A program made the translations under genes and the position numbers. This document shows positions 1-64,000 of a stretch of 64,000 nucleotides of DNA, one piece after another; position 1 is the first letter of the stretch; each line of letters begins with the position of its first letter. Source of the DNA: Nitrospira sp. (GTDB lineage Bacteria > Nitrospirota > Nitrospiria > Nitrospirales > Nitrospiraceae); the NCBI GenBank assembly GCA_009594865.1, contig VOPT01000051.1, positions 62,001-126,000 on the forward strand, written 5' to 3'. A model generated the notes under the pieces. That model saw nothing but the letters and a program-made list of their open reading frames with translations. It was not told the DNA's origin and did not search any database.

Positions 1-587
1 TGACGTGGTCGACCGACGGGTTGCTCAACGAATATGGAAATATCTGCGTCGGAATTGAAGGGGGAGAGGAGGTTCACCTGCGGCCCTTGGAGGGATACGA
101 GACGATTGAATTGGACGGCCTGCTCTACGAGGCGTTCAACACGTCAGGCGGGTTGGGTACCCTGGCAGACACCTATCGAGGCCGGGTTCGGACGATGAAT
201 TATAAGACGCTGCGGTACCCCGGCCATTGCGAAAAGATCCAATTCCTCATGAACGATCTCAAGCTGAATGAGGACCGGGAGACGCTCAAACGTATCCTGG
301 AGCGGGCGATTCCGCAGACGCATCAAGACGTGGTGTTGATGTACGCCGCGGTGACGGGAACTCGAAAGGGTGAGTTGTTTGAAGAGACCTACGTGAAGAA
401 AGTCTACCCTCGGACGATGCTCCGCCGCACTTGGTCTGCGATTCAAGTCACCACCGCGTCATCCTTGTGTTGTGTGCTTGATCTGGTGCTCGCGCAGCCA
501 TCCGCCTATCGGGGATTCATCAGGCAGGAACATTTCTCCTTGCAGGACGTGTTGGACAATCGCTTCGGAGACTGTTTCCGATCCTAG
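1..587 (+). CDS. Saccharopine dehydrogenase family protein, C-terminal part (cut by window edge)
   Basis: The frame is open from base 3 and ends at 587, so only about 194 C-terminal residues are present; the start lies outside the window. The visible part carries the family's C-terminal features: a DG-x-x-NEY segment near the beginning, the GGLGTLADTY region and the MNYKTLRYPGH motif typical of bacterial saccharopine dehydrogenase / lysine-ketoglutarate reductase-type enzymes. The enzyme family splits or forms saccharopine with NAD(P). The gene ends 7 bp before a likely aminoadipate semialdehyde dehydrogenase, which uses the aldehyde product, so the two probably form one operon for lysine degradation through saccharopine. 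The N-terminal nucleotide-binding domain cannot be checked here. Confidence 0.82.
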   Translation, partial: TWSTDGLLNEYGNICVGIEGGEEVHLRPLEGYETIELDGLLYEAFNTSGGLGTLADTYRGRVRTMNYKTLRYPGHCEKIQFLMNDLKLNEDRETLKRILERAIPQTHQDVVLMYAAVTGTRKGELFEETYVKKVYPRTMLRRTWSAIQVTTASSLCCVLDLVLAQPSAYRGFIRQEHFSLQDVLDNRFGDCFRS

Positions 588-594
588 GTCAATC

Positions 595-2151
595 ATGACG
601 ATAGAAGAAGTCTTCACACGGCTGGATTTGGCCCCGGAACAATCGGGGGGAGGCTCTGCTTCCTCAACCTGGACGCGTACGACGCAGGCAGGAGTGATCG
701 AATCCCGGAATCCCTCGACAGGACTCACGTTAGGCCGAGTCTATGGGTGCTCCGATGACGACTACGACGCCCTGGTGACCGGCTTGCACGACACGCATCG
801 GTCATGGCGGACGGTGCCCGCGCCGAAACGAGGCGAGGTCATCCGCCGGATCGGTCAGGCGCTGAGAGAACAGAAAGATGCCCTCGGCAGTCTGATTGCT
901 CTCGAAGTGGGAAAGATTAAAGCCGAGGGCGATGGCGAAGTGCAGGAGATGATCGACATGGCCGATTTTGCCGTGGGGCTCTCCCGCATGTTGTACGGGC
1001 GCACCATGCATTCGGAACGGCCGCAACACCGGATGTACGAACAATGGCATCCCTTGGGCGTGGTAGGTGTCATCACCGCGTTTAACTTTCCGGTCGCGGT
1101 CTGGGCCTGGAATGCATTCATCGCGGCTGTGACGGGCAATACAGTGTTGTGGAAACCTTCCCCAAAGGCGCCGCTCTGTGCGGTAGGGATACAGCATCTC
1201 TGCAATCGCGTCTTGGACGATGCCGGACACCCGGGTGTCTTCGCGCTTTGTACGACGGACCGGGTCGAACTGGCCGAGCGCATGGTTCGAGATGAACGGC
1301 TTCCGCTGATCTCCTTTACCGGTTCGGTGCCGGTGGGAAGGCATGTGGCGGAGGTGGTGGGGCGTCGCCTGGGTCGGAGCCTGTTGGAACTGAGCGGAAA
1401 CAACGCCATCATCGTCGATGAGACCGCCGATCTGGAATTGGCCACCAGCGCGATTGTCTTCGGCGCGGTCGGCACGGCCGGACAACGTTGCACCAGCACC
1501 AGGCGGGTGATTGTGCAGGAATCCCGGTACGACGCATTCGTGTCGCGCCTCCTCTTTGCCTATAGGCAGGTGACCATCGGAGATCCGCTTCAGCCGAATG
1601 TCATGATGGGGCCGCTGATCGATGGCGAAGCCGTGGCGCGGTATCAATCGGCACTCGATGACGTCAGGCAAGCCGGCGGCGAGGTGCTCTGCGGGGGGCG
1701 GGTCTTATCTCGTTCGGGATATTTTGTCGAACCGACGATTGTGCGAGCCCAGAATCATTGGAAGATTGTTCAGCAGGAAACGTTTGCACCGATCCTGTAC
1801 GTCATGACCTATCGAACGCTCGATGAGGCCATCGAGATGCAGAACGCGGTTCCTCAAGGATTATCGTCCGCGTTGTTTACCACTCACCTCCGCCATAGCG
1901 AGGCTTTCCTGTCGGCGGCGGGCAGTGATTGCGGCATTGCCAACATCAACATCGGCACCTCCGGCGCGGAGATCGGCGGAGCATTCGGCGGAGAGAAGCA
2001 AACCGGTGGCGGACGTGAAGCGGGATCTGACGCCTGGAAGGCCTATATGCGGCGTCAGACCACGACAATCAATTGGGGGACTGCATTGCCGCTGGCGCAA
2101 GGAATCACTTTCGGGCGGTCGGAAGGAGGACAGCATGGGGCAAGCCGCTGA
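595..2151 (+). CDS. amaB: L-aminoadipate-semialdehyde (piperideine-6-carboxylate) dehydrogenase, ALDH7/antiquitin type
   Basis: A 518-residue aldehyde dehydrogenase, the normal length for ALDH7. Visible landmarks are Asn164 in AFNFP, the general base Glu265 in LLELSGNN and the nucleophile Cys299 in GTAGQRCTSTRR. The C-terminal region with IGGAFGGEKQTGGGREAGSD and SDAWKAYMRR is characteristic of the antiquitin subgroup, which oxidises 2-aminoadipate 6-semialdehyde to 2-aminoadipate with NAD. The ATG at 595 is chosen because the longer upstream reading frame overlaps the previous gene. The saccharopine dehydrogenase just upstream supplies the expected substrate. The stop overlaps the start of the next gene by 17 bp, suggesting translational coupling. 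The symbol follows the pseudomonad enzyme; function is inferred from subfamily motifs plus context. Confidence 0.88.
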   Translation: MTIEEVFTRLDLAPEQSGGGSASSTWTRTTQAGVIESRNPSTGLTLGRVYGCSDDDYDALVTGLHDTHRSWRTVPAPKRGEVIRRIGQALREQKDALGSLIALEVGKIKAEGDGEVQEMIDMADFAVGLSRMLYGRTMHSERPQHRMYEQWHPLGVVGVITAFNFPVAVWAWNAFIAAVTGNTVLWKPSPKAPLCAVGIQHLCNRVLDDAGHPGVFALCTTDRVELAERMVRDERLPLISFTGSVPVGRHVAEVVGRRLGRSLLELSGNNAIIVDETADLELATSAIVFGAVGTAGQRCTSTRRVIVQESRYDAFVSRLLFAYRQVTIGDPLQPNVMMGPLIDGEAVARYQSALDDVRQAGGEVLCGGRVLSRSGYFVEPTIVRAQNHWKIVQQETFAPILYVMTYRTLDEAIEMQNAVPQGLSSALFTTHLRHSEAFLSAAGSDCGIANINIGTSGAEIGGAFGGEKQTGGGREAGSDAWKAYMRRQTTTINWGTALPLAQGITFGRSEGGQHGASR

Positions 2152-2728
2152 ACTGGATGCCGTGATTGCTCGAATGACGGCGGACTTCCTCGCGCAGAAC
2201 AGCGCGGCTGGAATGCTTCGCCGCGCATTGGACGACATCGGCGTGGGGTTTGTGCCGGTGATGGACCATTTGACGATCCGAACCATGGACATCGACCACC
2301 GTGCGGAGGAATTCATTGCCCTCGGGTACACGTACGACGAAACGATATACTACGACGACTGGTATGCCAAAGTGTTCAGGAAAGCCGGCTATCCGGCGTT
2401 GTTTGTCGATCAGGCGTATCCGGACGCTCGCGGTCAGACCAGTATCATTCCGCGTTGGGTCGAAAAATTCGGCGATCGTGTGTTTCATCATGTGGCGGTC
2501 CGGGTCGAGGACATTGATCAAGCGATTCTGAAGCTGAAATCGAAGGGTGTGGTCTTTGCCGGAGAAATCGTCGGCGCCCGGGGAGGACCGCTGCGGCAGA
2601 TCTTTACTGCGCCTGAGATGATCGACGGACAACCGTTTTCGGTACTGGAACTTGCCGAACGGCATCAGGGGTATCAGGGGTTTCTTCCTCCCCAAGCCGA
2701 TAGTCTGATGCGCTCCACCGTGCGCTAA
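2135..2728 (+). CDS. VOC-superfamily protein, possible metal-dependent oxygenase of lysine catabolism
   Basis: A 197-residue protein starting at an ATG with a GGAAGGAGGA ribosome site, inside the last codons of the dehydrogenase gene. It has two halves of glyoxalase/4-hydroxyphenylpyruvate-dioxygenase (VOC) type. Candidate metal ligands are His45 (MDHLTIRT), His119 (FHHVAVRV) and Glu172 (VLELAER), the usual His-His-Glu set of VOC oxygenases. The tail ends QADSLMRSTVR. Overlap with the aminoadipate semialdehyde dehydrogenase ties it to the same pathway. A role on 2-aminoadipate or 2-oxoadipate, as known for the VOC-like DUF1338 (HglS) enzymes, is only an inference; the protein is much shorter than HglS. 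Confidence 0.75.
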   Translation: MGQAAELDAVIARMTADFLAQNSAAGMLRRALDDIGVGFVPVMDHLTIRTMDIDHRAEEFIALGYTYDETIYYDDWYAKVFRKAGYPALFVDQAYPDARGQTSIIPRWVEKFGDRVFHHVAVRVEDIDQAILKLKSKGVVFAGEIVGARGGPLRQIFTAPEMIDGQPFSVLELAERHQGYQGFLPPQADSLMRSTVR

Positions 2729-2786
2729 GGACCGGTGGCATCACCGCTCCATCGACGACGGCTGCATATGTCGGTACCGTCTCACC

Positions 2787-2814
2787 TTGCATGATCGCTA
2801 AATCTGCGTACAAT
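2787..2814 (+). promoter_or_regulatory. Putative sigma70-type promoter of the cytochrome c peroxidase gene
   Basis: A TTGCAT box at 2787-2792 and a TACAAT box at 2809-2814 are separated by 16 bp, about 65 bp before the peroxidase start. The match is fair, and the position between two unrelated genes fits a new transcription unit. No operator is obvious. Confidence 0.4.
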
Positions 2815-2878
2815 GGCCTGCACGATAGCAGTCAGTCCATCGGTTTGATGACACCACGCCCACAAGGAGGTCATATCT

Positions 2879-3949
2879 ATGGTGCGAACGGTTTTGCCGC
2901 GCTGCTTCATCCTCGTACTGCTGTCTGTCTCTGCCTTCGGAATTGGTGAAGGGCTGGTCGGTGCCTCACCAGCCAGCCACGCGCCTCATGGGACGGTGAC
3001 CGTCGACGACGTAACGGTGCCTGATATCGGGCCACTGCCGACTGTGGTGCCGATCCCGTCTTCGAACGTGAATTACGCCGCCAAAATCGAGCTGGGAAAG
3101 CAGCTGTATTTCGACGGACGATTATCCAAAAACAACGCGATCTCCTGCGCGTTTTGTCATAACCCGGGAACGGGATTTGCGGACTTGCGCCAGACGTCCA
3201 TCGGCGTCGGTGGAGGAATTGGTGGTCGCCAATCGCCGACGGTCTACAATACCGGCTTCAATCATGTGCAATTTTGGGATGGTCGTGCGCGGTCGTTAGA
3301 AGAACAAGCGATCGGGCCCATCCACAACCCGGTTGAAATGGCGGAGACCCATGAACACGTGGTTGCAAAACTGGGCAAGATCAAGGGGTATCAACAACAA
3401 TTCCGAGCCGTCTTCGGGACGGATGTCAATCTGCAGGGAATTGCTGAGGCCATTGCTGCCTATGAGCGTACGGTGCTCTCCACGAATTCCGCCTTTGATA
3501 AATACGTGCTCGGTGATGCAAAGGCCATGGATGAAGCCGCAGTTCGAGGGTTGGGCCTCTTTAAGGGAAAGGCGCGGTGTATTGTGTGTCACAACGGGCC
3601 GAACTTTACCGACAACCAGTTCCACAATCTCGGGGTTCCTCAAGTCGGGCCGATGAAGGAAGATCTCGGTCGATACAACGTCAGCAGGGCCGATAAAGAC
3701 AAGGGGGCATTCAAAACGCCCACTCTTCGCAGTATTACGGAGACTGCTCCCTATATGCATGACGGCGCTTTCAAAACACTGGAGGAAGTCGTCGAATTTT
3801 TAGATCAGGGAGGCGGCAGCAATCCGACTCTCAGCCCGCTGATGCGTCCCCTCGGTCTGACCGCAGAGGAGAAAGCCGATCTGGTGATGTTTCTGAAGGC
3901 GCTGACGGGAGAGCCGATAAAGTTCAGCATGCCGCAGTTGCCGAAATAA
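2879..3949 (+). CDS. Di-haem cytochrome c peroxidase (CcpA/MauG family)
   Basis: A 356-residue exported protein. Residues 1-30 form a signal peptide with a hydrophobic core. Two haem c sites are visible: Cys90-x2-Cys93-His94 (SCAFCHN) and Cys234-x2-Cys237-His238 (RCIVCHNG). The order, spacing and the FWDGRARSLEEQA and ETAPYMHDGAF segments match bacterial di-haem peroxidases, which reduce periplasmic hydrogen peroxide with electrons from small c-type cytochromes. An AAGGAGG ribosome site lies 8 bp before the ATG. A mono-haem cytochrome c gene 1.3 kb downstream on the same strand could be its electron donor. MauG-like modifying enzymes share the fold, but no substrate protein is nearby, so peroxidase is the best call. 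Confidence 0.92.
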   Translation: MVRTVLPRCFILVLLSVSAFGIGEGLVGASPASHAPHGTVTVDDVTVPDIGPLPTVVPIPSSNVNYAAKIELGKQLYFDGRLSKNNAISCAFCHNPGTGFADLRQTSIGVGGGIGGRQSPTVYNTGFNHVQFWDGRARSLEEQAIGPIHNPVEMAETHEHVVAKLGKIKGYQQQFRAVFGTDVNLQGIAEAIAAYERTVLSTNSAFDKYVLGDAKAMDEAAVRGLGLFKGKARCIVCHNGPNFTDNQFHNLGVPQVGPMKEDLGRYNVSRADKDKGAFKTPTLRSITETAPYMHDGAFKTLEEVVEFLDQGGGSNPTLSPLMRPLGLTAEEKADLVMFLKALTGEPIKFSMPQLPK

Positions 3950-4060
3950 ATCGCGAATCCTTTCGGACAGTGGTGACTCTTACGGGCAGAGAGGCACGAG
4001 GGATAGGTCTGTCGATAAGACCCATCAATGCATTCCAACCCCAACCAGAGGAGGCCTTCT

Positions 4061-4567
4061 ATGTTTCGACAACTTTGCGTGCTTGGTGCGAGCACGCTCG
4101 CGCTCGCCATGGGCGGGCCGGCACTTGCCGCGGATATGAAGCCGGGTCCGGCCGACGGATTCGATATTCATGTGATGGCTCCGCATAAGATGGAAGACGG
4201 ATCGGTGGCCGGTCCCTTCCATCACTATTGCAAAGCCATCAAACCGGAGGTCTTGCAGTGTTTGTTGTTCGAATCCACGGCGCCGAATGCCGTGTTGACG
4301 GATGTGGAGTACTTCGTGGCGAAACCCGTCTCTCGATCGGCGGTGCCGCTGGATGTGTGGAACAAGTTCTATCACGATCATGAGGTCGAAATCGCCACCG
4401 GTCGTGTTCAAGTGCTGGACATGTCGGATGCGCAGGCGAAAGAAGTGGCCGCAGCGGCAGCCAAGACGGACGGCATTATCTTTCACTTATGGCCAAAAGG
4501 TGCAAAAGCTCCTGACGGATCGGTTGGTCATCCGACGTCGGTGGGGCATAAGCCTAGGACGGAATAA
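4061..4567 (+). CDS. DUF1264 family exported protein, copy 1
   Basis: A 168-residue protein starting at ATG 4061, just after an AGAGGAGG site; an in-frame ATG at 4028 has no ribosome site. A signal peptide ending near PALAA precedes the DUF1264 domain, recognised by IHVMAPHKMEDGS, FHHYCKAI, LQCLLFES and the WNKFYHDHEVE segment. The family includes plant oil-body-associated proteins and many bacterial proteins of unknown function. The His- and Glu-rich HDHEVE core could bind metal, but this is not established. A close paralog with a lipid anchor lies 53 bp downstream. Confidence 0.88.
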   Translation: MFRQLCVLGASTLALAMGGPALAADMKPGPADGFDIHVMAPHKMEDGSVAGPFHHYCKAIKPEVLQCLLFESTAPNAVLTDVEYFVAKPVSRSAVPLDVWNKFYHDHEVEIATGRVQVLDMSDAQAKEVAAAAAKTDGIIFHLWPKGAKAPDGSVGHPTSVGHKPRTE

Positions 4568-4620
4568 CCTCGCATTCGTGAACGATCGACGATCTGTAGA
4601 CCTATGGTAAGGAGGCCATT

Positions 4621-5175
4621 ATGCGAAGTGCGATTGCGATGATCGGGTTGTGCGCGGCGGTCCTCACGGCTGCCGGTTGTGCGGAAACGTCTCATGAAAT
4701 GAAGTCTACGGCCGCGGCTGCGCCGGCCGCAGCCGCGGCGAAGGCCATGCCGACACCGGCTCAGGGGTATACCATTCATGTGATGGCTCCCCATAAATTT
4801 GAAGACGGGACGGTGCATGGTCCCTATCACCATTACTGTAAGCCGATTTCCCCCGAGATCTTGCAGTGTTTGTTGTTTGAATCCACGGACTCGAACGCCT
4901 TATTGACTGACATCGAGTATTTCGTGGCCAAATCTGTGTCGCGAGCCCATGTTCCATTGGAAACGTGGAATAAGTACTACCACGATCACGAAGTGGAAAT
5001 TGCGACGGGCCGCGTTCAAATCCTCGACATGCCGGACGCGCAGGCCAAGGAAGTGGCTGCGGTCGCGGCGAAGACCGACGGGATCATTTTCCATCTCTGG
5101 CCGGACGGGGCGAAGGCGCCGAACGGGGAAGTGGGACATCCGCAGTCGGTGGGCCATAAGCATCGGACGGAATAA
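4621..5175 (+). CDS. DUF1264 family lipoprotein, copy 2
   Basis: A 184-residue paralog of the preceding gene, sharing nearly all of the domain core (IHVMAPHKFEDG, LQCLLFES, YYHDHEVEIATGRVQ). Unlike copy 1 it begins with a lipoprotein signal ending in a TAAGC lipobox, with Cys20 the likely lipidated residue. An Ala/Pro-rich linker of about 25 residues follows, so the same domain should sit in the periplasm as a free protein (copy 1) and on a membrane (copy 2). An AAGGAGG site precedes the ATG by 5 bp. Function is unknown. A strong terminator follows, so the two paralogs probably end one transcript. Confidence 0.88.
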   Translation: MRSAIAMIGLCAAVLTAAGCAETSHEMKSTAAAAPAAAAAKAMPTPAQGYTIHVMAPHKFEDGTVHGPYHHYCKPISPEILQCLLFESTDSNALLTDIEYFVAKSVSRAHVPLETWNKYYHDHEVEIATGRVQILDMPDAQAKEVAAVAAKTDGIIFHLWPDGAKAPNGEVGHPQSVGHKHRTE

Positions 5176-5196
5176 GCGGACTGGTTGAAATCATCG

Positions 5197-5240
5197 GGCG
5201 GAGAGGACGCGTTCGGCGTCTTCTCCGCCTGCATTATTTT
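5197..5240 (+). terminator. Rho-independent terminator after the DUF1264 pair
   Basis: A 14-bp stem (left arm 5197-5210, right arm 5216-5229, one G-T wobble) with a 5-base loop is followed by a short T-rich stretch (GCATTATTTT). It lies 21 bp after the second DUF1264 stop and just before the ribosome site of the cytochrome gene. Confidence 0.8.
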
Positions 5241-5259
5241 GGAGAGAGGAATAGCTGGG

Positions 5260-5706
5260 ATGAAAGTCGGATATCTCTTTCTTTTGGCCTTGGCACTAGT
5301 TGTCGTGGGGGCCACAGCCTGGTCTGCGGATTCAGAAGTGTTGCGCCCTCGCGTGCCGGTCGATCAGATGGAGGCGGCGCGTGCGGTCACGAATCCATTT
5401 CCGGTGACGCCGGATATGCGTGAGAAGGGAAGAGCCCTGTTTGAAGGCAAGGCCTTTTGTCGTGCCTGTCACGGGAATGATGGGAAGGGCCTGGGTATGG
5501 ATCTGGACTATTCCACCTTTAAGGGCCCGCTACCCCGAAATTTCACGGACAAGATGTGGCAACAGGCACGCACAGACGGCGAATTGTTCTGGATTCTAAA
5601 AAATGGGAGCCCAGGAACAGATATGGCGCCGTTTATTCCTTTAGTGCTGACCGAAGAAGAGGCTTGGCAGGTGCTGATGTATGTGCGTTCATTCGGAGGA
5701 AGATGA
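5260..5706 (+). CDS. Mono-haem cytochrome c, exported
   Basis: A 148-residue class I-like cytochrome. ATG 5260 is preceded by GGAGAGAGG; longer in-frame starts run into the terminator hairpin. Residues 1-23 are a signal peptide (VVGATAWSA). The haem site is Cys67-x2-Cys70-His71 (FCRACHG), and a GSPGTDMAPF segment supplies a plausible distal methionine. It probably carries electrons in the periplasm, and the upstream di-haem peroxidase is a possible partner. Such single-haem proteins also serve other respiratory chains, so the partner is an inference. Confidence 0.87.
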   Translation: MKVGYLFLLALALVVVGATAWSADSEVLRPRVPVDQMEAARAVTNPFPVTPDMREKGRALFEGKAFCRACHGNDGKGLGMDLDYSTFKGPLPRNFTDKMWQQARTDGELFWILKNGSPGTDMAPFIPLVLTEEEAWQVLMYVRSFGGR

Positions 5707-5771
5707 ATCTGCCCGCTCGAATGCAATGAGGGGCGATGAGTCTGGGCCGGAGAGGGTGCTAATGGGGAGTA

Positions 5772-6218
5772 TCAGCGGCGATAAGCGGTTAAGAATTGCT
5801 CCAGGCGGTGACGCTCCAAGGCGGGTAGCCGGAGGAATTCGAGGCCGAAATAGTGTGTGCGGACCCAGCGGACAGCGGCGAGGTCGATGACCAATGCCGG
5901 GGCATTGTCTGGCAGCAGGAGTCGTACGGTCAGGTAGCTGCCCTCCATCACCGCTCGCTCACCTTCGAGAAGGCATCCATCCGATGAGAGGTTGAGAACC
6001 GTCCCTTCTCCAATGAATGGAGCTCCGGCAAACATGACCGGAAAGGCAATGCCCAGGCGGTCGCGAGATCGTTGAAAGGTGAGAGTGGTTTGTGATGAAG
6101 AGGGATGGATTCGTGACGTTCGGACTGTTGAAAGATGTGACTGCATGGTCGGCATTGTAGTAGCGAGAGAGGCACTCCTTACATCCCACCTTAGGAGGGC
6201 TTCGCCGGTGTCGCTCAT
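5772..6218 (-). CDS. PilZ domain protein
   Basis: Up to 148 residues. The C-terminal 100 residues form a PilZ domain: an RSRDR element (RxxxR) followed about 25 residues later by NLSSDGCLLEG, matching the (D/N)xSxxG half of the cyclic-di-GMP site, then VDLAAVRWVRTHYFGLEFL. Both ligand-binding elements are intact, so binding of cyclic di-GMP is likely. The start is uncertain: ATG 6218 has no clear ribosome site, and ATGs at 6155 and 6146 would remove an N-terminus that shows no domain. No enzymatic domain is attached, so it would act as an adaptor. Neighbouring genes do not point to a target. Confidence 0.75.
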   Translation of the reverse strand: MSDTGEALLRWDVRSASLATTMPTMQSHLSTVRTSRIHPSSSQTTLTFQRSRDRLGIAFPVMFAGAPFIGEGTVLNLSSDGCLLEGERAVMEGSYLTVRLLLPDNAPALVIDLAAVRWVRTHYFGLEFLRLPALERHRLEQFLTAYRR

Positions 6219-6251
6219 TTCGCAATATTGCCAGGATCGTCGAGGCGCAAA

Positions 6252-6422
6252 TTACTGGCGGCTGGCGGCATAGAAGCGATAACTGCAGGATCGGCAGCGC
6301 CAGGGAAAGCGACCCAGCAGATGCCAAAGAAAATCGCGCCACCCTCGGCGCCCTGAGCGGCGCACCGTTCCGGGACACAGAGGGCAGGAATGCGAGCTGT
6401 CAGTAGGAGTTTCGATGGACAT
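6252..6422 (-). CDS. Small zinc-ribbon-like protein (56 residues)
   Basis: A 56-residue basic protein with two cysteine pairs, CPLC and CRSC, separated by a basic and aromatic segment (RRSGRRGWRDFLWHLLGRFPW). The pattern suggests one zinc ribbon that may sit near a membrane or nucleic acid. A TTG at 6449 would extend it by 9 residues; ATG 6422 is preferred, though neither has a convincing ribosome site. It is one of three tiny cysteine-pair genes within 1.3 kb. Function unknown. Confidence 0.5.
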   Translation of the reverse strand: MSIETPTDSSHSCPLCPGTVRRSGRRGWRDFLWHLLGRFPWRCRSCSYRFYAASRQ

Positions 6423-6551
6423 ATGTGTTGCTAGGAAGCGTACGCTCAATAGTTGATATGTACTTCGGGGGCAGTTGGACGCGGATGGTGGGCAGATACC
6501 GAGAGGAGGAGGCTGCGTGTTCCCTTCGACCGCGCTGCACCGGGGGATGCA

Positions 6552-6629
6552 TCACTCCTGCCACCACACCAAGCGAATCACGTAAATTCCGGCGACATAG
6601 GTTCCTGCAATGATAATGGCCCAGATCAT
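6552..6629 (-). CDS. 25-residue single-span membrane peptide
   Basis: A very short frame preceded by a strong AGGAGGGG ribosome site 3 bases before the ATG. The product has a hydrophobic stretch (IWAIIIAGTYVAGIYVIRL) and ends VWWQE. It looks like a one-helix membrane microprotein comparable in size to subunits such as CydX or KdpF, but no oxidase or transporter gene is adjacent. The support is the ribosome site plus the cleanly hydrophobic composition; there is no recognised family. Confidence 0.5.
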   Translation of the reverse strand: MIWAIIIAGTYVAGIYVIRLVWWQE

Positions 6630-7118
6630 GATCCCCTCCTGATTCTTTTGCGTCATCCTGGCGCATCAGTGAAATGCCATGCCCTGATCATTAGCAACTC
6701 GCGTACCATCAGCGCGTCCATCTTGTGGCTGCGTGTGACCGTCTCAATTCCTTCGTATTGACCGTTCGTGCCGCTGCAGAATGCTCTGCTCTCGTTGTCC
6801 GTCAACTTGGCGCTGTATCCAATCCGATAATCGCGAATCGATTTGGATACCAGACAGAACATGAGTCTGGATATGCCTAGCTGAGCAGCAGCGGGGTGGA
6901 GGTGCGCAATTCTATTGGTTGTACTGGAGCGTCCACGGTTTATGAGCGGTGTGCATAAAGATAATCACGGTAGCTCGCACCAGTCATTGACCCGTTTCTG
7001 ATGTCATCCAGCACGCAATCAGTCGCGGGGGAAGGAGTGGTCTCGAGATGGACTGACCATGCCGGGTCGCGGATGGGAAGTGGTTTCCCGTTGTTGCTTC
7101 GGTGCGTCAAGTAGAGGA
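6630..7118. other. Gene-poor stretch, no supported gene
   Basis: Open frames here (for example 6653-6862 on the minus strand) lack ribosome sites, domains and sensible composition. Nothing with clear repeats, RNA structure or an att site was seen. With the tiny genes around it, it may be eroded accessory DNA. Confidence 0.4.
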
Positions 7119-7274
7119 TCAGTGTTTCGACGAGTGCGACGAGGTGTTGCGTGCTCGTTGTTCGACTGCCAAGGCATGGGCCGTGATCGCGTAGTCGCAC
7201 TGTCCGCAGTGCAAAAAACCTCCCGTCGGGACCAAACTGTGATGCCGGCATCGGGGGCAGTCATAAATCTTCAT
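7119..7274 (-). CDS. Small zinc-ribbon protein (51 residues)
   Basis: A 51-residue frame with ATG at 7274, preceded by GAGAGGAG at good spacing. The protein starts MKIYDCPRCRHHSLVP and has a second pair, CGQC, 13 residues after the first (CPRC-x13-CGQC), a standard zinc ribbon. A hydrophilic tail follows. It is close in design to the 53-residue gene 90 bp upstream on the same strand, so the two may be co-transcribed. Such stand-alone ribbons often bind proteins or nucleic acids; the actual role is unknown. Confidence 0.6.
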   Translation of the reverse strand: MKIYDCPRCRHHSLVPTGGFLHCGQCDYAITAHALAVEQRARNTSSHSSKH

Positions 7275-7363
7275 TGGTGAACTCCTCTCGCAGCAATCGG
7301 ACGCATGGTGAAGGTATCGTGCTGATCAAAAGGGCAACACGGCCGCGACGTGATGTTCCCCGA

Positions 7364-7525
7364 TCAAGAATCATGTGCCGTGATTTTGCTCGGGATCTTC
7401 GTGGGGTAGTGCGCATGGAGAGCCTTCCGATCTCCGCAGTTGACGCAGCGCCACCGGCCATCTGGATCATAAAAATCATTTGATGGCTCGATTGCCAAAT
7501 AGCCTCCGCATCGGGAACACGTCAT
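7364..7525 (-). CDS. Small zinc-ribbon protein (53 residues)
   Basis: ATG 7525 follows an AAAGGAGAG site 8 bases upstream; a longer frame to 7582 has none. The product begins MTCSRCGGYLAIEP and has CSRC and CVNC pairs 21 residues apart, joined by an acidic and aromatic loop (NDFYDPDGRWR), which is a clean zinc-ribbon layout. It lies upstream of another tiny ribbon gene on the same strand. Function unknown; a regulatory or RNA-binding role is a guess. Confidence 0.65.
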   Translation of the reverse strand: MTCSRCGGYLAIEPSNDFYDPDGRWRCVNCGDRKALHAHYPTKIPSKITAHDS

Positions 7526-8036
7526 CGTTCCACTCTCCTTTCGCAACATTTCGCAGGAAGCCGCTGAATGGAGAGGCCGCAAAGAACAGGTTGCGCCTCC
7601 CCATCCAGCGGGTTCATCACCACGCTACTCCTCCGGTCTGATGGGCATGGTCAGCGCCGTATCATCTTCATGCGCGGGACTTTATCAACCGTTCAAGTCC
7701 TGGGTGCGCAGCAGATCGAAGCAGGGCAGCTCTCAATCATAGTATCGTCTGCCGGGCGTTTGAGGAATGTTCACTTTCCTGAATCAGGAAGACATTCAGG
7801 TCCTGGAGGTTGCAGTCGATTCGAGGCAACGGGTCGTTAGAACAGGCATCGGTTGTCGTCGAGCGAAAGCTAGAATCAGTCTAAATTTCCTATGAACTTA
7901 AGGAGGTAGGATCACGGTGCGACGTATCCGTTAGGTGCTCGCTGGTGAAGAGCTTCGAGCTCGACTGAATTCCGAGCGACGCTCGGTCATGAGGATTGAG
8001 GTGGCAGGGCGAGGGGGCTAAGGCGACAGGGTGCTG
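7526..8036. other. Intergenic stretch without a supported gene
   Basis: No frame here has a ribosome site plus a plausible protein. An AAGGAGG at about 7901 precedes a GTG that reaches a stop after five codons, so it does not mark a real gene. Confidence 0.4.
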
Positions 8037-8456
8037 CTACATCATTTGCTTGAAGATGGTCAGCAGCTTTTGGCAATACGTGGGATCGGCGGAAAACTCG
8101 GCCCCGGTCAGCGGCACATTTAAGAATTTATTATATCCTGGCAGCGATCGTACCTCTGGGGAGTCGAGATCGCGAAATCCCATGGACCAATTGGGAAATT
8201 GTCGCGCGGGTATGGTGGTCTGCAAGAGCGTGAGGACTCCGCTATGGCGCTCATCCTGGAAGATTTTTGCGTAGAGGTTCAATACCGCCTGTTCCTCGCC
8301 CTCGAGCGCTTGCATAAAATTCCCGTTTTTATACAGCAACATCCCCGTGATACCTAATTGGCTGTTGTGTGCGTGGCACAAGGCGAGCAGGTCCGTGAGT
8401 TCAGATGGTGAAAACGGTCTCGTGGCAGAACTGGCGTAAACGAGACAAAACATCAT
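8037..8456 (-). CDS. BLUF-domain blue-light sensor protein
   Basis: A 139-residue protein made almost wholly of one BLUF domain. Counting from ATG 8456 (AGAGGA site just upstream), the flavin-site residues align exactly in spacing with the classic photoreceptor AppA: Tyr7, Asn31, Gln49, Trp90 and Met92. The domain binds FAD and changes conformation in blue light. No output domain is fused, so it must signal by protein contact. The adjacent PilZ gene 1.8 kb away could be a target by analogy with BLUF/cyclic-di-GMP circuits, but nothing in the sequence links them directly. Confidence 0.9.
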   Translation of the reverse strand: MMFCLVYASSATRPFSPSELTDLLALCHAHNSQLGITGMLLYKNGNFMQALEGEEQAVLNLYAKIFQDERHSGVLTLLQTTIPARQFPNWSMGFRDLDSPEVRSLPGYNKFLNVPLTGAEFSADPTYCQKLLTIFKQMM

Positions 8457-8610
8457 GTCCTCTCGCTGCGACGATTCTGTTAGGGGCAATCGCGACATAC
8501 AAGCTGCAACATTCGCTGGGCTCTGTGGGTTGAAACAACTCTGCCGCCATTTTTGCTTTCGATCAAGCCAATTTAAATTTTCCAGCTCAGCATTTTGGCC
8601 CCTTGGTTGG

Positions 8611-8841
8611 TATGGTTTTCGTCATACGTTCGCGACGACCCTCGTACAGAGCGGAATCGATCTCTATAAGGTGCAACAGTTGCTCGGGCATAAATCGCCC
8701 ATCATGACGCAACGGTATGCCGACCATTATCCGGAAAGTTTGCGGGATGGAGTAGAGATCTTAGACCGTCGCCGCGCCGGTAGCACAAAAGTAGCACAGT
8801 CGGCGGGTCATGAACCGGGTGTGAACTGCGTAAGTATTTGA
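8611..8841 (+). pseudogene. Tyrosine integrase remnant (C-terminal end only)
   Basis: Only the last part of a phage-type integrase is left: FRHTFATTLVQSGIDLYKV with the box II Arg, LLGHKSPIMTQRYADHY with the His and catalytic Tyr, then a tail to 8841. The sequence before about 8611 is unrelated, and the Arg of box I and the N-terminal domains are missing. The stop lies 5 bp from the 3' end of tRNA-Lys, the usual position of an integrase next to its attachment site, so an integrated element was once here and has been mostly lost. Confidence 0.75.
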
Positions 8842-8846
8842 AAAAA

Positions 8847-8922
<76 letters not shown>

Positions 8923-8969
8923 CACCGGTGTGTGCTATGTATCGATCGTGACGTGCCTGACAGAGCGAT

Positions 8970-9046
8970 TGGTGCGCCTGACAGGATTTGAACCTGTGGC
9001 CCTCAGCTCCGGAGGCTGATGCTCTATCCAGCTGAGCTACAGGCGC
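8970..9046 (-). tRNA. tRNA-Arg (anticodon CCG)
   Basis: Minus-strand cloverleaf with acceptor GCGCCTG/CAGGCGC, anticodon arm TCAGC-CTCCGGA-GCTGA giving CCG, T arm ACAGGTTCAAATCCTGT, and an encoded CCA. It lies 47 bp upstream of tRNA-Lys in the same direction, so the two probably share a transcript. Confidence 0.95.
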
Positions 9047-9113
9047 TCCCGTCGATCAGACCAGGCACCTTAGCATAGCGTTTCGGTTTCTGTCTAGGGA
9101 GTTGCTGCACGAT

Positions 9114-9704
9114 CTAGACGAATCCATAGGGAAGGAGCCGTTCGTCACCCGCCTCCGGCTGGGCCTGGCGTAGGATCGACAACGCCACTGCCTCGTCCTC
9201 GGCCAATCGGTCAAGCTCGGTTCTTACGCTAGGGGAGGGCCGGATAATCGGTACGGCGGTCTGCCTCGTGCAGGCGCCATGGACCATTCCATCTGATTCG
9301 ACCGGAACACCCACCGTGCGGCAGGTGATGGGCCTGAACGCATAGACGCTGCAACGTCCGTCTATCGCCAGGGCGGGGCAGGGAAGGTCCGCAAAGCGTT
9401 CGACTATGACATCGATACGGCTGTCTTCCCACTCATCAAGGTTTGGCGTGGAACGAAGGTCCGGGTACGCCAGTTCGAGGGCGGCGATCTGCTCGCGCGC
9501 ACGCCTGACGATGGCGGTTCTATTGTCGGAGGGTAACTGGCTGAGGCCCCGGTGCAATTCCAGGACATCGAGCTGGGTAATGGGGAAGATGCCAATGCAG
9601 CACTGGCAACAGCCTTGAGTGCAGGGGAGGGCGTCAAGCAGCGAAGCCTGAGCGCGTCGGAACCAGTACGAGGCTTGTTGAAAGAGCGGCAGGGGCTGGT
9701 GCAT
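9114..9704 (-). CDS. YkgJ-family cysteine-cluster protein
   Basis: A 196-residue cytosolic protein with the Zn/Fe-chelating CxCxxCC-type domain (PF03692-like). An N-terminal cluster CTQGCCQCC is followed by a mid-protein Cys in LPCPALAIDGRCSVY and RPITCRTVGVP, the signature that ends the domain. The family is thought to bind a metal ion, but its biochemical role is not settled. It lies 14 bp downstream of a conserved protein on the same strand, and the two may be co-expressed. Confidence 0.8.
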   Translation of the reverse strand: MHQPLPLFQQASYWFRRAQASLLDALPCTQGCCQCCIGIFPITQLDVLELHRGLSQLPSDNRTAIVRRAREQIAALELAYPDLRSTPNLDEWEDSRIDVIVERFADLPCPALAIDGRCSVYAFRPITCRTVGVPVESDGMVHGACTRQTAVPIIRPSPSVRTELDRLAEDEAVALSILRQAQPEAGDERLLPYGFV

Positions 9705-9718
9705 CGATCCCCATCAGG

Positions 9719-10276
9719 CTACTCTTCAGGCAGGGAGAGATCGACGATGAGTTCTCCCTTCGGAGAGAAAAACCCCTGCTGATCGATCTGCACAATCCCG
9801 TTACAGTGCTCCTGGAAAAACTCCAAGATCCAGCCGTTAAAGTCGTAGCCTTCCTCCGTGATGTCGGCTTCAATCATGCGTGTGGTGAGGATAAAGCGCG
9901 CGCGTGTGACATGTTCTTGCGCAAGGCTAGCTTCCAGGTCGTCATGGGAGGACAGATCCTCTCGAAACAGTTTCTGCTCCTGTTCGAACAGGTCTTGATA
10001 GGTCCCGCGGTCGCGGATGCAAAACACCTGGATCGGTTTGCGGTCGCGTGCATACCCGAGGATCACCTGGACCCATGCCCAGTCATCCAGCATGGAGTCG
10101 TCCATGTCTGGTGGAAGGATCGGCGATTGTCCCCGCGACTTCAAAAACTCCACCAGCAGACGAATGGGAGGGGCATTCTCATTTTTACAAAACACCCGTG
10201 AGTAAATCACCGCTTCCGGTGCGGTGCCTTCGGCGGGTTGAGCATTCGAGGGGAGAATCGGAAGTTCTTTGGCCAT
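9719..10276 (-). CDS. Conserved protein of unknown function (185 residues)
   Basis: A soluble, acidic protein with no signal peptide or membrane span. It has an ordered-looking middle (LDDWAWVQVILGYARDRKPIQVF) and a C-terminal segment with GYDFNGWILEFFQEHC and FFSPKGELIVDL. No family is recognised. It is transcribed towards the YkgJ-like gene with a 14-bp gap, so the pair may be one unit. Codon use and length support a true gene. Confidence 0.6.
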   Translation of the reverse strand: MAKELPILPSNAQPAEGTAPEAVIYSRVFCKNENAPPIRLLVEFLKSRGQSPILPPDMDDSMLDDWAWVQVILGYARDRKPIQVFCIRDRGTYQDLFEQEQKLFREDLSSHDDLEASLAQEHVTRARFILTTRMIEADITEEGYDFNGWILEFFQEHCNGIVQIDQQGFFSPKGELIVDLSLPEE

Positions 10277-10413
10277 GAATACGCCTCTTGTTCCTGAGAA
10301 TGACGCGAAGTTAACGATGCGCCCGTGTACTCTACTCTGTGATCTGCATGGCGCGCAAGGGCGTCAAATGCGCGTGTCGCCAGTCTGGGCCGCATGTTTC
10401 CATCGGTCGGCTC

Positions 10414-10442
10414 TTGACAGCCCCCAGGGCTTTGGATACACT
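10414..10442 (+). promoter_or_regulatory. Strong sigma70-type promoter of the HU gene
   Basis: A consensus TTGACA at 10414-10419 and TACACT at 10437-10442 with a 17-bp spacer lie about 130 bp before the HU start codon. The predicted leader of about 125 bases is long for such a small gene, but no clear riboswitch or hairpin was seen in it. Confidence 0.65.
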
Positions 10443-10573
10443 CTCGCCCTGTTTTCGGACTGATTCTGCAGACCACGCGCAGATTTCCGGCTCCACCTCT
10501 GTACGTACGAGTTTATAGATCGCAGACCGCACACGTCAGTTCACTTTCATTCGTTGTTCAAAGGGAGGAACGC

Positions 10574-10861
10574 ATGGCCAAGTCGATGACCAAATCGCAG
10601 ATTGCTGACCATCTTGCTGGAAAGGCGGGAATTACGAAGAAAACGGCTGTCCAATTTCTGGACGATTTCGCCGCCCTTGCCTATCGCGAAGCAAAGAATG
10701 CTTTCGTGGTTCCCGGCATCGGGAAGCTGGTGCTTGCCAATCGGAAGGCGCGCATGGGCCGGAATCCGCAGACCGGTGAGCCCATCAAGATTCCCGCTAA
10801 GCGCGTGGTGAAGTTCCGGGTCGCGAAGATGGCCAAAGATTCGATCCTCGGAAAGAAGTAA
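10574..10861 (+). CDS. hup: HU-family DNA-binding protein
   Basis: A 95-residue histone-like protein of standard length. The N-terminal helices (MTKSQIADHLAGKAGITKKTA) are followed by the beta-arm signature GIGKLVLANRKARMGRNPQTGE with the conserved arm-tip Pro, and a basic C-terminus. HU dimers bend and compact DNA without strong sequence preference. A strong promoter and AAAGGGAGG site upstream and a perfect terminator downstream make it a single-gene, highly expressed unit. It is slightly divergent from the enteric subunits, so HU versus a paralog such as IHF-like protein cannot be fully settled. Confidence 0.93.
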   Translation: MAKSMTKSQIADHLAGKAGITKKTAVQFLDDFAALAYREAKNAFVVPGIGKLVLANRKARMGRNPQTGEPIKIPAKRVVKFRVAKMAKDSILGKK

Positions 10862-10886
10862 TACACCTCGTTCCTCTTTCGAGCCA

Positions 10887-10922
10887 GGGCCGGTGCTGTC
10901 TGTAAGGCACCGGCCCTTGTAT
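10887..10922 (+). terminator. Rho-independent terminator of the HU gene
   Basis: A perfect 10-bp GC-rich stem (GGGCCGGTGC / GCACCGGCCC, 10887-10896 and 10907-10916) with a 10-base loop is followed by TTGTATT. Confidence 0.85.
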
Positions 10923-10968
10923 TATCCGCCGTCGATCAAGACCGGCCTGTAGTGGTGACCCGTGTGTC

Positions 10969-11241
10969 TTAGAATGACGGTGCCAATCCGCTTCCCCCGG
11001 CGCCGTCATGCCCCACGAAACGCACCGCATCTCCATCCTGCACCATCGAATCTTCGCTGGCGATGCGTTTGTTGATAGTCACGAGTACTTTTTTCTCCCG
11101 CAAGAGTTGCAGCATGTGTCGAAGGCCGCGGCCCTGGCGTTGAATCACCTGGCGCACTGTGACAGGGGCCGGCAATTCGCAGGCCAGGTCCCGTTCTCCA
11201 TCTGTCGTTTGCAGTTGTCCCATCAGCGTAATCGTAATCAT
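10969..11241 (-). CDS. ThiS/MoaD-like ubiquitin-fold protein
   Basis: A 90-residue beta-grasp protein. ATG 11241 has AGAGGA ten bases upstream, so the 34-residue longer frame is rejected. The pattern ITLMGQL...PVTVRQVIQRQG...LVTINKRIA...VQDGDAVRFVGHDGAGGSG is that of small sulfur carriers. Instead of stopping at the terminal Gly-Gly, it continues with SGLAPSF after AGG. Either the tail is trimmed before activation or the protein is not a conventional sulfur carrier. No MoeB/ThiF activating enzyme is nearby. Confidence 0.7.
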   Translation of the reverse strand: MITITLMGQLQTTDGERDLACELPAPVTVRQVIQRQGRGLRHMLQLLREKKVLVTINKRIASEDSMVQDGDAVRFVGHDGAGGSGLAPSF

Positions 11242-11344
11242 GCGACACGTATCCTCTGTGATGATAGGCACTCGATGCTCGTTGTGCCGCTTTGGTGTGG
11301 AGGCAAATTGACTCCCCCTCGCGGCCGCGACTAATATTACCATT

Positions 11345-11746
11345 ATGCAATCCCTTAATATCCAGCGTCCGGGAATGCCCGACCTTCAATTTGTGCTGGT
11401 CGTCTCAGCCCTATGTACGTCAGGTCTTGAAACCTTGAATGTCCCGGAAGATCTCCGGCGCAAGGTGTTCGATGCCTGTTGGGCGCTGGTCAGCACGGAT
11501 CCTCCACCGACCAACGAGCGTGAACGGGTGCTGGATTTGCGATCCGGCACGGAGCTTACGCTGGATGCCCTTGTGGCGACGATTCGACAGCTTTTTGCGG
11601 AGGCGGGCATTTCGACGCTGACATGGGACCATCCGCCCAGCAATCCCACGCGCCCCAGCAGCCCTGCGGCAGAACCGTTGATCGATCGGCTGCAGAAACT
11701 CTATCCGGATACTCCCCCCACATCCGATCCTTCGGGCCGCAACTAG
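11345..11746 (+). CDS. Hypothetical protein (133 residues)
   Basis: An alpha-rich soluble protein with a proline-rich tail (PPSNPTRPSSPAAEP). It is divergent from the ThiS/MoaD-like gene, and their starts are about 100 bp apart. No domain is recognised and the ribosome site is weak, but the frame is unbroken and has no better competitor in this interval. Confidence 0.5.
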   Translation: MQSLNIQRPGMPDLQFVLVVSALCTSGLETLNVPEDLRRKVFDACWALVSTDPPPTNERERVLDLRSGTELTLDALVATIRQLFAEAGISTLTWDHPPSNPTRPSSPAAEPLIDRLQKLYPDTPPTSDPSGRN

Positions 11747-11862
11747 CCGCATCGGTTTCTTTTTGCGCGGATCCCTGCGCTTGCGATTTGTGATCAGCTT
11801 TTCCCCATGAGAAGAAGAGGGTATGATGCGCCTGGGGATCGTGATTCCATCCAGGAGGGGCC

Positions 11863-12420
11863 ATGCAGATCACACCGACGCCGCTCAGCGGCCTGTTCCA
11901 GATCGAGCCAGATATTTTCGGAGATGCGCGTGGAAAGTTTGTGGAAATCTTTCGTGAGTCGCGATATGGAGTGGCAGGCATCACGAAGCCGTTCGTGCAA
12001 GATAACCTTTCCTGGTCCGTCCGCGGCACGTTGAGAGGCCTCCACTACCAATTGGCCCGGCCCCAGGGAAAACTGGTCATGGTGGTGAAAGGGACGGTCT
12101 ATGACGTTGCCGTCGACATTCGACAAGGCTCGCCGACGTTTGGACAGTCGTACGGGGTAGAATTGTCTGAGACGAACATGCGGCAGCTCTACATTCCGCC
12201 GGGCTTTGCACATGGGTTTTGCGTGCTCAGCGAAGAAGCCGGCTTTCTGTATAAGTGCACGGATGTGTATTCGCCGCCGGATGAACGGGGTATTATCTGG
12301 AATGACCCGAAATTGGCGATTGCCTGGCCCATCACGGCCCCGCTTCTTTCGGCAAAGGACCAAGCCTATAAATGCCTTGCCGACATGACGGCGGAGTTGC
12401 CTCGTTATCAGGCGCCTTAG
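11863..12420 (+). CDS. rfbC: dTDP-4-dehydrorhamnose 3,5-epimerase
   Basis: A 185-residue RmlC cupin of typical length. The family signature QDNLSWSVRGTLRGLHYQ contains the catalytic His, GKLVMVVKGTVYDVAVDIR is the cupin core, and the Tyr in KCTDVYSPPDERGI matches the second catalytic residue. It performs the double epimerisation that yields dTDP-4-keto-L-rhamnose for cell-surface rhamnose. AGGAGGGG lies 5 bp before the ATG. The rmlA, B and D genes are not in this window, so it stands alone here. Confidence 0.95.
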   Translation: MQITPTPLSGLFQIEPDIFGDARGKFVEIFRESRYGVAGITKPFVQDNLSWSVRGTLRGLHYQLARPQGKLVMVVKGTVYDVAVDIRQGSPTFGQSYGVELSETNMRQLYIPPGFAHGFCVLSEEAGFLYKCTDVYSPPDERGIIWNDPKLAIAWPITAPLLSAKDQAYKCLADMTAELPRYQAP

Positions 12421-12568
12421 CTATGCGCTACTCTGCCGATTCATTATTGGTTCCCCTTGTGCCAGTGCGACCTTTCCCTTGATCTGAAGAACCTGCCCCG
12501 TTTCGCACGCTCCCCTTTTCCATATAGCGTCAGACGATTGCTGAGACTGGAAAGGGGCTCCTTCCGTC

Positions 12569-12610
12569 TTGCTGTGCGACTGACCTCCATGCTATGTAGG
12601 AATCATTCCT
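12569..12610 (+). promoter_or_regulatory. Promoter and overlapping 13-bp inverted repeat before the Fur/PerR-like gene
   Basis: TTGCTG (12569-12574) and TATGTA (12593-12598) with an 18-bp spacer form a likely promoter. The perfect inverted repeat AGGAATcATTCCT (12598-12610) starts at the end of the -10 box and covers the expected transcription start. This is where a repressor of this family would sit, so autoregulation of the operon is likely but inferred. Confidence 0.55.
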
Positions 12611-12627
12611 GTCTAGCGACCAATGGC

Positions 12628-13080
12628 ATGAAACTCGATCTCCAGGACATTGAAGCCCGTTTTCGCCGGCACGACGTACGTCTCACCCGCCAGCGTGCAG
12701 CCATTTACGCGGCCTTGGTGGAGACCACCAGTCATCCGAGCGCCGATGATCTGTATCGGATAGTTACGCGTCAGCAGCCGATGATGTCACGCAATACCGT
12801 GTACTACACGCTGAGCGTCTTGCGAAACGCGGGGTTGGTTCGGGAAGTGAACGTGGGCCATGACATGGCGCGGTATGACGGGAACGTGAGCATGCATCAC
12901 CATCTCATTTGCCTGGGATGCGGCCAGATTATGGATGTGATGGACGAGGAATTGAATCGATTACACCTGTCGAGCGGGCAGGCGAGAGGATTTGATGTCT
13001 TGGGGCATCGAGTCGAGTTTCATGGATACTGTGTGAGTTGTCAGCAGGTTCACCGCAACGTGTCCCCACGTCGCAGGTAA
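12628..13080 (+). CDS. Fur-family transcriptional regulator, PerR-like
   Basis: A 150-residue regulator starting at ATG 12628; the longer upstream frame covers the promoter. A winged helix (LTRQRAAIYAALVETTSHPSADDLYRIV) is followed by SRNTVYYTLSVLRNAGLV and the HHHLICLGCG dimerisation domain. Two structural zinc pairs are present: Cys96-x2-Cys99 and Cys135-x2-Cys138. The gene heads an operon with rubrerythrin, an Fe-S oxidoreductase and DUF3501, a combination linked to peroxide defence in many bacteria. Peroxide sensing (PerR-type) is therefore likelier than iron sensing, but residues alone do not prove it. Confidence 0.88.
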   Translation: MKLDLQDIEARFRRHDVRLTRQRAAIYAALVETTSHPSADDLYRIVTRQQPMMSRNTVYYTLSVLRNAGLVREVNVGHDMARYDGNVSMHHHLICLGCGQIMDVMDEELNRLHLSSGQARGFDVLGHRVEFHGYCVSCQQVHRNVSPRRR

Positions 13081-13108
13081 GCCGCGTTATTTATCGAAGG
13101 AGGAACGT

Positions 13109-13534
13109 ATGGGAAACAGTTTGAAGGGCACCAAGAGTCATGAGAACCTGAAGCACGCCTTTGCCGGCGAGTCGCAAGCCAACCGCCGGTATCTGTATTT
13201 TGCGCGCCGAGCCGATATCGAAGGGTATCCCGATGTCGGGGGACTCTTCCGCGACACGTCCGAGGCCGAAACCGGCCACGCCTTCGGACATTTGGATTTC
13301 CTCAAAGAAGTCGGCGATCCCGCCACTGGCGTACCGATCGGAAATACCGAAGCCAATTTGAAATCGGCTATCGAAGGTGAAACCTACGAATACACGCAGA
13401 TGTATCCAGGGATGGCCAAGACGGCGCGTGACGAAGGGTTCTCGGAATTGGCGGAATGGTTCGAGACGTTGGCCAAGGCCGAGCGGTCCCATGCCAATCG
13501 GTTTACCAAGGGCCTCGACAGCCTGAAGCAGTAA
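13109..13534 (+). CDS. rbr: Rubrerythrin (diiron peroxidase without rubredoxin domain)
   Basis: A 141-residue ferritin-like protein. Diiron ligands are visible as Glu21 ([12 protein letters not shown]), Glu54-x2-His57 (ETGHAFGH), Glu91/Glu94 ([11 protein letters not shown]) and Glu125-x2-His128 (ERSHAN). It lacks the C-terminal rubredoxin domain of classic rubrerythrins, so it needs an outside electron donor; the Fe-S protein encoded next is a natural candidate. It would reduce hydrogen peroxide in the cytosol. GAAGGAGG lies before the ATG, and the 28-bp gap after the PerR-like gene indicates co-transcription. Confidence 0.93.
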
Positions 13535-13640
13535 CAGCCTCACGGCCGGGTTTAGGCGCATCATGATCGGGTGGGGCGGAACATTCCGCCTCACCTCCGT
13601 GTCCAGATTTCTTGGCCAGCGTCAGAAGGAATGCCCCTCC

Positions 13641-14927
13641 GTGAAAGAACTTCGTCTTCTCCAGCCGATTGATCCGGCCACTCTCGAACAGGAAACGCTG
13701 CGGATCTACGATGTCTGCGACGGGTGCCGCCGCTGTTTTAATCTCTGTCCGTCCTTCAACACGCTTCTGGACCGGATCGATGACTACGAGAGTGATGTGA
13801 CGAAGTTTACAGCCGCCGACCATCATCGAGTCGTCGACGAATGTTACTATTGCAAACTCTGCTACAACCATTGCCCCTACACGCCGCCGCATCAATACGC
13901 TATTGATTTTCCGCTTCTGATGGCCGTGTGGAAAAAGCGGCTGGCCGCTGAGCGGGGGATTCGATGGCGCGATTGGCTATTGACCAGAACCGACCTGTTG
14001 GGGCGACTCAACAGCGCCCTGGCGCCGCTGGTCAACTGGGGATTGGGCCAGCGGTGGTTGAGGCGCCTCATGCAAACGGTGCTGGGCGTGCATCAGGAGC
14101 GGCAGGTTCTGCACTATCAGCAAGAGACATTCACGCGTTGGTGGGGCAGGCGGTCGTCCAAGAGCACAGCGGCGACAGGTAAAAAGGTCGCTTTGTTTGC
14201 CAGCTGCCTCGTCAACTATCAGGCGACCGATGTCGGCAAGGCGACCGTGCAAGTGCTGGAAAAAAACGGTATTCACGTGGTGTTTCCGGACCAGTCGTGT
14301 TGCGGCATGCCGTCCTTCGATACCGGTGATACGGCGGCCATGGTGAAGGCGGCCGAACACACGATCGCATTGCTGAAACCGTGGGTCGATCAAGACTATG
14401 ATGTCGTGATTCCCACTCCCAGCTGCAGCCTCATGGTGAAGCGCGAGTATGCCAATCTCGTTTCAGGGGAAGATGCCACACGGGTTGCCGCGCGCACCTA
14501 CGATGTCTGTGAGTACCTCATGAAGCTCAAGCGAGAGGGCAGTCTGGTGACGGATTTTACTCAGAAGCCCGGACGGGTGGCCTATCAGGTCCCCTGTCAC
14601 CTACGAGACCAAAACATCGGCTTCAAGTCGAAGGAACTGATGGAGTGCGCCGGGGCGCAGGTCGAGGTGATTGAAAAATGCTCGGGCCATGATGGTTCAT
14701 GGTCGGCCAAAACAGAATTCTTCCCGCTCTCCATGAAGATTGCGCGGAAGGCCGTACGCCTGGTCGAGCAGGTCCCCGCTGATCTCGTGGCTTCCGATTG
14801 TCCGCTGGCAGGCCTTCAATTGGATCAAGCCGGCGCTCGAGCCCATGTCGGCGGGAAGGCGGCACAGCATCCTATTCAAGTGGTACGCGATGCCTACGGG
14901 TTGCCCAGAGATCCGCAGGCTTCATAA
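13641..14927 (+). CDS. Fe-S oxidoreductase (GlpC/HdrD-like) of the rubrerythrin operon
   Basis: A 428-residue protein with GTG start at 13641 (AAGGA ten bases upstream; a longer ATG frame lacks a site). Two [4Fe-4S] motifs lie near the N-terminus: Cys26/29/32/36 (CDGCRRCFNLCP) and Cys68/71/74/78 (CYYCKLCYNHCP). Two CCG-type domains follow, marked by SCLVNY...SCCGMP and PCHLRD...CSGHDGSW. This layout matches subunits of glycerol-3-phosphate dehydrogenase and heterodisulfide reductase. In this operon context it probably feeds electrons to rubrerythrin; the donor is unknown. Confidence 0.88.
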   Translation: MKELRLLQPIDPATLEQETLRIYDVCDGCRRCFNLCPSFNTLLDRIDDYESDVTKFTAADHHRVVDECYYCKLCYNHCPYTPPHQYAIDFPLLMAVWKKRLAAERGIRWRDWLLTRTDLLGRLNSALAPLVNWGLGQRWLRRLMQTVLGVHQERQVLHYQQETFTRWWGRRSSKSTAATGKKVALFASCLVNYQATDVGKATVQVLEKNGIHVVFPDQSCCGMPSFDTGDTAAMVKAAEHTIALLKPWVDQDYDVVIPTPSCSLMVKREYANLVSGEDATRVAARTYDVCEYLMKLKREGSLVTDFTQKPGRVAYQVPCHLRDQNIGFKSKELMECAGAQVEVIEKCSGHDGSWSAKTEFFPLSMKIARKAVRLVEQVPADLVASDCPLAGLQLDQAGARAHVGGKAAQHPIQVVRDAYGLPRDPQAS

Positions 14928-14954
14928 CCTATCGAACTTCGGCCGGACCGAATC

Positions 14955-15539
14955 ATGAACAAGCTTACGCAGCATGATCTGATTTCCTCTGACGAGTACG
15001 AGCGGCAGCGCGAGGCGTACCGGCAGACTATTATCAATCTCAAGCATCGCCGCCGGATTGGTATCGGGGAGAAGATCACGATGGTCTTCGAGAATCGAGA
15101 CACGGTACGTTTCCAAATCCAGGAAATGATCCGCGCGGAGCGCATCGTCGACCAGAAGAAAGTGCAGGATGAACTCGACGTCTACAATGCCCTGCTGCCG
15201 GGTGCCGGTGAATTGAGCGCGACCCTGTTGATCGAGCTCACCGAGGCTGAGACGATGAAACCGTGGCTGGATCTGTTTATGGGGTTGGATCATGGCCAGA
15301 AACTCGGTCTGCGAGCCGGGGGAGAGGTCGTATACGGCGAGTTTGAAGGCGGGCACAGCCATGAGACGAAAATCAGTGCGGTACATTTTGTCCGCTTTCG
15401 TCCAACTCCTGCCATGGTCACGGCTTTGGCCGATCCGGCTGTGCGTGTGGCGCTCTCTGTCCGCCATGCGGGATATGAGGCGGACACCGAGGTGCCATGG
15501 GCGATGAGGCAGGAGTGGTTGTCTGACCTCCGGGCATAA
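14955..15539 (+). CDS. DUF3501 family protein
   Basis: A 194-residue protein matching DUF3501: start NKLTQHDLISSDEYERQR, the RRIGIGEKITMVFENRDTVRFQIQEM core split by short linkers, and a C-terminal VHFVRFRP segment. The family is regularly found after rubrerythrin and the Fe-S oxidoreductase gene, as here, with a 27-bp gap. Its biochemical role is unknown; the constant linkage suggests a part in the peroxide-reducing complex or its regulation. No signal peptide or membrane span. Confidence 0.88.
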   Translation: MNKLTQHDLISSDEYERQREAYRQTIINLKHRRRIGIGEKITMVFENRDTVRFQIQEMIRAERIVDQKKVQDELDVYNALLPGAGELSATLLIELTEAETMKPWLDLFMGLDHGQKLGLRAGGEVVYGEFEGGHSHETKISAVHFVRFRPTPAMVTALADPAVRVALSVRHAGYEADTEVPWAMRQEWLSDLRA

Positions 15540-15580
15540 GTGTCGAGTTTTTAGTTGTAAGTTTTAAGATGGAATTCAAC

Positions 15581-15586
15581 TATAAT
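15581..15586 (+). promoter_or_regulatory. Possible -10 box before the PTPS gene
   Basis: A perfect TATAAT lies about 45 bp before the start codon in an AT-rich gap, but the -35 region (TAAGTT at 17 bp) is poor. If used, it would uncouple the PTPS gene from the peroxide operon upstream. Confidence 0.3.
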
Positions 15587-15630
15587 CAGCGGCACTCAGC
15601 ACGTTACATTCACAATATATCTGTGCACGT

Positions 15631-16383
15631 ATGGCTTCCGTCCTTCTGAATAAGCGTATCGAGTTTTGCGCCTCCCACCGTTATCACAAGCCGGAGTGGG
15701 ATGCCGAAAAGAACCGCGCCACCTTCGGGGCGTGCAATAACGATCCTGGGCACGGGCATAACTATATGCTGGAAGTGACCGTCGCGGGCGAAGTCGATCC
15801 GCGAACCGGCATGGTCGTCAATCTTTTCGACCTGAAGCGCGTGTTGCTGCAGGTCTTGGAGGAATTCGATCACAAGCACCTGAACCTCGACCTGCCTTAC
15901 TTCACTCACCAGATTCCAACGTCCGAAAACCTGGCGCGTGTGCTCTGGGACAAACTCCAGGCTCAGCACGACATCGGCACGCTCCAGCGGCTGTCTCTGT
16001 ATGAGGATGAAGACCTCTGTGCCGACCTCACGGAAGAGGCCGGACTGGATGTCGCGTCGGTCACCCGGCGCTACTCATTTACCGCTGTGCACGAGGGACA
16101 TCGAGGCCATACTTGGGACCTCTTTGTGTCCGTGCATGGGCCGATTCATTCCGAGACCGGGATGGTGACCGATATCGTCGCGCTTGACCGGCTGTTGAAG
16201 GAACGCGTGTTAGTTCCATTCGAGGGGCGCGATCTTCGCATGGTGTTAGCGACTCCGTCCGTTACGGGAGAATATCTTGCCAAAGCCGTATGGGATCGTA
16301 TTGGCTCGTCTGTTCCGACCGGTCGCCTGCAACTCGTGAAACTCGTTCAAACCCGCGACCTCTCCTACGAATACGCCGGCTGA
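15631..16383 (+). CDS. Tandem-domain 6-pyruvoyl-tetrahydropterin synthase / QueD-like protein
   Basis: A 250-residue protein, twice the family's usual length, with two PTPS folds. The N-terminal domain has the full zinc set His16, His41, His43 and the catalytic Cys35 (TFGACNNDPGHGHNY). The C-terminal domain (from about residue 145) keeps His154, His157 and His160 (AVHEGHRGHTWDL) but has no equivalent cysteine, so it may bind zinc without catalysis. Family members act on dihydroneopterin triphosphate in queuosine or tetrahydropterin synthesis. No queC/E/F is near, so the product is uncertain. Confidence 0.87.
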   Translation: MASVLLNKRIEFCASHRYHKPEWDAEKNRATFGACNNDPGHGHNYMLEVTVAGEVDPRTGMVVNLFDLKRVLLQVLEEFDHKHLNLDLPYFTHQIPTSENLARVLWDKLQAQHDIGTLQRLSLYEDEDLCADLTEEAGLDVASVTRRYSFTAVHEGHRGHTWDLFVSVHGPIHSETGMVTDIVALDRLLKERVLVPFEGRDLRMVLATPSVTGEYLAKAVWDRIGSSVPTGRLQLVKLVQTRDLSYEYAG

Positions 16384-16493
16384 GGCACTCCCGTTCGTCC
16401 AATCTCTCTTCCGCGTCCCTGCCCGGATGCGGTGTTAGCCAATGCCCCGCCAGAGCTCCGGTGTGGGCCTCAAGATCGCTCATCGTATACATC

Positions 16494-16823
16494 TTAGGGG
16501 CGGAGAAGAAGGTAGGCGATGGTAGCCACGCCCAGCAAAATCGTTGCGGCCAGCAACGTCCTGGCGAGGGTCAGCGCGCGCTGTAAGGTGCTCACTGTGC
16601 GACGGAGCTCGACAATGGTGTCGGCTTGCAGCTCAATGGTCCGTTGATGCGCCTCGATCTGTAGCTGTAGTGTGGACAGTGTCGGATCGGCAGAGGAGGG
16701 CTCCGTCACCGGGGGAGCCCCGCGAAACCGTTCGAAAGTCTTGATCAGCTCAGGGGCCTTCTCGATGACCACCGGCAAAAGCTTTCTGGCAACTTGGAGC
16801 GCGGTGGTCCAGGGGATGGTCAT
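16494..16823 (-). CDS. Small coiled-coil protein with C-terminal membrane anchor
   Basis: A 109-residue protein: an N-terminal helix region, then a coiled coil (LQIEAHQRTIELQADTIVEL) and one C-terminal transmembrane helix (LLAATILLGVATIAYLLL) followed by RP. The topology suggests a tail-anchored inner-membrane protein. No family recognised. It stands alone on the minus strand between two plus-strand genes. Confidence 0.6.
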   Translation of the reverse strand: MTIPWTTALQVARKLLPVVIEKAPELIKTFERFRGAPPVTEPSSADPTLSTLQLQIEAHQRTIELQADTIVELRRTVSTLQRALTLARTLLAATILLGVATIAYLLLRP

Positions 16824-17004
16824 GCCTTCGTGTCCGGTACGAACAGGGGTTCCCTGCCCCTATTCATGACATAGCACGGATGTTGAAATCTATCCTCGTC
16901 GAGCCAAGATGACGGCGCATAGGGATCTTCCCAGTATCGAAGCTCGAATGAAAGGTTTTACATTCTCGCCACGGCGATGCGTCCGAACCACAAGGGAGGC
17001 GATC

Positions 17005-17445
17005 ATGAACGTTGTGACCGGTGTGGCAGGCAATCCGGCGGAGGGCTATCAAGTGGTCGGAGATATTGTTGGAACCGCGATCCGGCAATTCAAGCCAGAG
17101 GACAGCGCCATGGATGTGGCGATTGAAATGGTGACCAGCCATGTCGGTGGGGCCCCAGTGGTCGGAGAAGACTATGAATTCCTCGGCTTCATTAATGAGG
17201 GAGATGTGATTCGCGCCATCGATAAGGGAATGGATCTGAAGCAAGCGAGGGCGGGAGACATCATGAATACGGCATTTGTGGGAGTCAAAGAAGATACGTC
17301 GTTGAGTTGTGTCGCACGAATGTTCGAAATGGGATTTCAAATCCTTCCCGTGGTGCAAGACGGCAAGGTGGTTCGATCCATCACCCGTCATGATCTGTTG
17401 CGGGCACAACTCGGGCTTGGTCCGTCGGTCGACGAAGGCAGCTAA
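17005..17445 (+). CDS. CBS-domain pair protein
   Basis: A 146-residue protein; ATG 17005 has GGGAGG at good spacing, unlike the longer frame. It consists of two CBS motifs: VGDIVGTAIRQFKPEDSAMDVAIEM...GGAPVV and AGDIMNTAFVGVKEDTSLSCVARMF...QILPVV. Stand-alone CBS pairs bind adenine nucleotides and regulate partner proteins. It lies 195 bp upstream of the ZorA-like gene on the same strand; whether it regulates that membrane motor is unknown. Confidence 0.85.
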   Translation: MNVVTGVAGNPAEGYQVVGDIVGTAIRQFKPEDSAMDVAIEMVTSHVGGAPVVGEDYEFLGFINEGDVIRAIDKGMDLKQARAGDIMNTAFVGVKEDTSLSCVARMFEMGFQILPVVQDGKVVRSITRHDLLRAQLGLGPSVDEGS

Positions 17446-17640
17446 GGGAAACGGAGGACTGCAAAAAGATTCGTCAGGTCGGCAATTCTTGCCGAGCCGC
17501 TTCGTCCCGAGATGGTCTGGCAGATCAAATTCCCAGCGTTCTCGGGGTTTCTCTGAGCAGATATCCTGGCCCGAAACTTGATATCGAACACAGCCTGAAG
17601 TAGGTCGGCGGTGTGTGTTTCGAGCCGGAGGTGCTGCGCC

Positions 17641-18882
17641 ATGATGTCTTTGTGGGAATTTTTCAGCCGGGACGTGACGCTCTTGGGAGAGCTCCATAGC
17701 CCGATGTTGAGTTGGCTCGGGTCTGGGGGACTGATCGCCTTGTTCCTGTGGCACGCGGGCCGGCTCTCGACGGCCATTTCCAGCGTGCAGACGTGTTATA
17801 TGCGCGTCTGGCCGACCTTGACGGCCCTCGCTGCCAGCCGAAAGTGCCTGCAAAACGAGTGGTTGACGGTGCCGAGTTTGAGCGATGTGAAGAAAGTCAC
17901 CCATCAAGCCGGCGGGCAACCCGACCGAGTTGATCTTGACGATCTCCATGCGCTGGACAAGGTCATGCGCCGGGAGCCGCGCCTCGAACAGGCCTGGTTG
18001 CACTTTCGCAAGACCTTCGTCGTCGAACGTACGGCCTGGTTTATCGAGCCGAAGGTATTTGCCACACGAACGGCGGCCGAATTTTTCCCGCGCGACCTGC
18101 TGAACAGCCGACTCAATCTCGCGTTCTATCATCAATTTCCTTCCTTGATCACGGGCGGCGGCTTGCTGCTCACGTTTTTAGCGATCCTGATCGGTTTAAG
18201 TAAGCTGCATGCAGACGGTTCCCATATCGTCGGGATTCAGGGATTGATCAACGGTCTGGCTGGAAAGTTTTTGACGTCGATCGTGGGATTGCTCTGCGCC
18301 AACCTGTTTGTGTTGCTGGAGAAGTCGGCGATGCATCGATTGGCGACCACGCAGCAGCAATTCGTCACGCTGGTGGACGAGTTGTTTCCGCGTAAGACCA
18401 TAGAGCAGATGCTGGAAAACTTCAGCCCGGGTGGAGGGGCAAAGCAAGCTTCTGCTGCAGTGGGTGCGGTGCCAGGCGACCTCGGTGATCGTCTGGCGGG
18501 AAGCCTGAGTGATCGACTGAGTCCTACGGTGGCCGCCCTGAGGGAAGCGGTAGAAGTGCTGAGCAGGCGTGATCAGGGAGGACGTGCAGGATCTTCGGAT
18601 CGTTTGGCGGAAGAACTTTCTCGGGTGATGCAGCAGACCATGGCCGCGCCGATTCAAGAATTGAATCAGGCGATTCAGACGCTCGCTCGATCGGTCGAGG
18701 AACTGAAGCAGGATCGAAGCGTCAAAGAGGTGTCGGACGAGTTTGAACTCCAATCGTTGGACGAGGTGCCGACCGCGGAGGCGCAGGACATCCAGCAGGA
18801 TGTCGAACCCGATAACAGCATGCTCGGGTTGCGATGGTTTGCGAACTGGCGACAAGGGGCTTCGATGAAGGGGGCAGCCTGA
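17641..18882 (+). CDS. ZorA/MotA-like proton-channel protein
   Basis: A 413-residue inner-membrane protein with GGAGG nine bases before ATG 17641. TM1 is at about residues 24-41, and TM2 and TM3 (LITGGGLLLTFLAILIGL and LTSIVGLLCANLFVLL) at 168-189 and 209-227 form the MotA/TolQ/ExbB core. A cytosolic tail of about 150 residues with heptad-like helices (MAAPIQELNQAIQTLARSVE) follows. A large cytosolic domain between TM1 and TM2 and the helical tail match ZorA of the Zorya phage-defence system more than MotA or ExbB. The ZorB-like partner begins one base after the stop. No Zorya effector gene (zorC, D or E) is present. Confidence 0.8.
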   Translation: MMSLWEFFSRDVTLLGELHSPMLSWLGSGGLIALFLWHAGRLSTAISSVQTCYMRVWPTLTALAASRKCLQNEWLTVPSLSDVKKVTHQAGGQPDRVDLDDLHALDKVMRREPRLEQAWLHFRKTFVVERTAWFIEPKVFATRTAAEFFPRDLLNSRLNLAFYHQFPSLITGGGLLLTFLAILIGLSKLHADGSHIVGIQGLINGLAGKFLTSIVGLLCANLFVLLEKSAMHRLATTQQQFVTLVDELFPRKTIEQMLENFSPGGGAKQASAAVGAVPGDLGDRLAGSLSDRLSPTVAALREAVEVLSRRDQGGRAGSSDRLAEELSRVMQQTMAAPIQELNQAIQTLARSVEELKQDRSVKEVSDEFELQSLDEVPTAEAQDIQQDVEPDNSMLGLRWFANWRQGASMKGAA

Positions 18883-18883
18883 T

Positions 18884-19636
18884 ATGCGCGCCAATCATTC
18901 GCCGGGATCTTCCGAACAAGCCTCGGTACTCACGATCGGGATCACAGACCTGATGACCTCGCTGGCCGTCATTTTTATTCTGCTGTTCAGCGCCTACGTG
19001 ACGAAGGTGTCTGAAACCGAAGTGCAAGCGAAAGTGAAGGTCCCCGTACAGGTGCCTGAGCGGAATGCCGTGACAAGCACAACGGAAGATCTGAAGGGAG
19101 TTCTTCGCGACCACTTCCAGCGGTTCGATCTGTCGCTTGATGCCGACCCCGCCGACCCCAATGTGGTACGCATCGTTGTGCCCGATGCCTTGCTGAACTT
19201 CGAGTTCGGGAAAGGCACGCTTTCCTCGGTCGCGGATCAGTTCCTGGTGGATGCGATGCCGACCTACGCGGCGCTTCTCTGCGGCGCCATGCGTGATCGC
19301 ATCGACTCGCTGGTGATCGAAGGGCATACCGACGATCGCGGGTCGGATATCTACAATCTGAAGCTGAGTCAGGAACGCTCACTGAACGTCATGGTCAAAG
19401 GGCTCGAGGTTATCAAAGATTCGGCGCCCTGGGCCTATCGCTGCTTCCATGAAAAAACATCGGCCAGTGGACGAGGTCGGCAGGATCTGGTGGTAGGTCA
19501 GTCGCGGGTGCTCGACCGGGACAAAAGCCGCCGCGTGGTCTTTAAGATCCGATTGCGCTCCACAGATCGACCGGCAGAAGTGAAGCAGGCCATGCGGCAG
19601 CTCGAATTGCCGGCCGTGAGTTCCCGCCTCTTTTAG
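18884..19636 (+). CDS. ZorB/MotB-like protein with peptidoglycan-binding OmpA domain
   Basis: A 250-residue partner of the ZorA-like protein. Asp22 sits at the start of the single transmembrane helix (TDLMTSLAVIFILLFSAYV), the position of the ion-carrying Asp in MotB/ZorB. A linker leads to an OmpA domain with GHTDDRG at 147-153 and LSQERS, the peptidoglycan-binding residues. The pair should form a proton-driven stator anchored to the cell wall. The ATG follows the previous stop by one base, so the two are co-translated. Its 3' end overlaps the convergent SUMF1-like gene by four bases. Confidence 0.82.
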   Translation: MRANHSPGSSEQASVLTIGITDLMTSLAVIFILLFSAYVTKVSETEVQAKVKVPVQVPERNAVTSTTEDLKGVLRDHFQRFDLSLDADPADPNVVRIVVPDALLNFEFGKGTLSSVADQFLVDAMPTYAALLCGAMRDRIDSLVIEGHTDDRGSDIYNLKLSQERSLNVMVKGLEVIKDSAPWAYRCFHEKTSASGRGRQDLVVGQSRVLDRDKSRRVVFKIRLRSTDRPAEVKQAMRQLELPAVSSRLF

Positions 19637-20496
19637 CGCGCGTTCGGGGGCGGCGCATCCTTGGCGCAGCGAAACCCCACATCGTTTCTTCGTGCATCGG
19701 GCGCATACCCGGCGCGGTTGGTGGATCGAAGGGTCTTGGCATCATTATTCCAGGCCCCGCCCCGCAATGCGCGGAGAGGCCCTGTCGAGGGGCCGGAAGG
19801 ATTGTCTCGCGGGCTAAACTGGTAGTAGGCCGCGTCGTACCAATCCGCAACCCATTCCCACAGATTGCCCGCCAGATCGTAGACTCCCTGCGGAGTCCTG
19901 CCTAATTCAAACTGCCCGACGTGGGTCAGCGTGTCGTAGCCCTGCCATTTGGTGCGCCCGGCATTGGCGTGCCCCCTCGTGGGATGCGCGTCCCCCCACG
20001 GATACATCCGTCCCTCGGTGCCCCGTGCTGCCAGCTCCCATTCCGCTTCTGTGGGCAAGCGTCTTCCCACCCATCGGCAGTAGTCGCGCGCATCATACCA
20101 ATTGACGCCAACCACCGGTTTGTTCTCGTGGGAGCCGCCGGTGGCCTCGTTCCATTTGAACGGTGGATCTGACTTTTGTGAAGCGAGAAAGTGGGCATAC
20201 CGCGCGACGGTCACTTCTTGCGTGTCCAGATAGAATGCCTTGACAGTCACGCGGTGCACCGGCTGCTCGTCGTCCTGGCCGCGGTCGCTGCCCATGGCGA
20301 ACTCGCCGGCAGGGACGAAGGCCATCGGAGCACTCGTTGGGGAGTTAATTGGCAGGGCGCGGGATTCAGCAGGGCCGGCGAGAGAGGCGCTGGGCCGAGT
20401 GTCCTGGCCGCTGCTGACCTCCGGAATCATGAGCCAGAGGAGCCCGGCACAAACAGACGACAGCAAAGAACATATGCGCATCGGTTGAACGCTCAT
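19633..20496 (-). CDS. SUMF1/formylglycine-generating-enzyme-like secreted protein
   Basis: A 287-residue protein with a signal peptide (residues 1-30, LLWLMIPEVSSGQ) and an FGE-sulfatase domain: FVPAGEFAMGSDRGQDDEQPVH, GVNWYDARDYCRWVGRRLPTEAEWE split over loops, GNLWEWVADWYD and RGGAWNND. Such domains range from formylglycine synthases to C-type-lectin-like or ergothioneine/pyoverdine enzymes. The catalytic Cys pair of true FGEs is not seen, and no sulfatase is near, so the reaction is unknown. It converges on the ZorB-like gene with a four-base overlap. Confidence 0.82.
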   Translation of the reverse strand: MSVQPMRICSLLSSVCAGLLWLMIPEVSSGQDTRPSASLAGPAESRALPINSPTSAPMAFVPAGEFAMGSDRGQDDEQPVHRVTVKAFYLDTQEVTVARYAHFLASQKSDPPFKWNEATGGSHENKPVVGVNWYDARDYCRWVGRRLPTEAEWELAARGTEGRMYPWGDAHPTRGHANAGRTKWQGYDTLTHVGQFELGRTPQGVYDLAGNLWEWVADWYDAAYYQFSPRDNPSGPSTGPLRALRGGAWNNDAKTLRSTNRAGYAPDARRNDVGFRCAKDAPPPNAR

Positions 20497-20655
20497 CCAC
20501 GATCATTCCATGCAGACAGGCTGGCCGGCATATTGTATCGCGTCTTTGCTGGGAAGTGTGAGATGGCGAAACGCGCGCAGCGTATGGCGGCATTCGTCCC
20601 TGGCAGGGACGAACGGAGATGTGCGACGGGAGCGGGATGCAGGCCTGCAGAACGA

Positions 20656-20988
20656 CTACTTCAGCAGATGGTCGGAAATTAATGCGGCCAGCTCCGTCGG
20701 TTCGACGACTCCTTCGCGAGTCAGCAACAGTTTGCCCTGGGCGAAGAAGTGTGTGGTGGGGTACGTTTCAAACGTATGCGCTTTCTTGATCTCGCGACAA
20801 CGGCCTGGCACATGCATTTTGGCCTTGCCGATCTTGATGGTGGGAAATTTTGCGGCGGTTTCTTCTAAAATGGGATCGTACTGCTTGCAGGGTTCGCAGG
20901 TGGCTAGCCCATAGGCCACTACTGCACCGGCACTCTCGGTGAATTCTTTATAATTCTCGTCCCGAACATCTTGTACTGTGCCGGTCAT
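20656..20988 (-). CDS. Thioredoxin-like protein with CEPC motif
   Basis: A 110-residue thioredoxin fold. The redox motif ATCEPCKQY replaces the common CGPC, and the cis-Pro is in TYPTTHFF. The C-terminal FFAQGKLLLTREGVVEP strand and helix are standard. No signal peptide, so cytosolic. It is 77 bp upstream of, and on the same strand as, a peroxiredoxin gene and could reduce it. The Glu-Pro between the cysteines should alter redox potential relative to classical thioredoxin. Confidence 0.88.
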   Translation of the reverse strand: MTGTVQDVRDENYKEFTESAGAVVAYGLATCEPCKQYDPILEETAAKFPTIKIGKAKMHVPGRCREIKKAHTFETYPTTHFFAQGKLLLTREGVVEPTELAALISDHLLK

Positions 20989-21065
20989 GGGCTCTCCTCG
21001 TCTAGGACAGATGATCGAGGGGAGGGCCTCGTGATGGCCCTTTCCCCTCGGTCCCCGTTTGTCGC

Positions 21066-21536
21066 TTAGCTCAGTTTCGCGAGGGCGGCGAGAATGTCCT
21101 TATCTTCCCGCGCGACCTTGATTTCCTGAACCTTGACGTAGGCCACTTTGCCGTTCTTGTCGACGATGACCGTGGCGCGCTTGCCGCAATTCAACGGCTC
21201 AAAATACAATCCGTACTTTTTGACCACTTCGCGGTTGAAGTCGGACAAGAGGCGGTGCTTCAAGTCGAGCGAATCTGCCCAGGCCTTGTGCGAAAAGAAA
21301 CTGTCGCAGCTGATGCCGAACAGCTCGGCATGGGCGCCTTGGAACTTGGGGAAGTCATCGGTCAGGCACTTGTTTTCGCCCTGACAGACCGGGCTCCAGT
21401 CGAGCGGGTAAAACGCGAGCACCACATTGCTCTTCCCGCGATAATCGCTCAGCTTGACGTCCTTCTGATCCTGATCCTTTAATGTAAAATCCGGCGCGGT
21501 ATCGCCGACTTTAATTTCTGCAGCCACATCACTCAT
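21066..21536 (-). CDS. AhpC/TSA-family peroxiredoxin
   Basis: A 156-residue thioredoxin-fold peroxidase. The peroxidatic cysteine is in [14 protein letters not shown], in the usual position though the following residue is Gln instead of Thr. GISCDS and [19 protein letters not shown] match the AhpE/BCP-like groups. It reduces peroxides in the cytosol. A GAGGA-like site precedes the ATG. The thioredoxin-like gene just upstream on the same strand is the likely reductant source, so the two form a small peroxide-defence unit. Confidence 0.92.
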
Positions 21537-21692
21537 TGAAATCCTCCTAGGTTAGACCTGCGGAACTGCGCAAACTCAATCGTGGTACCACGCCTGGAAA
21601 AACCTTGTCAACGGGGCCAGAAGGCCTAGGCGAAGAGGCGGAACACCGACAATCGATTGATTTTGCGATGGTTTGGGGCGAACCGAGGCAGA

Positions 21693-22448
21693 TCAAAGAA
21701 GGTCGGTACTGATTTGTCGGAAGGCCATCATGCGGCCGGTTGGTGCGGCGGTGCGATGCTTGATGAATCGAATGGTGTGAGCAACTGCATGAAGATCCAT
21801 TGTGCACCCCACCTTCTGGTTTTGCCCCGTTCGTAACACGGCGTCGGCGCTACATTGCAGAAGCACGATGGTCTCTCGGTCGGGGAGGCCTCGTGGCTGA
21901 ATCATTTCCAACTCGTCCAAGCCAAACTTCGTCAGCCCGAGCGTATAGAACCATTCGGAAGAATGATCATCGGTCTCGCTGTGTTGGACGGTGACATGAT
22001 CGGTGGTGACAAATACATCCAACGGACGATCATTCCAATCCGAAGGATTCAGGTATTCATGGCAGGCAACATCGAAGGCTGTCCCTTGCGTGAGCAAGGT
22101 CAGGCCGCGGGCAAGTCGAGCGGTGACCAGCACGGTGTCTGCGATGGTGCTTGGAGTGGCGGAGGAGAGGGAAACGGCACTCAACTCGTGATGGTCCCAT
22201 GACAAGACCTGCTGCCATTGCGCGGTTTCGGTATTCGGCAGACTCGTCAACACGTGCGCTCGCCAGGGACCGTGGCTGGCACTGGCACGGCCCTCTGCGA
22301 CCGGTTCCAGCCAGGTCAGGGGACCTCCGTAGTGGAGGTCGTACCAGACCTTCAGTTCACCGAGGGACGGCGGCATCCCTCGATAGCCGATGACATAGAG
22401 TGGAGGCTTTGCGGGCGCAGGTTTCGGGGCCCTTTTCCGAATCTTCAT
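21693..22448 (-). CDS. Hypothetical protein (251 residues)
   Basis: A soluble protein beginning with a basic, proline-rich stretch (MKIRKRAPKPAPAKPP). Segments such as PLYVIGYRGMPPSLGELKVWYDLH and SSEWFYTLGLTKFGLDELEM give a globular impression, but no domain is recognised. It follows typA on the same strand after 33 bp, so it may be read from the typA transcript. Confidence 0.6.
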   Translation of the reverse strand: MKIRKRAPKPAPAKPPLYVIGYRGMPPSLGELKVWYDLHYGGPLTWLEPVAEGRASASHGPWRAHVLTSLPNTETAQWQQVLSWDHHELSAVSLSSATPSTIADTVLVTARLARGLTLLTQGTAFDVACHEYLNPSDWNDRPLDVFVTTDHVTVQHSETDDHSSEWFYTLGLTKFGLDELEMIQPRGLPDRETIVLLQCSADAVLRTGQNQKVGCTMDLHAVAHTIRFIKHRTAAPTGRMMAFRQISTDLL

Positions 22449-22481
22449 GCAGTCCGCACAAGGGACGAGGTTCTGTGGAGG

Positions 22482-24362
22482 TTACTTCGCGCTTTTCTTG
22501 GCCTTCCGGCGGTCGTCCGGGTTAAGCAGCCGCTTGCGCAGGCGCAGATATTTGGGTGTCACCTCGACTAATTCGTCCTGGCCGATATATTCCATGGCGA
22601 ATTCGAGCGACATTTCACGCGGCGGCGTGAGCACCAGCGCTTCGTCGGTGCCGGCGGCGCGCATGTTGCTCAACTGTTTCTGCTTGCACACATTGACGTC
22701 TAGATCCTCGTCGCGGCTGTTCTGCCCGACGACCATCCCCTGATAGACTTCGACCGTCGCGCCGATGAACAGTTCGCCGCGCTCCTGCGTCATGAAGAGC
22801 GCATACGCCGTGCTGGTTCCCGCTTCAAAGGCCACCAGCGAGCCATGGGGCGCCACGAGCAGCGCTTTTTCGTCGGCCGGGGCATAGCCCGAGAACACAT
22901 GGTGCAGAATGATGGTGCCCCGCGTCTTCGCAAGCAGGATATTCTTGAGGCCGATGATGCCGCGCGTCGGGATGTGATACTCGATATGCATTTCGCTGGC
23001 GGTGCCCTCGGAATGCACAAGTTTCATATGGCGGAGTTCGCCACGGCGTTTTCCGATTTCTTCGATCACCGGACCCTGGTATTCCGAAGGGACTTGAATG
23101 GTCAGTTCTTCAAACGGTTCCGTGACCGTATCCCCGTCTCGATGCAGAATGACTTCGGGCTGGGAGATTTGAAGCTCATACCCTTCACGACGCATCTGTT
23201 CGATGAGCACGCCGAGATGAAGCTCTCCGCGTCCGGCCACCAGGAATCGGTCGGCGCTGTCGGTTTCCTGCACGCGCAAAGAGACGTTGGTTTCCAATTC
23301 CTTGAACAATCGTTCGCGCAAGTGGCGTGAGGTCAGATATTTTCCGTCACGGCCGGCGAAGGGGCTATTGTTCACGGAAAATGTCATTTGCACGGTCGGT
23401 TCGTCGATCGTGACGCGCGGAAGCGCGACGGGACTGCCCGGGTCGGCAATCGTATCGCCGATGTTCACCTCTTCCAACCCGGAGATAGCGACGATTTCAC
23501 CGGCTTCAGCGGACTCTACGTCACTGCGTTCGAGACCGGAGAATACCGCAAGGTCGGAGATCTTCCCCTGAACCTGGCCGCCGTCCTTGGTGAGTGTCAC
23601 CACATTTTGGCGTCTGGCGATCGAGCCGGACTGAATTTTGCCGATCCCCATTTTGCCCTTATAGGAATCCTGCGCAAGAGCCAGCACGAGGAGCTGGAAC
23701 GGGTCGTCCCGGTTAATGGCCGGCGCGGGGATCTTCTCGAGAATGGTTTCTAGCAGCGGGGAAATATCCGTTCCGGGCTGTTTGAGATCGAGGGTGGCGA
23801 TGCCTTTGATCGCGGAGGCGTAGACAATCGGAAAATCGAGCTGTTCGTCGGTGGCGCCCAAATGCACGAACAAATCGAACGTCCGATTGACCACGTCGTC
23901 GATGACGGCGTCCGGACGATCGATCTTGTTGATGACGACGATGGCTTTATGTCCGAGCGCCAACGCTTTCCGCAAGACAAACGTGGTTTGCGGCATGGGG
24001 CCTTCTTTGGCGTCGACGAGGATCAGCACGCCATCCACCATGCGCAGCGTGCGCTCGACTTCGCCGCCGAAATCGGCATGTCCCGGCGTATCGACAATGT
24101 TGATCTTTACCCCTTTATAGGTCACGCTGGCATTCTTGGCCCGGATGGTGATGCCGCGTTCGCGCTCCTGGTCCATCGAGTCCATGATGCGTTCCCCCAT
24201 GTCATCGATTTTCCGATGCACATGGGTCTGCCGCAGCACGGCATCGACGAGCGTGGTTTTCCCGTGGTCGACGTGCGCGATAATGGCGATGTTGCGAATG
24301 TCGGTCCGACGACCTTTCGGCGCGTGCAAACCAGTGGTGGGTGAGGGCGCTGAGCTGTTCAT
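22482..24362 (-). CDS. typA: Ribosome-associated GTPase TypA/BipA
   Basis: A 626-residue translational GTPase of normal length. G motifs are visible: [10 protein letters not shown] (P-loop), [14 protein letters not shown] (G3), NKIDRPDA (G4). Domains II and III and the TypA-specific C-terminal domain ([21 protein letters not shown]) follow. It helps 50S assembly and stress-dependent translation. ATG 24362 has GGAG four bases upstream; a TTG nine bases earlier is less likely. An intrinsic-terminator-like hairpin lies between its predicted transcription start and this codon. Confidence 0.96.
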
Positions 24363-24386
24363 AATCTCCAATGCCGTGAAAGTGCC

Positions 24387-24417
24387 AAAAAAAAGACGCC
24401 TTCCTATGAAGGCGTCT
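24387..24417 (-). terminator. Terminator-like hairpin in the typA leader
   Basis: On the minus strand, a perfect 10-bp stem (AGACGCCTTC / GAAGGCGTCT) with a 4-base loop ends in at least seven T. It points into typA and lies 25 bp before the start codon, yet the gene upstream is divergent. A transcript reaching typA must cross it, so it may be an attenuator or a 5' stabilising hairpin. Confidence 0.65.
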
Positions 24418-24427
24418 AAGCCTATGG

Positions 24428-24457
24428 ACTATACCCGATTCAAATCACTTCCCGCAA
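24428..24457 (-). promoter_or_regulatory. Putative typA promoter
   Basis: Minus strand: TTGCGG (24457-24452) and TATAGT (24433-24428) with an 18-bp spacer. The predicted start near 24421 places the terminator-like hairpin within the first few bases of the transcript. Confidence 0.5.
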
Positions 24458-24511
24458 GCTGATTGTGAAAGGCGCGGCGGAAACTTCTTTCGACGACGAT
24501 TCGCACCTTGC

Positions 24512-24540
24512 TTGAGTTTGTCCGGTGCGCATTGTATGGT
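24512..24540 (+). promoter_or_regulatory. Putative promoter of the PBP1A gene
   Basis: TTGAGT (24512-24517) and TATGGT (24535-24540) with a 17-bp spacer lie about 45 bp before the PBP start codon, back to back with the typA promoter. Confidence 0.5.
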
Positions 24541-24585
24541 GGGGTTGTCGCGGGTTGACCTCTTTCCTCGCAACCACCCAACTTC

Positions 24586-26979
24586 ATGTCCGAACTCGAT
24601 CACTTGCTCGATAAGCCGGAAAAGCCACGTCGTCCGCGGCGCTGGTGGAAAATTGTCCTGATCGGACTGCTGCTCGCCGTTGTGCTCGGCGGCGGGGGCG
24701 CGGCTGGAATTCTCTGGTATTTTTCTCAAGACCTTCCTTCGCTCGATCCGCTCCAGAACTATCAGCCGAGTTTGGTGACGCGTGTCTATTCAGACGACCG
24801 GCAGGTCATCGGCCAGTTCTTCATTGAGCGGCGGTTTCTCAAGCCCATCCAGGAAATGCCGAAGAGCCTGACTCAAGCCGTGATTGCCACGGAAGATACA
24901 CGATTTTTCGAGCACCCGGGTTTGGACATCGTCGGCATTCTTCGCGCGGCCTGGACGAATTTGCGTCACGGCGGCAAGAAAGTGGAGGGCGCCAGCACCA
25001 TCACGCAGCAGTTGGCGCGTTCTCTATTCCTGTCTGCGGAGCGGACATTCGATCGCAAAGTCCGCGAGCTCATCCTGGCGTACAAGATGGAGTTAGTGCT
25101 CACGAAGGAACAGATTCTGGAGATGTATTTGAACCAGATCTATTTCGGGCAGGGCGCCTATGGCGTCGCGGCGGCCGGTCAGACCTATTTTGGCAAGGAA
25201 CTCCCGAAGCTCACGCTGGCTGAATCCGCGTTCCTTGCCGGCCTTCCCAAGTCGCCCAGTCACTACTCGCCGTTCAAAGCCTACGATCGGGCGAAGAAGC
25301 GGCAGGAGCATGTGCTGAGCCGCATGGCGGAAGCGGGGTTCATCAGTGTCGCCGACCGGGATCAGGCCATTGGAGAAAAGCTCAACTTTCGCCGGCCGGG
25401 CAGTGAGCATCTCGGCCCGTATTTCGTTGAGTACATCCGGCAGCTGTTGGTGGCCAAGTTCGGCGAGGCCATGGTCTACAAAGGTGGACTGGAAGTGTTC
25501 ACCACCCTGAATGCCGACATGCAGAAAGCCGCGGAAGCGGCCGTGTTTAACGGATTGCGCGAGGTGGACAAACGCCAGGGATGGCGTGGGCCGTTACGTA
25601 CGGTTGACCTGTCCAGTCTGGAGGTTCCGGCGCCTGATCCTGCCGTCAAACTCGCCGAGGGCGATATGATGGAAGGGGTGGTGACGAAGATCGCGAAGGA
25701 TCATGTGCTGGTCCAGATCGGCGGGACGACGGGCCGGCTCAGTTTCGACGACATGGCCTGGGCCTCCAAGTATCTGAAGGGGAAAGACCCCACGAAGGAC
25801 GCCGTTCCGGTCAAGAATATCAAGCAGCTCCTCACGCCCGGTGATGTGATCGAGGTCGGGGTGAAGAAGCTGGATAAAGATGTGATGCATTTGCGGTTGG
25901 AGCAGACGCCGGTCGTCGAAGGGGCGCTTGTGGCCGTGGATCCCAAGACCGGGGCGATTCGCGCCATGGTCGGCGGATATGATTTCGCGCGCAGTGAATA
26001 CAATCGTGCCGTGCTTGCGCGCCGTCAGCCGGGGTCCTCATTCAAACCGATTATCTACGCGACCGCGATGAATCAGGGCATGAGTCCGGCCACGGTGGTG
26101 TTGGATGCGCCGGTGGTGTACGAGCAGGAAGAAGAGGACAAGACCTGGAAGCCCGAAAATTACGGCAAGCGGTTTCACGGCATTGTCAGCCTGCGGGAAG
26201 CACTGATCCATTCGCACAATCTCGCCACGGTGCGCCTTCTGGATAAGGTCGGGATTCGAAACGTGATCGATTTTTCACGGACCGTGGGCGTCGTCAGTCC
26301 GCTCGCCGCCGATCTTTCCCTGGCACTGGGTTCATCCAGTGTGGGCTTGATGGAGCTTGTATCGGTCTACGGGGTGTTTGCTAACCAAGGCGTGCGTGTC
26401 GAGCCCTACGCCGTGGCGAGTGTCCAGGACAGCGGTGGTCGTACATTGGAGCAGGCAGCCATTCAGCCACGGCAGGTGGTGTCTCGTGAAACGGCCTACC
26501 TCATTACGAACATGATGGAAGATGTGATCCAGCGCGGCACTGGCATTGCGGCGAAAGCGGTCATCGACCGTCCCGTTGCTGGAAAAACCGGCACGACCAA
26601 TGATTTTACCGATGCTTGGTTCATCGGTTCGACGCCCAATCTGGCCACTGGAGCGTGGGTAGGATTCGACGATCGGCGCCCCTTGGGTGAAACGGAGTCC
26701 GGCGCGCATGCGGCCTTGCCGATTTGGATCGCCTTCATGAAGGAAGCCCTCAAGCAACTGCCGGTGGTGCCGTTTGAAATCCCCGAAGGCGTCATGTTCG
26801 TCAAAGTTGATCCTTCGACGGCGCTGCTGACCGATCAAGATGAGCAGCGTGGGACTGTGGAGTTATTCACCAAGGGGACGGAACCGACGAAGAGTGCGGG
26901 ATCTAAGATCGATCCCACCGAATTTTATAAGCTGGACCAGGCTCAGGATAGCGCTTCCCCCTCTCCCGTAACGGAATAG
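24586..26979 (+). CDS. mrcA: Penicillin-binding protein 1A (bifunctional transglycosylase/transpeptidase)
   Basis: A 797-residue class A PBP. A cytosolic basic N-terminus and one transmembrane anchor (residues 23-46) precede the GT51 domain with catalytic Glu103 (VIATEDTRFFEHPG) and the GASTITQQLAR motif. A linker with an OB-like insert (about 350-440) leads to the transpeptidase with active Ser484 in GSSFK (SxxK) and the KTGTT box. It polymerises and cross-links peptidoglycan at the outer face of the inner membrane. Length, domain order and the OB-like insert fit PBP1A rather than PBP1B. Confidence 0.94.
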   Translation: MSELDHLLDKPEKPRRPRRWWKIVLIGLLLAVVLGGGGAAGILWYFSQDLPSLDPLQNYQPSLVTRVYSDDRQVIGQFFIERRFLKPIQEMPKSLTQAVIATEDTRFFEHPGLDIVGILRAAWTNLRHGGKKVEGASTITQQLARSLFLSAERTFDRKVRELILAYKMELVLTKEQILEMYLNQIYFGQGAYGVAAAGQTYFGKELPKLTLAESAFLAGLPKSPSHYSPFKAYDRAKKRQEHVLSRMAEAGFISVADRDQAIGEKLNFRRPGSEHLGPYFVEYIRQLLVAKFGEAMVYKGGLEVFTTLNADMQKAAEAAVFNGLREVDKRQGWRGPLRTVDLSSLEVPAPDPAVKLAEGDMMEGVVTKIAKDHVLVQIGGTTGRLSFDDMAWASKYLKGKDPTKDAVPVKNIKQLLTPGDVIEVGVKKLDKDVMHLRLEQTPVVEGALVAVDPKTGAIRAMVGGYDFARSEYNRAVLARRQPGSSFKPIIYATAMNQGMSPATVVLDAPVVYEQEEEDKTWKPENYGKRFHGIVSLREALIHSHNLATVRLLDKVGIRNVIDFSRTVGVVSPLAADLSLALGSSSVGLMELVSVYGVFANQGVRVEPYAVASVQDSGGRTLEQAAIQPRQVVSRETAYLITNMMEDVIQRGTGIAAKAVIDRPVAGKTGTTNDFTDAWFIGSTPNLATGAWVGFDDRRPLGETESGAHAALPIWIAFMKEALKQLPVVPFEIPEGVMFVKVDPSTALLTDQDEQRGTVELFTKGTEPTKSAGSKIDPTEFYKLDQAQDSASPSPVTE

Positions 26980-27073
26980 CACCACAGAATGTTGACATCG
27001 TTCGCTGGTAGCCGCTGCTCGCGCGCCGGCCATTACAGCGGGAGGATTTGGGGGAGCAACGGAGAGGGATCGA

Positions 27074-27286
27074 TTAGGGCCGGGAGTCCTGATACTCCTC
27101 GTGCCAGGCCATCTGGATGGATTCGAGGATTTTCTCGTTTGATTTCTTGGGATCGTCTTTGAAATCCGGGAGGGCGACGATCCAGGCGTGCATGTCCGTA
27201 AAACGGATGGTCAGCGGATCAGCATCCGGGTGCTCCTCCACCAGGCGAATCGCAATATCTTCCGCATCCTGCCATTTTAAATCCAT
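27074..27286 (-). CDS. iscX: IscX, regulator of Fe-S assembly
   Basis: A 70-residue acidic protein. Its start MDLKWQDAEDIAIRLVEEHPD and the motif HAWIVALPDF match IscX/YfhJ, which binds IscS and modulates cluster assembly. It follows hscA by 21 bp and closes the isc operon on this strand, the usual position. Confidence 0.93.
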   Translation of the reverse strand: MDLKWQDAEDIAIRLVEEHPDADPLTIRFTDMHAWIVALPDFKDDPKKSNEKILESIQMAWHEEYQDSRP

Positions 27287-27307
27287 CAGAGCTCCTCGCG
27301 TCGGGAA

Positions 27308-29128
27308 TCACGTCACATCAGAGATTTTTTTGCCTTGAAGCCCTTGCTTCAAGGAGTCGTCCAGCATGGCCACCGTGAGGCCTTTGGCTGCTTGTTCCAG
27401 GTCGGCCATACGCCCGCGAATGGCACGGGGGTCTGTTCCCTCTTTGGCGGAGGCGAGAGCCGATAGCGCTGTGCGAATCTTGGCGACTTCTTCTGCGGAG
27501 ACGAGATGTCCGCCGTCGGCCAATGACTTCTCGGTCGTGGTGATCAGTGCCCCCGCATCCAGCCTGGCTTCAATGACTTTTCGCGCACTGACATCATCCG
27601 CCGCGAATTTGAAGGAGTCTTCGATCATGCGCTCGACTTCTTGATCCGACAATCCGTACGACGGTTTGACCTCAATCGACTGAGTCTCTCCAGTCCGCAT
27701 GTCCTTGGCCATGACGTTCAAAATGCCATTGGCATCGATCAGGAACGTCACTTCAATGCGAGGCACTCCTGCCGGTAATGGCGGAACCTTGAGGCGAAAG
27801 CGGGCCAGGCTCCGATTGTCCTTGGCGAGCTCGCGCTCTCCTTGGAGAATATGGATATCCACACCGGTTTGGCCGTCGACATAGGTGGTGAACATTTCCT
27901 TGGCGCTGGCGGGAATTGTCGTGTTTCGCCTGATCAGGCTGCTCATGACGCCGCCCATTGTTTCGATGCCCAAGGACAGCGGGGTCACGTCGAGCAGCAG
28001 CATATCGGTGGTGCCACCGCTCAGAATATCGGCTTGCACGGCAGCGCCGAGTGCGACCACTTCATCCGGGTTGAGGTCGCAGTGCGGTTCTTTTCCGAAG
28101 AGCGCTTGCACCCGTTGCCGGACCAGGGGCATGCGGGTCGAGCCGCCCACGAGCACGACTTCATCAATGTCGGTCGGGCTGAGTCCGGAATCTTTCAGCG
28201 CCAGGCGACAGGGCCCAAGTGAGCGCTCAACCAGCGGGCTGCAGAGTCCTTCGAGTTGGTCCCGTGTCAGCTCGCGTGTGAACCGACCTTGCCCATCCGG
28301 CAGGTCAAGGCTCACAATGGTTTTGAGTTCGTCTGACAGACGAATCTTGGCGTGCTCTGCTTGCAAGCGCACGGTCTGCATATGGTCGGGATGAGTGCTT
28401 AGATCGAGTCCATGCTGCGCGCGGATGTCCTTCAGGAGCAGGTCGGCAATCAACTGGTCGAAATCGTCTCCGCCGAGATGCGTATCGCCGTTCGTCGCGA
28501 GCACCTCGAAGATGCCGTTTTTCAATTTCAGGATCGAGATATCGAACGTTCCTCCGCCAAGATCGTAGACGGCGATGGTGCCCTGTGTCTTTTCTTGGAG
28601 GCCGTACGCGAGGGAGGCAGCGGTCGGTTCGTTAATGATGCGCAACACTTCCAGCCCTGCGATCATGCCCGCATCTTTGGTGGCCTGCCGTTGGCTGTCG
28701 TTGAAATAGGCCGGCACCGTAATCACAGCCTTCGTGATGCTTTCTCCGAGGAAGGCTTCGGCGCGCAGTTTGAGCTCCTTCAGAATCATCGCGGAGATTT
28801 GCGGCGGCGAATACGATTTCTCCCCCAGCTGAATCCGGATAACTCCGCCTTTTTCCGTGAGCGTGTAGGGAAAGTAGGCCAGTTCGCCCTGCACATCGGC
28901 GAGGCTTTTGCCCATAAAGCGCTTGACGGAATAGACTGTCCGTTCAGGATTTCTGGTGAGATGCTCCTTGGCCGGATCGCCGACGATCAGTCCGTTATCG
29001 GTCAGTGCGACGACGGAGGGAACCATGGCCCGTTCATGGCGGGCGGAAATGACGCGCGGGGTTCCCTTGTCCATGTAGGCGACAAGAGAGTTCGTGGTGC
29101 CGAGATCGATTCCGACAATGCGTGCCAT
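27308..29128 (-). CDS. hscA: HscA, Hsp70 chaperone for Fe-S cluster transfer
   Basis: A 606-residue Hsp70. GIDLGTTNSLVAYM opens the ATPase domain, and VYDLGGGTFDISIL and LVGGSTRMPLVR mark the phosphate and adenosine sites. The substrate-binding domain and a shorter C-terminal lid follow, as in HscA rather than DnaK. It takes clusters off the IscU scaffold with HscB. It lies directly after hscB (5-bp gap) in the isc operon, which confirms the HscA assignment. Confidence 0.95.
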   Translation of the reverse strand: MARIVGIDLGTTNSLVAYMDKGTPRVISARHERAMVPSVVALTDNGLIVGDPAKEHLTRNPERTVYSVKRFMGKSLADVQGELAYFPYTLTEKGGVIRIQLGEKSYSPPQISAMILKELKLRAEAFLGESITKAVITVPAYFNDSQRQATKDAGMIAGLEVLRIINEPTAASLAYGLQEKTQGTIAVYDLGGGTFDISILKLKNGIFEVLATNGDTHLGGDDFDQLIADLLLKDIRAQHGLDLSTHPDHMQTVRLQAEHAKIRLSDELKTIVSLDLPDGQGRFTRELTRDQLEGLCSPLVERSLGPCRLALKDSGLSPTDIDEVVLVGGSTRMPLVRQRVQALFGKEPHCDLNPDEVVALGAAVQADILSGGTTDMLLLDVTPLSLGIETMGGVMSSLIRRNTTIPASAKEMFTTYVDGQTGVDIHILQGERELAKDNRSLARFRLKVPPLPAGVPRIEVTFLIDANGILNVMAKDMRTGETQSIEVKPSYGLSDQEVERMIEDSFKFAADDVSARKVIEARLDAGALITTTEKSLADGGHLVSAEEVAKIRTALSALASAKEGTDPRAIRGRMADLEQAAKGLTVAMLDDSLKQGLQGKKISDVT

Positions 29129-29133
29129 AGGAG

Positions 29134-29850
29134 TTATGCGATCGTTGCGACGAGATCGTTGACGATGTTTTTCACATAGGTGCGGTTCGAAAGAATGTCC
29201 CGCATGTCTTTGAGGATGAGAGTTCGTTCAGTTCGCGCCTGCTCAGTAGCTTCGCCGCGGTCTTGGAGCGCATCCCACCGGACGAACAACTGTTGGAGCC
29301 TGGCTTCCATGTCTCGTTGCCGCTCCTCGAGATTCGTACGATCGGTATGGAGCTTTGCACGTAGCGTGGAGGCGTGTTCGGAGGAGCGATCACTCTCGCG
29401 GAATTCGTCCAGCGTCTCCTGCAACTCAAGGATTTCTTCGAACAGATCGGCGGGCGGCGACGTTCTGATGTCTTTCACCGCGCCGGCTTCGAGATCAAGC
29501 AGATACTCGGCGCGTTGAATGGGATCCCGCAAGGTGCGATAGGCGGTGTTCAACATGGCCGAATTGCCAAGGCTGATGGATCGTTCCTCATTGCTCTTGT
29601 TTTGATAGAAATCAGGATGGAACGCGCGGCTCAATTCGTAAAACTTCGCTTCGAGGACTTTCGTATCGATGGCGAGGCGCCGCGGTAACCCGAAGCAGGT
29701 GAAATAGTCGAGGTCTTTCGACACCGGTTGAACTTTCACGCAGCGATCGCAAAAGTATTCGCCGGCCATTTCAGATTGGCAATGCCAGCACATGCTGCGA
29801 GCCATCTGCAGCTCGCGGCGGTCGTCGGTGTTGTGAGTGTGGCCGTTCAT
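29134..29850 (-). CDS. hscB: HscB, J-domain co-chaperone with N-terminal zinc pairs
   Basis: A 238-residue protein; ATG 29850 lies 10 bp after the iscA stop. A zinc-binding N-terminus (Cys21/24 and Cys34/37, CWHC...CDRC) is followed by a J domain with HPD at 78-80 (AFHPDFYQ) and the C-terminal three-helix domain that binds IscU (NTAYRTLRDPIQRAEYLL). It delivers IscU to HscA and triggers ATP hydrolysis. The cysteine-bearing extension is known from eukaryotic and some bacterial HscB but absent from E. coli. Confidence 0.94.
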   Translation of the reverse strand: MNGHTHNTDDRRELQMARSMCWHCQSEMAGEYFCDRCVKVQPVSKDLDYFTCFGLPRRLAIDTKVLEAKFYELSRAFHPDFYQNKSNEERSISLGNSAMLNTAYRTLRDPIQRAEYLLDLEAGAVKDIRTSPPADLFEEILELQETLDEFRESDRSSEHASTLRAKLHTDRTNLEERQRDMEARLQQLFVRWDALQDRGEATEQARTERTLILKDMRDILSNRTYVKNIVNDLVATIA

Positions 29851-29860
29851 GTACGCTCGC

Positions 29861-30220
29861 TCACGCTGAAAACGATTCGCCGCAACCGCATGTCTTATTG
29901 GCATTCGGATTGACGAACTTGAAGTTTCCGCCCATCAGGTCCTTCTGGAAGTCCAGCTGAGTCCCTTGCAAATAGATGGCGCTCTTGGCATCCACGATGA
30001 CTTTCACACCGTCGAATTCATACACCTGATCGTACTGACCGATTTTTTCATCGAAGTTGATGGTGTAGCTCAGTCCGGAACAGCCGCCGCCTTTGACGCC
30101 CAGGCGGAGGCCGCCTTCTTCAATGCCTTGGACATTGATCAGGCGTTTCACTTCCTTCAGGGCCGCATCACTCAGCGTAATTACAGGGGCTTGGGCATCG
30201 GTATTCGTGGTGACATCCAT
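29861..30220 (-). CDS. iscA: IscA/ErpA-type A-type Fe-S carrier
   Basis: A 119-residue HesB-family protein with the three conserved cysteines: one in GGGCSGLSY and two in NKTCGCGESF at the C-terminus. It accepts or stores clusters from IscU and passes them to target enzymes. Its position between iscU and hscB suits IscA, although sequence alone does not separate IscA from ErpA. Confidence 0.94.
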   Translation of the reverse strand: MDVTTNTDAQAPVITLSDAALKEVKRLINVQGIEEGGLRLGVKGGGCSGLSYTINFDEKIGQYDQVYEFDGVKVIVDAKSAIYLQGTQLDFQKDLMGGNFKFVNPNANKTCGCGESFSA

Positions 30221-30240
30221 CGTGCGCTCCTTCCTGTCGG

Positions 30241-30624
30241 TTACTTCGAGTCGGTTTTCTTTTGATAGTCGGCAAGGGCCGCCTTAATGGCATCCTCAGC
30301 CAAGACCGAACAGTGGATCTTCACTGGCGGCAGATTCAGTTCTTGTACGATATCGGTGTTCTTGATCTTGCCGGCTTCCTCCACCGTTTTGCCTTTCAGC
30401 CACTCAGTGGCCAGGCTGGAACTGGCGATAGCCGACCCACATCCGAACGTTTTGAACTTCGCGTCCACGATCGTGTCGTTTTGCACCTTGATTTGGAGCT
30501 TCATGACATCGCCGCACTCGGGCGCGCCAACGATGCCTGTGCCGACCCCGTCCTCTTCCTTCTTGAAGCTGCCCATATTGCGGGGATTGTTGAAATGATC
30601 GACGACTTTTTCGCTATAGGCCAT
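30241..30624 (-). CDS. iscU: IscU, Fe-S cluster scaffold
   Basis: A 127-residue scaffold of standard length. Cluster ligands are Cys in GAPECGDVM, Cys in FKTFGCGSAIASS and Cys in VKIHCSVLAEDAIK, and the LPPVK motif recognised by HscA is intact. It lies 40 bp after iscS in the isc operon. Confidence 0.97.
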   Translation of the reverse strand: MAYSEKVVDHFNNPRNMGSFKKEEDGVGTGIVGAPECGDVMKLQIKVQNDTIVDAKFKTFGCGSAIASSSLATEWLKGKTVEEAGKIKNTDIVQELNLPPVKIHCSVLAEDAIKAALADYQKKTDSK

Positions 30625-30664
30625 GGTGTCCTCCGGAAAATATCAATCAGATGGTGGTTTCAGA

Positions 30665-31882
30665 TTAATGCGCTGCCCATTGCACGGTCTTCAGGTCGAT
30701 GCCTTCTTTAGCCATTTCATAGAGCGGCGACATTTCGCGCAGCTTGGTCACAGTTTCGATAATCTTCTTTGCGGCATAGTCAACTTCCTCGTCGAGGGTG
30801 AAGCGTCCCAGGCCGAATCTGATCGAAGAATGCGCCAGTTCTGCTCCCACACCTAAGGCTCGCAAGACATAGGAAGGTTCCAGCGTTGCGGAGGTGCAAG
30901 CTGAGCCGGAAGAGAGGGCGATTTCTTTGCATCCCATCAGCAGCGATTCACCTTCGACGTACGCAAAGGAGATATTCAGATTGTGCGGGAGCCGTTCCGT
31001 CGGATGGCCATTCAGGTACACCTCCTCGAGCGCCTTGGTAATGGTCGCATGCAGCCGATCCCGCATGACCGAGAGCCGCGCAGCGTCGGCCGCCATTTCC
31101 TGCTCGCAGAGTTCGCAAGCCTTCCCGAATCCCACGATCAACGGTACAGGCAGCGTGCCGGATCGCATACCACGCTCATGTCCACCCCCATCCATTTGAG
31201 CTGCGATGCGGACACGAGGATTCTTTTTTCTGACATAGAGGGCGCCGACGCCCTTGGGTCCGTAAATCTTGTGGGCGCTGAAAGACATGAGATCGATGCC
31301 CATCTCCTGCACGTTGATCGGGACCTTGCCCACGCCTTGGGTCGCATCGCAGTGAAACAGGATGCCCTTTTCTTTTGCGATCTTTCCAATCTCCTTGATC
31401 GGGTTGATCGTCCCGATTTCGTTATTGGCGAACATGACGGAGATGAGGATGGTCTTGTCGGTGATCGCGTTCCGGACGTCCTCCGGCTTCACCATGCCGA
31501 ACTTGTCGACCGGCAGGTAGGTGACCTTCACGCCGCGCTTGGCTTCCAGCGTTTTGGCCGTGTCCAGCACCGCGCGATGCTCGGTGGATGAGGTGATAAT
31601 GTGGTCGCCCTTCTCGTGGTACATCTCCACTACGCCTTTGAGAGCCAGGTTGTTGGATTCGGTAGCGCCACTCGTGAAGACGATTTCCTTGGCATCCGCA
31701 TGGATCAACTTGGCGATCTGTTTGCGGGCGGTTTCCACACCCTCCTCAGCCTCCCATCCGAACGCGTGGTTGCGGCTGGCGGCGTTCCCGAACTTCTCTA
31801 TGAAATAGGGCAGCATTGATTCCAGCACCCGCGGGTCCATCGGGGTGGTCGCATGGTTATCCAGGTAGATCGGGAACTTCAT
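30665..31882 (-). CDS. iscS: IscS, cysteine desulfurase
   Basis: A 405-residue PLP enzyme. It starts [14 protein letters not shown], the PLP lysine is in [12 protein letters not shown], and the mobile catalytic Cys is in [14 protein letters not shown]. It takes sulfur from cysteine for IscU and other acceptors. The gene overlaps the iscR stop by four bases (ATGA), so the two are translationally coupled. Confidence 0.97.
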
Positions 31883-32358
31883 CGCTCGACTCCTTGTTGT
31901 TCCGTCGCGACGGATTGAATGGTGATGAGAGGGGTGCCCCCCAGCATATCTTGCAATGTCATGTTGTTCAAAAGCTGATAGATGCTGTTCTGGATTTTCA
32001 AAAGCGGGGTCCGGATGTTACAGTGCTCACGCTGCATGCAGGCATCACCGTCTTTCTCGTGCGAACAATCCATGATGCCGAGCGGCCCTTCCAAACTTTC
32101 GAGTACCTGGGCAATGGTGATCTCCCGGGGATTCTTTCCGAGTAGATACCCACCCTTGGGTCCGTTATGGCTTTCAATGATGCCGCTCTTCGAGAGGGTC
32201 TGAAGGACTTTCGCCAGGAGTTCGACCGGAATATGATATTCCTCGGCGATTTCCTTCGTGTTCACCACCCGGGCATGCGCGACATCGCCATATTGGTTAG
32301 AGGCGATGTGCTGCAGTGCCATGAGTCCGTAATCTGCTTTTTTGGATAATTTCAGCAT
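31879..32358 (-). CDS. iscR: IscR, Rrf2-family Fe-S sensor and repressor
   Basis: A 159-residue winged-helix regulator ([14 protein letters not shown] at the start, [17 protein letters not shown] recognition helix). Three candidate cluster ligands are present: Cys98, Cys107, Cys113; spacing of the first two is longer than in E. coli IscR. It heads the isc operon and overlaps iscS. An inverted repeat and a TTGACA promoter lie just upstream, consistent with autoregulation. Confidence 0.93.
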
Positions 32359-32379
32359 GGCCTATTGCCGATCTTTAAA

Positions 32380-32404
32380 GTCGGAGACTATAATGATCTC
32401 CGAC
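32380..32404. promoter_or_regulatory. Inverted repeat upstream of iscR, candidate operator
   Basis: Perfect 8-bp arms GTCGGAGA / TCTCCGAC are separated by 9 bp in the gap between divergent iscR and the ferredoxin gene, about 22 bp before the iscR start and just downstream of its predicted transcription start. It could be an IscR-type operator or an RNA hairpin in the leader. Confidence 0.55.
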
Positions 32405-32420
32405 CAAATGGGTCGTATAA

Positions 32421-32450
32421 AAAATATCATGTGACCTTTAAAACTGTCAA
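32421..32450 (-). promoter_or_regulatory. Putative isc operon promoter
   Basis: Minus strand: perfect TTGACA (32450-32445), an 18-bp spacer and TATTTT (32426-32421). The predicted start lies about 10 bases before the inverted repeat. Confidence 0.55.
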
Positions 32451-32572
32451 GGGCGAGCGGAGCCAAAGAAGAGAAATAGGTGGCTTCCCTGTGACGAGTC
32501 GACTGATCGGCTGGTCACCGTCCATTTCACTTTTAATTAAAAAGACATTGAACAGAAAAGGGGCGACGCAAC

Positions 32573-32989
32573 ATGGGTGGTACCAATCCCTACATTGAAA
32601 AAGCCGACGTCGAGTTACCGTCGAAAGCCTATACCGTCACCTTCGTGTTCCCGGATAAGACCGAAAAGAAGGTGGAAGTGCAGCCGGGCAAGATTCCTTA
32701 TGGCCCGACGGGATTACCGGGCAGCATTCTGGACATCGCGATGGGGAACGACATCGACCTTGAGCATGTGTGCGGAGGGGTCTGCGCCTGCTCCACGTGT
32801 CATGTCATGGTGAAGAAGGGGCTGGAGACCTGTAATGAGGGGACGGACGATGAGTTTGACCAGTTAGATGAGGCTCCCGCCACGACGTTGCAATCCCGAC
32901 TCGGCTGCCAGTGTGTGCCGAACGGGACGACAGACGTCACCGTGGAGATTCCCGCCATCAATAAGAATCTGGCGAAGGAAGGTCATTAA
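32573..32989 (+). CDS. fdx: Adrenodoxin-type [2Fe-2S] ferredoxin
   Basis: A 138-residue ferredoxin. Cluster ligands are Cys67, Cys73 and Cys76 (EHVCGGVCACSTCHVMV) and a fourth at Cys112 or Cys114 (RLGCQCV). The N-terminus is about 20 residues longer than E. coli Fdx. It is divergent from the isc operon, and isc-linked ferredoxins of this type supply electrons for cluster assembly. The start is taken at 32573 with a weak ribosome site. Confidence 0.92.
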   Translation: MGGTNPYIEKADVELPSKAYTVTFVFPDKTEKKVEVQPGKIPYGPTGLPGSILDIAMGNDIDLEHVCGGVCACSTCHVMVKKGLETCNEGTDDEFDQLDEAPATTLQSRLGCQCVPNGTTDVTVEIPAINKNLAKEGH

Positions 32990-33016
32990 TCCGAGTGGAG
33001 AAAGCCAGGAGAGGCT

Positions 33017-33715
33017 TCAGTCGTACGTTTCGAGTTTCACTTCTCGCCGATCAAATCCCAGATCCATAAACAGGCTGCGCAACGGGCGGGCAAAGGCCTT
33101 GACCCCTGCGATCATGGGCGTGACACGGTTGCCGTTTCCGGCCAGTTGTTTAATCGCCTCCAGCGTGTCTGCATGCCCCTCCGGGGCCTCGCTCACAAAC
33201 GGCAGGTACTGAAAATGAGCGTGCCTCGCCGCCAGGGCCGTGAACTCTTCGTGGTACAGCTGTTCGCTGGCGGTCGGTGCATGGGCGATCAGGGTGGTCG
33301 AGGGCAGGCGGTCCTGTTCTGCGAGCGCGCGGACCATACAGCGCAGCGGGACAAGGCCTGAATAGCGACCGATCAATAGCAGGTGCTGCATTTCCGGTTC
33401 GGGCAACACAAAGTGCCCGTACGGCCCAGAGAGAGGAAGACGATCGCCCGGCTTGAGCGATGAAAGATAGCCTGACCCTTTACCTCCCGGAACATGATCG
33501 AACACCAGTGTGAGATGTCCTTTGGAGGTCGGGGGCTCTGCCAGTGAATAGGCCCGATTCAATGGCGGGTGGTCTCCAATTGGCAATTGGAGGGAGATCC
33601 ACTGGCCCGGTTTGAATGGTAATGGCGACTCGATCGGGCGGAGTACGAGTTCGGTGGTATGGGGTGTCAACGCAGTAAGCGAGACGACTTCAGCAAGTTG
33701 TGTTGGTTCAGCCAT
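33017..33715 (-). CDS. Ferredoxin-NAD(P) reductase-like flavoprotein
   Basis: A 232-residue FAD/NAD(P) reductase fold. FAD site: NRAYSLAEPP (RxYS type). The pyridine nucleotide site appears as LLLIGRYSGLVPLRCM, where the usual Gly-rich G-x-G-x-G-x-x-P is changed to GRYSGLVP. No Fe-S domain is attached. It converges on the ferredoxin gene and may be its reductase, but the altered nucleotide motif makes substrate choice uncertain. Confidence 0.8.
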   Translation of the reverse strand: MAEPTQLAEVVSLTALTPHTTELVLRPIESPLPFKPGQWISLQLPIGDHPPLNRAYSLAEPPTSKGHLTLVFDHVPGGKGSGYLSSLKPGDRLPLSGPYGHFVLPEPEMQHLLLIGRYSGLVPLRCMVRALAEQDRLPSTTLIAHAPTASEQLYHEEFTALAARHAHFQYLPFVSEAPEGHADTLEAIKQLAGNGNRVTPMIAGVKAFARPLRSLFMDLGFDRREVKLETYD

Positions 33716-33832
33716 GGACTGTTCTTAGCAAAAACAGATTCAGAATGAAACAGCCCAGTTCTGTACATCGTTTCGATGCCATGATATAGATACCCCCCCG
33801 TTCATTTTTCCCACACACACTACGGTGACGCG

Positions 33833-35248
33833 ATGAGTCAGGTCAGGGTTCGATTTGCGCCCAGTCCGACCGGCTTCCTCCATATCGGCGGGGTGCGGAC
33901 GGCCTTGTTCAACTGGCTGTTTGCCCGGCAACAGAATGGCGTGTTCATTCTTCGTATTGAAGACACCGATCAGGACCGGTCAACCGACGCCTCGATCCAA
34001 GCCATTCTCGATGGCATGCGCTGGGTCAAGCTGGATTGGGACGAAGGTCCCTTTCGGCAGACGGAACGCATGGACCTCTATCGTAGTCATGCCATGCGGT
34101 TGTTTGAGCAAGGCCATGCCTATTGGTGTGTGTGTACACCCGAAGAACTTGAGGCTCGCCGGAAAGAAGCGGAGGCTAAGGGGGGATCACCCAGATATGA
34201 CGCTCGGTGTCGAAACCTGGGCATCGCCAAGCCAACCGGTGATGCGGCGCTGAGGTTCAAGGCTCCGCAGGAAGGCCAGACCGTGGTCGACGACCTGATC
34301 AAGGGCCGAGTGGTGTTCGACAATCAGATCCTGGATGACGTCATCATTCTCAGGTCCAACGGCTTTCCTACTTATAATTTCTCCGTGGTGGTGGACGACG
34401 CGTTGATGGGCATTACGCACGTGGTGCGAGGAGACGACCATCTCACGAACACGCCGCGCCAGATCCCCATTTTTCAGGCCCTCGGGTTCCCGCTGCCCCG
34501 CTTCGGCCATTTGCCGATGATCCTGGGCTCCGACAAGACGCGGCTCTCGAAGCGTCATGGCGCGACCTCGATCATGGCCTATAAGGAAATGGGCTATCTG
34601 CCAGAGGCCATGGTCAACTATCTCGTCCGGCTTGGGTGGTCGCACGGGGATCAAGAGCTCTTTTCGCGAGAAGAACTGATCGAAAAATTCTCCTGGAAGA
34701 ACGTCCAGACCTCTCCCGCTGTCTTCAACCCTGACAAGTTGCTGTGGATCAATGCCGAATACCTCAAGACCAATCCTCCGGAGCAGATCGCCCAAGCACT
34801 TGTGCCCTTATTGGAAGAGGCCGGTCTCACGGATGAAGTTCGTGCTGTATCGGTTGAATGGCTTGCGCAACTGGTGGTTTTGGTGAAGGAGCGAACCAAG
34901 ACGTTAGTTGAAATGGTTCATTGGGTAAGGCCTTACTTTGGCGAGGCCGTGTCGTTTGATGAGGAAGCCTCGAAGAAGTTCCTGACTCCGGCCCAAGCCC
35001 CGCTGTTGGTGAAATTGACGGAACGATTTGGAGCCTTTCCCTCATTTGCCAAGCATGAATGGGAAGAGGCGTTCAAAAAGTTGGTCGAGGAAGAGGGAAT
35101 CAAAATGGGCCAGCTGGCTCAGCCGGTGCGTGTGGCCTTGACCGGCCGGACGGCGAGTCCCGGTCTTTTTGAGGTGATGGACGTGCTCGGCCGTGAACGT
35201 ACGTTGATTCGACTGCGTAAGGGGATCGAGCAGGCCTCCAGATCCTGA
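33833..35248 (+). CDS. gltX: Glutamyl-tRNA synthetase
   Basis: A 471-residue class I synthetase. HIGH motif in SPTGFLHIGG (11-20), KMSKS-like motif in KTRLSKRHG, and the anticodon-binding C-terminal domain are in order. It charges tRNA-Glu. Two tRNA-Gln genes and a GlnRS follow within 5 kb, so this organism charges Gln directly and GltX is probably discriminating. The start at 33833 is the first plausible codon. Confidence 0.97.
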   Translation: MSQVRVRFAPSPTGFLHIGGVRTALFNWLFARQQNGVFILRIEDTDQDRSTDASIQAILDGMRWVKLDWDEGPFRQTERMDLYRSHAMRLFEQGHAYWCVCTPEELEARRKEAEAKGGSPRYDARCRNLGIAKPTGDAALRFKAPQEGQTVVDDLIKGRVVFDNQILDDVIILRSNGFPTYNFSVVVDDALMGITHVVRGDDHLTNTPRQIPIFQALGFPLPRFGHLPMILGSDKTRLSKRHGATSIMAYKEMGYLPEAMVNYLVRLGWSHGDQELFSREELIEKFSWKNVQTSPAVFNPDKLLWINAEYLKTNPPEQIAQALVPLLEEAGLTDEVRAVSVEWLAQLVVLVKERTKTLVEMVHWVRPYFGEAVSFDEEASKKFLTPAQAPLLVKLTERFGAFPSFAKHEWEEAFKKLVEEEGIKMGQLAQPVRVALTGRTASPGLFEVMDVLGRERTLIRLRKGIEQASRS

Positions 35249-35275
35249 TGGGCCGCTCAAGAATCGCGCACGATC

Positions 35276-35303
35276 TTGACGCAATGGAGAAGCTTATATT
35301 ACT
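35276..35303 (+). promoter_or_regulatory. Possible promoter for the tRNA-Gln pair
   Basis: TTGACG (35276-35281) and an AT-rich TATTAC-like -10 (35297-35302, 15-bp spacer) precede the first tRNA-Gln by 13 bp. Spacing is short, so confidence is modest. Confidence 0.35.
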
Positions 35304-35315
35304 GTGTGGACCGGT

Positions 35316-35389
35316 TGGGGGATCGTCTAGCGGTAGGACGTCAGTCTCTGGATCTGACTACCTAGGTTCGATTCCTAGTCCCCCAGCCA
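35316..35389 (+). tRNA. tRNA-Gln (anticodon CTG)
   Basis: Acceptor TGGGGGA/TCCCCCA, a D arm with GTCTAGCGGTAGGAC, anticodon loop CTCTGGA giving CTG, T arm TAGGTTCGATTCCTA, discriminator G, and encoded CCA. The U1-A72 pair is typical of tRNA-Gln. Confidence 0.96.
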
Positions 35390-35442
35390 AAATCTTTTTC
35401 ACGCCTTGCTCTTCAGCTCGATGTCTCGGTTCCGTACCGCGC

Positions 35443-35516
35443 TGGGGGATCGTCTAGCGGTAGGACGCCAGCCTTTGGAGCTGGCTACCTAGGTTCGATT
35501 CCTAGTCCCCCAGCCA
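35443..35516 (+). tRNA. tRNA-Gln (anticodon TTG)
   Basis: Nearly identical to the preceding tRNA-Gln outside the anticodon stem; the loop CTTTGGA gives TTG. CCA is encoded. The pair reads all Gln codons and likely arose by duplication. Confidence 0.96.
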
Positions 35517-35526
35517 ATTTTTCCTG

Positions 35527-37377
35527 TCACGAGCTTTGCACGGTCTGCGCACGTTTTTCATCCAACTCGGCCCAGCGGGCGTAGAGCCGCTCCACTTCAG
35601 CCTGCGCTGCCACCAAGGTTTCGCTACGCGCCTGTAATTCTGCGGCATTCGACACTACCGCCGGATCCTGAAGGGCATCCTGGCAGTTCGCGACCAGCTC
35701 TTCTGCTTTCAGAATACTGTCTTCGATCGTGCCCCATTCCTTCTGTTCCCGATAACTGAGTTTCTTGGGCTTGCGAAGCGTTGCAGCCCCCGCCCCCTGG
35801 TCGGTGGTGGCGGAGGCGCTGCTCTCCTCGTTTGGGCCCATTTCGGTCTCGGCGGCCCGTTCCTGCGCGCTTTCCCACTGGGCATAATCGGCAAACCATT
35901 CGAGGCGACCGGTGCCGTCCAGGGCAAGCAGAATGGTGGAGACTCGATCCAGCAGCCACCGGTCATGGGTGACGAGCACCAGCGCGCCGGGGAATTCGAG
36001 CAAACTGTCTTCCAGCACATCGAGCGTCGGAATATCCAGATCGTTGGTCGGTTCATCGAGGATGAGCAGGTCGGCCGGTTGCAACATCAGTTGGGCGATC
36101 AGCAATCGCGCCTGTTCACCGCCCGAAAGGCGTGACACGGGAAGATCCAGCTGTTCGGGTCGAAAGAGAAAGCGTTTCGCCCAGGACGCGAGATGGACGG
36201 AGCGGCCTTGGTAGACGACCGCATCGCCGCCCGAAGGCGCCAGCGCGCGCCGCAGCGGAGCCTCTTGATCCAGTGACTCACGGTGTTGTTCGAAGGAGAC
36301 GATCCGCAGCCCGTCGGCGCGCACAATTGTGCCTGAGTCCGGCTCCAGCGTGCCGGCGAGTAATCGCAGAAGAGTGGTCTTCCCGCTGCCGTTCGGGCCG
36401 AGGAGGCCAAGGCGTTGACCTGGACCGAGGAGCAGATCCAGATTCGTGACCACGGGTTTTTCGTTGAAGCGCTTCATGACGTCTTTCGCAACCAGCAGTT
36501 GTTTCGACTTTCTTCCGGAGGCGGAAAAGTCGATGCCGATCGATGACTGTGCGGCGCGGGATTCGACCTGGTCTAGTTCCTCGATCAGTTTTCCCGCCGA
36601 TTGGATTCGACCCTTGGCCTTGGTGGTGCGGGCTTTGGGCCCTCTGCGCAGCCATTCCACTTCGCGCCGCACACGATTGGCCAGCGACGATTGGTAGTCG
36701 GCTTGCGCCTGCAGTGCGGCATCCCGCTGCTCAAGAAAGTCGCTATATCGGCCTTTGGCTTCAAAGCGGCCTTCGGCGTAACAACGGTTGAGTTCCACCA
36801 TGCGGGTCGCAATCGATTCTAAAAACCGACGGTCGTGACTGATGACGAGAAAGGCCTTGGCGCGGTTCTTCAGCAGTCGCTCCAGCCAGAGAATGCCCTC
36901 GACATCCAAATGGTTGGTCGGCTCGTCCATGAGCAGCACATCCGGCTCGAGCAGTAACGCCTGTGTGATAGCCAACCGCTTGCGCCAGCCTCCAGACAGG
37001 GTGTCGACAGAGTGCTCCGGATCGGGAAAGGTGCCGATGCTCAGGGCCCGGGCGATAAGGCCGCCTTCTTCGTGAGGATCACGGCCGGCATCCGTGAGGG
37101 TTTGCTGGAGGACATGTTCGATGCTCGAGCCGGCAGGAAAGCTTGGCTCCTGTGGGACATATCCCACCCGGGTATGACCACGTAGGGTGCGTGTGCCTTG
37201 GTCTGGCGATTCGAGACCGGCCAGGATTTTCAGCAGGGTGGATTTGCCGGACCCGTTCGGGCCGATGAGGCCGACGTGGTCACCTTCGCACAAGGCCAGA
37301 GTGAGATTGCTAAACAGGGCTCGCACCCCATAGCTCTTACTGATCGATTCGCAGCTCAATAGAATGTTGGGGGGCAT
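35527..37377 (-). CDS. uup: ABC-F ATPase, Uup type
   Basis: A 616-residue soluble protein with two ABC cassettes: GPNGSGKSTLL with LSGGWRKRL and MDEPTNHLD, then GPNGSGKTTLL with LSGGEQARL and LDEPTNDLD. A C-terminal coiled-coil domain (KLSYREQKEWGTIEDSI) is the Uup hallmark. ABC-F proteins act on ribosomes; Uup also affects transposon excision and DNA structures in E. coli. No transmembrane domain. Confidence 0.93.
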   Translation of the reverse strand: MPPNILLSCESISKSYGVRALFSNLTLALCEGDHVGLIGPNGSGKSTLLKILAGLESPDQGTRTLRGHTRVGYVPQEPSFPAGSSIEHVLQQTLTDAGRDPHEEGGLIARALSIGTFPDPEHSVDTLSGGWRKRLAITQALLLEPDVLLMDEPTNHLDVEGILWLERLLKNRAKAFLVISHDRRFLESIATRMVELNRCYAEGRFEAKGRYSDFLEQRDAALQAQADYQSSLANRVRREVEWLRRGPKARTTKAKGRIQSAGKLIEELDQVESRAAQSSIGIDFSASGRKSKQLLVAKDVMKRFNEKPVVTNLDLLLGPGQRLGLLGPNGSGKTTLLRLLAGTLEPDSGTIVRADGLRIVSFEQHRESLDQEAPLRRALAPSGGDAVVYQGRSVHLASWAKRFLFRPEQLDLPVSRLSGGEQARLLIAQLMLQPADLLILDEPTNDLDIPTLDVLEDSLLEFPGALVLVTHDRWLLDRVSTILLALDGTGRLEWFADYAQWESAQERAAETEMGPNEESSASATTDQGAGAATLRKPKKLSYREQKEWGTIEDSILKAEELVANCQDALQDPAVVSNAAELQARSETLVAAQAEVERLYARWAELDEKRAQTVQSS

Positions 37378-37503
37378 ACCCTGACGACCTCTCTCGCGAC
37401 AGTGAAAGCGTGCAGTATACGGTGCGGGGAGGGCTCAGGGCTAGCGGCAGGGGTGTCGCTTCCTGTGGGAGGTCGACGTCGCTATCCAAGGCGAGTGCAA
37501 TGA

Positions 37504-37839
37504 TTAATGAGCGGTTTTGGCGCGTCCCGTGCGGAGTCGATGTTGAAAGCAAGTGGGGCAAAGATGGTAACCGCCTTGTGTGGACGTATGAAACGATTCC
37601 ATCTTGGCAGTCCCGCAATCGAAGCAGCGAACGTGGCTGACGAGGGTGCGGGGCAGGAGAGGCGTCACATCGATGCGCTGAAGTTGATCGTGCAGCTGAC
37701 GGACAGTGCGATGAATGTTCAAAAGGAGAGGTTGCGCACTGGTCGCTGCCCCGGGAATCGCGGTTTCCAATCGTAGAAGTTGCTCCCGAAATGAGCCGCG
37801 CTCTTCCTGCTGCTCTTCGCTGCCCAATCCTGTCACCAT
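37504..37839 (-). CDS. Small zinc-ribbon protein (111 residues)
   Basis: A helical N-terminal half (FREQLLRLETAIPG, HRTVRQLHDQLQRI) is followed by a zinc ribbon with CFDC and CPTC pairs (HVRCFDCGTAKMESF ... HLCPTCFQHR) and a basic tail. No family recognised. It lies between glnS and uup on the same strand and could be co-expressed with uup. Confidence 0.6.
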   Translation of the reverse strand: MVTGLGSEEQQEERGSFREQLLRLETAIPGAATSAQPLLLNIHRTVRQLHDQLQRIDVTPLLPRTLVSHVRCFDCGTAKMESFHTSTQGGYHLCPTCFQHRLRTGRAKTAH

Positions 37840-37988
37840 CTGAGTCGCTCCGGGTTGTGGGGAATGGATTCACTCCCTGCGTGAGGCGTGATTCTCGTTC
37901 ATCGACCCGTGAGGGTTCAAGGCGGCAGAAGGCTGGCGGCCCAGTACTTTGCGGGGGAACGAGGCTGATTGAAGGCGGAACAGGCCGG

Positions 37989-39692
37989 TCAACGGGGGGT
38001 GTGGGATTTCTCGATCTTGGCCCAGGCGTCCTTGAGCGTGACGGTGCGGTTGAACACCAATTTGTTTGGCGCAGAATCGGGGTCGGCACAAAAGTAGCCG
38101 ACGCGTTCAAACTGGACGCTGGTGCCGGGAGCGATCGAGGCCAGGTTGGGCTCCACTTTGCAGGCCGGCAGCCGTTCCAGCGAACGGGGATTCAGGTGTT
38201 GCGTCCAATCCTGGTCGGCAGGAATCTTACCCGGATCCGTGAGCATGAGACTTTCATAGAGCCGTATTTCCGCGTCGACGGCATGGGCCGCTGACACCCA
38301 GTGGATCGTCGCTTTCACCTTTCGTTGGGCTTGCGCTCCGCCGCTCTTGGTTTCGGGATCGTAGGTGCAGCGGAGTTCCGTGATCTCGCCGGTGGCCGGA
38401 TCCTTCACGACGCCGATGCAGGTGATGATGTAGGCATACCGTAATCGGACTTCGCGCCCAGGTGCGAGGCGGAAGAATTGCTTGGGTGGATCCTCTTTGA
38501 AATCGTCTTGGTCGATGTACAGCACGCGGGAAAAGGGCAATTGCCTGGTTCCGGCGGAGGCATCTTCCGGATTGTTGACGGCATCGAGCTGCTCAACCTG
38601 TCCCTCGGGATAGTTTTCGATCACGAGGCGCAAGGGGCGCAGCACGGCCATGACCCGGGGGGCGCGCTTGTTTAAATCTTCACGGACAAAGTGTTCAAGC
38701 AACTGCATTTCGACAATGGCATCCCGTTTCGCCACGCCGATGGCTTCGCAAAATGCGCGCAGCGCTTCGGGAGTGAAGCCGCGGCGGCGCAGCCCCTTGA
38801 GCGTCGGCAGGCGCGGATCGTCCCAGCCGTTGACCAACTTGCGTTCGACGAGATCAAGCAGTTTACGCTTGCTCATGACCGTGAAGGTCACATTCAGCCG
38901 GGCAAATTCGATTTGCTGCGGCCGCTGAGGTGTCTCGCATTGTGCCACGACCCAGTCGTAGAGCGGCCGATGGTCTTCGAATTCCAAAGTGCAGATCGAA
39001 TGGGTGATGCCTTCGATCGCATCGGACAGCGGATGGGCAAAATCGTATGCCGGGTACATGCACCATGACGTGCCGGTGCGATAGTGAGCCACATGCCGAA
39101 TGCGGTACAGCACCGGATCGCGGAGATTGATATTCGGCGAGGCCATGTCGATCTTGGCACGGAGCACATGGGCGCCGTCGGGAAATTCCCCCGCCCGCAT
39201 CCGCTGAAACAGATCCAGGTTCTCGTCGATGCTGCGGCTACGATGCGGGCTGGGCTGTCCCGGTTCCGTGAGGGTTCCGCGATATCGGCGCATTTCGTCG
39301 GCAGTGAGGCTGTCGACGTACGCGAGGCCTTTTTTGATGAGGACGACGGCAAAGTCATAGAGCCGTTCGAAATAGTCGGACGCGAAAAACATCTTGTCGC
39401 GCCAGTCGAACCCCAGCCAGCGGACATCTTCTTGGATCGCCTGCACATATTCAGGATCTTCTGTCGTCGGGTTCGTATCATCCATGCGGAGGTGGCAGAT
39501 CCCGCCCGGTTGCTCGTTGGCGATGCCGAAGTTGAGGCAAATCGACTTGGCATGGCCGATATGGAGATAGCCGTTCGGTTCAGGCGGAAACCGGGTGACG
39601 ACGCGCCCATCATGTTTCCCGGCAGCACGGTCGGCCGCCACAATTTCGCGGATGAAGTCTGAGCGTGTCGGAGGTTCTGGCGTGCTGGACAT
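37989..39692 (-). CDS. glnS: Glutaminyl-tRNA synthetase
   Basis: A 567-residue class I synthetase. The HIGH motif is in [14 protein letters not shown] (37-50), the MSKRKL motif is intact, and the C-terminal beta-barrel anticodon-binding domain is recognisable ([15 protein letters not shown]). ATG 39692 ([10 protein letters not shown]) is preferred to a longer frame to 39746. GlnRS in a bacterium implies horizontal acquisition long ago, and it is placed near the two tRNA-Gln genes and gltX. Confidence 0.96.
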
Positions 39693-39877
39693 ACTGGGCG
39701 CGATTCCGTCGAGTGGCCAATGATGAAACGCGCTTGGTTCTATCACAGAACGGCGGGGTGGGAGAAGGGGGCTTATCCTCGCTTGTGCCGTGTCGATTTT
39801 CGCTGGATCGATCGGGGGGAGTATTTTAGAATCAATTTTGGTTTGCTGACCCGTGGTGATTCAGTGAGGGGGATTGG

Positions 39878-41023
39878 ATGATGCGCCGTCAACGAATGCT
39901 TTTGATGCTTGTGGTGCTGCTTGGCATGGGCGGGATGGATCGGGTCCAGGCCGAACAGTCGGCCCCGCCGGAATCCTGTCGCACTCAGCCCTATGAGACC
40001 AAGATGGAATGCTACCAGCAGCATTTGGAAACGGTATTGCAAGCCGAAGGGACCGAGGGGGCGCTCACGGCTCTTGAACAGATCACGACACAGGATCCTG
40101 AAGCGCTGCGCGAGGCGCATCCGCTCGTCCATCACATCGGCCAGCAATCGTTTACGCGGTACGGGACGGCCCCGCTCGCCATGTCGCATTGCCGGGACGT
40201 GTTCTGGTCCGGTTGTTACCATGGCGTGCTGCAAGCGTTCCTGAGCAGTCTGGCCGCGGTGGAACCGGAGCATATTCTGCCTCTCTGCCCCATCAGCGAA
40301 ACAGTCTCGGCCTATTCATTTCAGCGGTACAACTGTCTCCATGGATTGGGCCATGGCCTGACCATTCAGTTTCGCTACGATGTGCTGAAGAGTCTTGCGT
40401 TCTGTGATGCCTTGCCGGGAAGCTGGGACCGCGAATCCTGCTATGGCGGCGTGTTCATGGAGAACATCGTGACGTTTCAGCAAGCGCGCCGTGCGCAACC
40501 GGTCGGCCATCATCATCACGAGGCGACCAGCTTTTTGAACCCGCAGGATCTGTTGTATCCCTGCTCGGTCCTGACGGAAAAGTATCTGCGCGCCTGCTAC
40601 CTGATGCAGACGTCTGCGGTGCTGACCTTCCTGAATTACGATTTTGCGCAGGCCTTCACGCAATGCGCCCGGGTAGAGGGGGAGCATCGGACGACCTGTT
40701 ACCGCAGTTTGGGGCGGGATATCAGCGGCTACACGCTGCGTGATGCTCAGCAGGTGAATGCCCTGTGCCGGCTCGGCCAGGGCGATCAGATTCAGCAATG
40801 CTTCATCGGCGCCGTGAAGGACTTCATTCTGACCGATGCCAATCCCGACCCCGGCCTGGCCCTGTGTCGGAGCCTCGATGGACCGTTCAAAAAAGACTGC
40901 TATGCCACCGTCGGCGAAATGGTCGTGCCTCTGTACGACGATAAGAATAAGCGGGCGCAAGCTTGTCGCAAGAGCGAAGATGCGTACGTCGACGCCTGCC
41001 TCGCCACGGCCACGGCCTTCTAG
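39878..41023 (+). CDS. Secreted protein with nine cysteine-pair repeats
   Basis: A 381-residue protein with signal peptide (cleavage likely after RVQA, about residue 25). The mature part has 18 cysteines arranged as nine pairs; in six the spacing is exactly C-x10-C (for example CSVLTEKYLRAC and CRLGQGDQIQQC), and the others are C-x7-C, C-x11-C and C-x15-C. The second Cys is usually followed by Tyr, Leu or Phe and often then x-Gly. Units are roughly 30-50 residues apart, suggesting disulfide-stapled helical hairpins. A His cluster (CLHGLGHG, VGHHHHE) adds possible metal binding. No known function; a periplasmic binding or scaffold role is a guess. Confidence 0.7.
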   Translation: MMRRQRMLLMLVVLLGMGGMDRVQAEQSAPPESCRTQPYETKMECYQQHLETVLQAEGTEGALTALEQITTQDPEALREAHPLVHHIGQQSFTRYGTAPLAMSHCRDVFWSGCYHGVLQAFLSSLAAVEPEHILPLCPISETVSAYSFQRYNCLHGLGHGLTIQFRYDVLKSLAFCDALPGSWDRESCYGGVFMENIVTFQQARRAQPVGHHHHEATSFLNPQDLLYPCSVLTEKYLRACYLMQTSAVLTFLNYDFAQAFTQCARVEGEHRTTCYRSLGRDISGYTLRDAQQVNALCRLGQGDQIQQCFIGAVKDFILTDANPDPGLALCRSLDGPFKKDCYATVGEMVVPLYDDKNKRAQACRKSEDAYVDACLATATAF

Positions 41024-41156
41024 TCAGTCCCTCGTTTCGATTGCCTCTCGACTGGCCTCTTTGCACAAACTGTCACGGTGAGCGCGAGCTGTCCGTCTCG
41101 GATGCAGGGCAGCATCCTGATCGCATACGCTGTCGCATGTCAGTGAGGCAGCCAGT

Positions 41157-41570
41157 CTAGGCCTCGGATGGGGCAGGCAATTGGATGACGTGGAAGTCTT
41201 TTTGCGCAATCACACGGCCGTTCATGCGCAAGCGAAACTCGTAACGGCCGGGAGCGGGAAACAGCAGCGCGGGAATATTGATGCCGAAATCAGCAATCTG
41301 CAGGCGATCGTGAATGGCGATGTCGGGAAGGGAGGCGCGGCAGACCAGCTGATCGCTGTTCACATACACCAGATCGATCTCTAAGTGATAGGTCCCTTCA
41401 GCATCGGTCAGGCAGAAGTACAAGCCCAATTGATGGTGCTGAAACGGAAAGATCACGGCCTGCAGATGGGTGAAAATGCCGATGAGGGACTTTTTCTTGG
41501 TGAGGCTGTCTTCGATGACGCTGTCACAGACCAGGAAGGCCTGGATGCTGGGATTCGGACTCTCAGTCAT
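41157..41570 (-). CDS. DUF6941-like small protein
   Basis: A 137-residue soluble protein with the pattern AFLVCDSVIEDSLTKKKSLIGIF, FPFQHHQLGLYFCLTDAEGTYHLEIDLV and FPAPGRYEFRLRMNG, as in the DUF6941 family, which has beta-sandwich character and no known role. It lies 15 bp after another conserved gene on the same strand. Confidence 0.75.
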   Translation of the reverse strand: MTESPNPSIQAFLVCDSVIEDSLTKKKSLIGIFTHLQAVIFPFQHHQLGLYFCLTDAEGTYHLEIDLVYVNSDQLVCRASLPDIAIHDRLQIADFGINIPALLFPAPGRYEFRLRMNGRVIAQKDFHVIQLPAPSEA

Positions 41571-41585
41571 AGCATCCGGCCGGCG

Positions 41586-42110
41586 TCAGCCGAGCACTGC
41601 GGTACCGCCGCGCGACTCGAACACGTCGCCGAACAGGGTGTGGGTGGATCCGATGCGGCAGAAGTGCGAGGTGATTTCGATGAGTTGGCCGCGATGAGAA
41701 TAAAATTTGCCCGTCGCCACGTGGATCTTTTCGCCCGGTGCCACGGCTGCCTCCAACACCGTGTCGCCGGTTTCCTGATCCGTCACCTTGAGCCAGGGAA
41801 GATTGGGAAACAAGGTCGGCGGGGAGTCGCTCGTGTTCAGCGAGAAGCGATTGCCGTCGTTGAACGCCCAACGATTGCGGCGGAGATGCGCCACATGGTT
41901 GCCGCTCCCGTCATATAAGTCGATCGTGAGCAGGATGCGGTCCTGTTCCGGGGCCAGCTCCAAGACAAGTTGCTCCTTGCCCTGCACCCGGATCACGCCG
42001 TTGGTATTGCGGAAGATGTTGGAGCCGAGCCGAATCTCCAAGCTGTGTTTGTGCCGCTCTGGTTCGGCCTCGTGGGAAGGATGTGATGCGTCAGGTTTGC
42101 GTAGTTCCAT
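41586..42110 (-). CDS. Conserved protein of unknown function (174 residues)
   Basis: ATG 42110 (MELRKPDASH) is taken as the start, since the longer frame adds an Arg/Ser-rich stretch with no family look. The rest is beta-rich, with an HSLEIRLGSNIFRNTNGVI segment and a VFESRGGTAVL end. No domain recognised. It heads a two-gene unit with the DUF6941-like gene. Confidence 0.55.
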   Translation of the reverse strand: MELRKPDASHPSHEAEPERHKHSLEIRLGSNIFRNTNGVIRVQGKEQLVLELAPEQDRILLTIDLYDGSGNHVAHLRRNRWAFNDGNRFSLNTSDSPPTLFPNLPWLKVTDQETGDTVLEAAVAPGEKIHVATGKFYSHRGQLIEITSHFCRIGSTHTLFGDVFESRGGTAVLG

Positions 42111-42235
42111 GCGTAGACATCTAGTGCGACCTGAAGACCGGTTGGATGATGCAGTCGGCCGTAGGTGCCGGCCTGAGCAAGTCGGATGCAAGGTAGGCCC
42201 AAAGCGGGGCGCTGTCAAGTCTGTTCTAGCGGTGC

Positions 42236-42670
42236 TTAGGGGGTCGCAGGGCCTTCACGGTCGTCGGAATCAGTGGCCGTCACGCAGACGGTCACCTCCT
42301 GTTCCGCTTGGCTTGGCAGGGGTATCATGATCACTTGAGAAACGGCTGCCCCGCCGGTCTTTTGCGAGGCCGGTACAACTTTGGCGATCACCGGCCCATC
42401 CCCGGCATTATAGTAAATGGTGGTGTAGGCCAGGTTGGTCAGCGGTTTACCGTCCGTGCCGGTGGTGGGTTCGGTGTAGGCGACCGTAATGGTGGATTTC
42501 GGCGGTTTCACGCGTACTTTGGTCGTGCTGCCGCACTTTGTCCAGGCGCTTGAATTCGGCGGCGCGATGGTGCCCTCAAGGAAACTGGCCCCGCAGCCGG
42601 CCAAGGTGAGCAGGGCGGGGAGCAGCCCCGCGACAAGAGCGCCTCTATAATGGAGATAACGACCGTGCAT
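42236..42670 (-). CDS. Lipoprotein with a fibronectin-III-like domain
   Basis: A 144-residue protein starting at ATG 42670. The signal sequence ends at the LTLAGC lipobox. The mature part is Ser/Thr-rich with TITVAYTEPTTGTDGKPLTNLAYTTIYYN split over strands and ends VTVCVTATDSDDREGPA, a beta-sandwich pattern resembling fibronectin type III. Function unknown. Confidence 0.6.
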   Translation of the reverse strand: MHGRYLHYRGALVAGLLPALLTLAGCGASFLEGTIAPPNSSAWTKCGSTTKVRVKPPKSTITVAYTEPTTGTDGKPLTNLAYTTIYYNAGDGPVIAKVVPASQKTGGAAVSQVIMIPLPSQAEQEVTVCVTATDSDDREGPATP

Positions 42671-42839
42671 CCTTGTACTGTAGGCTAATTCAAAAGCCTC
42701 TGCAAGCATGGTTGGTTGAACCGACCCTTACCTGCCTCCTGTTATGCCTCCAGGCCGCTCTCGCTGACTTGCCGTTTGAAAAGCCAAAACTCGCTATGGT
42801 ACAGTCCGGTTCTTTCCGCTGCCGTTGGACTACCTCTCC

Positions 42840-42917
42840 GGTCCCATCGTCTAGCTTGGCCTAGGACGGAGCCCTCTCAAGGCTCAGACACGGGTTCAAA
42901 TCCCGTTGGGACCACCA
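42840..42917 (+). tRNA. tRNA-Glu (anticodon CTC), target of an integrated element
   Basis: Acceptor GGTCCCA/TGGGACC, anticodon stem-loop GAGCC-CTCTCAA-GGCTC giving CTC, T arm ACGGGTTCAAATCCCGT, and encoded CCA. Its last 44 bases (42874-42917) are repeated exactly at 50754-50797, so an element has integrated here and restored the tRNA. Confidence 0.96.
42874..42917 (+). other. attL core: 44-bp copy of the tRNA-Glu 3' end
   Basis: Identical to 50754-50797. It begins in the anticodon loop (CTCTCAAGGCTC) and ends with CCA, the typical crossover region for tRNA-targeting integrases. Confidence 0.9.
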
Positions 42918-42944
42918 CCACTTACGTGGTTCATGCAAATCTCC

Positions 42945-42966
42945 GGTGCCCATATGGTGCCCACCG
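42945..42966 (+). repeat. Two tandem 11-bp repeats inside attL
   Basis: GGTGCCCATAT then GGTGCCCACCG. The same 11-bp unit occurs five times inside the right end (50581-50635). The position, 28 bp from the att core, suits arm-type integrase or excisionase sites. Confidence 0.7.
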
Positions 42967-43007
42967 GATATGTTCTCTTCACTCAAAGCACTCAAGGGAG
43001 AGCGCAA

Positions 43008-43529
43008 ATGTCTGATCTCAAATTGACCGATGCTGAACGGTTGATCTTGGCTAACCAGTACGAGATTCTTGGTCATATCAAGAAAGATGAGCATTACACG
43101 CAAATGTCGGAGACGCTCCGGGACGGACACGAATGGCTATATCAACAGTACTTTGAAAGCCTGAGTGAGAACTTACCGGAGAACAAAGCTATGCATGTTC
43201 TGGAAATTTTGGGCATCTATGGCGATTTGAGAGACAGCTTCGACAAGCTCTCTGACAAGTCAGAAATCGAAGAATCCCAATTGAATTTCCCTGGATTCGA
43301 CGGAAACAATGAAGCGGAGTTGCTCAGCTTTTCCCGCGCCCTGCGAAAGCACGGTCGCTTTGAGACCACGATTGGCCCTGCGGCAAAGAACTCGCACATG
43401 CCAACGACTGAAGTCTATGCGAGAATGATCAATGCTTGGAAAGGCCTTGGCGAGCCAAAGTATCCATACACAAGAGAGCAAATCATAGCCATCCTTGATG
43501 CCAGAATCCATCCGTCCAATCGCAAGTGA
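43008..43529 (+). CDS. YfbU-family protein
   Basis: A 173-residue protein with GGGAG before ATG 43008. It matches YfbU in order: LTDAERLILANQYEIL near the start, a central EILGIYGDLRDSF, then FPGFDGNNEAELLSFSRALRKHGRF and an end with TTEVYARMINAWK and EQIIAILDAR. The family has no settled function; in E. coli it is a conserved small soluble protein. Here it is the first gene inside attL and points inward, separate from the integrase operon, so it looks like cargo. Confidence 0.82.
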   Translation: MSDLKLTDAERLILANQYEILGHIKKDEHYTQMSETLRDGHEWLYQQYFESLSENLPENKAMHVLEILGIYGDLRDSFDKLSDKSEIEESQLNFPGFDGNNEAELLSFSRALRKHGRFETTIGPAAKNSHMPTTEVYARMINAWKGLGEPKYPYTREQIIAILDARIHPSNRK

Positions 43530-43601
43530 AGTCGGCACATGCTGTGCACCGTCTTATGATCGGTGTTCCTTAGGGCAATGGCGCAGGTATCTCTGGCACA
43601 T

Positions 43602-44633
43602 TCACCCGCCAGCATTCTGAGCTTTAATTTCTGGTTCCTGATCTTGATGACTCAAATGGGACATGGCTTTTTGTAGATGTCCTGGAGAGAGATGCTGATA
43701 TCGCAAAGTCATCCGAGGGTCTTTGTGACCGAGAATTTCCATGACGGCTCGCTGGGATACTCCGGCCATGGTCAATGTGCTGGCAACGTCGTGTCTTAGA
43801 TCGTGAAATCGCAACCCTGCAATGCCCAGATCCTTGGTCAATCGTCTGAAGGCGATGGTAACGGCATCCACGCTGAGGGCGGGGAAGACCTTGGCCTGAG
43901 GGTCAAGAGGCCTTAAGAGGCTCTGCAGGGTGTCTCTGAGGGTATCCGTGAGGGGAACCACTCGTCGCTCACCGTTCTTCGTTTTCTCAAAAGCGACGGT
44001 TCGACCTCTCATGTCGATATCACACCAACGCAGAGCGGATAATTCCCCACGCCGCGCGCCAGTCTGGAGCGCAGCTAGGATATACAGTCGAAGGTCGGGC
44101 CTGGCATGTGCCAGGATTGCGCTTCGTTCCTCTGGTGATAGATATCTGACTCGTCCAGGAGGAGGGGTGACTTTCGAAAGCCCTTTCGCAGGCGAGTCCT
44201 TGAGGTATCGCCATGCGACGGCACGGTTGAGGATGTGCTTGAGCCGCATCATCTCTTTTTTGACCGTGCCGCTGGCGACTTTCGTCAGTCGTTCAGCCTG
44301 GAAACGTTCAATCTCTTCATGGCGGATTTTGCTCAATCGCAGCCCACCAAGGGAAGGGACTAGGTGGAGATCGATAGTATGCCGGGCGCGTCGTTGCTCG
44401 TGAAGACTTAGACTCTCCTTGATCGTCGGCCAATATTTCTTCTCGATAAAATCCTTGAGCAACATACCTTCTTCACGGATGCCGGTAATGTCGCCTCGGG
44501 CGATTGAACCAAGTTTGTCCCTGAGTTTTTGCTTGGCGATTCGATGCTCAAGGCTGGCCTTTTCACGATGACGACGGCCTTCTGCGTCCCGATAGTCGAT
44601 CCAGTACCATCCATTTTTGATGAAGACCCCCAT
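43602..44633 (-). CDS. int: Tyrosine integrase of the tRNA-Glu element
   Basis: A 343-residue site-specific recombinase with a GGAGGG site before its ATG. An N-terminal arm-binding segment (MGVFIKNGWYWIDYRDAEGR) and a SAM-like core-binding domain (60-160) precede the catalytic domain: Arg194 (TGARRGE), Lys near 217-219, His277-x2-Arg280 (FHDLRH), His303 (LGHKDPRM) and Tyr312 (RYQH). It is full length and all catalytic residues are present, so it may be active. It is transcribed towards attL as the second gene of an operon. Confidence 0.93.
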   Translation of the reverse strand: MGVFIKNGWYWIDYRDAEGRRHREKASLEHRIAKQKLRDKLGSIARGDITGIREEGMLLKDFIEKKYWPTIKESLSLHEQRRARHTIDLHLVPSLGGLRLSKIRHEEIERFQAERLTKVASGTVKKEMMRLKHILNRAVAWRYLKDSPAKGLSKVTPPPGRVRYLSPEERSAILAHARPDLRLYILAALQTGARRGELSALRWCDIDMRGRTVAFEKTKNGERRVVPLTDTLRDTLQSLLRPLDPQAKVFPALSVDAVTIAFRRLTKDLGIAGLRFHDLRHDVASTLTMAGVSQRAVMEILGHKDPRMTLRYQHLSPGHLQKAMSHLSHQDQEPEIKAQNAGG

Positions 44634-44644
44634 AGCAATCCCTC

Positions 44645-45736
44645 CTACCGTTTCTGTCTTTTTCTTTTCAGCCGTCGAAGATACTTGGGTTTTGCGCGGA
44701 TTGTTCTATCAAGCACAGCACAGCGACTTTCTCCCTTTGGGGTTTTGGGCTCCGGGCAATATTCCGTTCCCCGATGGGATTGAATGAAAAATTCTCCACA
44801 GTGCTCTCGCTTACAACGCTTCATCCGGCCATTGATGACTAAATTGTGTAGGTGCCAATAGGCTATTTCTATGAGGGCGTGGTACTGAAAGAAGCTTCTC
44901 TCGGCCTTACCGTCTGCTTCGATAGCAAGCCGAATCTCTCCAATATTTCTATTGATAAGGTCGCGCCTTAAATGTTTGGCAAACTGAAGTGCAGTCCACG
45001 TCTCTGGTTGAGACCAGAGGATCTTCTTGGTCTGATGTAGAAACGCAAGAGTGAGCTCAAGAGTTAGATGCTTTGATCCTCTTAAATGTGGGGGTTGAAA
45101 TTTTCGTAAGTAAGAGGCTACCGATTCGTTTAGGTAGACAATATCCGACTCATCCATTTCATTTTCGTCTTGAATGATGAGGGTAAGATCGCAACAGAGT
45201 CTAAGGGTTCGAATGTGAGCCCAGATCCAATACAAGAGATCACCCCCGCCACTTAAGAGCCAAGCTTGTTGCATCTTGGAGTCTGTCAGCGCGATTTCGT
45301 TGCAACATCTATAAAACCGTTCTCGCTCATCCCGGATGACCTCTCGTATCCATAGTGCCTTACGATCGTTTGGGATCTCGGGGGGAAGGGTTACATCCTC
45401 CAAGTCTCTTTCAGTATTAAATCTCCTTGCTATCAGTACTTCTGGGTAAGTCGGAAGAAGCTTTGACAGTCCAAGCATTCCATATTTTCTGGTGAAGGAT
45501 AAGAGCCCCGCCTCATCTCCTTCTTGAATCTTGGCTAACTGAATGGGGATGGATTTGTATCTGTGATCGACTGGATACGAATCTCGCGAGTCTGAAGTTT
45601 TAGCAATGAGAATGCCATTCACCACTTCGTAGGCACTTGCCACAGGCCAGCTTTTTCGAAACCCTGTATTGAGGCTCTCAATAGATCTGGGGTCGTCAGG
45701 TTTTGGAGATATGTACGTTCTTTTTTTGAGAGGCAC
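44645..45736 (-). CDS. Element protein with a CGNR-like zinc finger (363 residues)
   Basis: A soluble protein with no overall family recognised. Near its C-terminus it has a zinc-finger pattern, MKRCKREHCGEFFI ... RGTEYC ... SRCA, followed by a strongly basic tail (KPKYLRRLKRKRQKR). This resembles the CGNR finger seen in some transcription factors. It is expressed from the divergent promoter region and its stop lies 11 bp before the integrase start, so it may be the regulator that controls the two divergent units. That role is inferred from position. Confidence 0.65.
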   Translation of the reverse strand: MPLKKRTYISPKPDDPRSIESLNTGFRKSWPVASAYEVVNGILIAKTSDSRDSYPVDHRYKSIPIQLAKIQEGDEAGLLSFTRKYGMLGLSKLLPTYPEVLIARRFNTERDLEDVTLPPEIPNDRKALWIREVIRDERERFYRCCNEIALTDSKMQQAWLLSGGGDLLYWIWAHIRTLRLCCDLTLIIQDENEMDESDIVYLNESVASYLRKFQPPHLRGSKHLTLELTLAFLHQTKKILWSQPETWTALQFAKHLRRDLINRNIGEIRLAIEADGKAERSFFQYHALIEIAYWHLHNLVINGRMKRCKREHCGEFFIQSHRGTEYCPEPKTPKGESRCAVLDRTIRAKPKYLRRLKRKRQKR

Positions 45737-45750
45737 TTTTCATCTCAATA

Positions 45751-45787
45751 TTGGTTATCGGTAACGTATATAGACGCCGATAACCAA
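45751..45787. promoter_or_regulatory. Long inverted repeat between divergent element operons
   Basis: Perfect 11-bp arms TTGGTTATCGG and CCGATAACCAA lie 15 bp apart. Part of this site (GGTTATCGGTAA, 45753-45764) recurs exactly at 48683-48694. The position between the integrase operon and the xis/primase operon indicates a shared operator. Confidence 0.75.
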
Positions 45788-45846
45788 CAATATTACCCTG
45801 TCGTGATCCGTGTCAACACCACTAGCGACGCATGAGGGAGGAACGT

Positions 45847-46062
45847 ATGAAGGAACGTACGTTGAAGAAAGAAACGATAGGTTCACTGTTCACGGTTGAG
45901 GAAACGGCAATCCGCCTAGCGGTGAAGCCCTCGACCATTCGCCGTCGCATCCTAGAGCATCGTATCGACTTCGTGAAAATTGGACGCAATGTCCGAATCC
46001 CGGAGAGTGCCATAGAGAAATTGATAGAGGGCGGACTCTCGATTGCCGTCAGTGATCGATGA
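45847..46062 (+). CDS. Excisionase-like helix-turn-helix protein
   Basis: A 71-residue MerR/Xis-type HTH protein with GAGGGAGGAA before ATG 45847. It contains SLFTVEETAIRLAVKPSTIRR (HTH) and KIGRNVRIPESAIEKLIE (wing), the standard excisionase/AlpA pattern. It overlaps the primase gene by four bases (ATGA). It probably directs excision and may activate its operon. Confidence 0.85.
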   Translation: MKERTLKKETIGSLFTVEETAIRLAVKPSTIRRRILEHRIDFVKIGRNVRIPESAIEKLIEGGLSIAVSDR

Positions 46063-48386
46063 TCCTAGAGCCAAGCGAGAAGACTATTCATGGCTCAGGA
46101 TGCCACACGCTTCACGAAGACCATGTGCTGGATCTTCGCAGATCGGGGTTGAGCGATGACACGATTCGGATCCTCCGCATAACTGCCGTTCGACCGCATG
46201 ATTTGCGGCAGTTCTCCGGTGCTATCACAGCGTACAGCATCCCCTATTTCTCCTTGACCGGAGAAGTGAACGGATTTACGCGCGCGAGATTATTTCCGCC
46301 CCTCAAAACCGAAAATGGCCACGCACAGAAATACACTCAGGCTGGAGGGACTGCGCCGCACCTCTACCTTCCCCCGCTTAGGAACTGGCAGGAGATAGCT
46401 AGTGACCACAAGCAGGCGTTCCTTATTACTGAGGGGGAGAAGAAAGCGGCGAAGGCCTGCCAGGAAGGGCTAAACGTGGCAGCAGTAGGCGGCGTATGGA
46501 ACTGGAGGGTGCGGATTGACAGCGGTGAAAGAATTACGATTCCCGAACTAGACGCTTTTGTATTCAGCGGTAGAAAAGTCGAACTTGTCCCTGATAGCGA
46601 TGCGTGGCGATCCGAGAAGATGCAGCACATTTTAGGCGGATTTTACGCCCTCGGAATGGAGCTTCAGCGTAAGGGCGCGCAAGTCAGAATCGTGCGACTG
46701 CCCGATATCGCCGGTGAGAAGATTGGCCTTGATGATTGGTTAGTGAAAGAGACGGGTTCAGCACAACTGTCTGTTGAACACCTGGAGAGAATTGACCTTG
46801 CCGATTCTCGGCTGCACAGAATTGCAGCATGGTGGCAAGCGTGGACTCGAAGGCAAGAACGCGCTGCGGCATTGGCACAAACAGATCTCGCGAAACTTGT
46901 GAACGATATTCGTCTTAATCAATCGTTCAAACCATTCGAGAAAAAGCGCGATATTGCAGATCATGCGGTGAGGGATCTACGTGAACGAGGTCGGCTGATA
47001 AGAACGGACGATGATGAGTTGCTGTATTTCGATGCCACGGCAAAGACCTTGGAGCGAATTGAAGGGGCAGACTTTCTTGCCGCTCTCTGTGACAGGCTTG
47101 GCCTAAATCAGACCGAAGAGGAAACCCGGTTTGTACAAGCTGAGATTGTCACTCAGGCGCGGGTACGGGGAGAAAGAGCCGTTGTTCATCGGTTCGCGTA
47201 TTGGGACAAGAACAAGCACACCCTATATATCTGGGCAGGGAATGGATCGATCTACGTATGCGACGGAACAGCAATCAAGATAAGCGACAATGGAACGGAT
47301 GGAGTCCTTTTTAATGAGGAGTCTCTATTCGAGCCAGTCGCACCAGATTCAGATGCTTCGGTGGAAGACTTCCATACTGCGTTCCAATTTCTTCCGATTG
47401 AAAACCTTCCTGTTCCAGGTGCAACGCTGGCCGTACTGAAAACCTGGGTGCTTTCAATCTTCTTTCTGGAACTCCTCCCGGTTCGCCCTATTCTGACCAT
47501 CTTTGGCGAACAGAATAGCGGAAAGTCTTCTACTGCAAGGTTTCTCGGCCTTCTTCTTTTTGGAAAACGTTTTGAAGTTGGGGGATTCCGCTCAGACAAG
47601 AGTGGGGAATCTGATTTTCTGGCAGCTATCACCAATCAGCGATTAACCGTTTATGACAATGCAGATAGTCCAGCGTCTTGGTTAGGGGATCATCTAGCAC
47701 GAGCTGCAACTGGTGCCGTGATTCAGCGGAGACAATACCATACCACCAATAATCTCATATCTTATCGTCCGAACACGTTTATCGCTCTAACCTCACGGGA
47801 TCCGCGGTGGAATCGAGACGATGTTGCGAAGAGGCTTTTGCCGATTCGCCTGTACTCGCTTCAGCAAGGCGGGAACATGCCGGAAGGCACACTCAAAGAC
47901 ACTGTTCTTCAAGCGCGCCCAAAGATTTGGGGAGGCATGCTTCAATTCCTCAATGTGGCAGTGGAATTGATGAAGGCTGAAGTGACGTCGTATCGGTCAA
48001 GTCATCGACTAGCTGACTTTCATCGGTTAGGAACCTTTCTCGCTCGATCAATGGGAGTTGAATCTCTCTTTGAATCTGGGATGGAAAATCTTAACCAGTC
48101 TCAGCTCGATCTCTTAGCTGAGAGTGATGAGCGCCTTGACCTTGTGCGCTTATGGATCGATCAGTTTCCGGGAGGATTAGGCGAGATCAGTATCTCGGTC
48201 CAACAGCTATTCATTTCACTCAAAGACAAGTATCCGGGCTCAGAAAGGAACTTCCCCTTCCGAAGTCCGCATGCGCTAGGTTCTTGGCTCTCAAAGAACA
48301 AAGAGCTAATCAAGTCTCAGCTTGGCGTCTCAATCATGGATGATCGGTCGCAGGGGAAGCGCGGCTGGATTTTTTCCAGCACCTAA
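46059..48386 (+). CDS. Replication primase-helicase-like protein (Toprim + P-loop ATPase)
   Basis: A 775-residue protein. The N-terminal part resembles DUF3854/Toprim proteins (HEDHVLDLRRSGLS; ITEGEKKAAKACQ with the catalytic Glu; LVPDSDAW with the metal Asp). The C-terminal ATPase has a Walker A GEQNSGKS at 483-490 and a Walker-B-like LTVYDNAD near 529-536, then conserved ALTSRDPRWNRDDVAKRLLPI. This combination is typical of plasmid and phage-satellite replication proteins. It overlaps the HTH gene, and an iteron array begins 12 bp after its stop. Confidence 0.85.
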   Translation: MILEPSEKTIHGSGCHTLHEDHVLDLRRSGLSDDTIRILRITAVRPHDLRQFSGAITAYSIPYFSLTGEVNGFTRARLFPPLKTENGHAQKYTQAGGTAPHLYLPPLRNWQEIASDHKQAFLITEGEKKAAKACQEGLNVAAVGGVWNWRVRIDSGERITIPELDAFVFSGRKVELVPDSDAWRSEKMQHILGGFYALGMELQRKGAQVRIVRLPDIAGEKIGLDDWLVKETGSAQLSVEHLERIDLADSRLHRIAAWWQAWTRRQERAAALAQTDLAKLVNDIRLNQSFKPFEKKRDIADHAVRDLRERGRLIRTDDDELLYFDATAKTLERIEGADFLAALCDRLGLNQTEEETRFVQAEIVTQARVRGERAVVHRFAYWDKNKHTLYIWAGNGSIYVCDGTAIKISDNGTDGVLFNEESLFEPVAPDSDASVEDFHTAFQFLPIENLPVPGATLAVLKTWVLSIFFLELLPVRPILTIFGEQNSGKSSTARFLGLLLFGKRFEVGGFRSDKSGESDFLAAITNQRLTVYDNADSPASWLGDHLARAATGAVIQRRQYHTTNNLISYRPNTFIALTSRDPRWNRDDVAKRLLPIRLYSLQQGGNMPEGTLKDTVLQARPKIWGGMLQFLNVAVELMKAEVTSYRSSHRLADFHRLGTFLARSMGVESLFESGMENLNQSQLDLLAESDERLDLVRLWIDQFPGGLGEISISVQQLFISLKDKYPGSERNFPFRSPHALGSWLSKNKELIKSQLGVSIMDDRSQGKRGWIFSST

Positions 48387-48397
48387 GTTTCAGAAAA

Positions 48398-48596
48398 AGG
48401 TGTCAACATGTCATTTAGCATTCAAATAGCTGATAACGTTATCGCTTTCACGGACATCTTCTTAAAACAACGTGTCACGCGAAGGTGTCACCCATGACAC
48501 GTTGCCATCTTCGTGACACCTTCGTTGATGTAAGGTGTCATCGATAAAATATTGAAAAACCGCCTCTTTCTCATTTCTTTGACACGTTGACACCTT
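48398..48596. repeat. GTGTCA iteron array, putative replication origin
   Basis: Eight copies of GTGTCA or its complement TGACAC: 48400-48405, 48472-48477, 48485-48490, 48495-48500, 48514-48519, 48535-48540, 48580-48585, 48588-48593. Most extend to AAGGTGTCA/TGACACCTT or AACGTGTCA/TGACACGTT. Two pairs are nested as an inverted array around about 48492. AT-rich DNA (48541-48580) lies between the sixth and seventh copies. This matches origins of replicating elements, directly after the primase gene. Confidence 0.8.
48432..48443. promoter_or_regulatory. 12-bp perfect palindrome within the iteron region
   Basis: GATAACGTTATC shares the GTTATC half-site with the operator at 45751-45787. It lies between the first and second iterons, so the element regulator may also act at the origin. 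Confidence 0.5.
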
Positions 48597-48682
48597 TTTT
48601 AGATAAAGCGTTGATAGAAAAGAGAAGCTAAGTGAACCGTTAAGCCCCCACCACAAAGCCTTCCTCTCGGTGCGCAAGTGCA

Positions 48683-48694
48683 GGTTATCGGTAA
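48683..48694. promoter_or_regulatory. Second copy of the operator 12-mer before the downstream gene block
   Basis: GGTTATCGGTAA is identical to 45753-45764. It lies 42 bp before the first gene of the right-hand block. Confidence 0.6.
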
Positions 48695-48735
48695 GCATCA
48701 TTGAGAAGCCTAAGAAAAGCTCATAAGAAGAGCTC

Positions 48736-49155
48736 ATGAGCGCTTCTGACAGCAAAAAAAGAGCTTCTCGCAGCTTCACAGCCCAAACGTTTAAGACATT
48801 CAACCCCAAGCTTTCGTATCGAGTCCTTCCTGGAGCGAAAGAAGTGGAGGTCTCGATCACTGTTGATCAGAAGTGGGGAGACATTGCTGTTGAAGTCCTT
48901 CGGTTCATGAACCAGATGGTGAGATCGGTCGATCGATTATCTGAGGCAGGGTTTCGGCAAACGCGGATAGAGAATATTCTGGCAAACATGGAGCTTCAGT
49001 ACAGGAGAATTCGTGATCGGTACGCGGTTCTAAGGGCAGAAGGGGTCAAGCATCGAATGGCAGTCTATAACCTCGTCAAGGATAGAAACCTGCCTTTCCA
49101 TGGGCGATGGGGATATTCTCATTACAATTGGTGCGTGCGGACACCTCCACGCTGA
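48736..49155 (+). CDS. Element protein (139 residues), unknown
   Basis: A basic, mixed alpha/beta protein. Recognisable segments are SFTAQTFKTFNPKLSYRVLPG and a helical middle (ILANMELQYRRIRDRYAVL), then a Trp/Tyr-rich end (GRWGYSHYNWCV). No family recognised. It follows the operator copy and opens the right-hand gene block. A DNA-binding role is possible from its charge but unproven. Confidence 0.6.
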   Translation: MSASDSKKRASRSFTAQTFKTFNPKLSYRVLPGAKEVEVSITVDQKWGDIAVEVLRFMNQMVRSVDRLSEAGFRQTRIENILANMELQYRRIRDRYAVLRAEGVKHRMAVYNLVKDRNLPFHGRWGYSHYNWCVRTPPR

Positions 49156-49204
49156 GCCGTGTTTGAGGTGGTAAAGAGGGAATTGTATGCCATTAGGAGC
49201 GCTT

Positions 49205-49483
49205 ATGCCTAAGAATGCTGCATCCGCTGATCAGGGCTTCACACAGAAGTGCTTCCCTGACCTCCCTTGGCCTCTCAAAGACTGGTGCAAGGCTCGTGGG
49301 GGGAGTGCCCCACCGCCTTGGCGACCGAACCCAAACCGTGGTGATCAATCCGTCCCTAACTATGTCGGAGAAGCTCTTACAGAGACCGATATTGGGACCA
49401 AAGTTAAGGTGGTATTTTTCGTTACCGCGGCGTTAATGGCCTTATGGTTTGGTACGCGAGTGTATGAAGCTTGGAAGCGTTAA
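49205..49483 (+). CDS. Element membrane protein (92 residues)
   Basis: ATG 49205 has AGGAG five bases upstream, better than the ATG at 49187. The N-terminal two thirds are hydrophilic and Pro/Trp-rich (FPDLPWPLKDWCKA); one C-terminal transmembrane helix (VVFFVTAALMALWFGTRVY) follows. The topology resembles a tail-anchored protein. No family recognised. Confidence 0.6.
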   Translation: MPKNAASADQGFTQKCFPDLPWPLKDWCKARGGSAPPPWRPNPNRGDQSVPNYVGEALTETDIGTKVKVVFFVTAALMALWFGTRVYEAWKR

Positions 49484-49494
49484 GGAGGTTCGAT

Positions 49495-49899
49495 ATGGTC
49501 AGCGGTGAGCAACAGCTACAATGCCCAATCTGCCAACAAGTCATGACGCTCAGAGGACTCCACGGCCATTTGCGCATCAAGCATAACAAGGCGAAAGAGG
49601 ATGTTATGAACCTCATTGGGCAGGCACCGGTGGATCCGGACGAAAAGACAGAAGAAATTCTCAATCTTCTGGAAATGCTCAAACATTTAAAAGAGCAACA
49701 TGTTGGGATTAATGTCTTGAAAACCAGAGGGTGCTTTGAGCATGAAGAGGTAGAGGTCCAAGTGATGAGCTCCCTCCAGAGAGAGGCCGGAGTCATTGTT
49801 GATCGACTGACCGAATTGGGCGTGACACTGGATGAGGCCGACATTATGGCCTATTGTATGACTCTCAAAAGGCAGACGCGAAGTAGCATAGAGATATGA
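49495..49899 (+). CDS. Element protein with a C2H2-like zinc finger (134 residues)
   Basis: A perfect TAAGGAGG site precedes the ATG. A finger-like CPICQQVMTLRGLHGHLRIKH (Cys2-His2 pattern) lies at the N-terminus, followed by an acidic helical region with LEMLKHLKEQH. It may be a DNA-binding regulator. It overlaps the next gene by four bases. Confidence 0.7.
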   Translation: MVSGEQQLQCPICQQVMTLRGLHGHLRIKHNKAKEDVMNLIGQAPVDPDEKTEEILNLLEMLKHLKEQHVGINVLKTRGCFEHEEVEVQVMSSLQREAGVIVDRLTELGVTLDEADIMAYCMTLKRQTRSSIEI

Positions 49900-50222
49900 T
49901 TTCAGAAGACGATCTACTCGCCGCTGATGTCAGCTTCGATCCGCCCCTCTATAAGAAACGGGTCAAGACGCATCAGGTCTACTTGATTCCTCGGTTGGGA
50001 AGCATTGTGAAGGGAAAGGTGATGGGAATCGTTCTTTCTCGGACCATGGATAGAGTCCTGGGCCGATGGTCGATCACGATGGAAATTCCTGTGACGTTGG
50101 CCTATGACAACCGGCCTGAATATGAGGTCAAGGAATTCCCAATCAGCGACTTGACGAGAGAAAGTCTGTACCATCGCATCCTAGAAGCCTTTCAAAAAGA
50201 GTCACATCGCATCGGATTTTAA
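49896..50222 (+). CDS. Element small protein, paralog A (108 residues)
   Basis: A soluble beta-rich protein. Key pattern: HQVYLIPRLGSIVKGK, then MEIPVTLAYDNRPE and FPISDLTRESLYHRIL. The following gene encodes a protein with the same pattern in the same order, so the two are tandem paralogs. No family recognised. ATGA overlap with the zinc-finger gene. Confidence 0.6.
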   Translation: MISEDDLLAADVSFDPPLYKKRVKTHQVYLIPRLGSIVKGKVMGIVLSRTMDRVLGRWSITMEIPVTLAYDNRPEYEVKEFPISDLTRESLYHRILEAFQKESHRIGF

Positions 50223-50276
50223 GTCCTCGTGTCGTCTGGTTGGATTCCCACATCACATGACAGGCCGGGATAAAGT

Positions 50277-50564
50277 ATGAACGACGAAGAACAAGCTGAC
50301 CTGCAAAACGCCGAGCTGAAGTTCTATCCGCAGCTGGGGACGAAGACGAGAGAAGCGCGAGAGGTATACCTTACAACCGCATCAGGCAAGATCTGTCGGG
50401 GCATTCAAGTCTGGCGTGGAAAGGTGAAGATGCCATTGTGCCTTGTGCTGCACAATTGTCCTGAAATAAGTGAGCGTCAGGTGCCTCTGTCAGAGTCAAC
50501 GCAGAAATGGTTGACGAAGAGAATTAAGGATATGTTGTTTAACGCTGCAGCCGGCCTTTTGTAG
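50277..50564 (+). CDS. Element small protein, paralog B (95 residues)
   Basis: Aligns by eye with paralog A: REVYLTTASGKICRG, VKMPLCLVLHNCPE, VPLSESTQKWLTKRIK. Sequence identity is low but the order and spacing of the VYL, MP/IP, PE, P-x-S and RI positions agree. It is the last gene before the right-end repeats. No function recognised. Confidence 0.6.
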   Translation: MNDEEQADLQNAELKFYPQLGTKTREAREVYLTTASGKICRGIQVWRGKVKMPLCLVLHNCPEISERQVPLSESTQKWLTKRIKDMLFNAAAGLL

Positions 50565-50580
50565 TTCGGCCTCATTTTCT

Positions 50581-50635
50581 GGTTCCCATATGGTGCCCAT
50601 ATGGTGCCCACTCAGTGCCCATATAGTGTCCATTC
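50581..50635 (+). repeat. Five tandem 11-bp repeats inside attR
   Basis: Units GGTTCCCATAT, GGTGCCCATAT, GGTGCCCACTC, AGTGCCCATAT, AGTGTCCATTC in perfect 11-bp phase. Eleven bp is about one helical turn, so a protein would bind all copies on one DNA face. Two more units lie inside attL. Confidence 0.75.
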
Positions 50636-50753
50636 TCAGTCTCTCTGGATCACACTCCATCACAATCAAAGTCTCCATAACTGATCATTTTTCCTGCTGT
50701 TTCTCGCTTTCAGTCGTTCTCAGTCGTAAATGGTCATAACGACCTGATTTGCT

Positions 50754-50797
50754 CTCTCAAGGCTCAGACACGGGTTCAAATCCCGTTGGGACCACCA
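50754..50797 (+). other. attR core: second 44-bp copy of the tRNA-Glu 3' end
   Basis: Identical to 42874-42917 but with no complete tRNA around it, so this is the distal junction of the element. Confidence 0.9.
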
Positions 50798-50803
50798 ACC
50801 TTT

Positions 50804-51169
50804 TCAGGCAGTTAGCACAAGCCGGGTCGGACCCACCCCCGGCATTGTGCTAAATTTGTGATAGTCGTCCTTAAACACCTGCACCGCCTCCCGCAAATTC
50901 TCCGGCGCCAGATGCGCATAGCGTTGCGTCATCTGTCCGTCTCGGTGGCCGAGCAACCGTTGCACGCGGTAGAGATCCACGCCTCTCTGCACGAGCGCGG
51001 AGGCGAAGGTATGCCGCAGGTCGTGAAAGCGAACGTTCGTCACGCCTACGGACTCGCAGGCGCGCCGAAAGGCCGTCGTGACCATATCCGGCGTCACCGG
51101 TTCCCTGTCGTCGGTGTGCTCGAGAAAACAGAGCCGCTTGCGAAGGGCCTCTTGTCTCGATGGGTCGAT
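50804..51169 (-). pseudogene. Second tyrosine integrase remnant, next to attR
   Basis: The frame opens after a stop at 51170-51172 without a start and encodes the last 121 residues of an integrase unlike the intact one: RKRLCFLEHTDDREPV, FHDLRHTFASALVQRGVD, LLGHRDGQMTQRYAHL with the catalytic Tyr. N-terminal and box I regions are missing. It ends 6 bp from attR, so it is the remains of another element that used the same tRNA. Confidence 0.8.
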
Positions 51170-51447
51170 TTATATAGATTGCTGAACAGGAGATGAGATG
51201 GATCTGGCATCCATAGGCCGAGAATCTGATTGGCGCTTATGTCGTAAATTCGCGCAAAAATTTAAACCCCATACGACTCGAATCGCTCGACAAATGCGTG
51301 CGAGCACCTGTTTTGTGCAGGCAAGTGGGGGAACCATTTGAAACGCCCAGCATTTTAAAAACCGGTCTGGTCTGATTCCAGATCTGGGAGTGATGTAGTC
51401 GTTACCGCCTGCAGAGCACGAATTTTTCTTTGATGTAGTTAGCCCTA

Positions 51448-52128
51448 TCAATGTTGAGATGATTTTACATTCCGTCGGTCGGCATATTCGCGGAATTCCG
51501 ACGACTTGGCCAGGCTGCGGATGAGCTGCTGAATCGTATCGATTAACGACTCACGGAATACGGTTTCGACTGCAAATGCTCGGTTGAGACGGTCGGTGGT
51601 GATGGTGGTTTTGGTGTGCACCTTCGAGTTGAATGTCTCCGCGAGGAGTCGCTGGCCTTCGCTCCCTGTGACGGTTCCGCTGAGATCCGCACGTCCTTCA
51701 TAGGTATCCGAAGGATCAAACATCGCAAACAAAAAATACAAGGGTCCGGTCGCATACAATCCCCTTCGAAGCGCACAACGCCCCTCGGCCTGTAGTTCCG
51801 GTAGGGCCATTTCAATGAGCACGTCACTGCGCGTTGCCAGGCTTTTGTCCTCCACCACATCGACCGACTCAAAGACCTGCGATAACGCTTGCGTCATCCC
51901 TGTTTCCAGTTCCGCTCCAATGGGTACGTCGAAGGTTCCAGCGCACGATACTTCTTTCCGTAACGTAGCATTCTTGAGGGATTCCGGCATCACCAGCGTG
52001 GCAGTCAGGGAGGTCTTTCTCATTTTCAAGCCATCCACAGTGGTGTGCAACGGCAACGGGGTGGGAGCGCAGGAAGATAAGGCAAACCCCAAGACTCCAA
52101 CCTGCACGATCCGCAGAATGCTACCCAT
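51448..52128 (-). CDS. Lipoprotein, unknown function (226 residues)
   Basis: ATG 52128 begins MGSILRIVQVG with a lipobox ALSSC. The mature protein has a beta-rich stretch, a Cys pair (VSCAGTF and GRCALRRG) and a helical C-terminus (IDTIQQLIRSLAKSSEF). No family recognised. It stands alone after the integrase remnant and its 5' end overlaps the tail of an eroded reductase gene. Confidence 0.6.
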   Translation of the reverse strand: MGSILRIVQVGVLGFALSSCAPTPLPLHTTVDGLKMRKTSLTATLVMPESLKNATLRKEVSCAGTFDVPIGAELETGMTQALSQVFESVDVVEDKSLATRSDVLIEMALPELQAEGRCALRRGLYATGPLYFLFAMFDPSDTYEGRADLSGTVTGSEGQRLLAETFNSKVHTKTTITTDRLNRAFAVETVFRESLIDTIQQLIRSLAKSSEFREYADRRNVKSSQH

Positions 52129-52715
52129 AGACCTTCCCTCCATTTTTGTCCTGCGTCTAGGTTTATGTCAGAAATGATCTGAAATCTCCATAGCCCTGCA
52201 TGAGTGGAGATTCTTGGCAGGCTTGTAGAAGTATACGTACACGTACGTGTTAACTTCAATGCGTAGCTTTGGAGACGGATGTCTTTCCCGTTCGCTGCTT
52301 CGGTGGCCTGGTTCAACGCCGCGTGAATGCCGGTCGTGACAACATGGAAGGTAGTTCCGCCTTCCATGCTGAATGATTTCCTGGGATGGTTCGTGAGCAC
52401 GACCACATGATATGGCGGATCTTCGCCCCACCAGCCTTTCCAGTGCTCATCCGCCCATGTGCCGCGGACAGGGCCGAACATATTGCGGCCTAAAATCCAC
52501 GCTCCGATGTTCTTAAGCCCGCGTGCGGCAACACGGTCACTCGCATCGGTTGTGCCGCCCTCTTCCCCTTGTATGCTGCGAAACGTACGCGTGGGAAAGA
52601 TCCACTCGTGCAAGGCCAGGTCGCCCAGACCGAGTGGATGATCGAGACTCTGGCTTGGGCCGGCGCCGTAGCCGTCAATGGAAATGGAGAAACAGTGGAC
52701 GCGAAGTCTCATCAT
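52026..52715 (-). pseudogene. RibD-C/DHFR-like reductase, 3' truncated
   Basis: The N-terminal half fits the RibD C-terminal/dihydrofolate-reductase-like family (SISIDGYGAGPSQSL, GAWILGRNMFGPVRG, YHVVVLTNHPRKSF, NGKDIRL). After about residue 149 (position 52269) homology stops and the frame runs on with unrelated sequence to 52026, so the conserved C-terminal GG and strand region is missing. The gene is probably disrupted by deletion or frameshift; the residual product is unlikely to be active. Confidence 0.65.
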
Positions 52716-52785
52716 GGGGCGCTCCTTCGTGGTGCCATCGAACCGGTGTTGTCGCTGGAGGGCTGGTCCTTAGTCAGGTATCGGC

Positions 52786-53862
52786 TTAGCGACTCACCGA
52801 AAGGCGCACCCCCGGAATCTTCGACAATCCCCACGTGAAGAGGACCGCCAGCCCATACACCGCCAAGGTGTAAAGGACATGCCAGATGATCGGCAGCGAC
52901 GGCAGCTGATCATGCACGGGGGCCAGCGTGTACTCAATGAGGACATGGGACACATATACTCCCAGGGTAAAGCGTGCCAAGAACGGGAGAATAGTGCCTT
53001 CCCCGATTGTCCTGTACGCGAGCGTCAATAAGAACAGGCCGACGACCAGCAGCACCGCCCCCGCATAAGGGTAATCCATGACTTGATGAGAGGAGGCATG
53101 GAAGACGCGTTTCAATGCGACTCCTTCCAGCAGGGCCAAGACACTCCCTGCTGCGATGAGTGCGAGCGCGAATGATCCGGAGAAGGCAGCTTGTTGAGAG
53201 ATCCGCCACCCGAGGAGGGTGAAGAAGACCCCCAGGAGCAACAAGCCGGGCGAAGAGTGCGAGAGCGGCGCGACGGCACTCACGATGAGCAGCACATAGA
53301 TCGCGACGAGCAGCGGTCCCACCCATGTCTTGAGACGGCTCGTCATCACTACCGCGACTGTGCTCAGTCCCGCGATCAGGGCCGGCAAAAACCAAAGATG
53401 GAAGATCGGAGGTCTCGGGGCGAGAAGCAGCGTGACATGCTCCTCCACGAGCATGTCCATCGTGTGTGCGGCTTGCGTTGACAGGGTCGACCAGAGCCCT
53501 TGTGTATAAACGTTGGTGATCCAATTCGGTCCGATCACCGAGTACACGGCCACCCAGATGACAAAGAGGCGCATCAACGAGCGACACGAGCGACGCAGCA
53601 GGGAGAAGGGCGCCGCTCCCGCGTCGACGGTGACCCCGTAGAAGTACCCCGCCGTCAAAAAGAAATAGGGCACGGCCATCCAGAACAGTAGATAAAGCGG
53701 CAGGTCCATGAGGAATCCATACCCGCCCCCGATCAAATGCAGGCGCGCAATCAGGTTCGAATGCAAGGAGACGATAATGAGCATCGCCACCACGCGGTAA
53801 CTCTCGATGCTGGCGAGGCGAGATGGCCGGGTCTTTGGAGGAATCGTTGCGGTAGTGGGCAT
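52786..53862 (-). CDS. Acyltransferase-3 family membrane protein
   Basis: A 358-residue protein with about ten transmembrane helices. The N-terminus reads SIESYRVVAMLIIVSLHSN with the family's Arg and His near the first helix, then WMAVPYFFLTAGYFY and FHLWFLPALI. ATG 53862 is chosen because the frame to 54030 adds a non-membrane segment. Such enzymes acylate sugars or lipids at the inner membrane. No polysaccharide cluster is adjacent, so the substrate is unknown. Confidence 0.85.
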   Translation of the reverse strand: MPTTATIPPKTRPSRLASIESYRVVAMLIIVSLHSNLIARLHLIGGGYGFLMDLPLYLLFWMAVPYFFLTAGYFYGVTVDAGAAPFSLLRRSCRSLMRLFVIWVAVYSVIGPNWITNVYTQGLWSTLSTQAAHTMDMLVEEHVTLLLAPRPPIFHLWFLPALIAGLSTVAVVMTSRLKTWVGPLLVAIYVLLIVSAVAPLSHSSPGLLLLGVFFTLLGWRISQQAAFSGSFALALIAAGSVLALLEGVALKRVFHASSHQVMDYPYAGAVLLVVGLFLLTLAYRTIGEGTILPFLARFTLGVYVSHVLIEYTLAPVHDQLPSLPIIWHVLYTLAVYGLAVLFTWGLSKIPGVRLSVSR

Positions 53863-54273
53863 CAGGGAACGGTCGGACAGACTTTCCTGATGCGTCTCGA
53901 TGCAATAACAGAACCTGTTCGGCGAGGCGTGCAGTCGTTCTCGCGACGCCCTGCAAGACAAGCGTGAAATCCCGCCGGCCATGAGGCATTGCCACGCGGA
54001 TAGACGCGCGCGTGTTGCCCAGTTGCTCATGGGAAGGATCGGGAATTATCGCCGGCACTGAGCGATTCCGCACAAGCCGCACAGTAGGACACTCCTTGTT
54101 CTCAAGACGCCTATCCCACAAAACTCCCTCGGTCTCCGTTTGATTGATCCTCCGTGCACCTTCGATTCAGACCCAAAAGATCGCTGCTCGTCGGCCAGGT
54201 CCTACGCTGGTTCTTGTCCTCCTACAGTCGTTCGTCGTTCATATCTCCACGGCCGAAAAAATCAGTGCTTCAG

Positions 54274-54301
54274 TTGACAGGGGAAAAAAGACGGATAAGG
54301 T
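54274..54301 (+). promoter_or_regulatory. Putative promoter of the DUF3015 gene
   Basis: TTGACA (54274-54279) and TAAGGT (54296-54301) with a 16-bp spacer. It lies in a gap of about 500 bp (53863-54359) in which nothing else was recognised. Confidence 0.4.
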
Positions 54302-54359
54302 AGAAATCGCGTAGTGCGTTTGTGCGGGGTAGCGGCCACAGCGAAACAAAGGAGATCGT

Positions 54360-54872
54360 ATGAAGCAACCATGGCTCGTCGCGTTCGTCGGAGTGGTGAT
54401 CGGTGTTCAGTCCGGCACAGCCTTCGCGGTCAACCCGGACAACGGACCCGGATGCGGATTGGGGAAATTGGCCTGGTCTGATTACAAGACGCCGAAAAAT
54501 ATTGCGCCCCAAGTCATGATGGCCACGACCAATGGGACGTTCGGCAGCCAGACATTCGGGATCAGCTTCGGCACCTCCGGCTGCACCAACGACGGAAAGG
54601 TGATGGCGTCGCAGGAGACGTCTGCGTTCGTCGCCAGCACGTTCGACACGCTGTCAACCGACATGGCGAGGGGTGGTGGAGAACACCTGACCGCACTCGC
54701 GACGTTGATGAACGTGCCGATCGAACAGCAGCCGGCATTTTTTCAGTTGACGCAACAGCAGTATCTCGCGCTCACGGAGGCTGGAGAAGTCTCTTCAGTG
54801 GCAGTGGTCAAGGCATTGCAGGAGGCGATGACCGGACATCCGACTCTGGCCCGGCTCGCCGGCGCACGCTAA
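54360..54872 (+). CDS. DUF3015 family exported protein
   Basis: A 170-residue protein with a signal peptide ending TAFA. The mature start GPGCGLGKLAWSD, the TTNGTFGSQTFGISFGTSGC core and VASTFDTLSTDMARGGGEHL match DUF3015, a proteobacterial and Nitrospira-type periplasmic family without known role. AAAGGAGAT lies before the ATG. A GC-rich hairpin follows. Confidence 0.9.
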   Translation: MKQPWLVAFVGVVIGVQSGTAFAVNPDNGPGCGLGKLAWSDYKTPKNIAPQVMMATTNGTFGSQTFGISFGTSGCTNDGKVMASQETSAFVASTFDTLSTDMARGGGEHLTALATLMNVPIEQQPAFFQLTQQQYLALTEAGEVSSVAVVKALQEAMTGHPTLARLAGAR

Positions 54873-54894
54873 CGGACTCGTTTGTCACGCTGTC

Positions 54895-54921
54895 GAGGGC
54901 GGCGACTTCTGCGCCGCCCTC
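54895..54921 (+). terminator. GC-rich hairpin after the DUF3015 gene
   Basis: Perfect 10-bp stem GAGGGCGGCG / CGCCGCCCTC with a 7-base loop, 22 bp after the stop. There is no T tract, so it may act with Rho. The rest of the gap to 55376 holds no supported gene. Confidence 0.5.
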
Positions 54922-55376
54922 GCCGGTCCTGCCTCCTTGTCACATTATTCTTTCATTGTCTTGGGGCTGCCCCTGGGGTAGGAGCGCACTTCCGCCATCT
55001 GCGGTCACGCCGCATTTCCCCCGCCTGGTTCTCCTCATCCATCGTGTGCGGACCCCATTCTTTGTAGCCGTGATCTTCCTGGCTGAGGATATGGATGCCG
55101 GATGCGCTCGTGTGCTGCCCGTCGGTTTTCTCATCAAAATTTCATGCGGTCTTCAGTCGGCCTTCATCTTTGAGTCGTACCCTCCATGCTCTCGTCAGGA
55201 GAGCGCTGCTTGCCTGGTAGAGCCATCCTGACGGCTTGCGCTGGTGGGGAATCGCGCCGGATCGATTCCGTTCCCTCTGTCACGCCATGTCGGATTGGCG
55301 CTCCCTATGAGTTCGTGGGCGAACAGTTGTGCAGGTGGGCATGGAGCGGGAGTGAGGAACAAGAAAGGAAAGCGTC

Positions 55377-56021
55377 ATGCGCATTGCTCAGGTCAGTCAG
55401 TGTGTTGAAGAGGTTTCCAGCCAGAGTGAACGCCCGGACACGCGGAGTGTGGAGTTCTTGACGAGGAGCCTGATCCGGTTCGGTCATGAAGTGACCGTCT
55501 TCGCAAGTGGAGACAGTCGCGTATCAGGGACGCTGGTTCCGGTGGCGCCACAGGCGCTTCGGCACTATCCCTCCCCCAAGCGACACTTGGCGGAAGGATT
55601 GACGTTGCTCGCGGTCGAGAAAGCGTTCTCCATGGGGTCGTCCTTCGATCTTCTCCACGTGCATGCGGGGTTTACCGCCTTCCCGCTGATGCGCCGCAGT
55701 CCGCTGCCCACCGTGGCGACCGTCTACGGGTCGCTGCATGCGCCCGAAGTGTTGCGCTTGTTCAGGGAGTTTAAGGAGTTGCCCCTGGTGGCGACATCGG
55801 CCGAACAGATTCGGCAGTGTCCCGACCTCAAGTGGCTGGCCCTCATTCCCGTTCCTGCCCCGTATCAGCCCAGCGACGGCCATGCGCAAACGCTCGACTC
55901 CCTGGTCGAGACCGCGACCGCCTATACGGCCGTCTATGAAGGCATCCTGGAGAGAGCGGCCAGGCAAGTCCAGGCAGTTCGACGGGTCTATTCGGTCCAG
56001 GGTGTGCAAACTGTTCGCTGA
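55377..56021 (+). CDS. Glycosyltransferase-4-like protein, N-terminal half only
   Basis: A 214-residue protein with AAAGGAAAG before the ATG. It matches the N-terminal Rossmann domain of GT4 enzymes: MRIAQVSQCVEEV, SVEFLTRSLIRFGHEVTVFASG, FDLLHVHAGFTAFPLM and PTVATVYGSLHAPE. The C-terminal nucleotide-sugar domain is absent, replaced by a short helical tail. It may be a broken or regulatory form. Confidence 0.7.
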   Translation: MRIAQVSQCVEEVSSQSERPDTRSVEFLTRSLIRFGHEVTVFASGDSRVSGTLVPVAPQALRHYPSPKRHLAEGLTLLAVEKAFSMGSSFDLLHVHAGFTAFPLMRRSPLPTVATVYGSLHAPEVLRLFREFKELPLVATSAEQIRQCPDLKWLALIPVPAPYQPSDGHAQTLDSLVETATAYTAVYEGILERAARQVQAVRRVYSVQGVQTVR

Positions 56022-56088
56022 CCTTGCGAGGCACTCAAGATCGCCGCCGGCCTTTCATCCGGAGCCTTGATTCTGATAGAAGCGTGCC

Positions 56089-56841
56089 ATGCTTGATGTT
56101 GTTGGTCTCGGTGCGGTCGCGGGCCTCATTCCAGTCTACCTTGGGATTTTGGCCGCCCTCTATCTAGGGAAGGTGTTGCCACGAACCTGGGAGGGCGGGC
56201 TGATCGGGGTGGCCAACGGGGTGCTCGTCTATCTGTTCTTCGATCTCATGCACGAAGCCACCGAGCAGACGGGCGCGCGTGACCCCATCTCATGGCTGGT
56301 GTTTCTGGGCAGCCTGGGCATCAGTTTCGTCGGCTTGGTCGCACTGGAATCCAGCCAAGTGTTCGGCGCGCGTGCCGGGAACCGGATCCTGTCGTTGCCC
56401 TACATGATTGCGGTAGGGATGGGATTGCATAATCTGGGGGAAGGGCTCGCGATCGGCGCCAGTTACGCCGGTGGTGAATATACGCTGAGCGCGTTGCTGG
56501 TGGCGGGGTTCGGTCTGCATAACGGAACCGAAGGATTCGGCATCGTCGGGGCCGCAGGAAAAACGTCGATATCCTGGCGCGATGTGGCGCTGCTCGGGCT
56601 GATCGCCGGGTTGCCGACCTGCGTGGGAACGTTTCTCAGCGGGCAGGGCGTGTCGTCCTATTTCTCGATCAGCTTTTATGCGCTGGCTGCCGGGTCACTG
56701 CTTTATGTGGTGCTCTCGCTCACGGTGATGTCGTACACGGCGACGCGTCGGGTGCAAGTGTCGGCAGGCATATTTACCGGCATCGCGATCATGTATCTCA
56801 CGGCCATGATCTTGACTCTGGTCAGCGGCGTGCGCAGCTGA
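56089..56841 (+). CDS. ZIP-family metal transporter
   Basis: A 250-residue membrane protein with about eight helices. Signature metal-path segments are MGLHNLGEGLAIGASYAGG and GFGLHNGTEGFGIVG. ZIP proteins bring Zn, Fe or Mn into the cytosol; the substrate cannot be told. It follows the GT4-like gene by 67 bp. Confidence 0.9.
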   Translation: MLDVVGLGAVAGLIPVYLGILAALYLGKVLPRTWEGGLIGVANGVLVYLFFDLMHEATEQTGARDPISWLVFLGSLGISFVGLVALESSQVFGARAGNRILSLPYMIAVGMGLHNLGEGLAIGASYAGGEYTLSALLVAGFGLHNGTEGFGIVGAAGKTSISWRDVALLGLIAGLPTCVGTFLSGQGVSSYFSISFYALAAGSLLYVVLSLTVMSYTATRRVQVSAGIFTGIAIMYLTAMILTLVSGVRS

Positions 56842-57060
56842 CGGAGCGGTTTCACGACAGCGAGACTCCTCTCGCTTCCCGTACGTCACCTGCACATGTC
56901 CGGATGGCGCCAACCCTTGCACTCCCAGTGCGTGTCACGCAAGCAGGGATGAGTCGTGACGGGGCTACCGGTGGGTGCTTCAATTGACCCCGCGACAGTC
57001 GGTTGTGTATAAAATGGTCTGCTTGATTGGCAAGCTGATTTTGTTCGGGAGGCGTTCATC

Positions 57061-58164
57061 ATGGCGGGACGGGAATTCCACGACGGAGCCAAGGATGGCC
57101 TGGAGGCCTTGGAGCCTCTCGACCCCGAGAAGATACATTCTTTCACGGCCTTGCTGGAAGCGATGCGGAAGACGGCATTCGGCGGCCGTCGCTTGGGAGA
57201 GGCGTACGAAACGCTTGTCGCGATGATCGAGGATCCCGATTGCAAAGTCGTGTTGACCCTCTCGGGCGCCATGACGATTGCCAAGATGGGGAAGATCATC
57301 AGCACGATGATCGATCGTGGCATGGTGCAGGCGATTGTCTCGACCGGCGCGCTCGTGGCGCACGGATTGAGCGAATCGGTGGGCAAGCTGCATTACCGCC
57401 ACGAACCCTCCCATACCGATGAGGAGCTGTTTCAGAAGGGCTATAACCGCGTCTACGATACGCTCGAGATGGAGTCGAACCTGAACTATGTCGAGCATGT
57501 GGTGTCGCTGACCATGAAGCGCATCAATGTCGACCAGCCCCTCTCGTCGAATTTTTTGACCCGCGAATTGGGCAAGACCCTGGCCGAGGAGTTTGAGGGA
57601 CCCGGCATTCTCAAGAGCGCTTATCTCAAGAACGTGCCGGTGTATATTCCCGCGTTCACCGATTCTGAAATGGGCCTGGACGTCGGGACTTGGGCCATGG
57701 GCAAGCAGATCGATTTTACCCGCAGCCAGATCAAAGAAGGCGGGGACGTGGCGGTGTTACGTGCGTTGCATCAGATCTGCCCGGTGTTTAATCCCTATCT
57801 CGACCTGAATCATTATGCAGAGGAAGTCCTCGGCTCCGCGAAGCTCGGGATTTTCACGATCGGCGGCGGCGTGCCTCGCAATTGGGCGCAGCAGGTGGCT
57901 CCCTACATTGAAATCACCAATACGCGTCTCGGTCTCAATGTCCCGCCTCCACGCTTTCATTATGGCGTGCGGATTTGTCCTGAGCCGGACTATTGGGGCG
58001 GATTAAGCGGCTGCACCTATCAAGAAGGCATCTCCTGGGGCAAGTTCGTCCCGCCGGCCGAAGGCGGCCGTTTCGCCGAAGTGCTCAGTGACGCCACGCT
58101 GGTGTGGCCGCTGCTCATGGTGGGATTGTTGGAACGGTGCGCCGCGAAGAGTGTTTCCGCATGA
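57061..58164 (+). CDS. Deoxyhypusine-synthase-like protein
   Basis: A 367-residue protein. The family lysine is conserved: Lys328 in GISWGKFVPP, followed by SDATLVWPLLM. NAD-site features include TLSGAMTIAKMGKII and IVSTGALVAHGLSES. Bacteria lack eIF5A, so deoxyhypusine formation is unlikely; bacterial relatives make homospermidine-type polyamines. The arginine decarboxylase and agmatinase downstream supply putrescine, supporting a polyamine role. GGGAGGC precedes the ATG. Confidence 0.88.
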   Translation: MAGREFHDGAKDGLEALEPLDPEKIHSFTALLEAMRKTAFGGRRLGEAYETLVAMIEDPDCKVVLTLSGAMTIAKMGKIISTMIDRGMVQAIVSTGALVAHGLSESVGKLHYRHEPSHTDEELFQKGYNRVYDTLEMESNLNYVEHVVSLTMKRINVDQPLSSNFLTRELGKTLAEEFEGPGILKSAYLKNVPVYIPAFTDSEMGLDVGTWAMGKQIDFTRSQIKEGGDVAVLRALHQICPVFNPYLDLNHYAEEVLGSAKLGIFTIGGGVPRNWAQQVAPYIEITNTRLGLNVPPPRFHYGVRICPEPDYWGGLSGCTYQEGISWGKFVPPAEGGRFAEVLSDATLVWPLLMVGLLERCAAKSVSA

Positions 58165-58814
58165 TCCCCGTGGCCGGTTGGATGATCAGGTTCTGGGCGC
58201 CACTCGTGCTGCTTGCGGTCACGACGGCCTCGGCGTTGGCGGCAAGCTTGCCGGCGGTCGATAATCGTATGCGAGGCAAGGCGGATGCGCCGATCACCCT
58301 GATCGAGTATTCGGACTTCACCTGCGGCTACTGTTTGAAATTTTTCAAGGAAACCTGGCCCAAGATTCAATCACGTTACGTCGAGACGGGGAAGGTGCGG
58401 TTTCTGTACAAGGATTATCCCCGTGCCGACCAGGGCCCCGGTGTGACGGCCGCCCTGGCAGCTCGCTGTGCGGGAGATCAGGGCCCGTACTGGCCGATGC
58501 ACGACCGCCTGTTCGCCGCCGACGGTCGGCTCGATGTGGATAGTTACTTTCAGCATGCCAAAGCCATCGGGCTCGACCAGTCGAAGTTTCGGGAATGTTT
58601 GCGCGACGCGCCGCATATGAAGGCGATTTTTCAGGATCGCGACGAGGCCAATGCGTGGGGATTTCACGGCACGCCCGGCTTCATTCTGATGCGCACGACG
58701 CACCAGCCGACGGCCCAGAATCCGGCGCTCGCGATTCCCGGAGCCTTCCCCTTTGCCGCGTTTGAGGAAGAAATCGAGAAACTGCTCGCGGCCTCGGGGG
58801 CGAAGGCGAAGTAA
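58161..58814 (+). CDS. DsbA-family thiol oxidoreductase, exported
   Basis: A 217-residue protein starting at the ATGA overlap with the DHS-like stop. A signal peptide/anchor (residues 1-28) precedes a DsbA thioredoxin fold with the redox motif TCGYC, the helical insert and cis-Pro in GTPGFIL. It oxidises or isomerises cysteine pairs in the periplasm. Overlap links it to the DHS-like gene, though no functional link is obvious. Confidence 0.9.
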   Translation: MIPVAGWMIRFWAPLVLLAVTTASALAASLPAVDNRMRGKADAPITLIEYSDFTCGYCLKFFKETWPKIQSRYVETGKVRFLYKDYPRADQGPGVTAALAARCAGDQGPYWPMHDRLFAADGRLDVDSYFQHAKAIGLDQSKFRECLRDAPHMKAIFQDRDEANAWGFHGTPGFILMRTTHQPTAQNPALAIPGAFPFAAFEEEIEKLLAASGAKAK

Positions 58815-58896
58815 CGGCTCTCACGGGCGCAAACGCCAGTAGGGTGACTATCGTGACGAGCATCATCGTTTAGCCAGGAAAAGAGGAAACTGCACT

Positions 58897-59175
58897 ATGG
58901 GGTCTAAACAAGCTTTTTGGACTGTGCCTGCAAAGGATGGAGAGCCGGATCTGTGGGTGTGCATGTCCTGTTTGAGCGAAGTGTTTTGCCGGAAGGTGCC
59001 GATGCCCGCTTGTCCGACCTGTCACGGGGTCTCCACCTATGAAGCATTCACCTTGGCGGCGGTGCGGGACTGGGGAACCGATGAGTTGATTGCCAAAGCC
59101 GCGGCCGCTCAGCAGGAAGAGGCGGCGCTCAGCGCGGCGGCTTCCGCGACGCCTCCTGTGGAGTCCGTGCAGTAG
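58897..59175 (+). CDS. Small zinc-ribbon-like protein (92 residues)
   Basis: Cys pairs CMSC and CPTC (WVCMSCLSEVFCRKVP ... ACPTCHGVSTYE) form one ribbon, followed by an Ala-rich helical tail. GAAAAGAGG lies before the ATG. No family is recognised; it is in the polyamine-like block by position only. Confidence 0.65.
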   Translation: MGSKQAFWTVPAKDGEPDLWVCMSCLSEVFCRKVPMPACPTCHGVSTYEAFTLAAVRDWGTDELIAKAAAAQQEEAALSAAASATPPVESVQ

Positions 59176-59201
59176 CGATAGTTTCTCCGGGAGTTGGTCC
59201 G

Positions 59202-60632
59202 TTGGAAAATGGACGTCCATTTCTAATCGGCGGCCGCTGGTCTCAATCCGCGACGGTTGCCCCTGTACGAAATCCCTACACAGGCGAGACGATTGCCCAT
59301 GTCTGCCAGGCAAGTCCGGCGGATGCGGAATCGGCCTTGCAGTCTTCGGTCGAGGGTGCGGCGGCGATGCGTCGCTTGTCGGGCTATGCGCGATCGACGC
59401 TGCTAGCCCACGCAGCCCAGGCGCTGCAGGCGCGGCAGGAAGAATTCGCGCGTACGATGACGGCGGAGGCCGGCAAACCGCTGACGGATGCCCGTCGTGA
59501 AGTCGGTCGCGCCATTCACACGCTTTCGATTGCCGGGGAAGAAGCCAAACGAATCGGCGGCGAGGTGGTGCCGCTGGATTGGTCGCCCGGCATGGAGTCC
59601 TATTGGGGCGTGACGCGGCGGTTTCCCATCGGGCCGATTCTCGGTATTACCCCGTTTAACTTTCCCCTCAATCTCGTCGTACACAAAGTGGCTCCGGCGT
59701 TGGCGGCGGGCAACTCGATTTTAATCAAGCCGGCTCCCCAGACACCGCTGACGGCGCTGTTGCTTGGCGATCTGCTGCTCAAGGCCGGTGTGCCGCCGGG
59801 GGGACTCAATATTCTGCCGTGCGACAATACCGTCGCCGAACACATGGTCGTGGATCCTCGATTCAAGCTCCTGAGCTTCACCGGCAGCGCGCCCGTTGGC
59901 TGGATGCTGAAGGCCAAGTGCGGCAAGAAAAAGGTCGTGCTTGAACTGGGCGGGAATGCCGCCGTGATCATCGAACCGGACGCCGATCTCGAGTATGCCG
60001 CTCAGCGCTGCGTCACCGGCGGGTTCACGTATGCGGGGCAGACCTGCATTTCCGTTCAGCGGATCTTTGTGCATGCCTCAATTGCCGAGTCGTTTACCGA
60101 ACAGCTCATGGCCCGAGTGCGAGGGTTGGCGACCGGGGACCCGGGCGACGAGCGGACCGTGGTTGGTCCCTTGATCGACGCCGGAGCCGCGCAGCGTATC
60201 GAGGGCTGGATTGGCGAGGCGGTCGCGCAAGGCGCGCGTGTGCTGTCGGGCGGATTGCGTGAGGGGTCGGTGGTACAACCCACGGTCTTGTCCCAGGTCA
60301 CTGCCGCGATGAACGTCTCCTGCCGCGAGGTCTTCGGGCCATTGGTGACGATTACGCCCTATCGTGAGTTTGACGCAGCGTTGCGCGCTGTCAATGAGTC
60401 GGACTATGGGCTGCAAGCGGGTATCTTCACCAACAATATCGGGCGCATTTTTCAGGCCTTCGAGCAGTTGGAGGTCGGCGGCGTTCTCGCGAACGAGATT
60501 CCCACCTTTCGTGCGGATCACATGCCCTATGGCGGCATCAAGGATTCCGGCATCGGTCGCGAAGGGGTGCGGTATGCGATCGAGGATATGACCGAGCCGA
60601 AGTTGCTGGTCGTGAATCTCCGGCGTCCGTAG
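59202..60632 (+). CDS. NAD(P)-dependent aldehyde dehydrogenase
   Basis: A 476-residue ALDH with TTG start at 59202 (GGGAG upstream). Catalytic residues: Asn153 (PFNFP), Glu248 (LELGGN) and Cys282 (AGQTCIS). It groups with succinate-semialdehyde/lactaldehyde-type dehydrogenases rather than the antiquitin type upstream. Near an arginine decarboxylase and agmatinase it may oxidise an aminoaldehyde from polyamine breakdown, which is an inference from neighbourhood. Confidence 0.9.
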   Translation: MENGRPFLIGGRWSQSATVAPVRNPYTGETIAHVCQASPADAESALQSSVEGAAAMRRLSGYARSTLLAHAAQALQARQEEFARTMTAEAGKPLTDARREVGRAIHTLSIAGEEAKRIGGEVVPLDWSPGMESYWGVTRRFPIGPILGITPFNFPLNLVVHKVAPALAAGNSILIKPAPQTPLTALLLGDLLLKAGVPPGGLNILPCDNTVAEHMVVDPRFKLLSFTGSAPVGWMLKAKCGKKKVVLELGGNAAVIIEPDADLEYAAQRCVTGGFTYAGQTCISVQRIFVHASIAESFTEQLMARVRGLATGDPGDERTVVGPLIDAGAAQRIEGWIGEAVAQGARVLSGGLREGSVVQPTVLSQVTAAMNVSCREVFGPLVTITPYREFDAALRAVNESDYGLQAGIFTNNIGRIFQAFEQLEVGGVLANEIPTFRADHMPYGGIKDSGIGREGVRYAIEDMTEPKLLVVNLRRP

Positions 60633-60805
60633 AGAAAGCGGCGACGGGACAAAAAAACCCGCTCGCCGTATTGCGGATGCGGAACAAACTTGGTACAACT
60701 TTCGCGCGTGTCGCCGCATGATCAGACGTGCGGTCCAAGCCTTGTGACAATACCTCGAACACTCACCGGGAGTGCGTTCGACGCGGGATGAAGAGGGAGA
60801 CCTAC

Positions 60806-61381
60806 ATGGTACCAACACACATGTTTTTGACGAGGGGCGTCGGAGTGCACAAGGAAAAGCTGGCTGCCTTCGAGCAGGCCTTGCGCAGTGCCGGCGTGGC
60901 CTATTGTAACCTCGTCAGTGTCTCGTCCATTCTTCCTCCCAACTGCAAAATCCTTCCCCGCAAACGCGGCGAAAAATTGTTGAATCCAGGGGAGATCACC
61001 TTTTGCGTCATGGCCCGGTCAGAGACCAACGAACGCAACCGGCTCATCTCCGCGTCCATCGGTTTAGCGATTCCAACCGATCGTGATACGTACGGCTATC
61101 TCTCCGAGCACCATGCCTATGGTGAAACGGATGAAGAATCCGGCGAATATACGGAGGACCTCGCGGCCCAGATGCTTGCCACGACCCAGGGGATCGAATT
61201 CGATCCTGATGTCGCCTGGAAAGAGCGCGAGCAGGTTTTCAAGATGGGCGGGAAAATCGTCCGGACCCTCAACATCACACAGTCCGCAGTAGGACGGCCG
61301 AACCGTTGGACCTGCGTGATTGCCTTGGCAGTGTTTATCCCCACGGAAAACATTCCCAAGAGCCTGCGGAATAAGGCCTAG
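60806..61381 (+). CDS. Pyruvoyl-dependent arginine decarboxylase
   Basis: A 191-residue PvlArgDC; AGAGGGAGA before ATG 60806. The self-cleavage site is VSVSSILPP, with Ser40-Ser41 giving the pyruvoyl cofactor on the new N-terminus of the large fragment. The C-terminus has [14 protein letters not shown]. It converts arginine to agmatine without PLP. It is followed 8 bp later by agmatinase, so the pair makes putrescine. Confidence 0.95.
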
Positions 61382-61389
61382 CGGCGGCG

Positions 61390-62322
61390 ATGGCGCTTCC
61401 GTCCGGGTGGCTTGGGCAAGCCGACAATTTTCTGGGAATCGACGAACCCTGGTGCCATCCCGATCAGGCTGGCGTCTACGTACTCCCGGCTCCCTACGAG
61501 CATACGTCGAGTTACATCCTCGGGTCTGACCGCGGTCCTTCCGCCATCATCGACGCGTCCCAACAGGTTGAGTTATACGACGAAACGTTACGGTACGAGC
61601 CCTATCGCGAGTGGGGCGGTGTCGCCACGGCCAACACGCTCAATCTGGCCGGGCGTGTGGATGGGCAAGCGGTACAGGCTATTCAGGGGTTTGTGCAGCC
61701 GCATGTCGGGCGGGGCAAATTCCTGGTGACCCTCACCGGAGAGCACACCGGCGCGTTAGGCGCCATCCGCGCGCATGCACAACAGTATCCGGGCATGTGC
61801 GTCGTCCAAATCGATGCCCATGGCGACCTCCGTCAGGCGTACCAGGACAATCCCTACAGCCACGCCAGCGTCATGGCCCGGGTGGTGCAAGATGGATTGC
61901 CGCTGGTGCAGGTCGGTATCCGGTCGATCAGCTCCGAAGAAATCGAGCTCATCGACAAGACTCCACGGATCAAGACCTTTTTTGCGGCCTCGATTCTGGA
62001 TCCTTCCGGCCCGTTCGAGGGACGGGCCGCTCGTTGGATTCCTGACGTGGTGGCATCTTGCACGGGGCCTGTGTATCTCACCTTCGATTGCGACGGACTG
62101 GATGCGTCCCTTGTTCCGGCCTTGGGAACACCGGAACCTGGAGGGTTAGGCTGGTACGACACCCTCGCCTTAGTCACGGCGCTGGCCAATGGGCCGGGCA
62201 TTGTCGGCATGGACATCAGCGAGATTGCGCCCATTGAAGGATTCGTCGCGCCTCAGTTCAGCATCGCTCGCTTGATCTACCGCATGCTGGGGCGGATTCG
62301 AGCGGGCCGCCGGGTTCATTAA
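61390..62322 (+). CDS. speB: Agmatinase
   Basis: A 310-residue ureohydrolase. Metal ligands: His119 (TLTGEHTGAL), Asp142/His144/Asp146 (IDAHGD), Asp233/Asp235 (TFDCDGLD). The GTPEPGG segment is conserved. The GGDH of many members is GEH here. It hydrolyses agmatine to putrescine and urea. The stop of the decarboxylase lies 8 bp upstream. Confidence 0.95.
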   Translation: MALPSGWLGQADNFLGIDEPWCHPDQAGVYVLPAPYEHTSSYILGSDRGPSAIIDASQQVELYDETLRYEPYREWGGVATANTLNLAGRVDGQAVQAIQGFVQPHVGRGKFLVTLTGEHTGALGAIRAHAQQYPGMCVVQIDAHGDLRQAYQDNPYSHASVMARVVQDGLPLVQVGIRSISSEEIELIDKTPRIKTFFAASILDPSGPFEGRAARWIPDVVASCTGPVYLTFDCDGLDASLVPALGTPEPGGLGWYDTLALVTALANGPGIVGMDISEIAPIEGFVAPQFSIARLIYRMLGRIRAGRRVH

Positions 62323-62422
62323 GCGGATGGTGAATCGCTCAGCCAGCTCTTTTCTCACATCGCTGAGACGCTAGACGTACCGTTCTTGGTATCCCTCGCC
62401 TCTTCATTCGCGCGGCCGCGCC

Positions 62423-63133
62423 ATGCGCATCAATAAATTCTTTACGGAACAGGGGTTGTGTTCACGGCGCGAGGCTGACCGGCTGGTTGCCGAAGGCCGG
62501 GTCACGATTAACGGTGTGGTGGCGAAGCTCGGCGATCAGGTTTCGCCGCAGGATATTGTCGCGCGTGACGGAACGATCCTGCAGCCTGGCAACCGCGCGG
62601 TCTATATCAAATATCATAAGCCGGTCGGGGTGACGACGACGACCGAGCTGCAGGTGCCGCGGAACATCATTACGGAAATCAATCATCGCGAGCGGATTTT
62701 TCCCATCGGACGGCTCGACAAGGATTCGTCCGGTCTCATTCTTCTGACCAATGACGGCGATATCGTCAACGAGATTTTGCGCGTGGAGCACGGACACGAG
62801 CGCGAGTATCGCGTGGAAGTGGATCATGAGTTCGACGACGCGTTCCTCTCCCGGATGGCCGAGGGCGTGGTCATATTGGGAGAGCGAACCCGTCCATGCC
62901 TCATGGCGCGACTGGGGCCGCGTCGGTTCCGCATCATCCTGACCGAGGGCCGCAATCGGCAGATCCGTCGGATGTGCCAGGCGCTCGGCTACCGGGTGGT
63001 CTCACTCCATCGCGTGCGGATTATGCACATCACCGTCGAGGGGCTCCATGCAGGGCAGTGGATGGACTTGACCCAGGAGGAACGGCGCCGACTGTTCGAG
63101 GCTCTGGGCCGGCCGCCGGAATCGTCGATGTGA
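62423..63133 (+). CDS. RsuA/RluB/RluF-family rRNA pseudouridine synthase
   Basis: A 236-residue protein: N-terminal S4 domain (MRINKFFTEQGLCSRREADRL) and catalytic domain with Asp in GRLDKDSSGL and NRQIRRM. It makes pseudouridine in rRNA. Size and KPVGVTTT segment suggest the RluF/RluB side, but the exact target is not clear. Confidence 0.93.
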   Translation: MRINKFFTEQGLCSRREADRLVAEGRVTINGVVAKLGDQVSPQDIVARDGTILQPGNRAVYIKYHKPVGVTTTTELQVPRNIITEINHRERIFPIGRLDKDSSGLILLTNDGDIVNEILRVEHGHEREYRVEVDHEFDDAFLSRMAEGVVILGERTRPCLMARLGPRRFRIILTEGRNRQIRRMCQALGYRVVSLHRVRIMHITVEGLHAGQWMDLTQEERRRLFEALGRPPESSM

Positions 63134-63151
63134 AGGCGGGGCGAGGTGAAC

Positions 63152-63916
63152 CTACTCGGCGCGAAGTGCCGTATTGGACCGGTTGCCAGGCACGTTTAAT
63201 GAGGATTCTTCTGATCTGGATGCGGGCAGTGGCGCTCTGGTCGTTCGGTTGAGGAAGAGATTCAACAACGCAATGAAGAAACTGCCGCCTACGATCCAAT
63301 AGCTGGTCGAGCGGATCGTTTTGGTGCCTTCGTCCCGCATGTCCTTGGCGACTTCCGCCACGGTTTCCAGTAGACGATCCAACGCCAGACTCACCTGCAT
63401 GACTTTCGGCCCGCCGTTGTCGGCGGCATGGATTTCAGCTTTGCGTCGGAGCTCCGCCGCCTCTTTCGCCGATCCCGCCCTCCATTCCTGCGCCACCAGC
63501 TCGATCGTTTTGCCGGCGACATGGAAGTATTGATCGAGGCTTTCACGCACAGCCTGAATGTCTTTTTCTTCGCTGCGTCCGCTCCGGGACACGCGCAGGC
63601 CTGCGGCGGCATACCGATCCACCGCATGTTGAATGCGCGCGCGTTGCGCCGGGAGAGATTCGGTGATGCGCTCGAAGACCACCTGATTTTCCGCTTCCAG
63701 CGAACGGATGATGGTGTTGCGATACCGGATGACGTCGGCCGAAATATGCGCGAGGTCGGCGGCCCCCAGCGTGTACTCCGTATACATGATGCGCAGGTCT
63801 TGATCGATGCGGCTGAGAGCCTGGCCGCTGATCCATCCCAGTCCCGCGATCAGAATGCTGATGATCAATTGGTTCGTGCTGGGAAAGGACAATTTGAAGC
63901 GCGAGGCAAACGACAC
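63152..63916 (-). CDS. Chemoreceptor-like four-helix sensor protein without signalling domain
   Basis: A 254-residue membrane protein: TM1 near the N-terminus (LIISILIAGLGWISGQAL), a periplasmic four-helix-bundle ligand domain (4HB_MCP type), TM2 (SYWIVGGSFFIALLNLFL) and a short cytosolic tail. There is no HAMP or methyl-accepting domain, so it cannot signal like a chemoreceptor alone; it may partner another protein. No gene was recognised in the last 84 bp of the window. Confidence 0.75.
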   Translation of the reverse strand: MSFASRFKLSFPSTNQLIISILIAGLGWISGQALSRIDQDLRIMYTEYTLGAADLAHISADVIRYRNTIIRSLEAENQVVFERITESLPAQRARIQHAVDRYAAAGLRVSRSGRSEEKDIQAVRESLDQYFHVAGKTIELVAQEWRAGSAKEAAELRRKAEIHAADNGGPKVMQVSLALDRLLETVAEVAKDMRDEGTKTIRSTSYWIVGGSFFIALLNLFLNRTTRAPLPASRSEESSLNVPGNRSNTALRAE

Positions 63917-64000
63917 GGAGGTCCCTTTCGTCAGGCCGGAAGCGAAGTGCGTGGCCCGGGAGGTTCAGCCATTAAGTCTAGCAGATCGTGCCTAAAGAAA

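Follow-up and report, generated by a model that had tools for sequence, protein, structure and literature searches.

A complete 7.9-kb integrative element with its own replication module in a tRNA-Glu gene of Nitrospira, plausibly a phage satellite

Phage satellites are defined by their packaging by a helper phage, and in P4-like satellites the capsid-size and hijack genes are those for Sid, Psu and Delta. Little has been described of the phages and mobile elements of Nitrospira, which are key nitrite oxidisers, and a literature search found no paper on Nitrospira together with a phage satellite. PICIs are about 12–15 kb long and occupy an att site that prophages never use (PMC6092414), and the PICMIs, phage-inducible chromosomal minimalist islands of Vibrionaceae, are about 6 kb long, lie beside fis and have a helper that has been shown (PMC10803314).

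We analysed a stretch of 64,000 nucleotides (the window; positions 62001–126000 of contig C5) from a 3.7-Mb Nitrospira assembly, an 85%-complete and fragmented MAG of 78 contigs. In the window lies an integrative element (Table 1) for which completeness, site specificity and a replication module of its own are well supported: an integrase, att repeats and an empty site in relatives are all present. In line with the general description of a satellite, the element carries integration, regulation and replication genes without structural genes, and its identity as a phage satellite is plausible. Its boundaries, the empty site in relatives, the gene identities, the repeats and the conserved layout are read directly from the sequence.

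Table 1 Features of the element and its insertion site, in window positions.
Feature	Position	Strand	Basis
tRNA-Glu(CTC), integration target	42840–42917	+	ARAGORN, Rfam
attL, 44-bp repeat, tRNA 3' end	42874–42917	+	Repeat search; empty site in G407, G210, G115, G129
Left pair of GGTGCCCA repeats, probable integrase arm sites	42945–42963	+	Same layout in G434
YfbU-domain protein, 173 aa, probable cargo	43008–43529	+	PF03887 2e-30
Tyrosine integrase, 343 aa	43602–44633	-	PF00589 1e-26; catalytic motifs kept
P363, 363 residues, CGNR-like zinc-finger protein	44645–45736	-	Four invariant Cys; zf-CGNR in two relatives
Candidate palindromic operator, divergent promoter region	45751–45787	.	11-bp perfect inverted repeat
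Xis, excisionase-type HTH_17 protein, 76 aa	45832–46062	+	TIGR01764 above cut-off, PF12728
Primase-helicase, 775 aa, DUF3854 Toprim-like and ATPase domain	46059–48386	+	Profile match 2e-14, motifs
Iteron array, 8 x GTGTCA, probable replication origin	48399–48594	.	Shuffles; strand fold z -3.65
Third copy of operator half-site GGTTATCGG	48683–48691	+	Upstream of u139
u139, no family	48736–49155	+	Distant relative in G153 element
u98, no family, hydrophobic C-terminal segment	49187–49483	+	Sequence
zf134, C2H2-like zinc-finger protein, orphan	49495–49899	+	Weak zinc-finger matches
u108, beta-barrel-like protein, possible defence-linked cargo	49896–50222	+	Relatives, predicted structure
u95, paralog of u108	50277–50564	+	29% identity
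Right array of 11-bp TGGTGCCCATA repeats, probable arm sites	50580–50633	+	Repeat analysis
attR, 44-bp repeat	50754–50797	+	Repeat search

A preliminary description had seen in this locus the layout of P4- and PICI-type satellites; what stands of that reading is the complete integrative element with a replication module, and the features that define those groups (size, att site and hijack genes) were not found. Like Gram-negative PICIs, the element combines an integrase, a regulator and a replication module and has no structural genes (PMC6092414); however, it measures 7.9 kb rather than 12–15 kb and has no terS, and its att site is also used in Candidatus Nitrospira defluvii by an element with TerL, head-protease and tape-measure genes, at odds with the PICI rule unless that element is itself a satellite. 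The capsid and packaging genes that cfPICIs bring along have no counterpart here. With P4-like satellites the element shares tRNA integration, an integrase, a small HTH excisionase-type regulator and a primase-helicase gene followed by an origin-like array, but no homolog of Psu, Sid or Delta was recognised with Pfam, PHROGs or NCBIfam, and the DUF3854 primase gave no significant score against P4 alpha profiles. PICMIs resemble it in being small, in their gene types (integrase, AlpA/Xis-type HTH, primase and a few unknown genes), in having a gene directly beside int in one operon and in the absence of capsid-remodelling genes; they differ in their target (beside fis rather than in tRNA-Glu) and in that iolg overlaps int, whereas P363 lies upstream of int. 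By content, the element would work like a minimal satellite such as a PICMI (PMC10803314). In agreement with the preliminary description, scans with Pfam, PHROGs, NCBIfam and PADLOC turned up no recognisable gene for capsid, terminase, portal or interference in it. No relaxase or mating gene appeared among the annotated families, although an oriT by itself could still be present.

The last 44 bases of the tRNA gene recur at the right end with zero mismatches (98% when extended to 47 bases; start-to-start spacing 7880), a match beyond chance that marks the att repeat as real. GC content inside the element is 46–54%, compared with about 58–60% on the left and beyond ~52.5 kb on the right, so the insert is AT-richer than its surroundings. 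Four congeners (Table 1) have a single att block in an uninterrupted site, and in G407 the sequence following the tRNA is the one found here just outside the right repeat (74 bp at 93%), so that the site is seen empty; the proposed element of about 7.9 kb bounded by a perfect 44-bp repeat is thereby upheld. An Rfam scan found no RNA family besides the tRNA. The att block has a further copy 1.6–18 kb downstream in 11 congeners (counting a partial copy in G349), most of whose islands carry a different integrase and different cargo, and several copies stand in a row in G247; tRNA-Glu(CTC) is a genus-wide insertion hotspot. By kinship labels, the host genus also includes Candidatus Nitrospira defluvii (G055, FP929003). 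Immediately right of attR, about 390–400 bp match the att and integrase end of tRNA-Glu islands at 87–93%, indicating that a second island formerly stood in tandem and is now a stub, and G407-like backbone resumes near 53969. A third 44-bp att copy in the same assembly, on contig C39, might have marked a second insertion; we discounted this because that contig is likely a contaminant, its flank duplicating, at about 72% DNA identity, the genes around the window's site.

The reading frames of integrase, Xis and primase are open and keep their motifs, and the stop of xis overlaps the start of the primase-helicase gene; with the profile matches in Table 1, this bears out the earlier assignment of an intact integrase, HTH excisionase and primase-helicase. 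PADLOC reported no defence system, and Xis and others gave no more than a weak single-gene match to Mad1. Four copies of the octamer GGTGCCCA stand in the 64 kb, as pairs 11 bp apart, two copies within 40 bp of the left att and two within about 165 bp of the right att. An island in another genus (G434, locus L107) has an integrase 63% identical to this one and lies in the same tRNA; its two att copies are spaced 6.8 kb from each other, and GTGCCTAAATAGTGCCTA occupies the corresponding place inside both ends. As the layout is kept while the sequence changes alongside the integrase, the paired end repeats are probable arm-type sites of the integrase. The two islands also share flanking genes, but that of G434 is 6.8 kb long, has unrelated replication proteins and lacks both P363 and the u139–u95 genes. 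The preliminary description had staked its reading in part on a related genome with the same order of att, int, xis and primase, and the comparison did not overturn it: G385 has Int and a P363-like gene divergent from Xis and primase, and G434 shares the integrase type, the tRNA and the end repeats.

The primase-helicase has Toprim-type motifs (EGE, DSD), a Walker A (GEQNSGKSS) and a Walker B-like motif (VYDNAD), all in common with a full-length relative in G135 that is 50% identical. Between its gene and u139, eight copies of GTGTCA lie within 349 bp, four per strand and five of the eight as AAGGTGTCA, a density matched in 0 of 500 shuffles. The array, which the preliminary description had called origin-like, fits an iteron origin, and origin function is probable. 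Matches to the primase were found in 29 of 396 genomes of the phylum. We looked closely at eleven loci chosen among the strongest matches and near kin; every one shares its stretch with both an integrase and a tRNA gene (11/11), so that this DUF3854-type primase marks tRNA-borne islands in the phylum. Att repeats at least about 45 bp long (one of them interrupted by a mismatch) bound five of the loci, in tRNAs for Thr, Ser, Lys, Arg and Met, and these five span 9.7–14.8 kb. In a pool of six bounded primase-relative elements, cargo includes Schlafen/AlbA and restriction-helicase genes, and no head or packaging family was among the matches listed (best 25 per library). Outside this pool, locus L032 encodes a 569-residue terminase-like protein (phrog_2, 6e-6) together with Xis, the same primase type and a divergent protein bearing a CGNR-like tail. 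Full-length relatives of the primase, at 24% identity, occur in two Brevundimonas phages among the phage records; phage matches cover up to 95% of the primase and plasmid matches at most 49%. A peptide-pattern search of viral and genome contigs for close primase relatives found none, as is understandable given that the relatives found later are at most 50% identical.

Between P363 and xis lies the divergent regulatory region already described, in which we found the perfect inverted repeat of Table 1, with arms TTGGTTATCGG and CCGATAACCAA. The half-site GGTTATCGG has three copies in the 64 kb, two in this region and one upstream of u139; given this restriction to control regions of the element, one regulator may connect the post-origin operon to the genes for excision and replication. 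A sigma-70 scan found promoters no more frequent than in shuffles. Separately, the corresponding region in two P363-bearing loci (L060 and L078) contains two and three copies of CGTTAC, respectively, a hint only.

The strongest, though indirect, link to phages comes through P363, whose gene lies 11 bp upstream of int in the same direction and whose relatives pair with Int and Xis in Nitrospira elements that carry terminase, HK97 head and tape-measure genes. Relatives were found in three other genomes among 175 in the family and in one IMG/VR contig. Four cysteines are invariant, and PF11706 (zf-CGNR) weakly matches two relatives (best 9e-5) and does not match P363 itself; P363 appears to be a divergent, CGNR-like zinc-finger protein. 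Loci L077 and L078 pair the relative with Int/Xis; in G385 and G177 it abuts or overlaps the integrase with the Xis homolog divergent, the layout of the 7.9-kb element. The relative in N. defluvii is divergent from an HTH gene with an integrase nearby, in a 16.1-kb element that shares both the tRNA and the 44-bp att with the 7.9-kb element and encodes TerL (1e-169), TerS, a head protease, HNH and a tape measure. The G385 element encodes a major capsid protein, TerS, HNH and a tape measure; further along its contig is a 470-residue gene resembling, by eye, a terminase. The proteins scanned in these two elements included no recognisable portal, and the elements may be prophage remnants or capsid-forming satellites. 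Tblastn of P363 against phages and against plasmids found nothing, and a structure search with its poor predicted model (pLDDT 57) gave no match.

From these features we infer excision, replication, regulation and helper dependence as follows. Int would carry out recombination at the att within the tRNA-Glu(CTC) 3' end without destroying the tRNA, with the paired GTGCC repeats inside each end serving as its arm sites, and Xis would tip recombination towards excision. Once formed, the circle would start its replication at the iteron array that follows the primase-helicase gene. The P363–int and xis–primase operons diverge from the palindromic-operator region, and the third half-site before the post-origin genes suggests that one regulator, P363 or Xis, probably switches both sets. 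YfbU, u108 and u95 would be cargo, the last two perhaps defence-related. In our judgement it is fairly probable that this is a self-excising and self-replicating Nitrospira element that is most probably carried by a helper, likeliest a tailed phage. With moderate confidence, we rank helper-dependent, phage-borne transfer as the most likely route, on the absence of a relaxase among the annotated families and the recurrence of the P363–Int–Xis group in elements with terminase and capsid genes; the terminase-like gene in L032 indirectly favours a link to phages. No HK97-type capsid is present in the 85%-complete host assembly, which thus has no obvious resident helper of that kind.

Several observations would also fit an integrative island of plasmid-like type with no relation to phages. 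It would excise and replicate in the same way but spread through natural transformation, general transduction or conjugative helpers acting on an unseen oriT, and its phage-like primase and integrase would simply be shared modules. Packaging genes are lacking in the element and, among the matches listed, in the six bounded relatives with their defence-like cargo; further islands at this tRNA, whose integrase differs and whose cargo varies, have the look of ordinary genomic islands; and natural competence can move phage satellites too (PMC13376191). Yet no relaxase family was found, P363 relatives are so far confined to islands, two of them with phage head genes, and plasmid matches cover much less of the primase than phage matches do, and we regard this origin as possible but not probable. 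The larger N. defluvii and G385 elements, with their head and packaging block, raise the thought that a prophage or bigger satellite lost that block and is now immobile or nearly so. Such decay is unlikely, as the genes, both att copies, both sets of arm repeats and the iterons are intact and the post-origin slot is a compact operon, in which zf134 and u108 overlap by ATGA, rather than debris. That a misjoined contig mimics an insertion is highly improbable: the MAG is fragmented and C39, which has the same 44-bp repeat, looks foreign, but the left flank and the right flank from 53969 on are each 92% identical to G407 with order kept, the stub right of attR belongs to a known tRNA-Glu island, and G434 independently has the same integrase type in the same tRNA.

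Returning to the helper-carried element that we favour, we offer only tentatively, as a rather doubtful extension, that it is the minimal end of an undescribed Nitrospirota phage-satellite lineage with an integrase and CGNR-type regulator divergent from Xis and primase-helicase, grading from packaging-free (the 7.9-kb element) through terminase-carrying (L032) to capsid-carrying without a recognised portal (N. defluvii, G385). The movement of small islands in a hard-to-culture phylum becomes testable through an element that has known bounds and for which arm sites, an origin and an operator are inferred, helped by the empty site in relatives and a hotspot in common with a head-gene-bearing element, and P363–Int–Xis is a marker set to seek in virion metagenomes.

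Genes reported earlier as lacking a known family fared unevenly: u139 and u98 indeed have none, the first gene of the element encodes a YfbU protein, whose relatives occur in temperate phages, and the last two post-origin genes, u108 and u95, proved to be paralogs. For zf134 there was no relative in 175 genomes, scans of viral contigs for zf134 and u139 were empty, and tblastn of u139, zf134 and u108 against phages found none. The structure-based search that had been proposed for such proteins did not help with u108 either, as its model is good (pLDDT 82) yet had no match in the PDB or among viral models. Five relatives of u108/u95 were found within the same bacterial family; their neighbours are a NotI-type nuclease and an adenine methylase (G108), a ResIII/DUF3427 helicase and an HNH gene (G448), an HD-associated gene (G027) and unknown genes (G453, G220). 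This frequent position beside restriction or helicase genes weakly suggests that u108 and u95 are defence cargo.

The tRNA-Glu(CTC) gene that houses the 7.9-kb element is a genus-wide hotspot for insertions. Congener islands at this site (loci L060-L072) range from 1.6 to 18 kb in size; they encode a differing integrase together with a replication-initiator-like gene, and their cargo is varied, including large helicases and an ArsR/arsenate-reductase-like set. One congener genome, G247, carries several such islands in tandem.

The stub of a second tRNA-Glu island adjoins attR on its right side, and ~390-400 bp there match the integrase end of congener islands at 87-93% identity. The inserted DNA extends to ~53969, from which point the backbone resembles that of G407, a congener with an empty site. 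A diverged second version of the window's right flank is present in the same assembly on contig C39 (locus L073). The 44-bp att occurs there once more, along with an integrase and a gene resembling reverse transcriptases; C39 probably derives from another Nitrospira that was binned together with this one.

We consider the Nitrospira elements with head genes at L060, L078 and L098, in which no portal was recognised, to be candidate capsid-forming satellites or worn prophages. The terminase-like protein of the tRNA-Met element at L032 matches phrog_2 at 6e-6, and no capsid gene was seen in that element.

Features of the window and of related loci, with coordinates in each
Feature	Location	Content
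Second tRNA-Glu island stub	window 50798-51150	
Integrase-like C-terminal fragment	window 8455-8841	
tRNA-Lys gene	window 8847-8922	
Head-gene elements	L060 1176-17350 (reverse complement), L078, L098	TerS, head protease or major capsid, HNH, tape measure
tRNA-Met element, 14.8 kb	L032 4784-11570	DUF3854 primase, Xis, divergent CGNR-like protein, terminase-like protein, DnaJ-like gene
G153 element	L095 9710-17303	distant u139 relative, small ATPase, 372-residue protein without family, transglycosylase-like protein

The G153 element, with its distant relative of the post-origin gene u139, is possibly a tailless phage. Small proteins of the u108 type directly adjoin other genes in L090, L092, L093 and L094: their neighbours are a NotI-type restriction nuclease and an adenine methylase at one locus, a ResIII/DUF3427 helicase and HNH at another, and further an HD-associated gene and uncharacterised genes.

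Elsewhere in the window, the integrase-like fragment adjoining the tRNA-Lys gene is a remnant of another tRNA-borne island.
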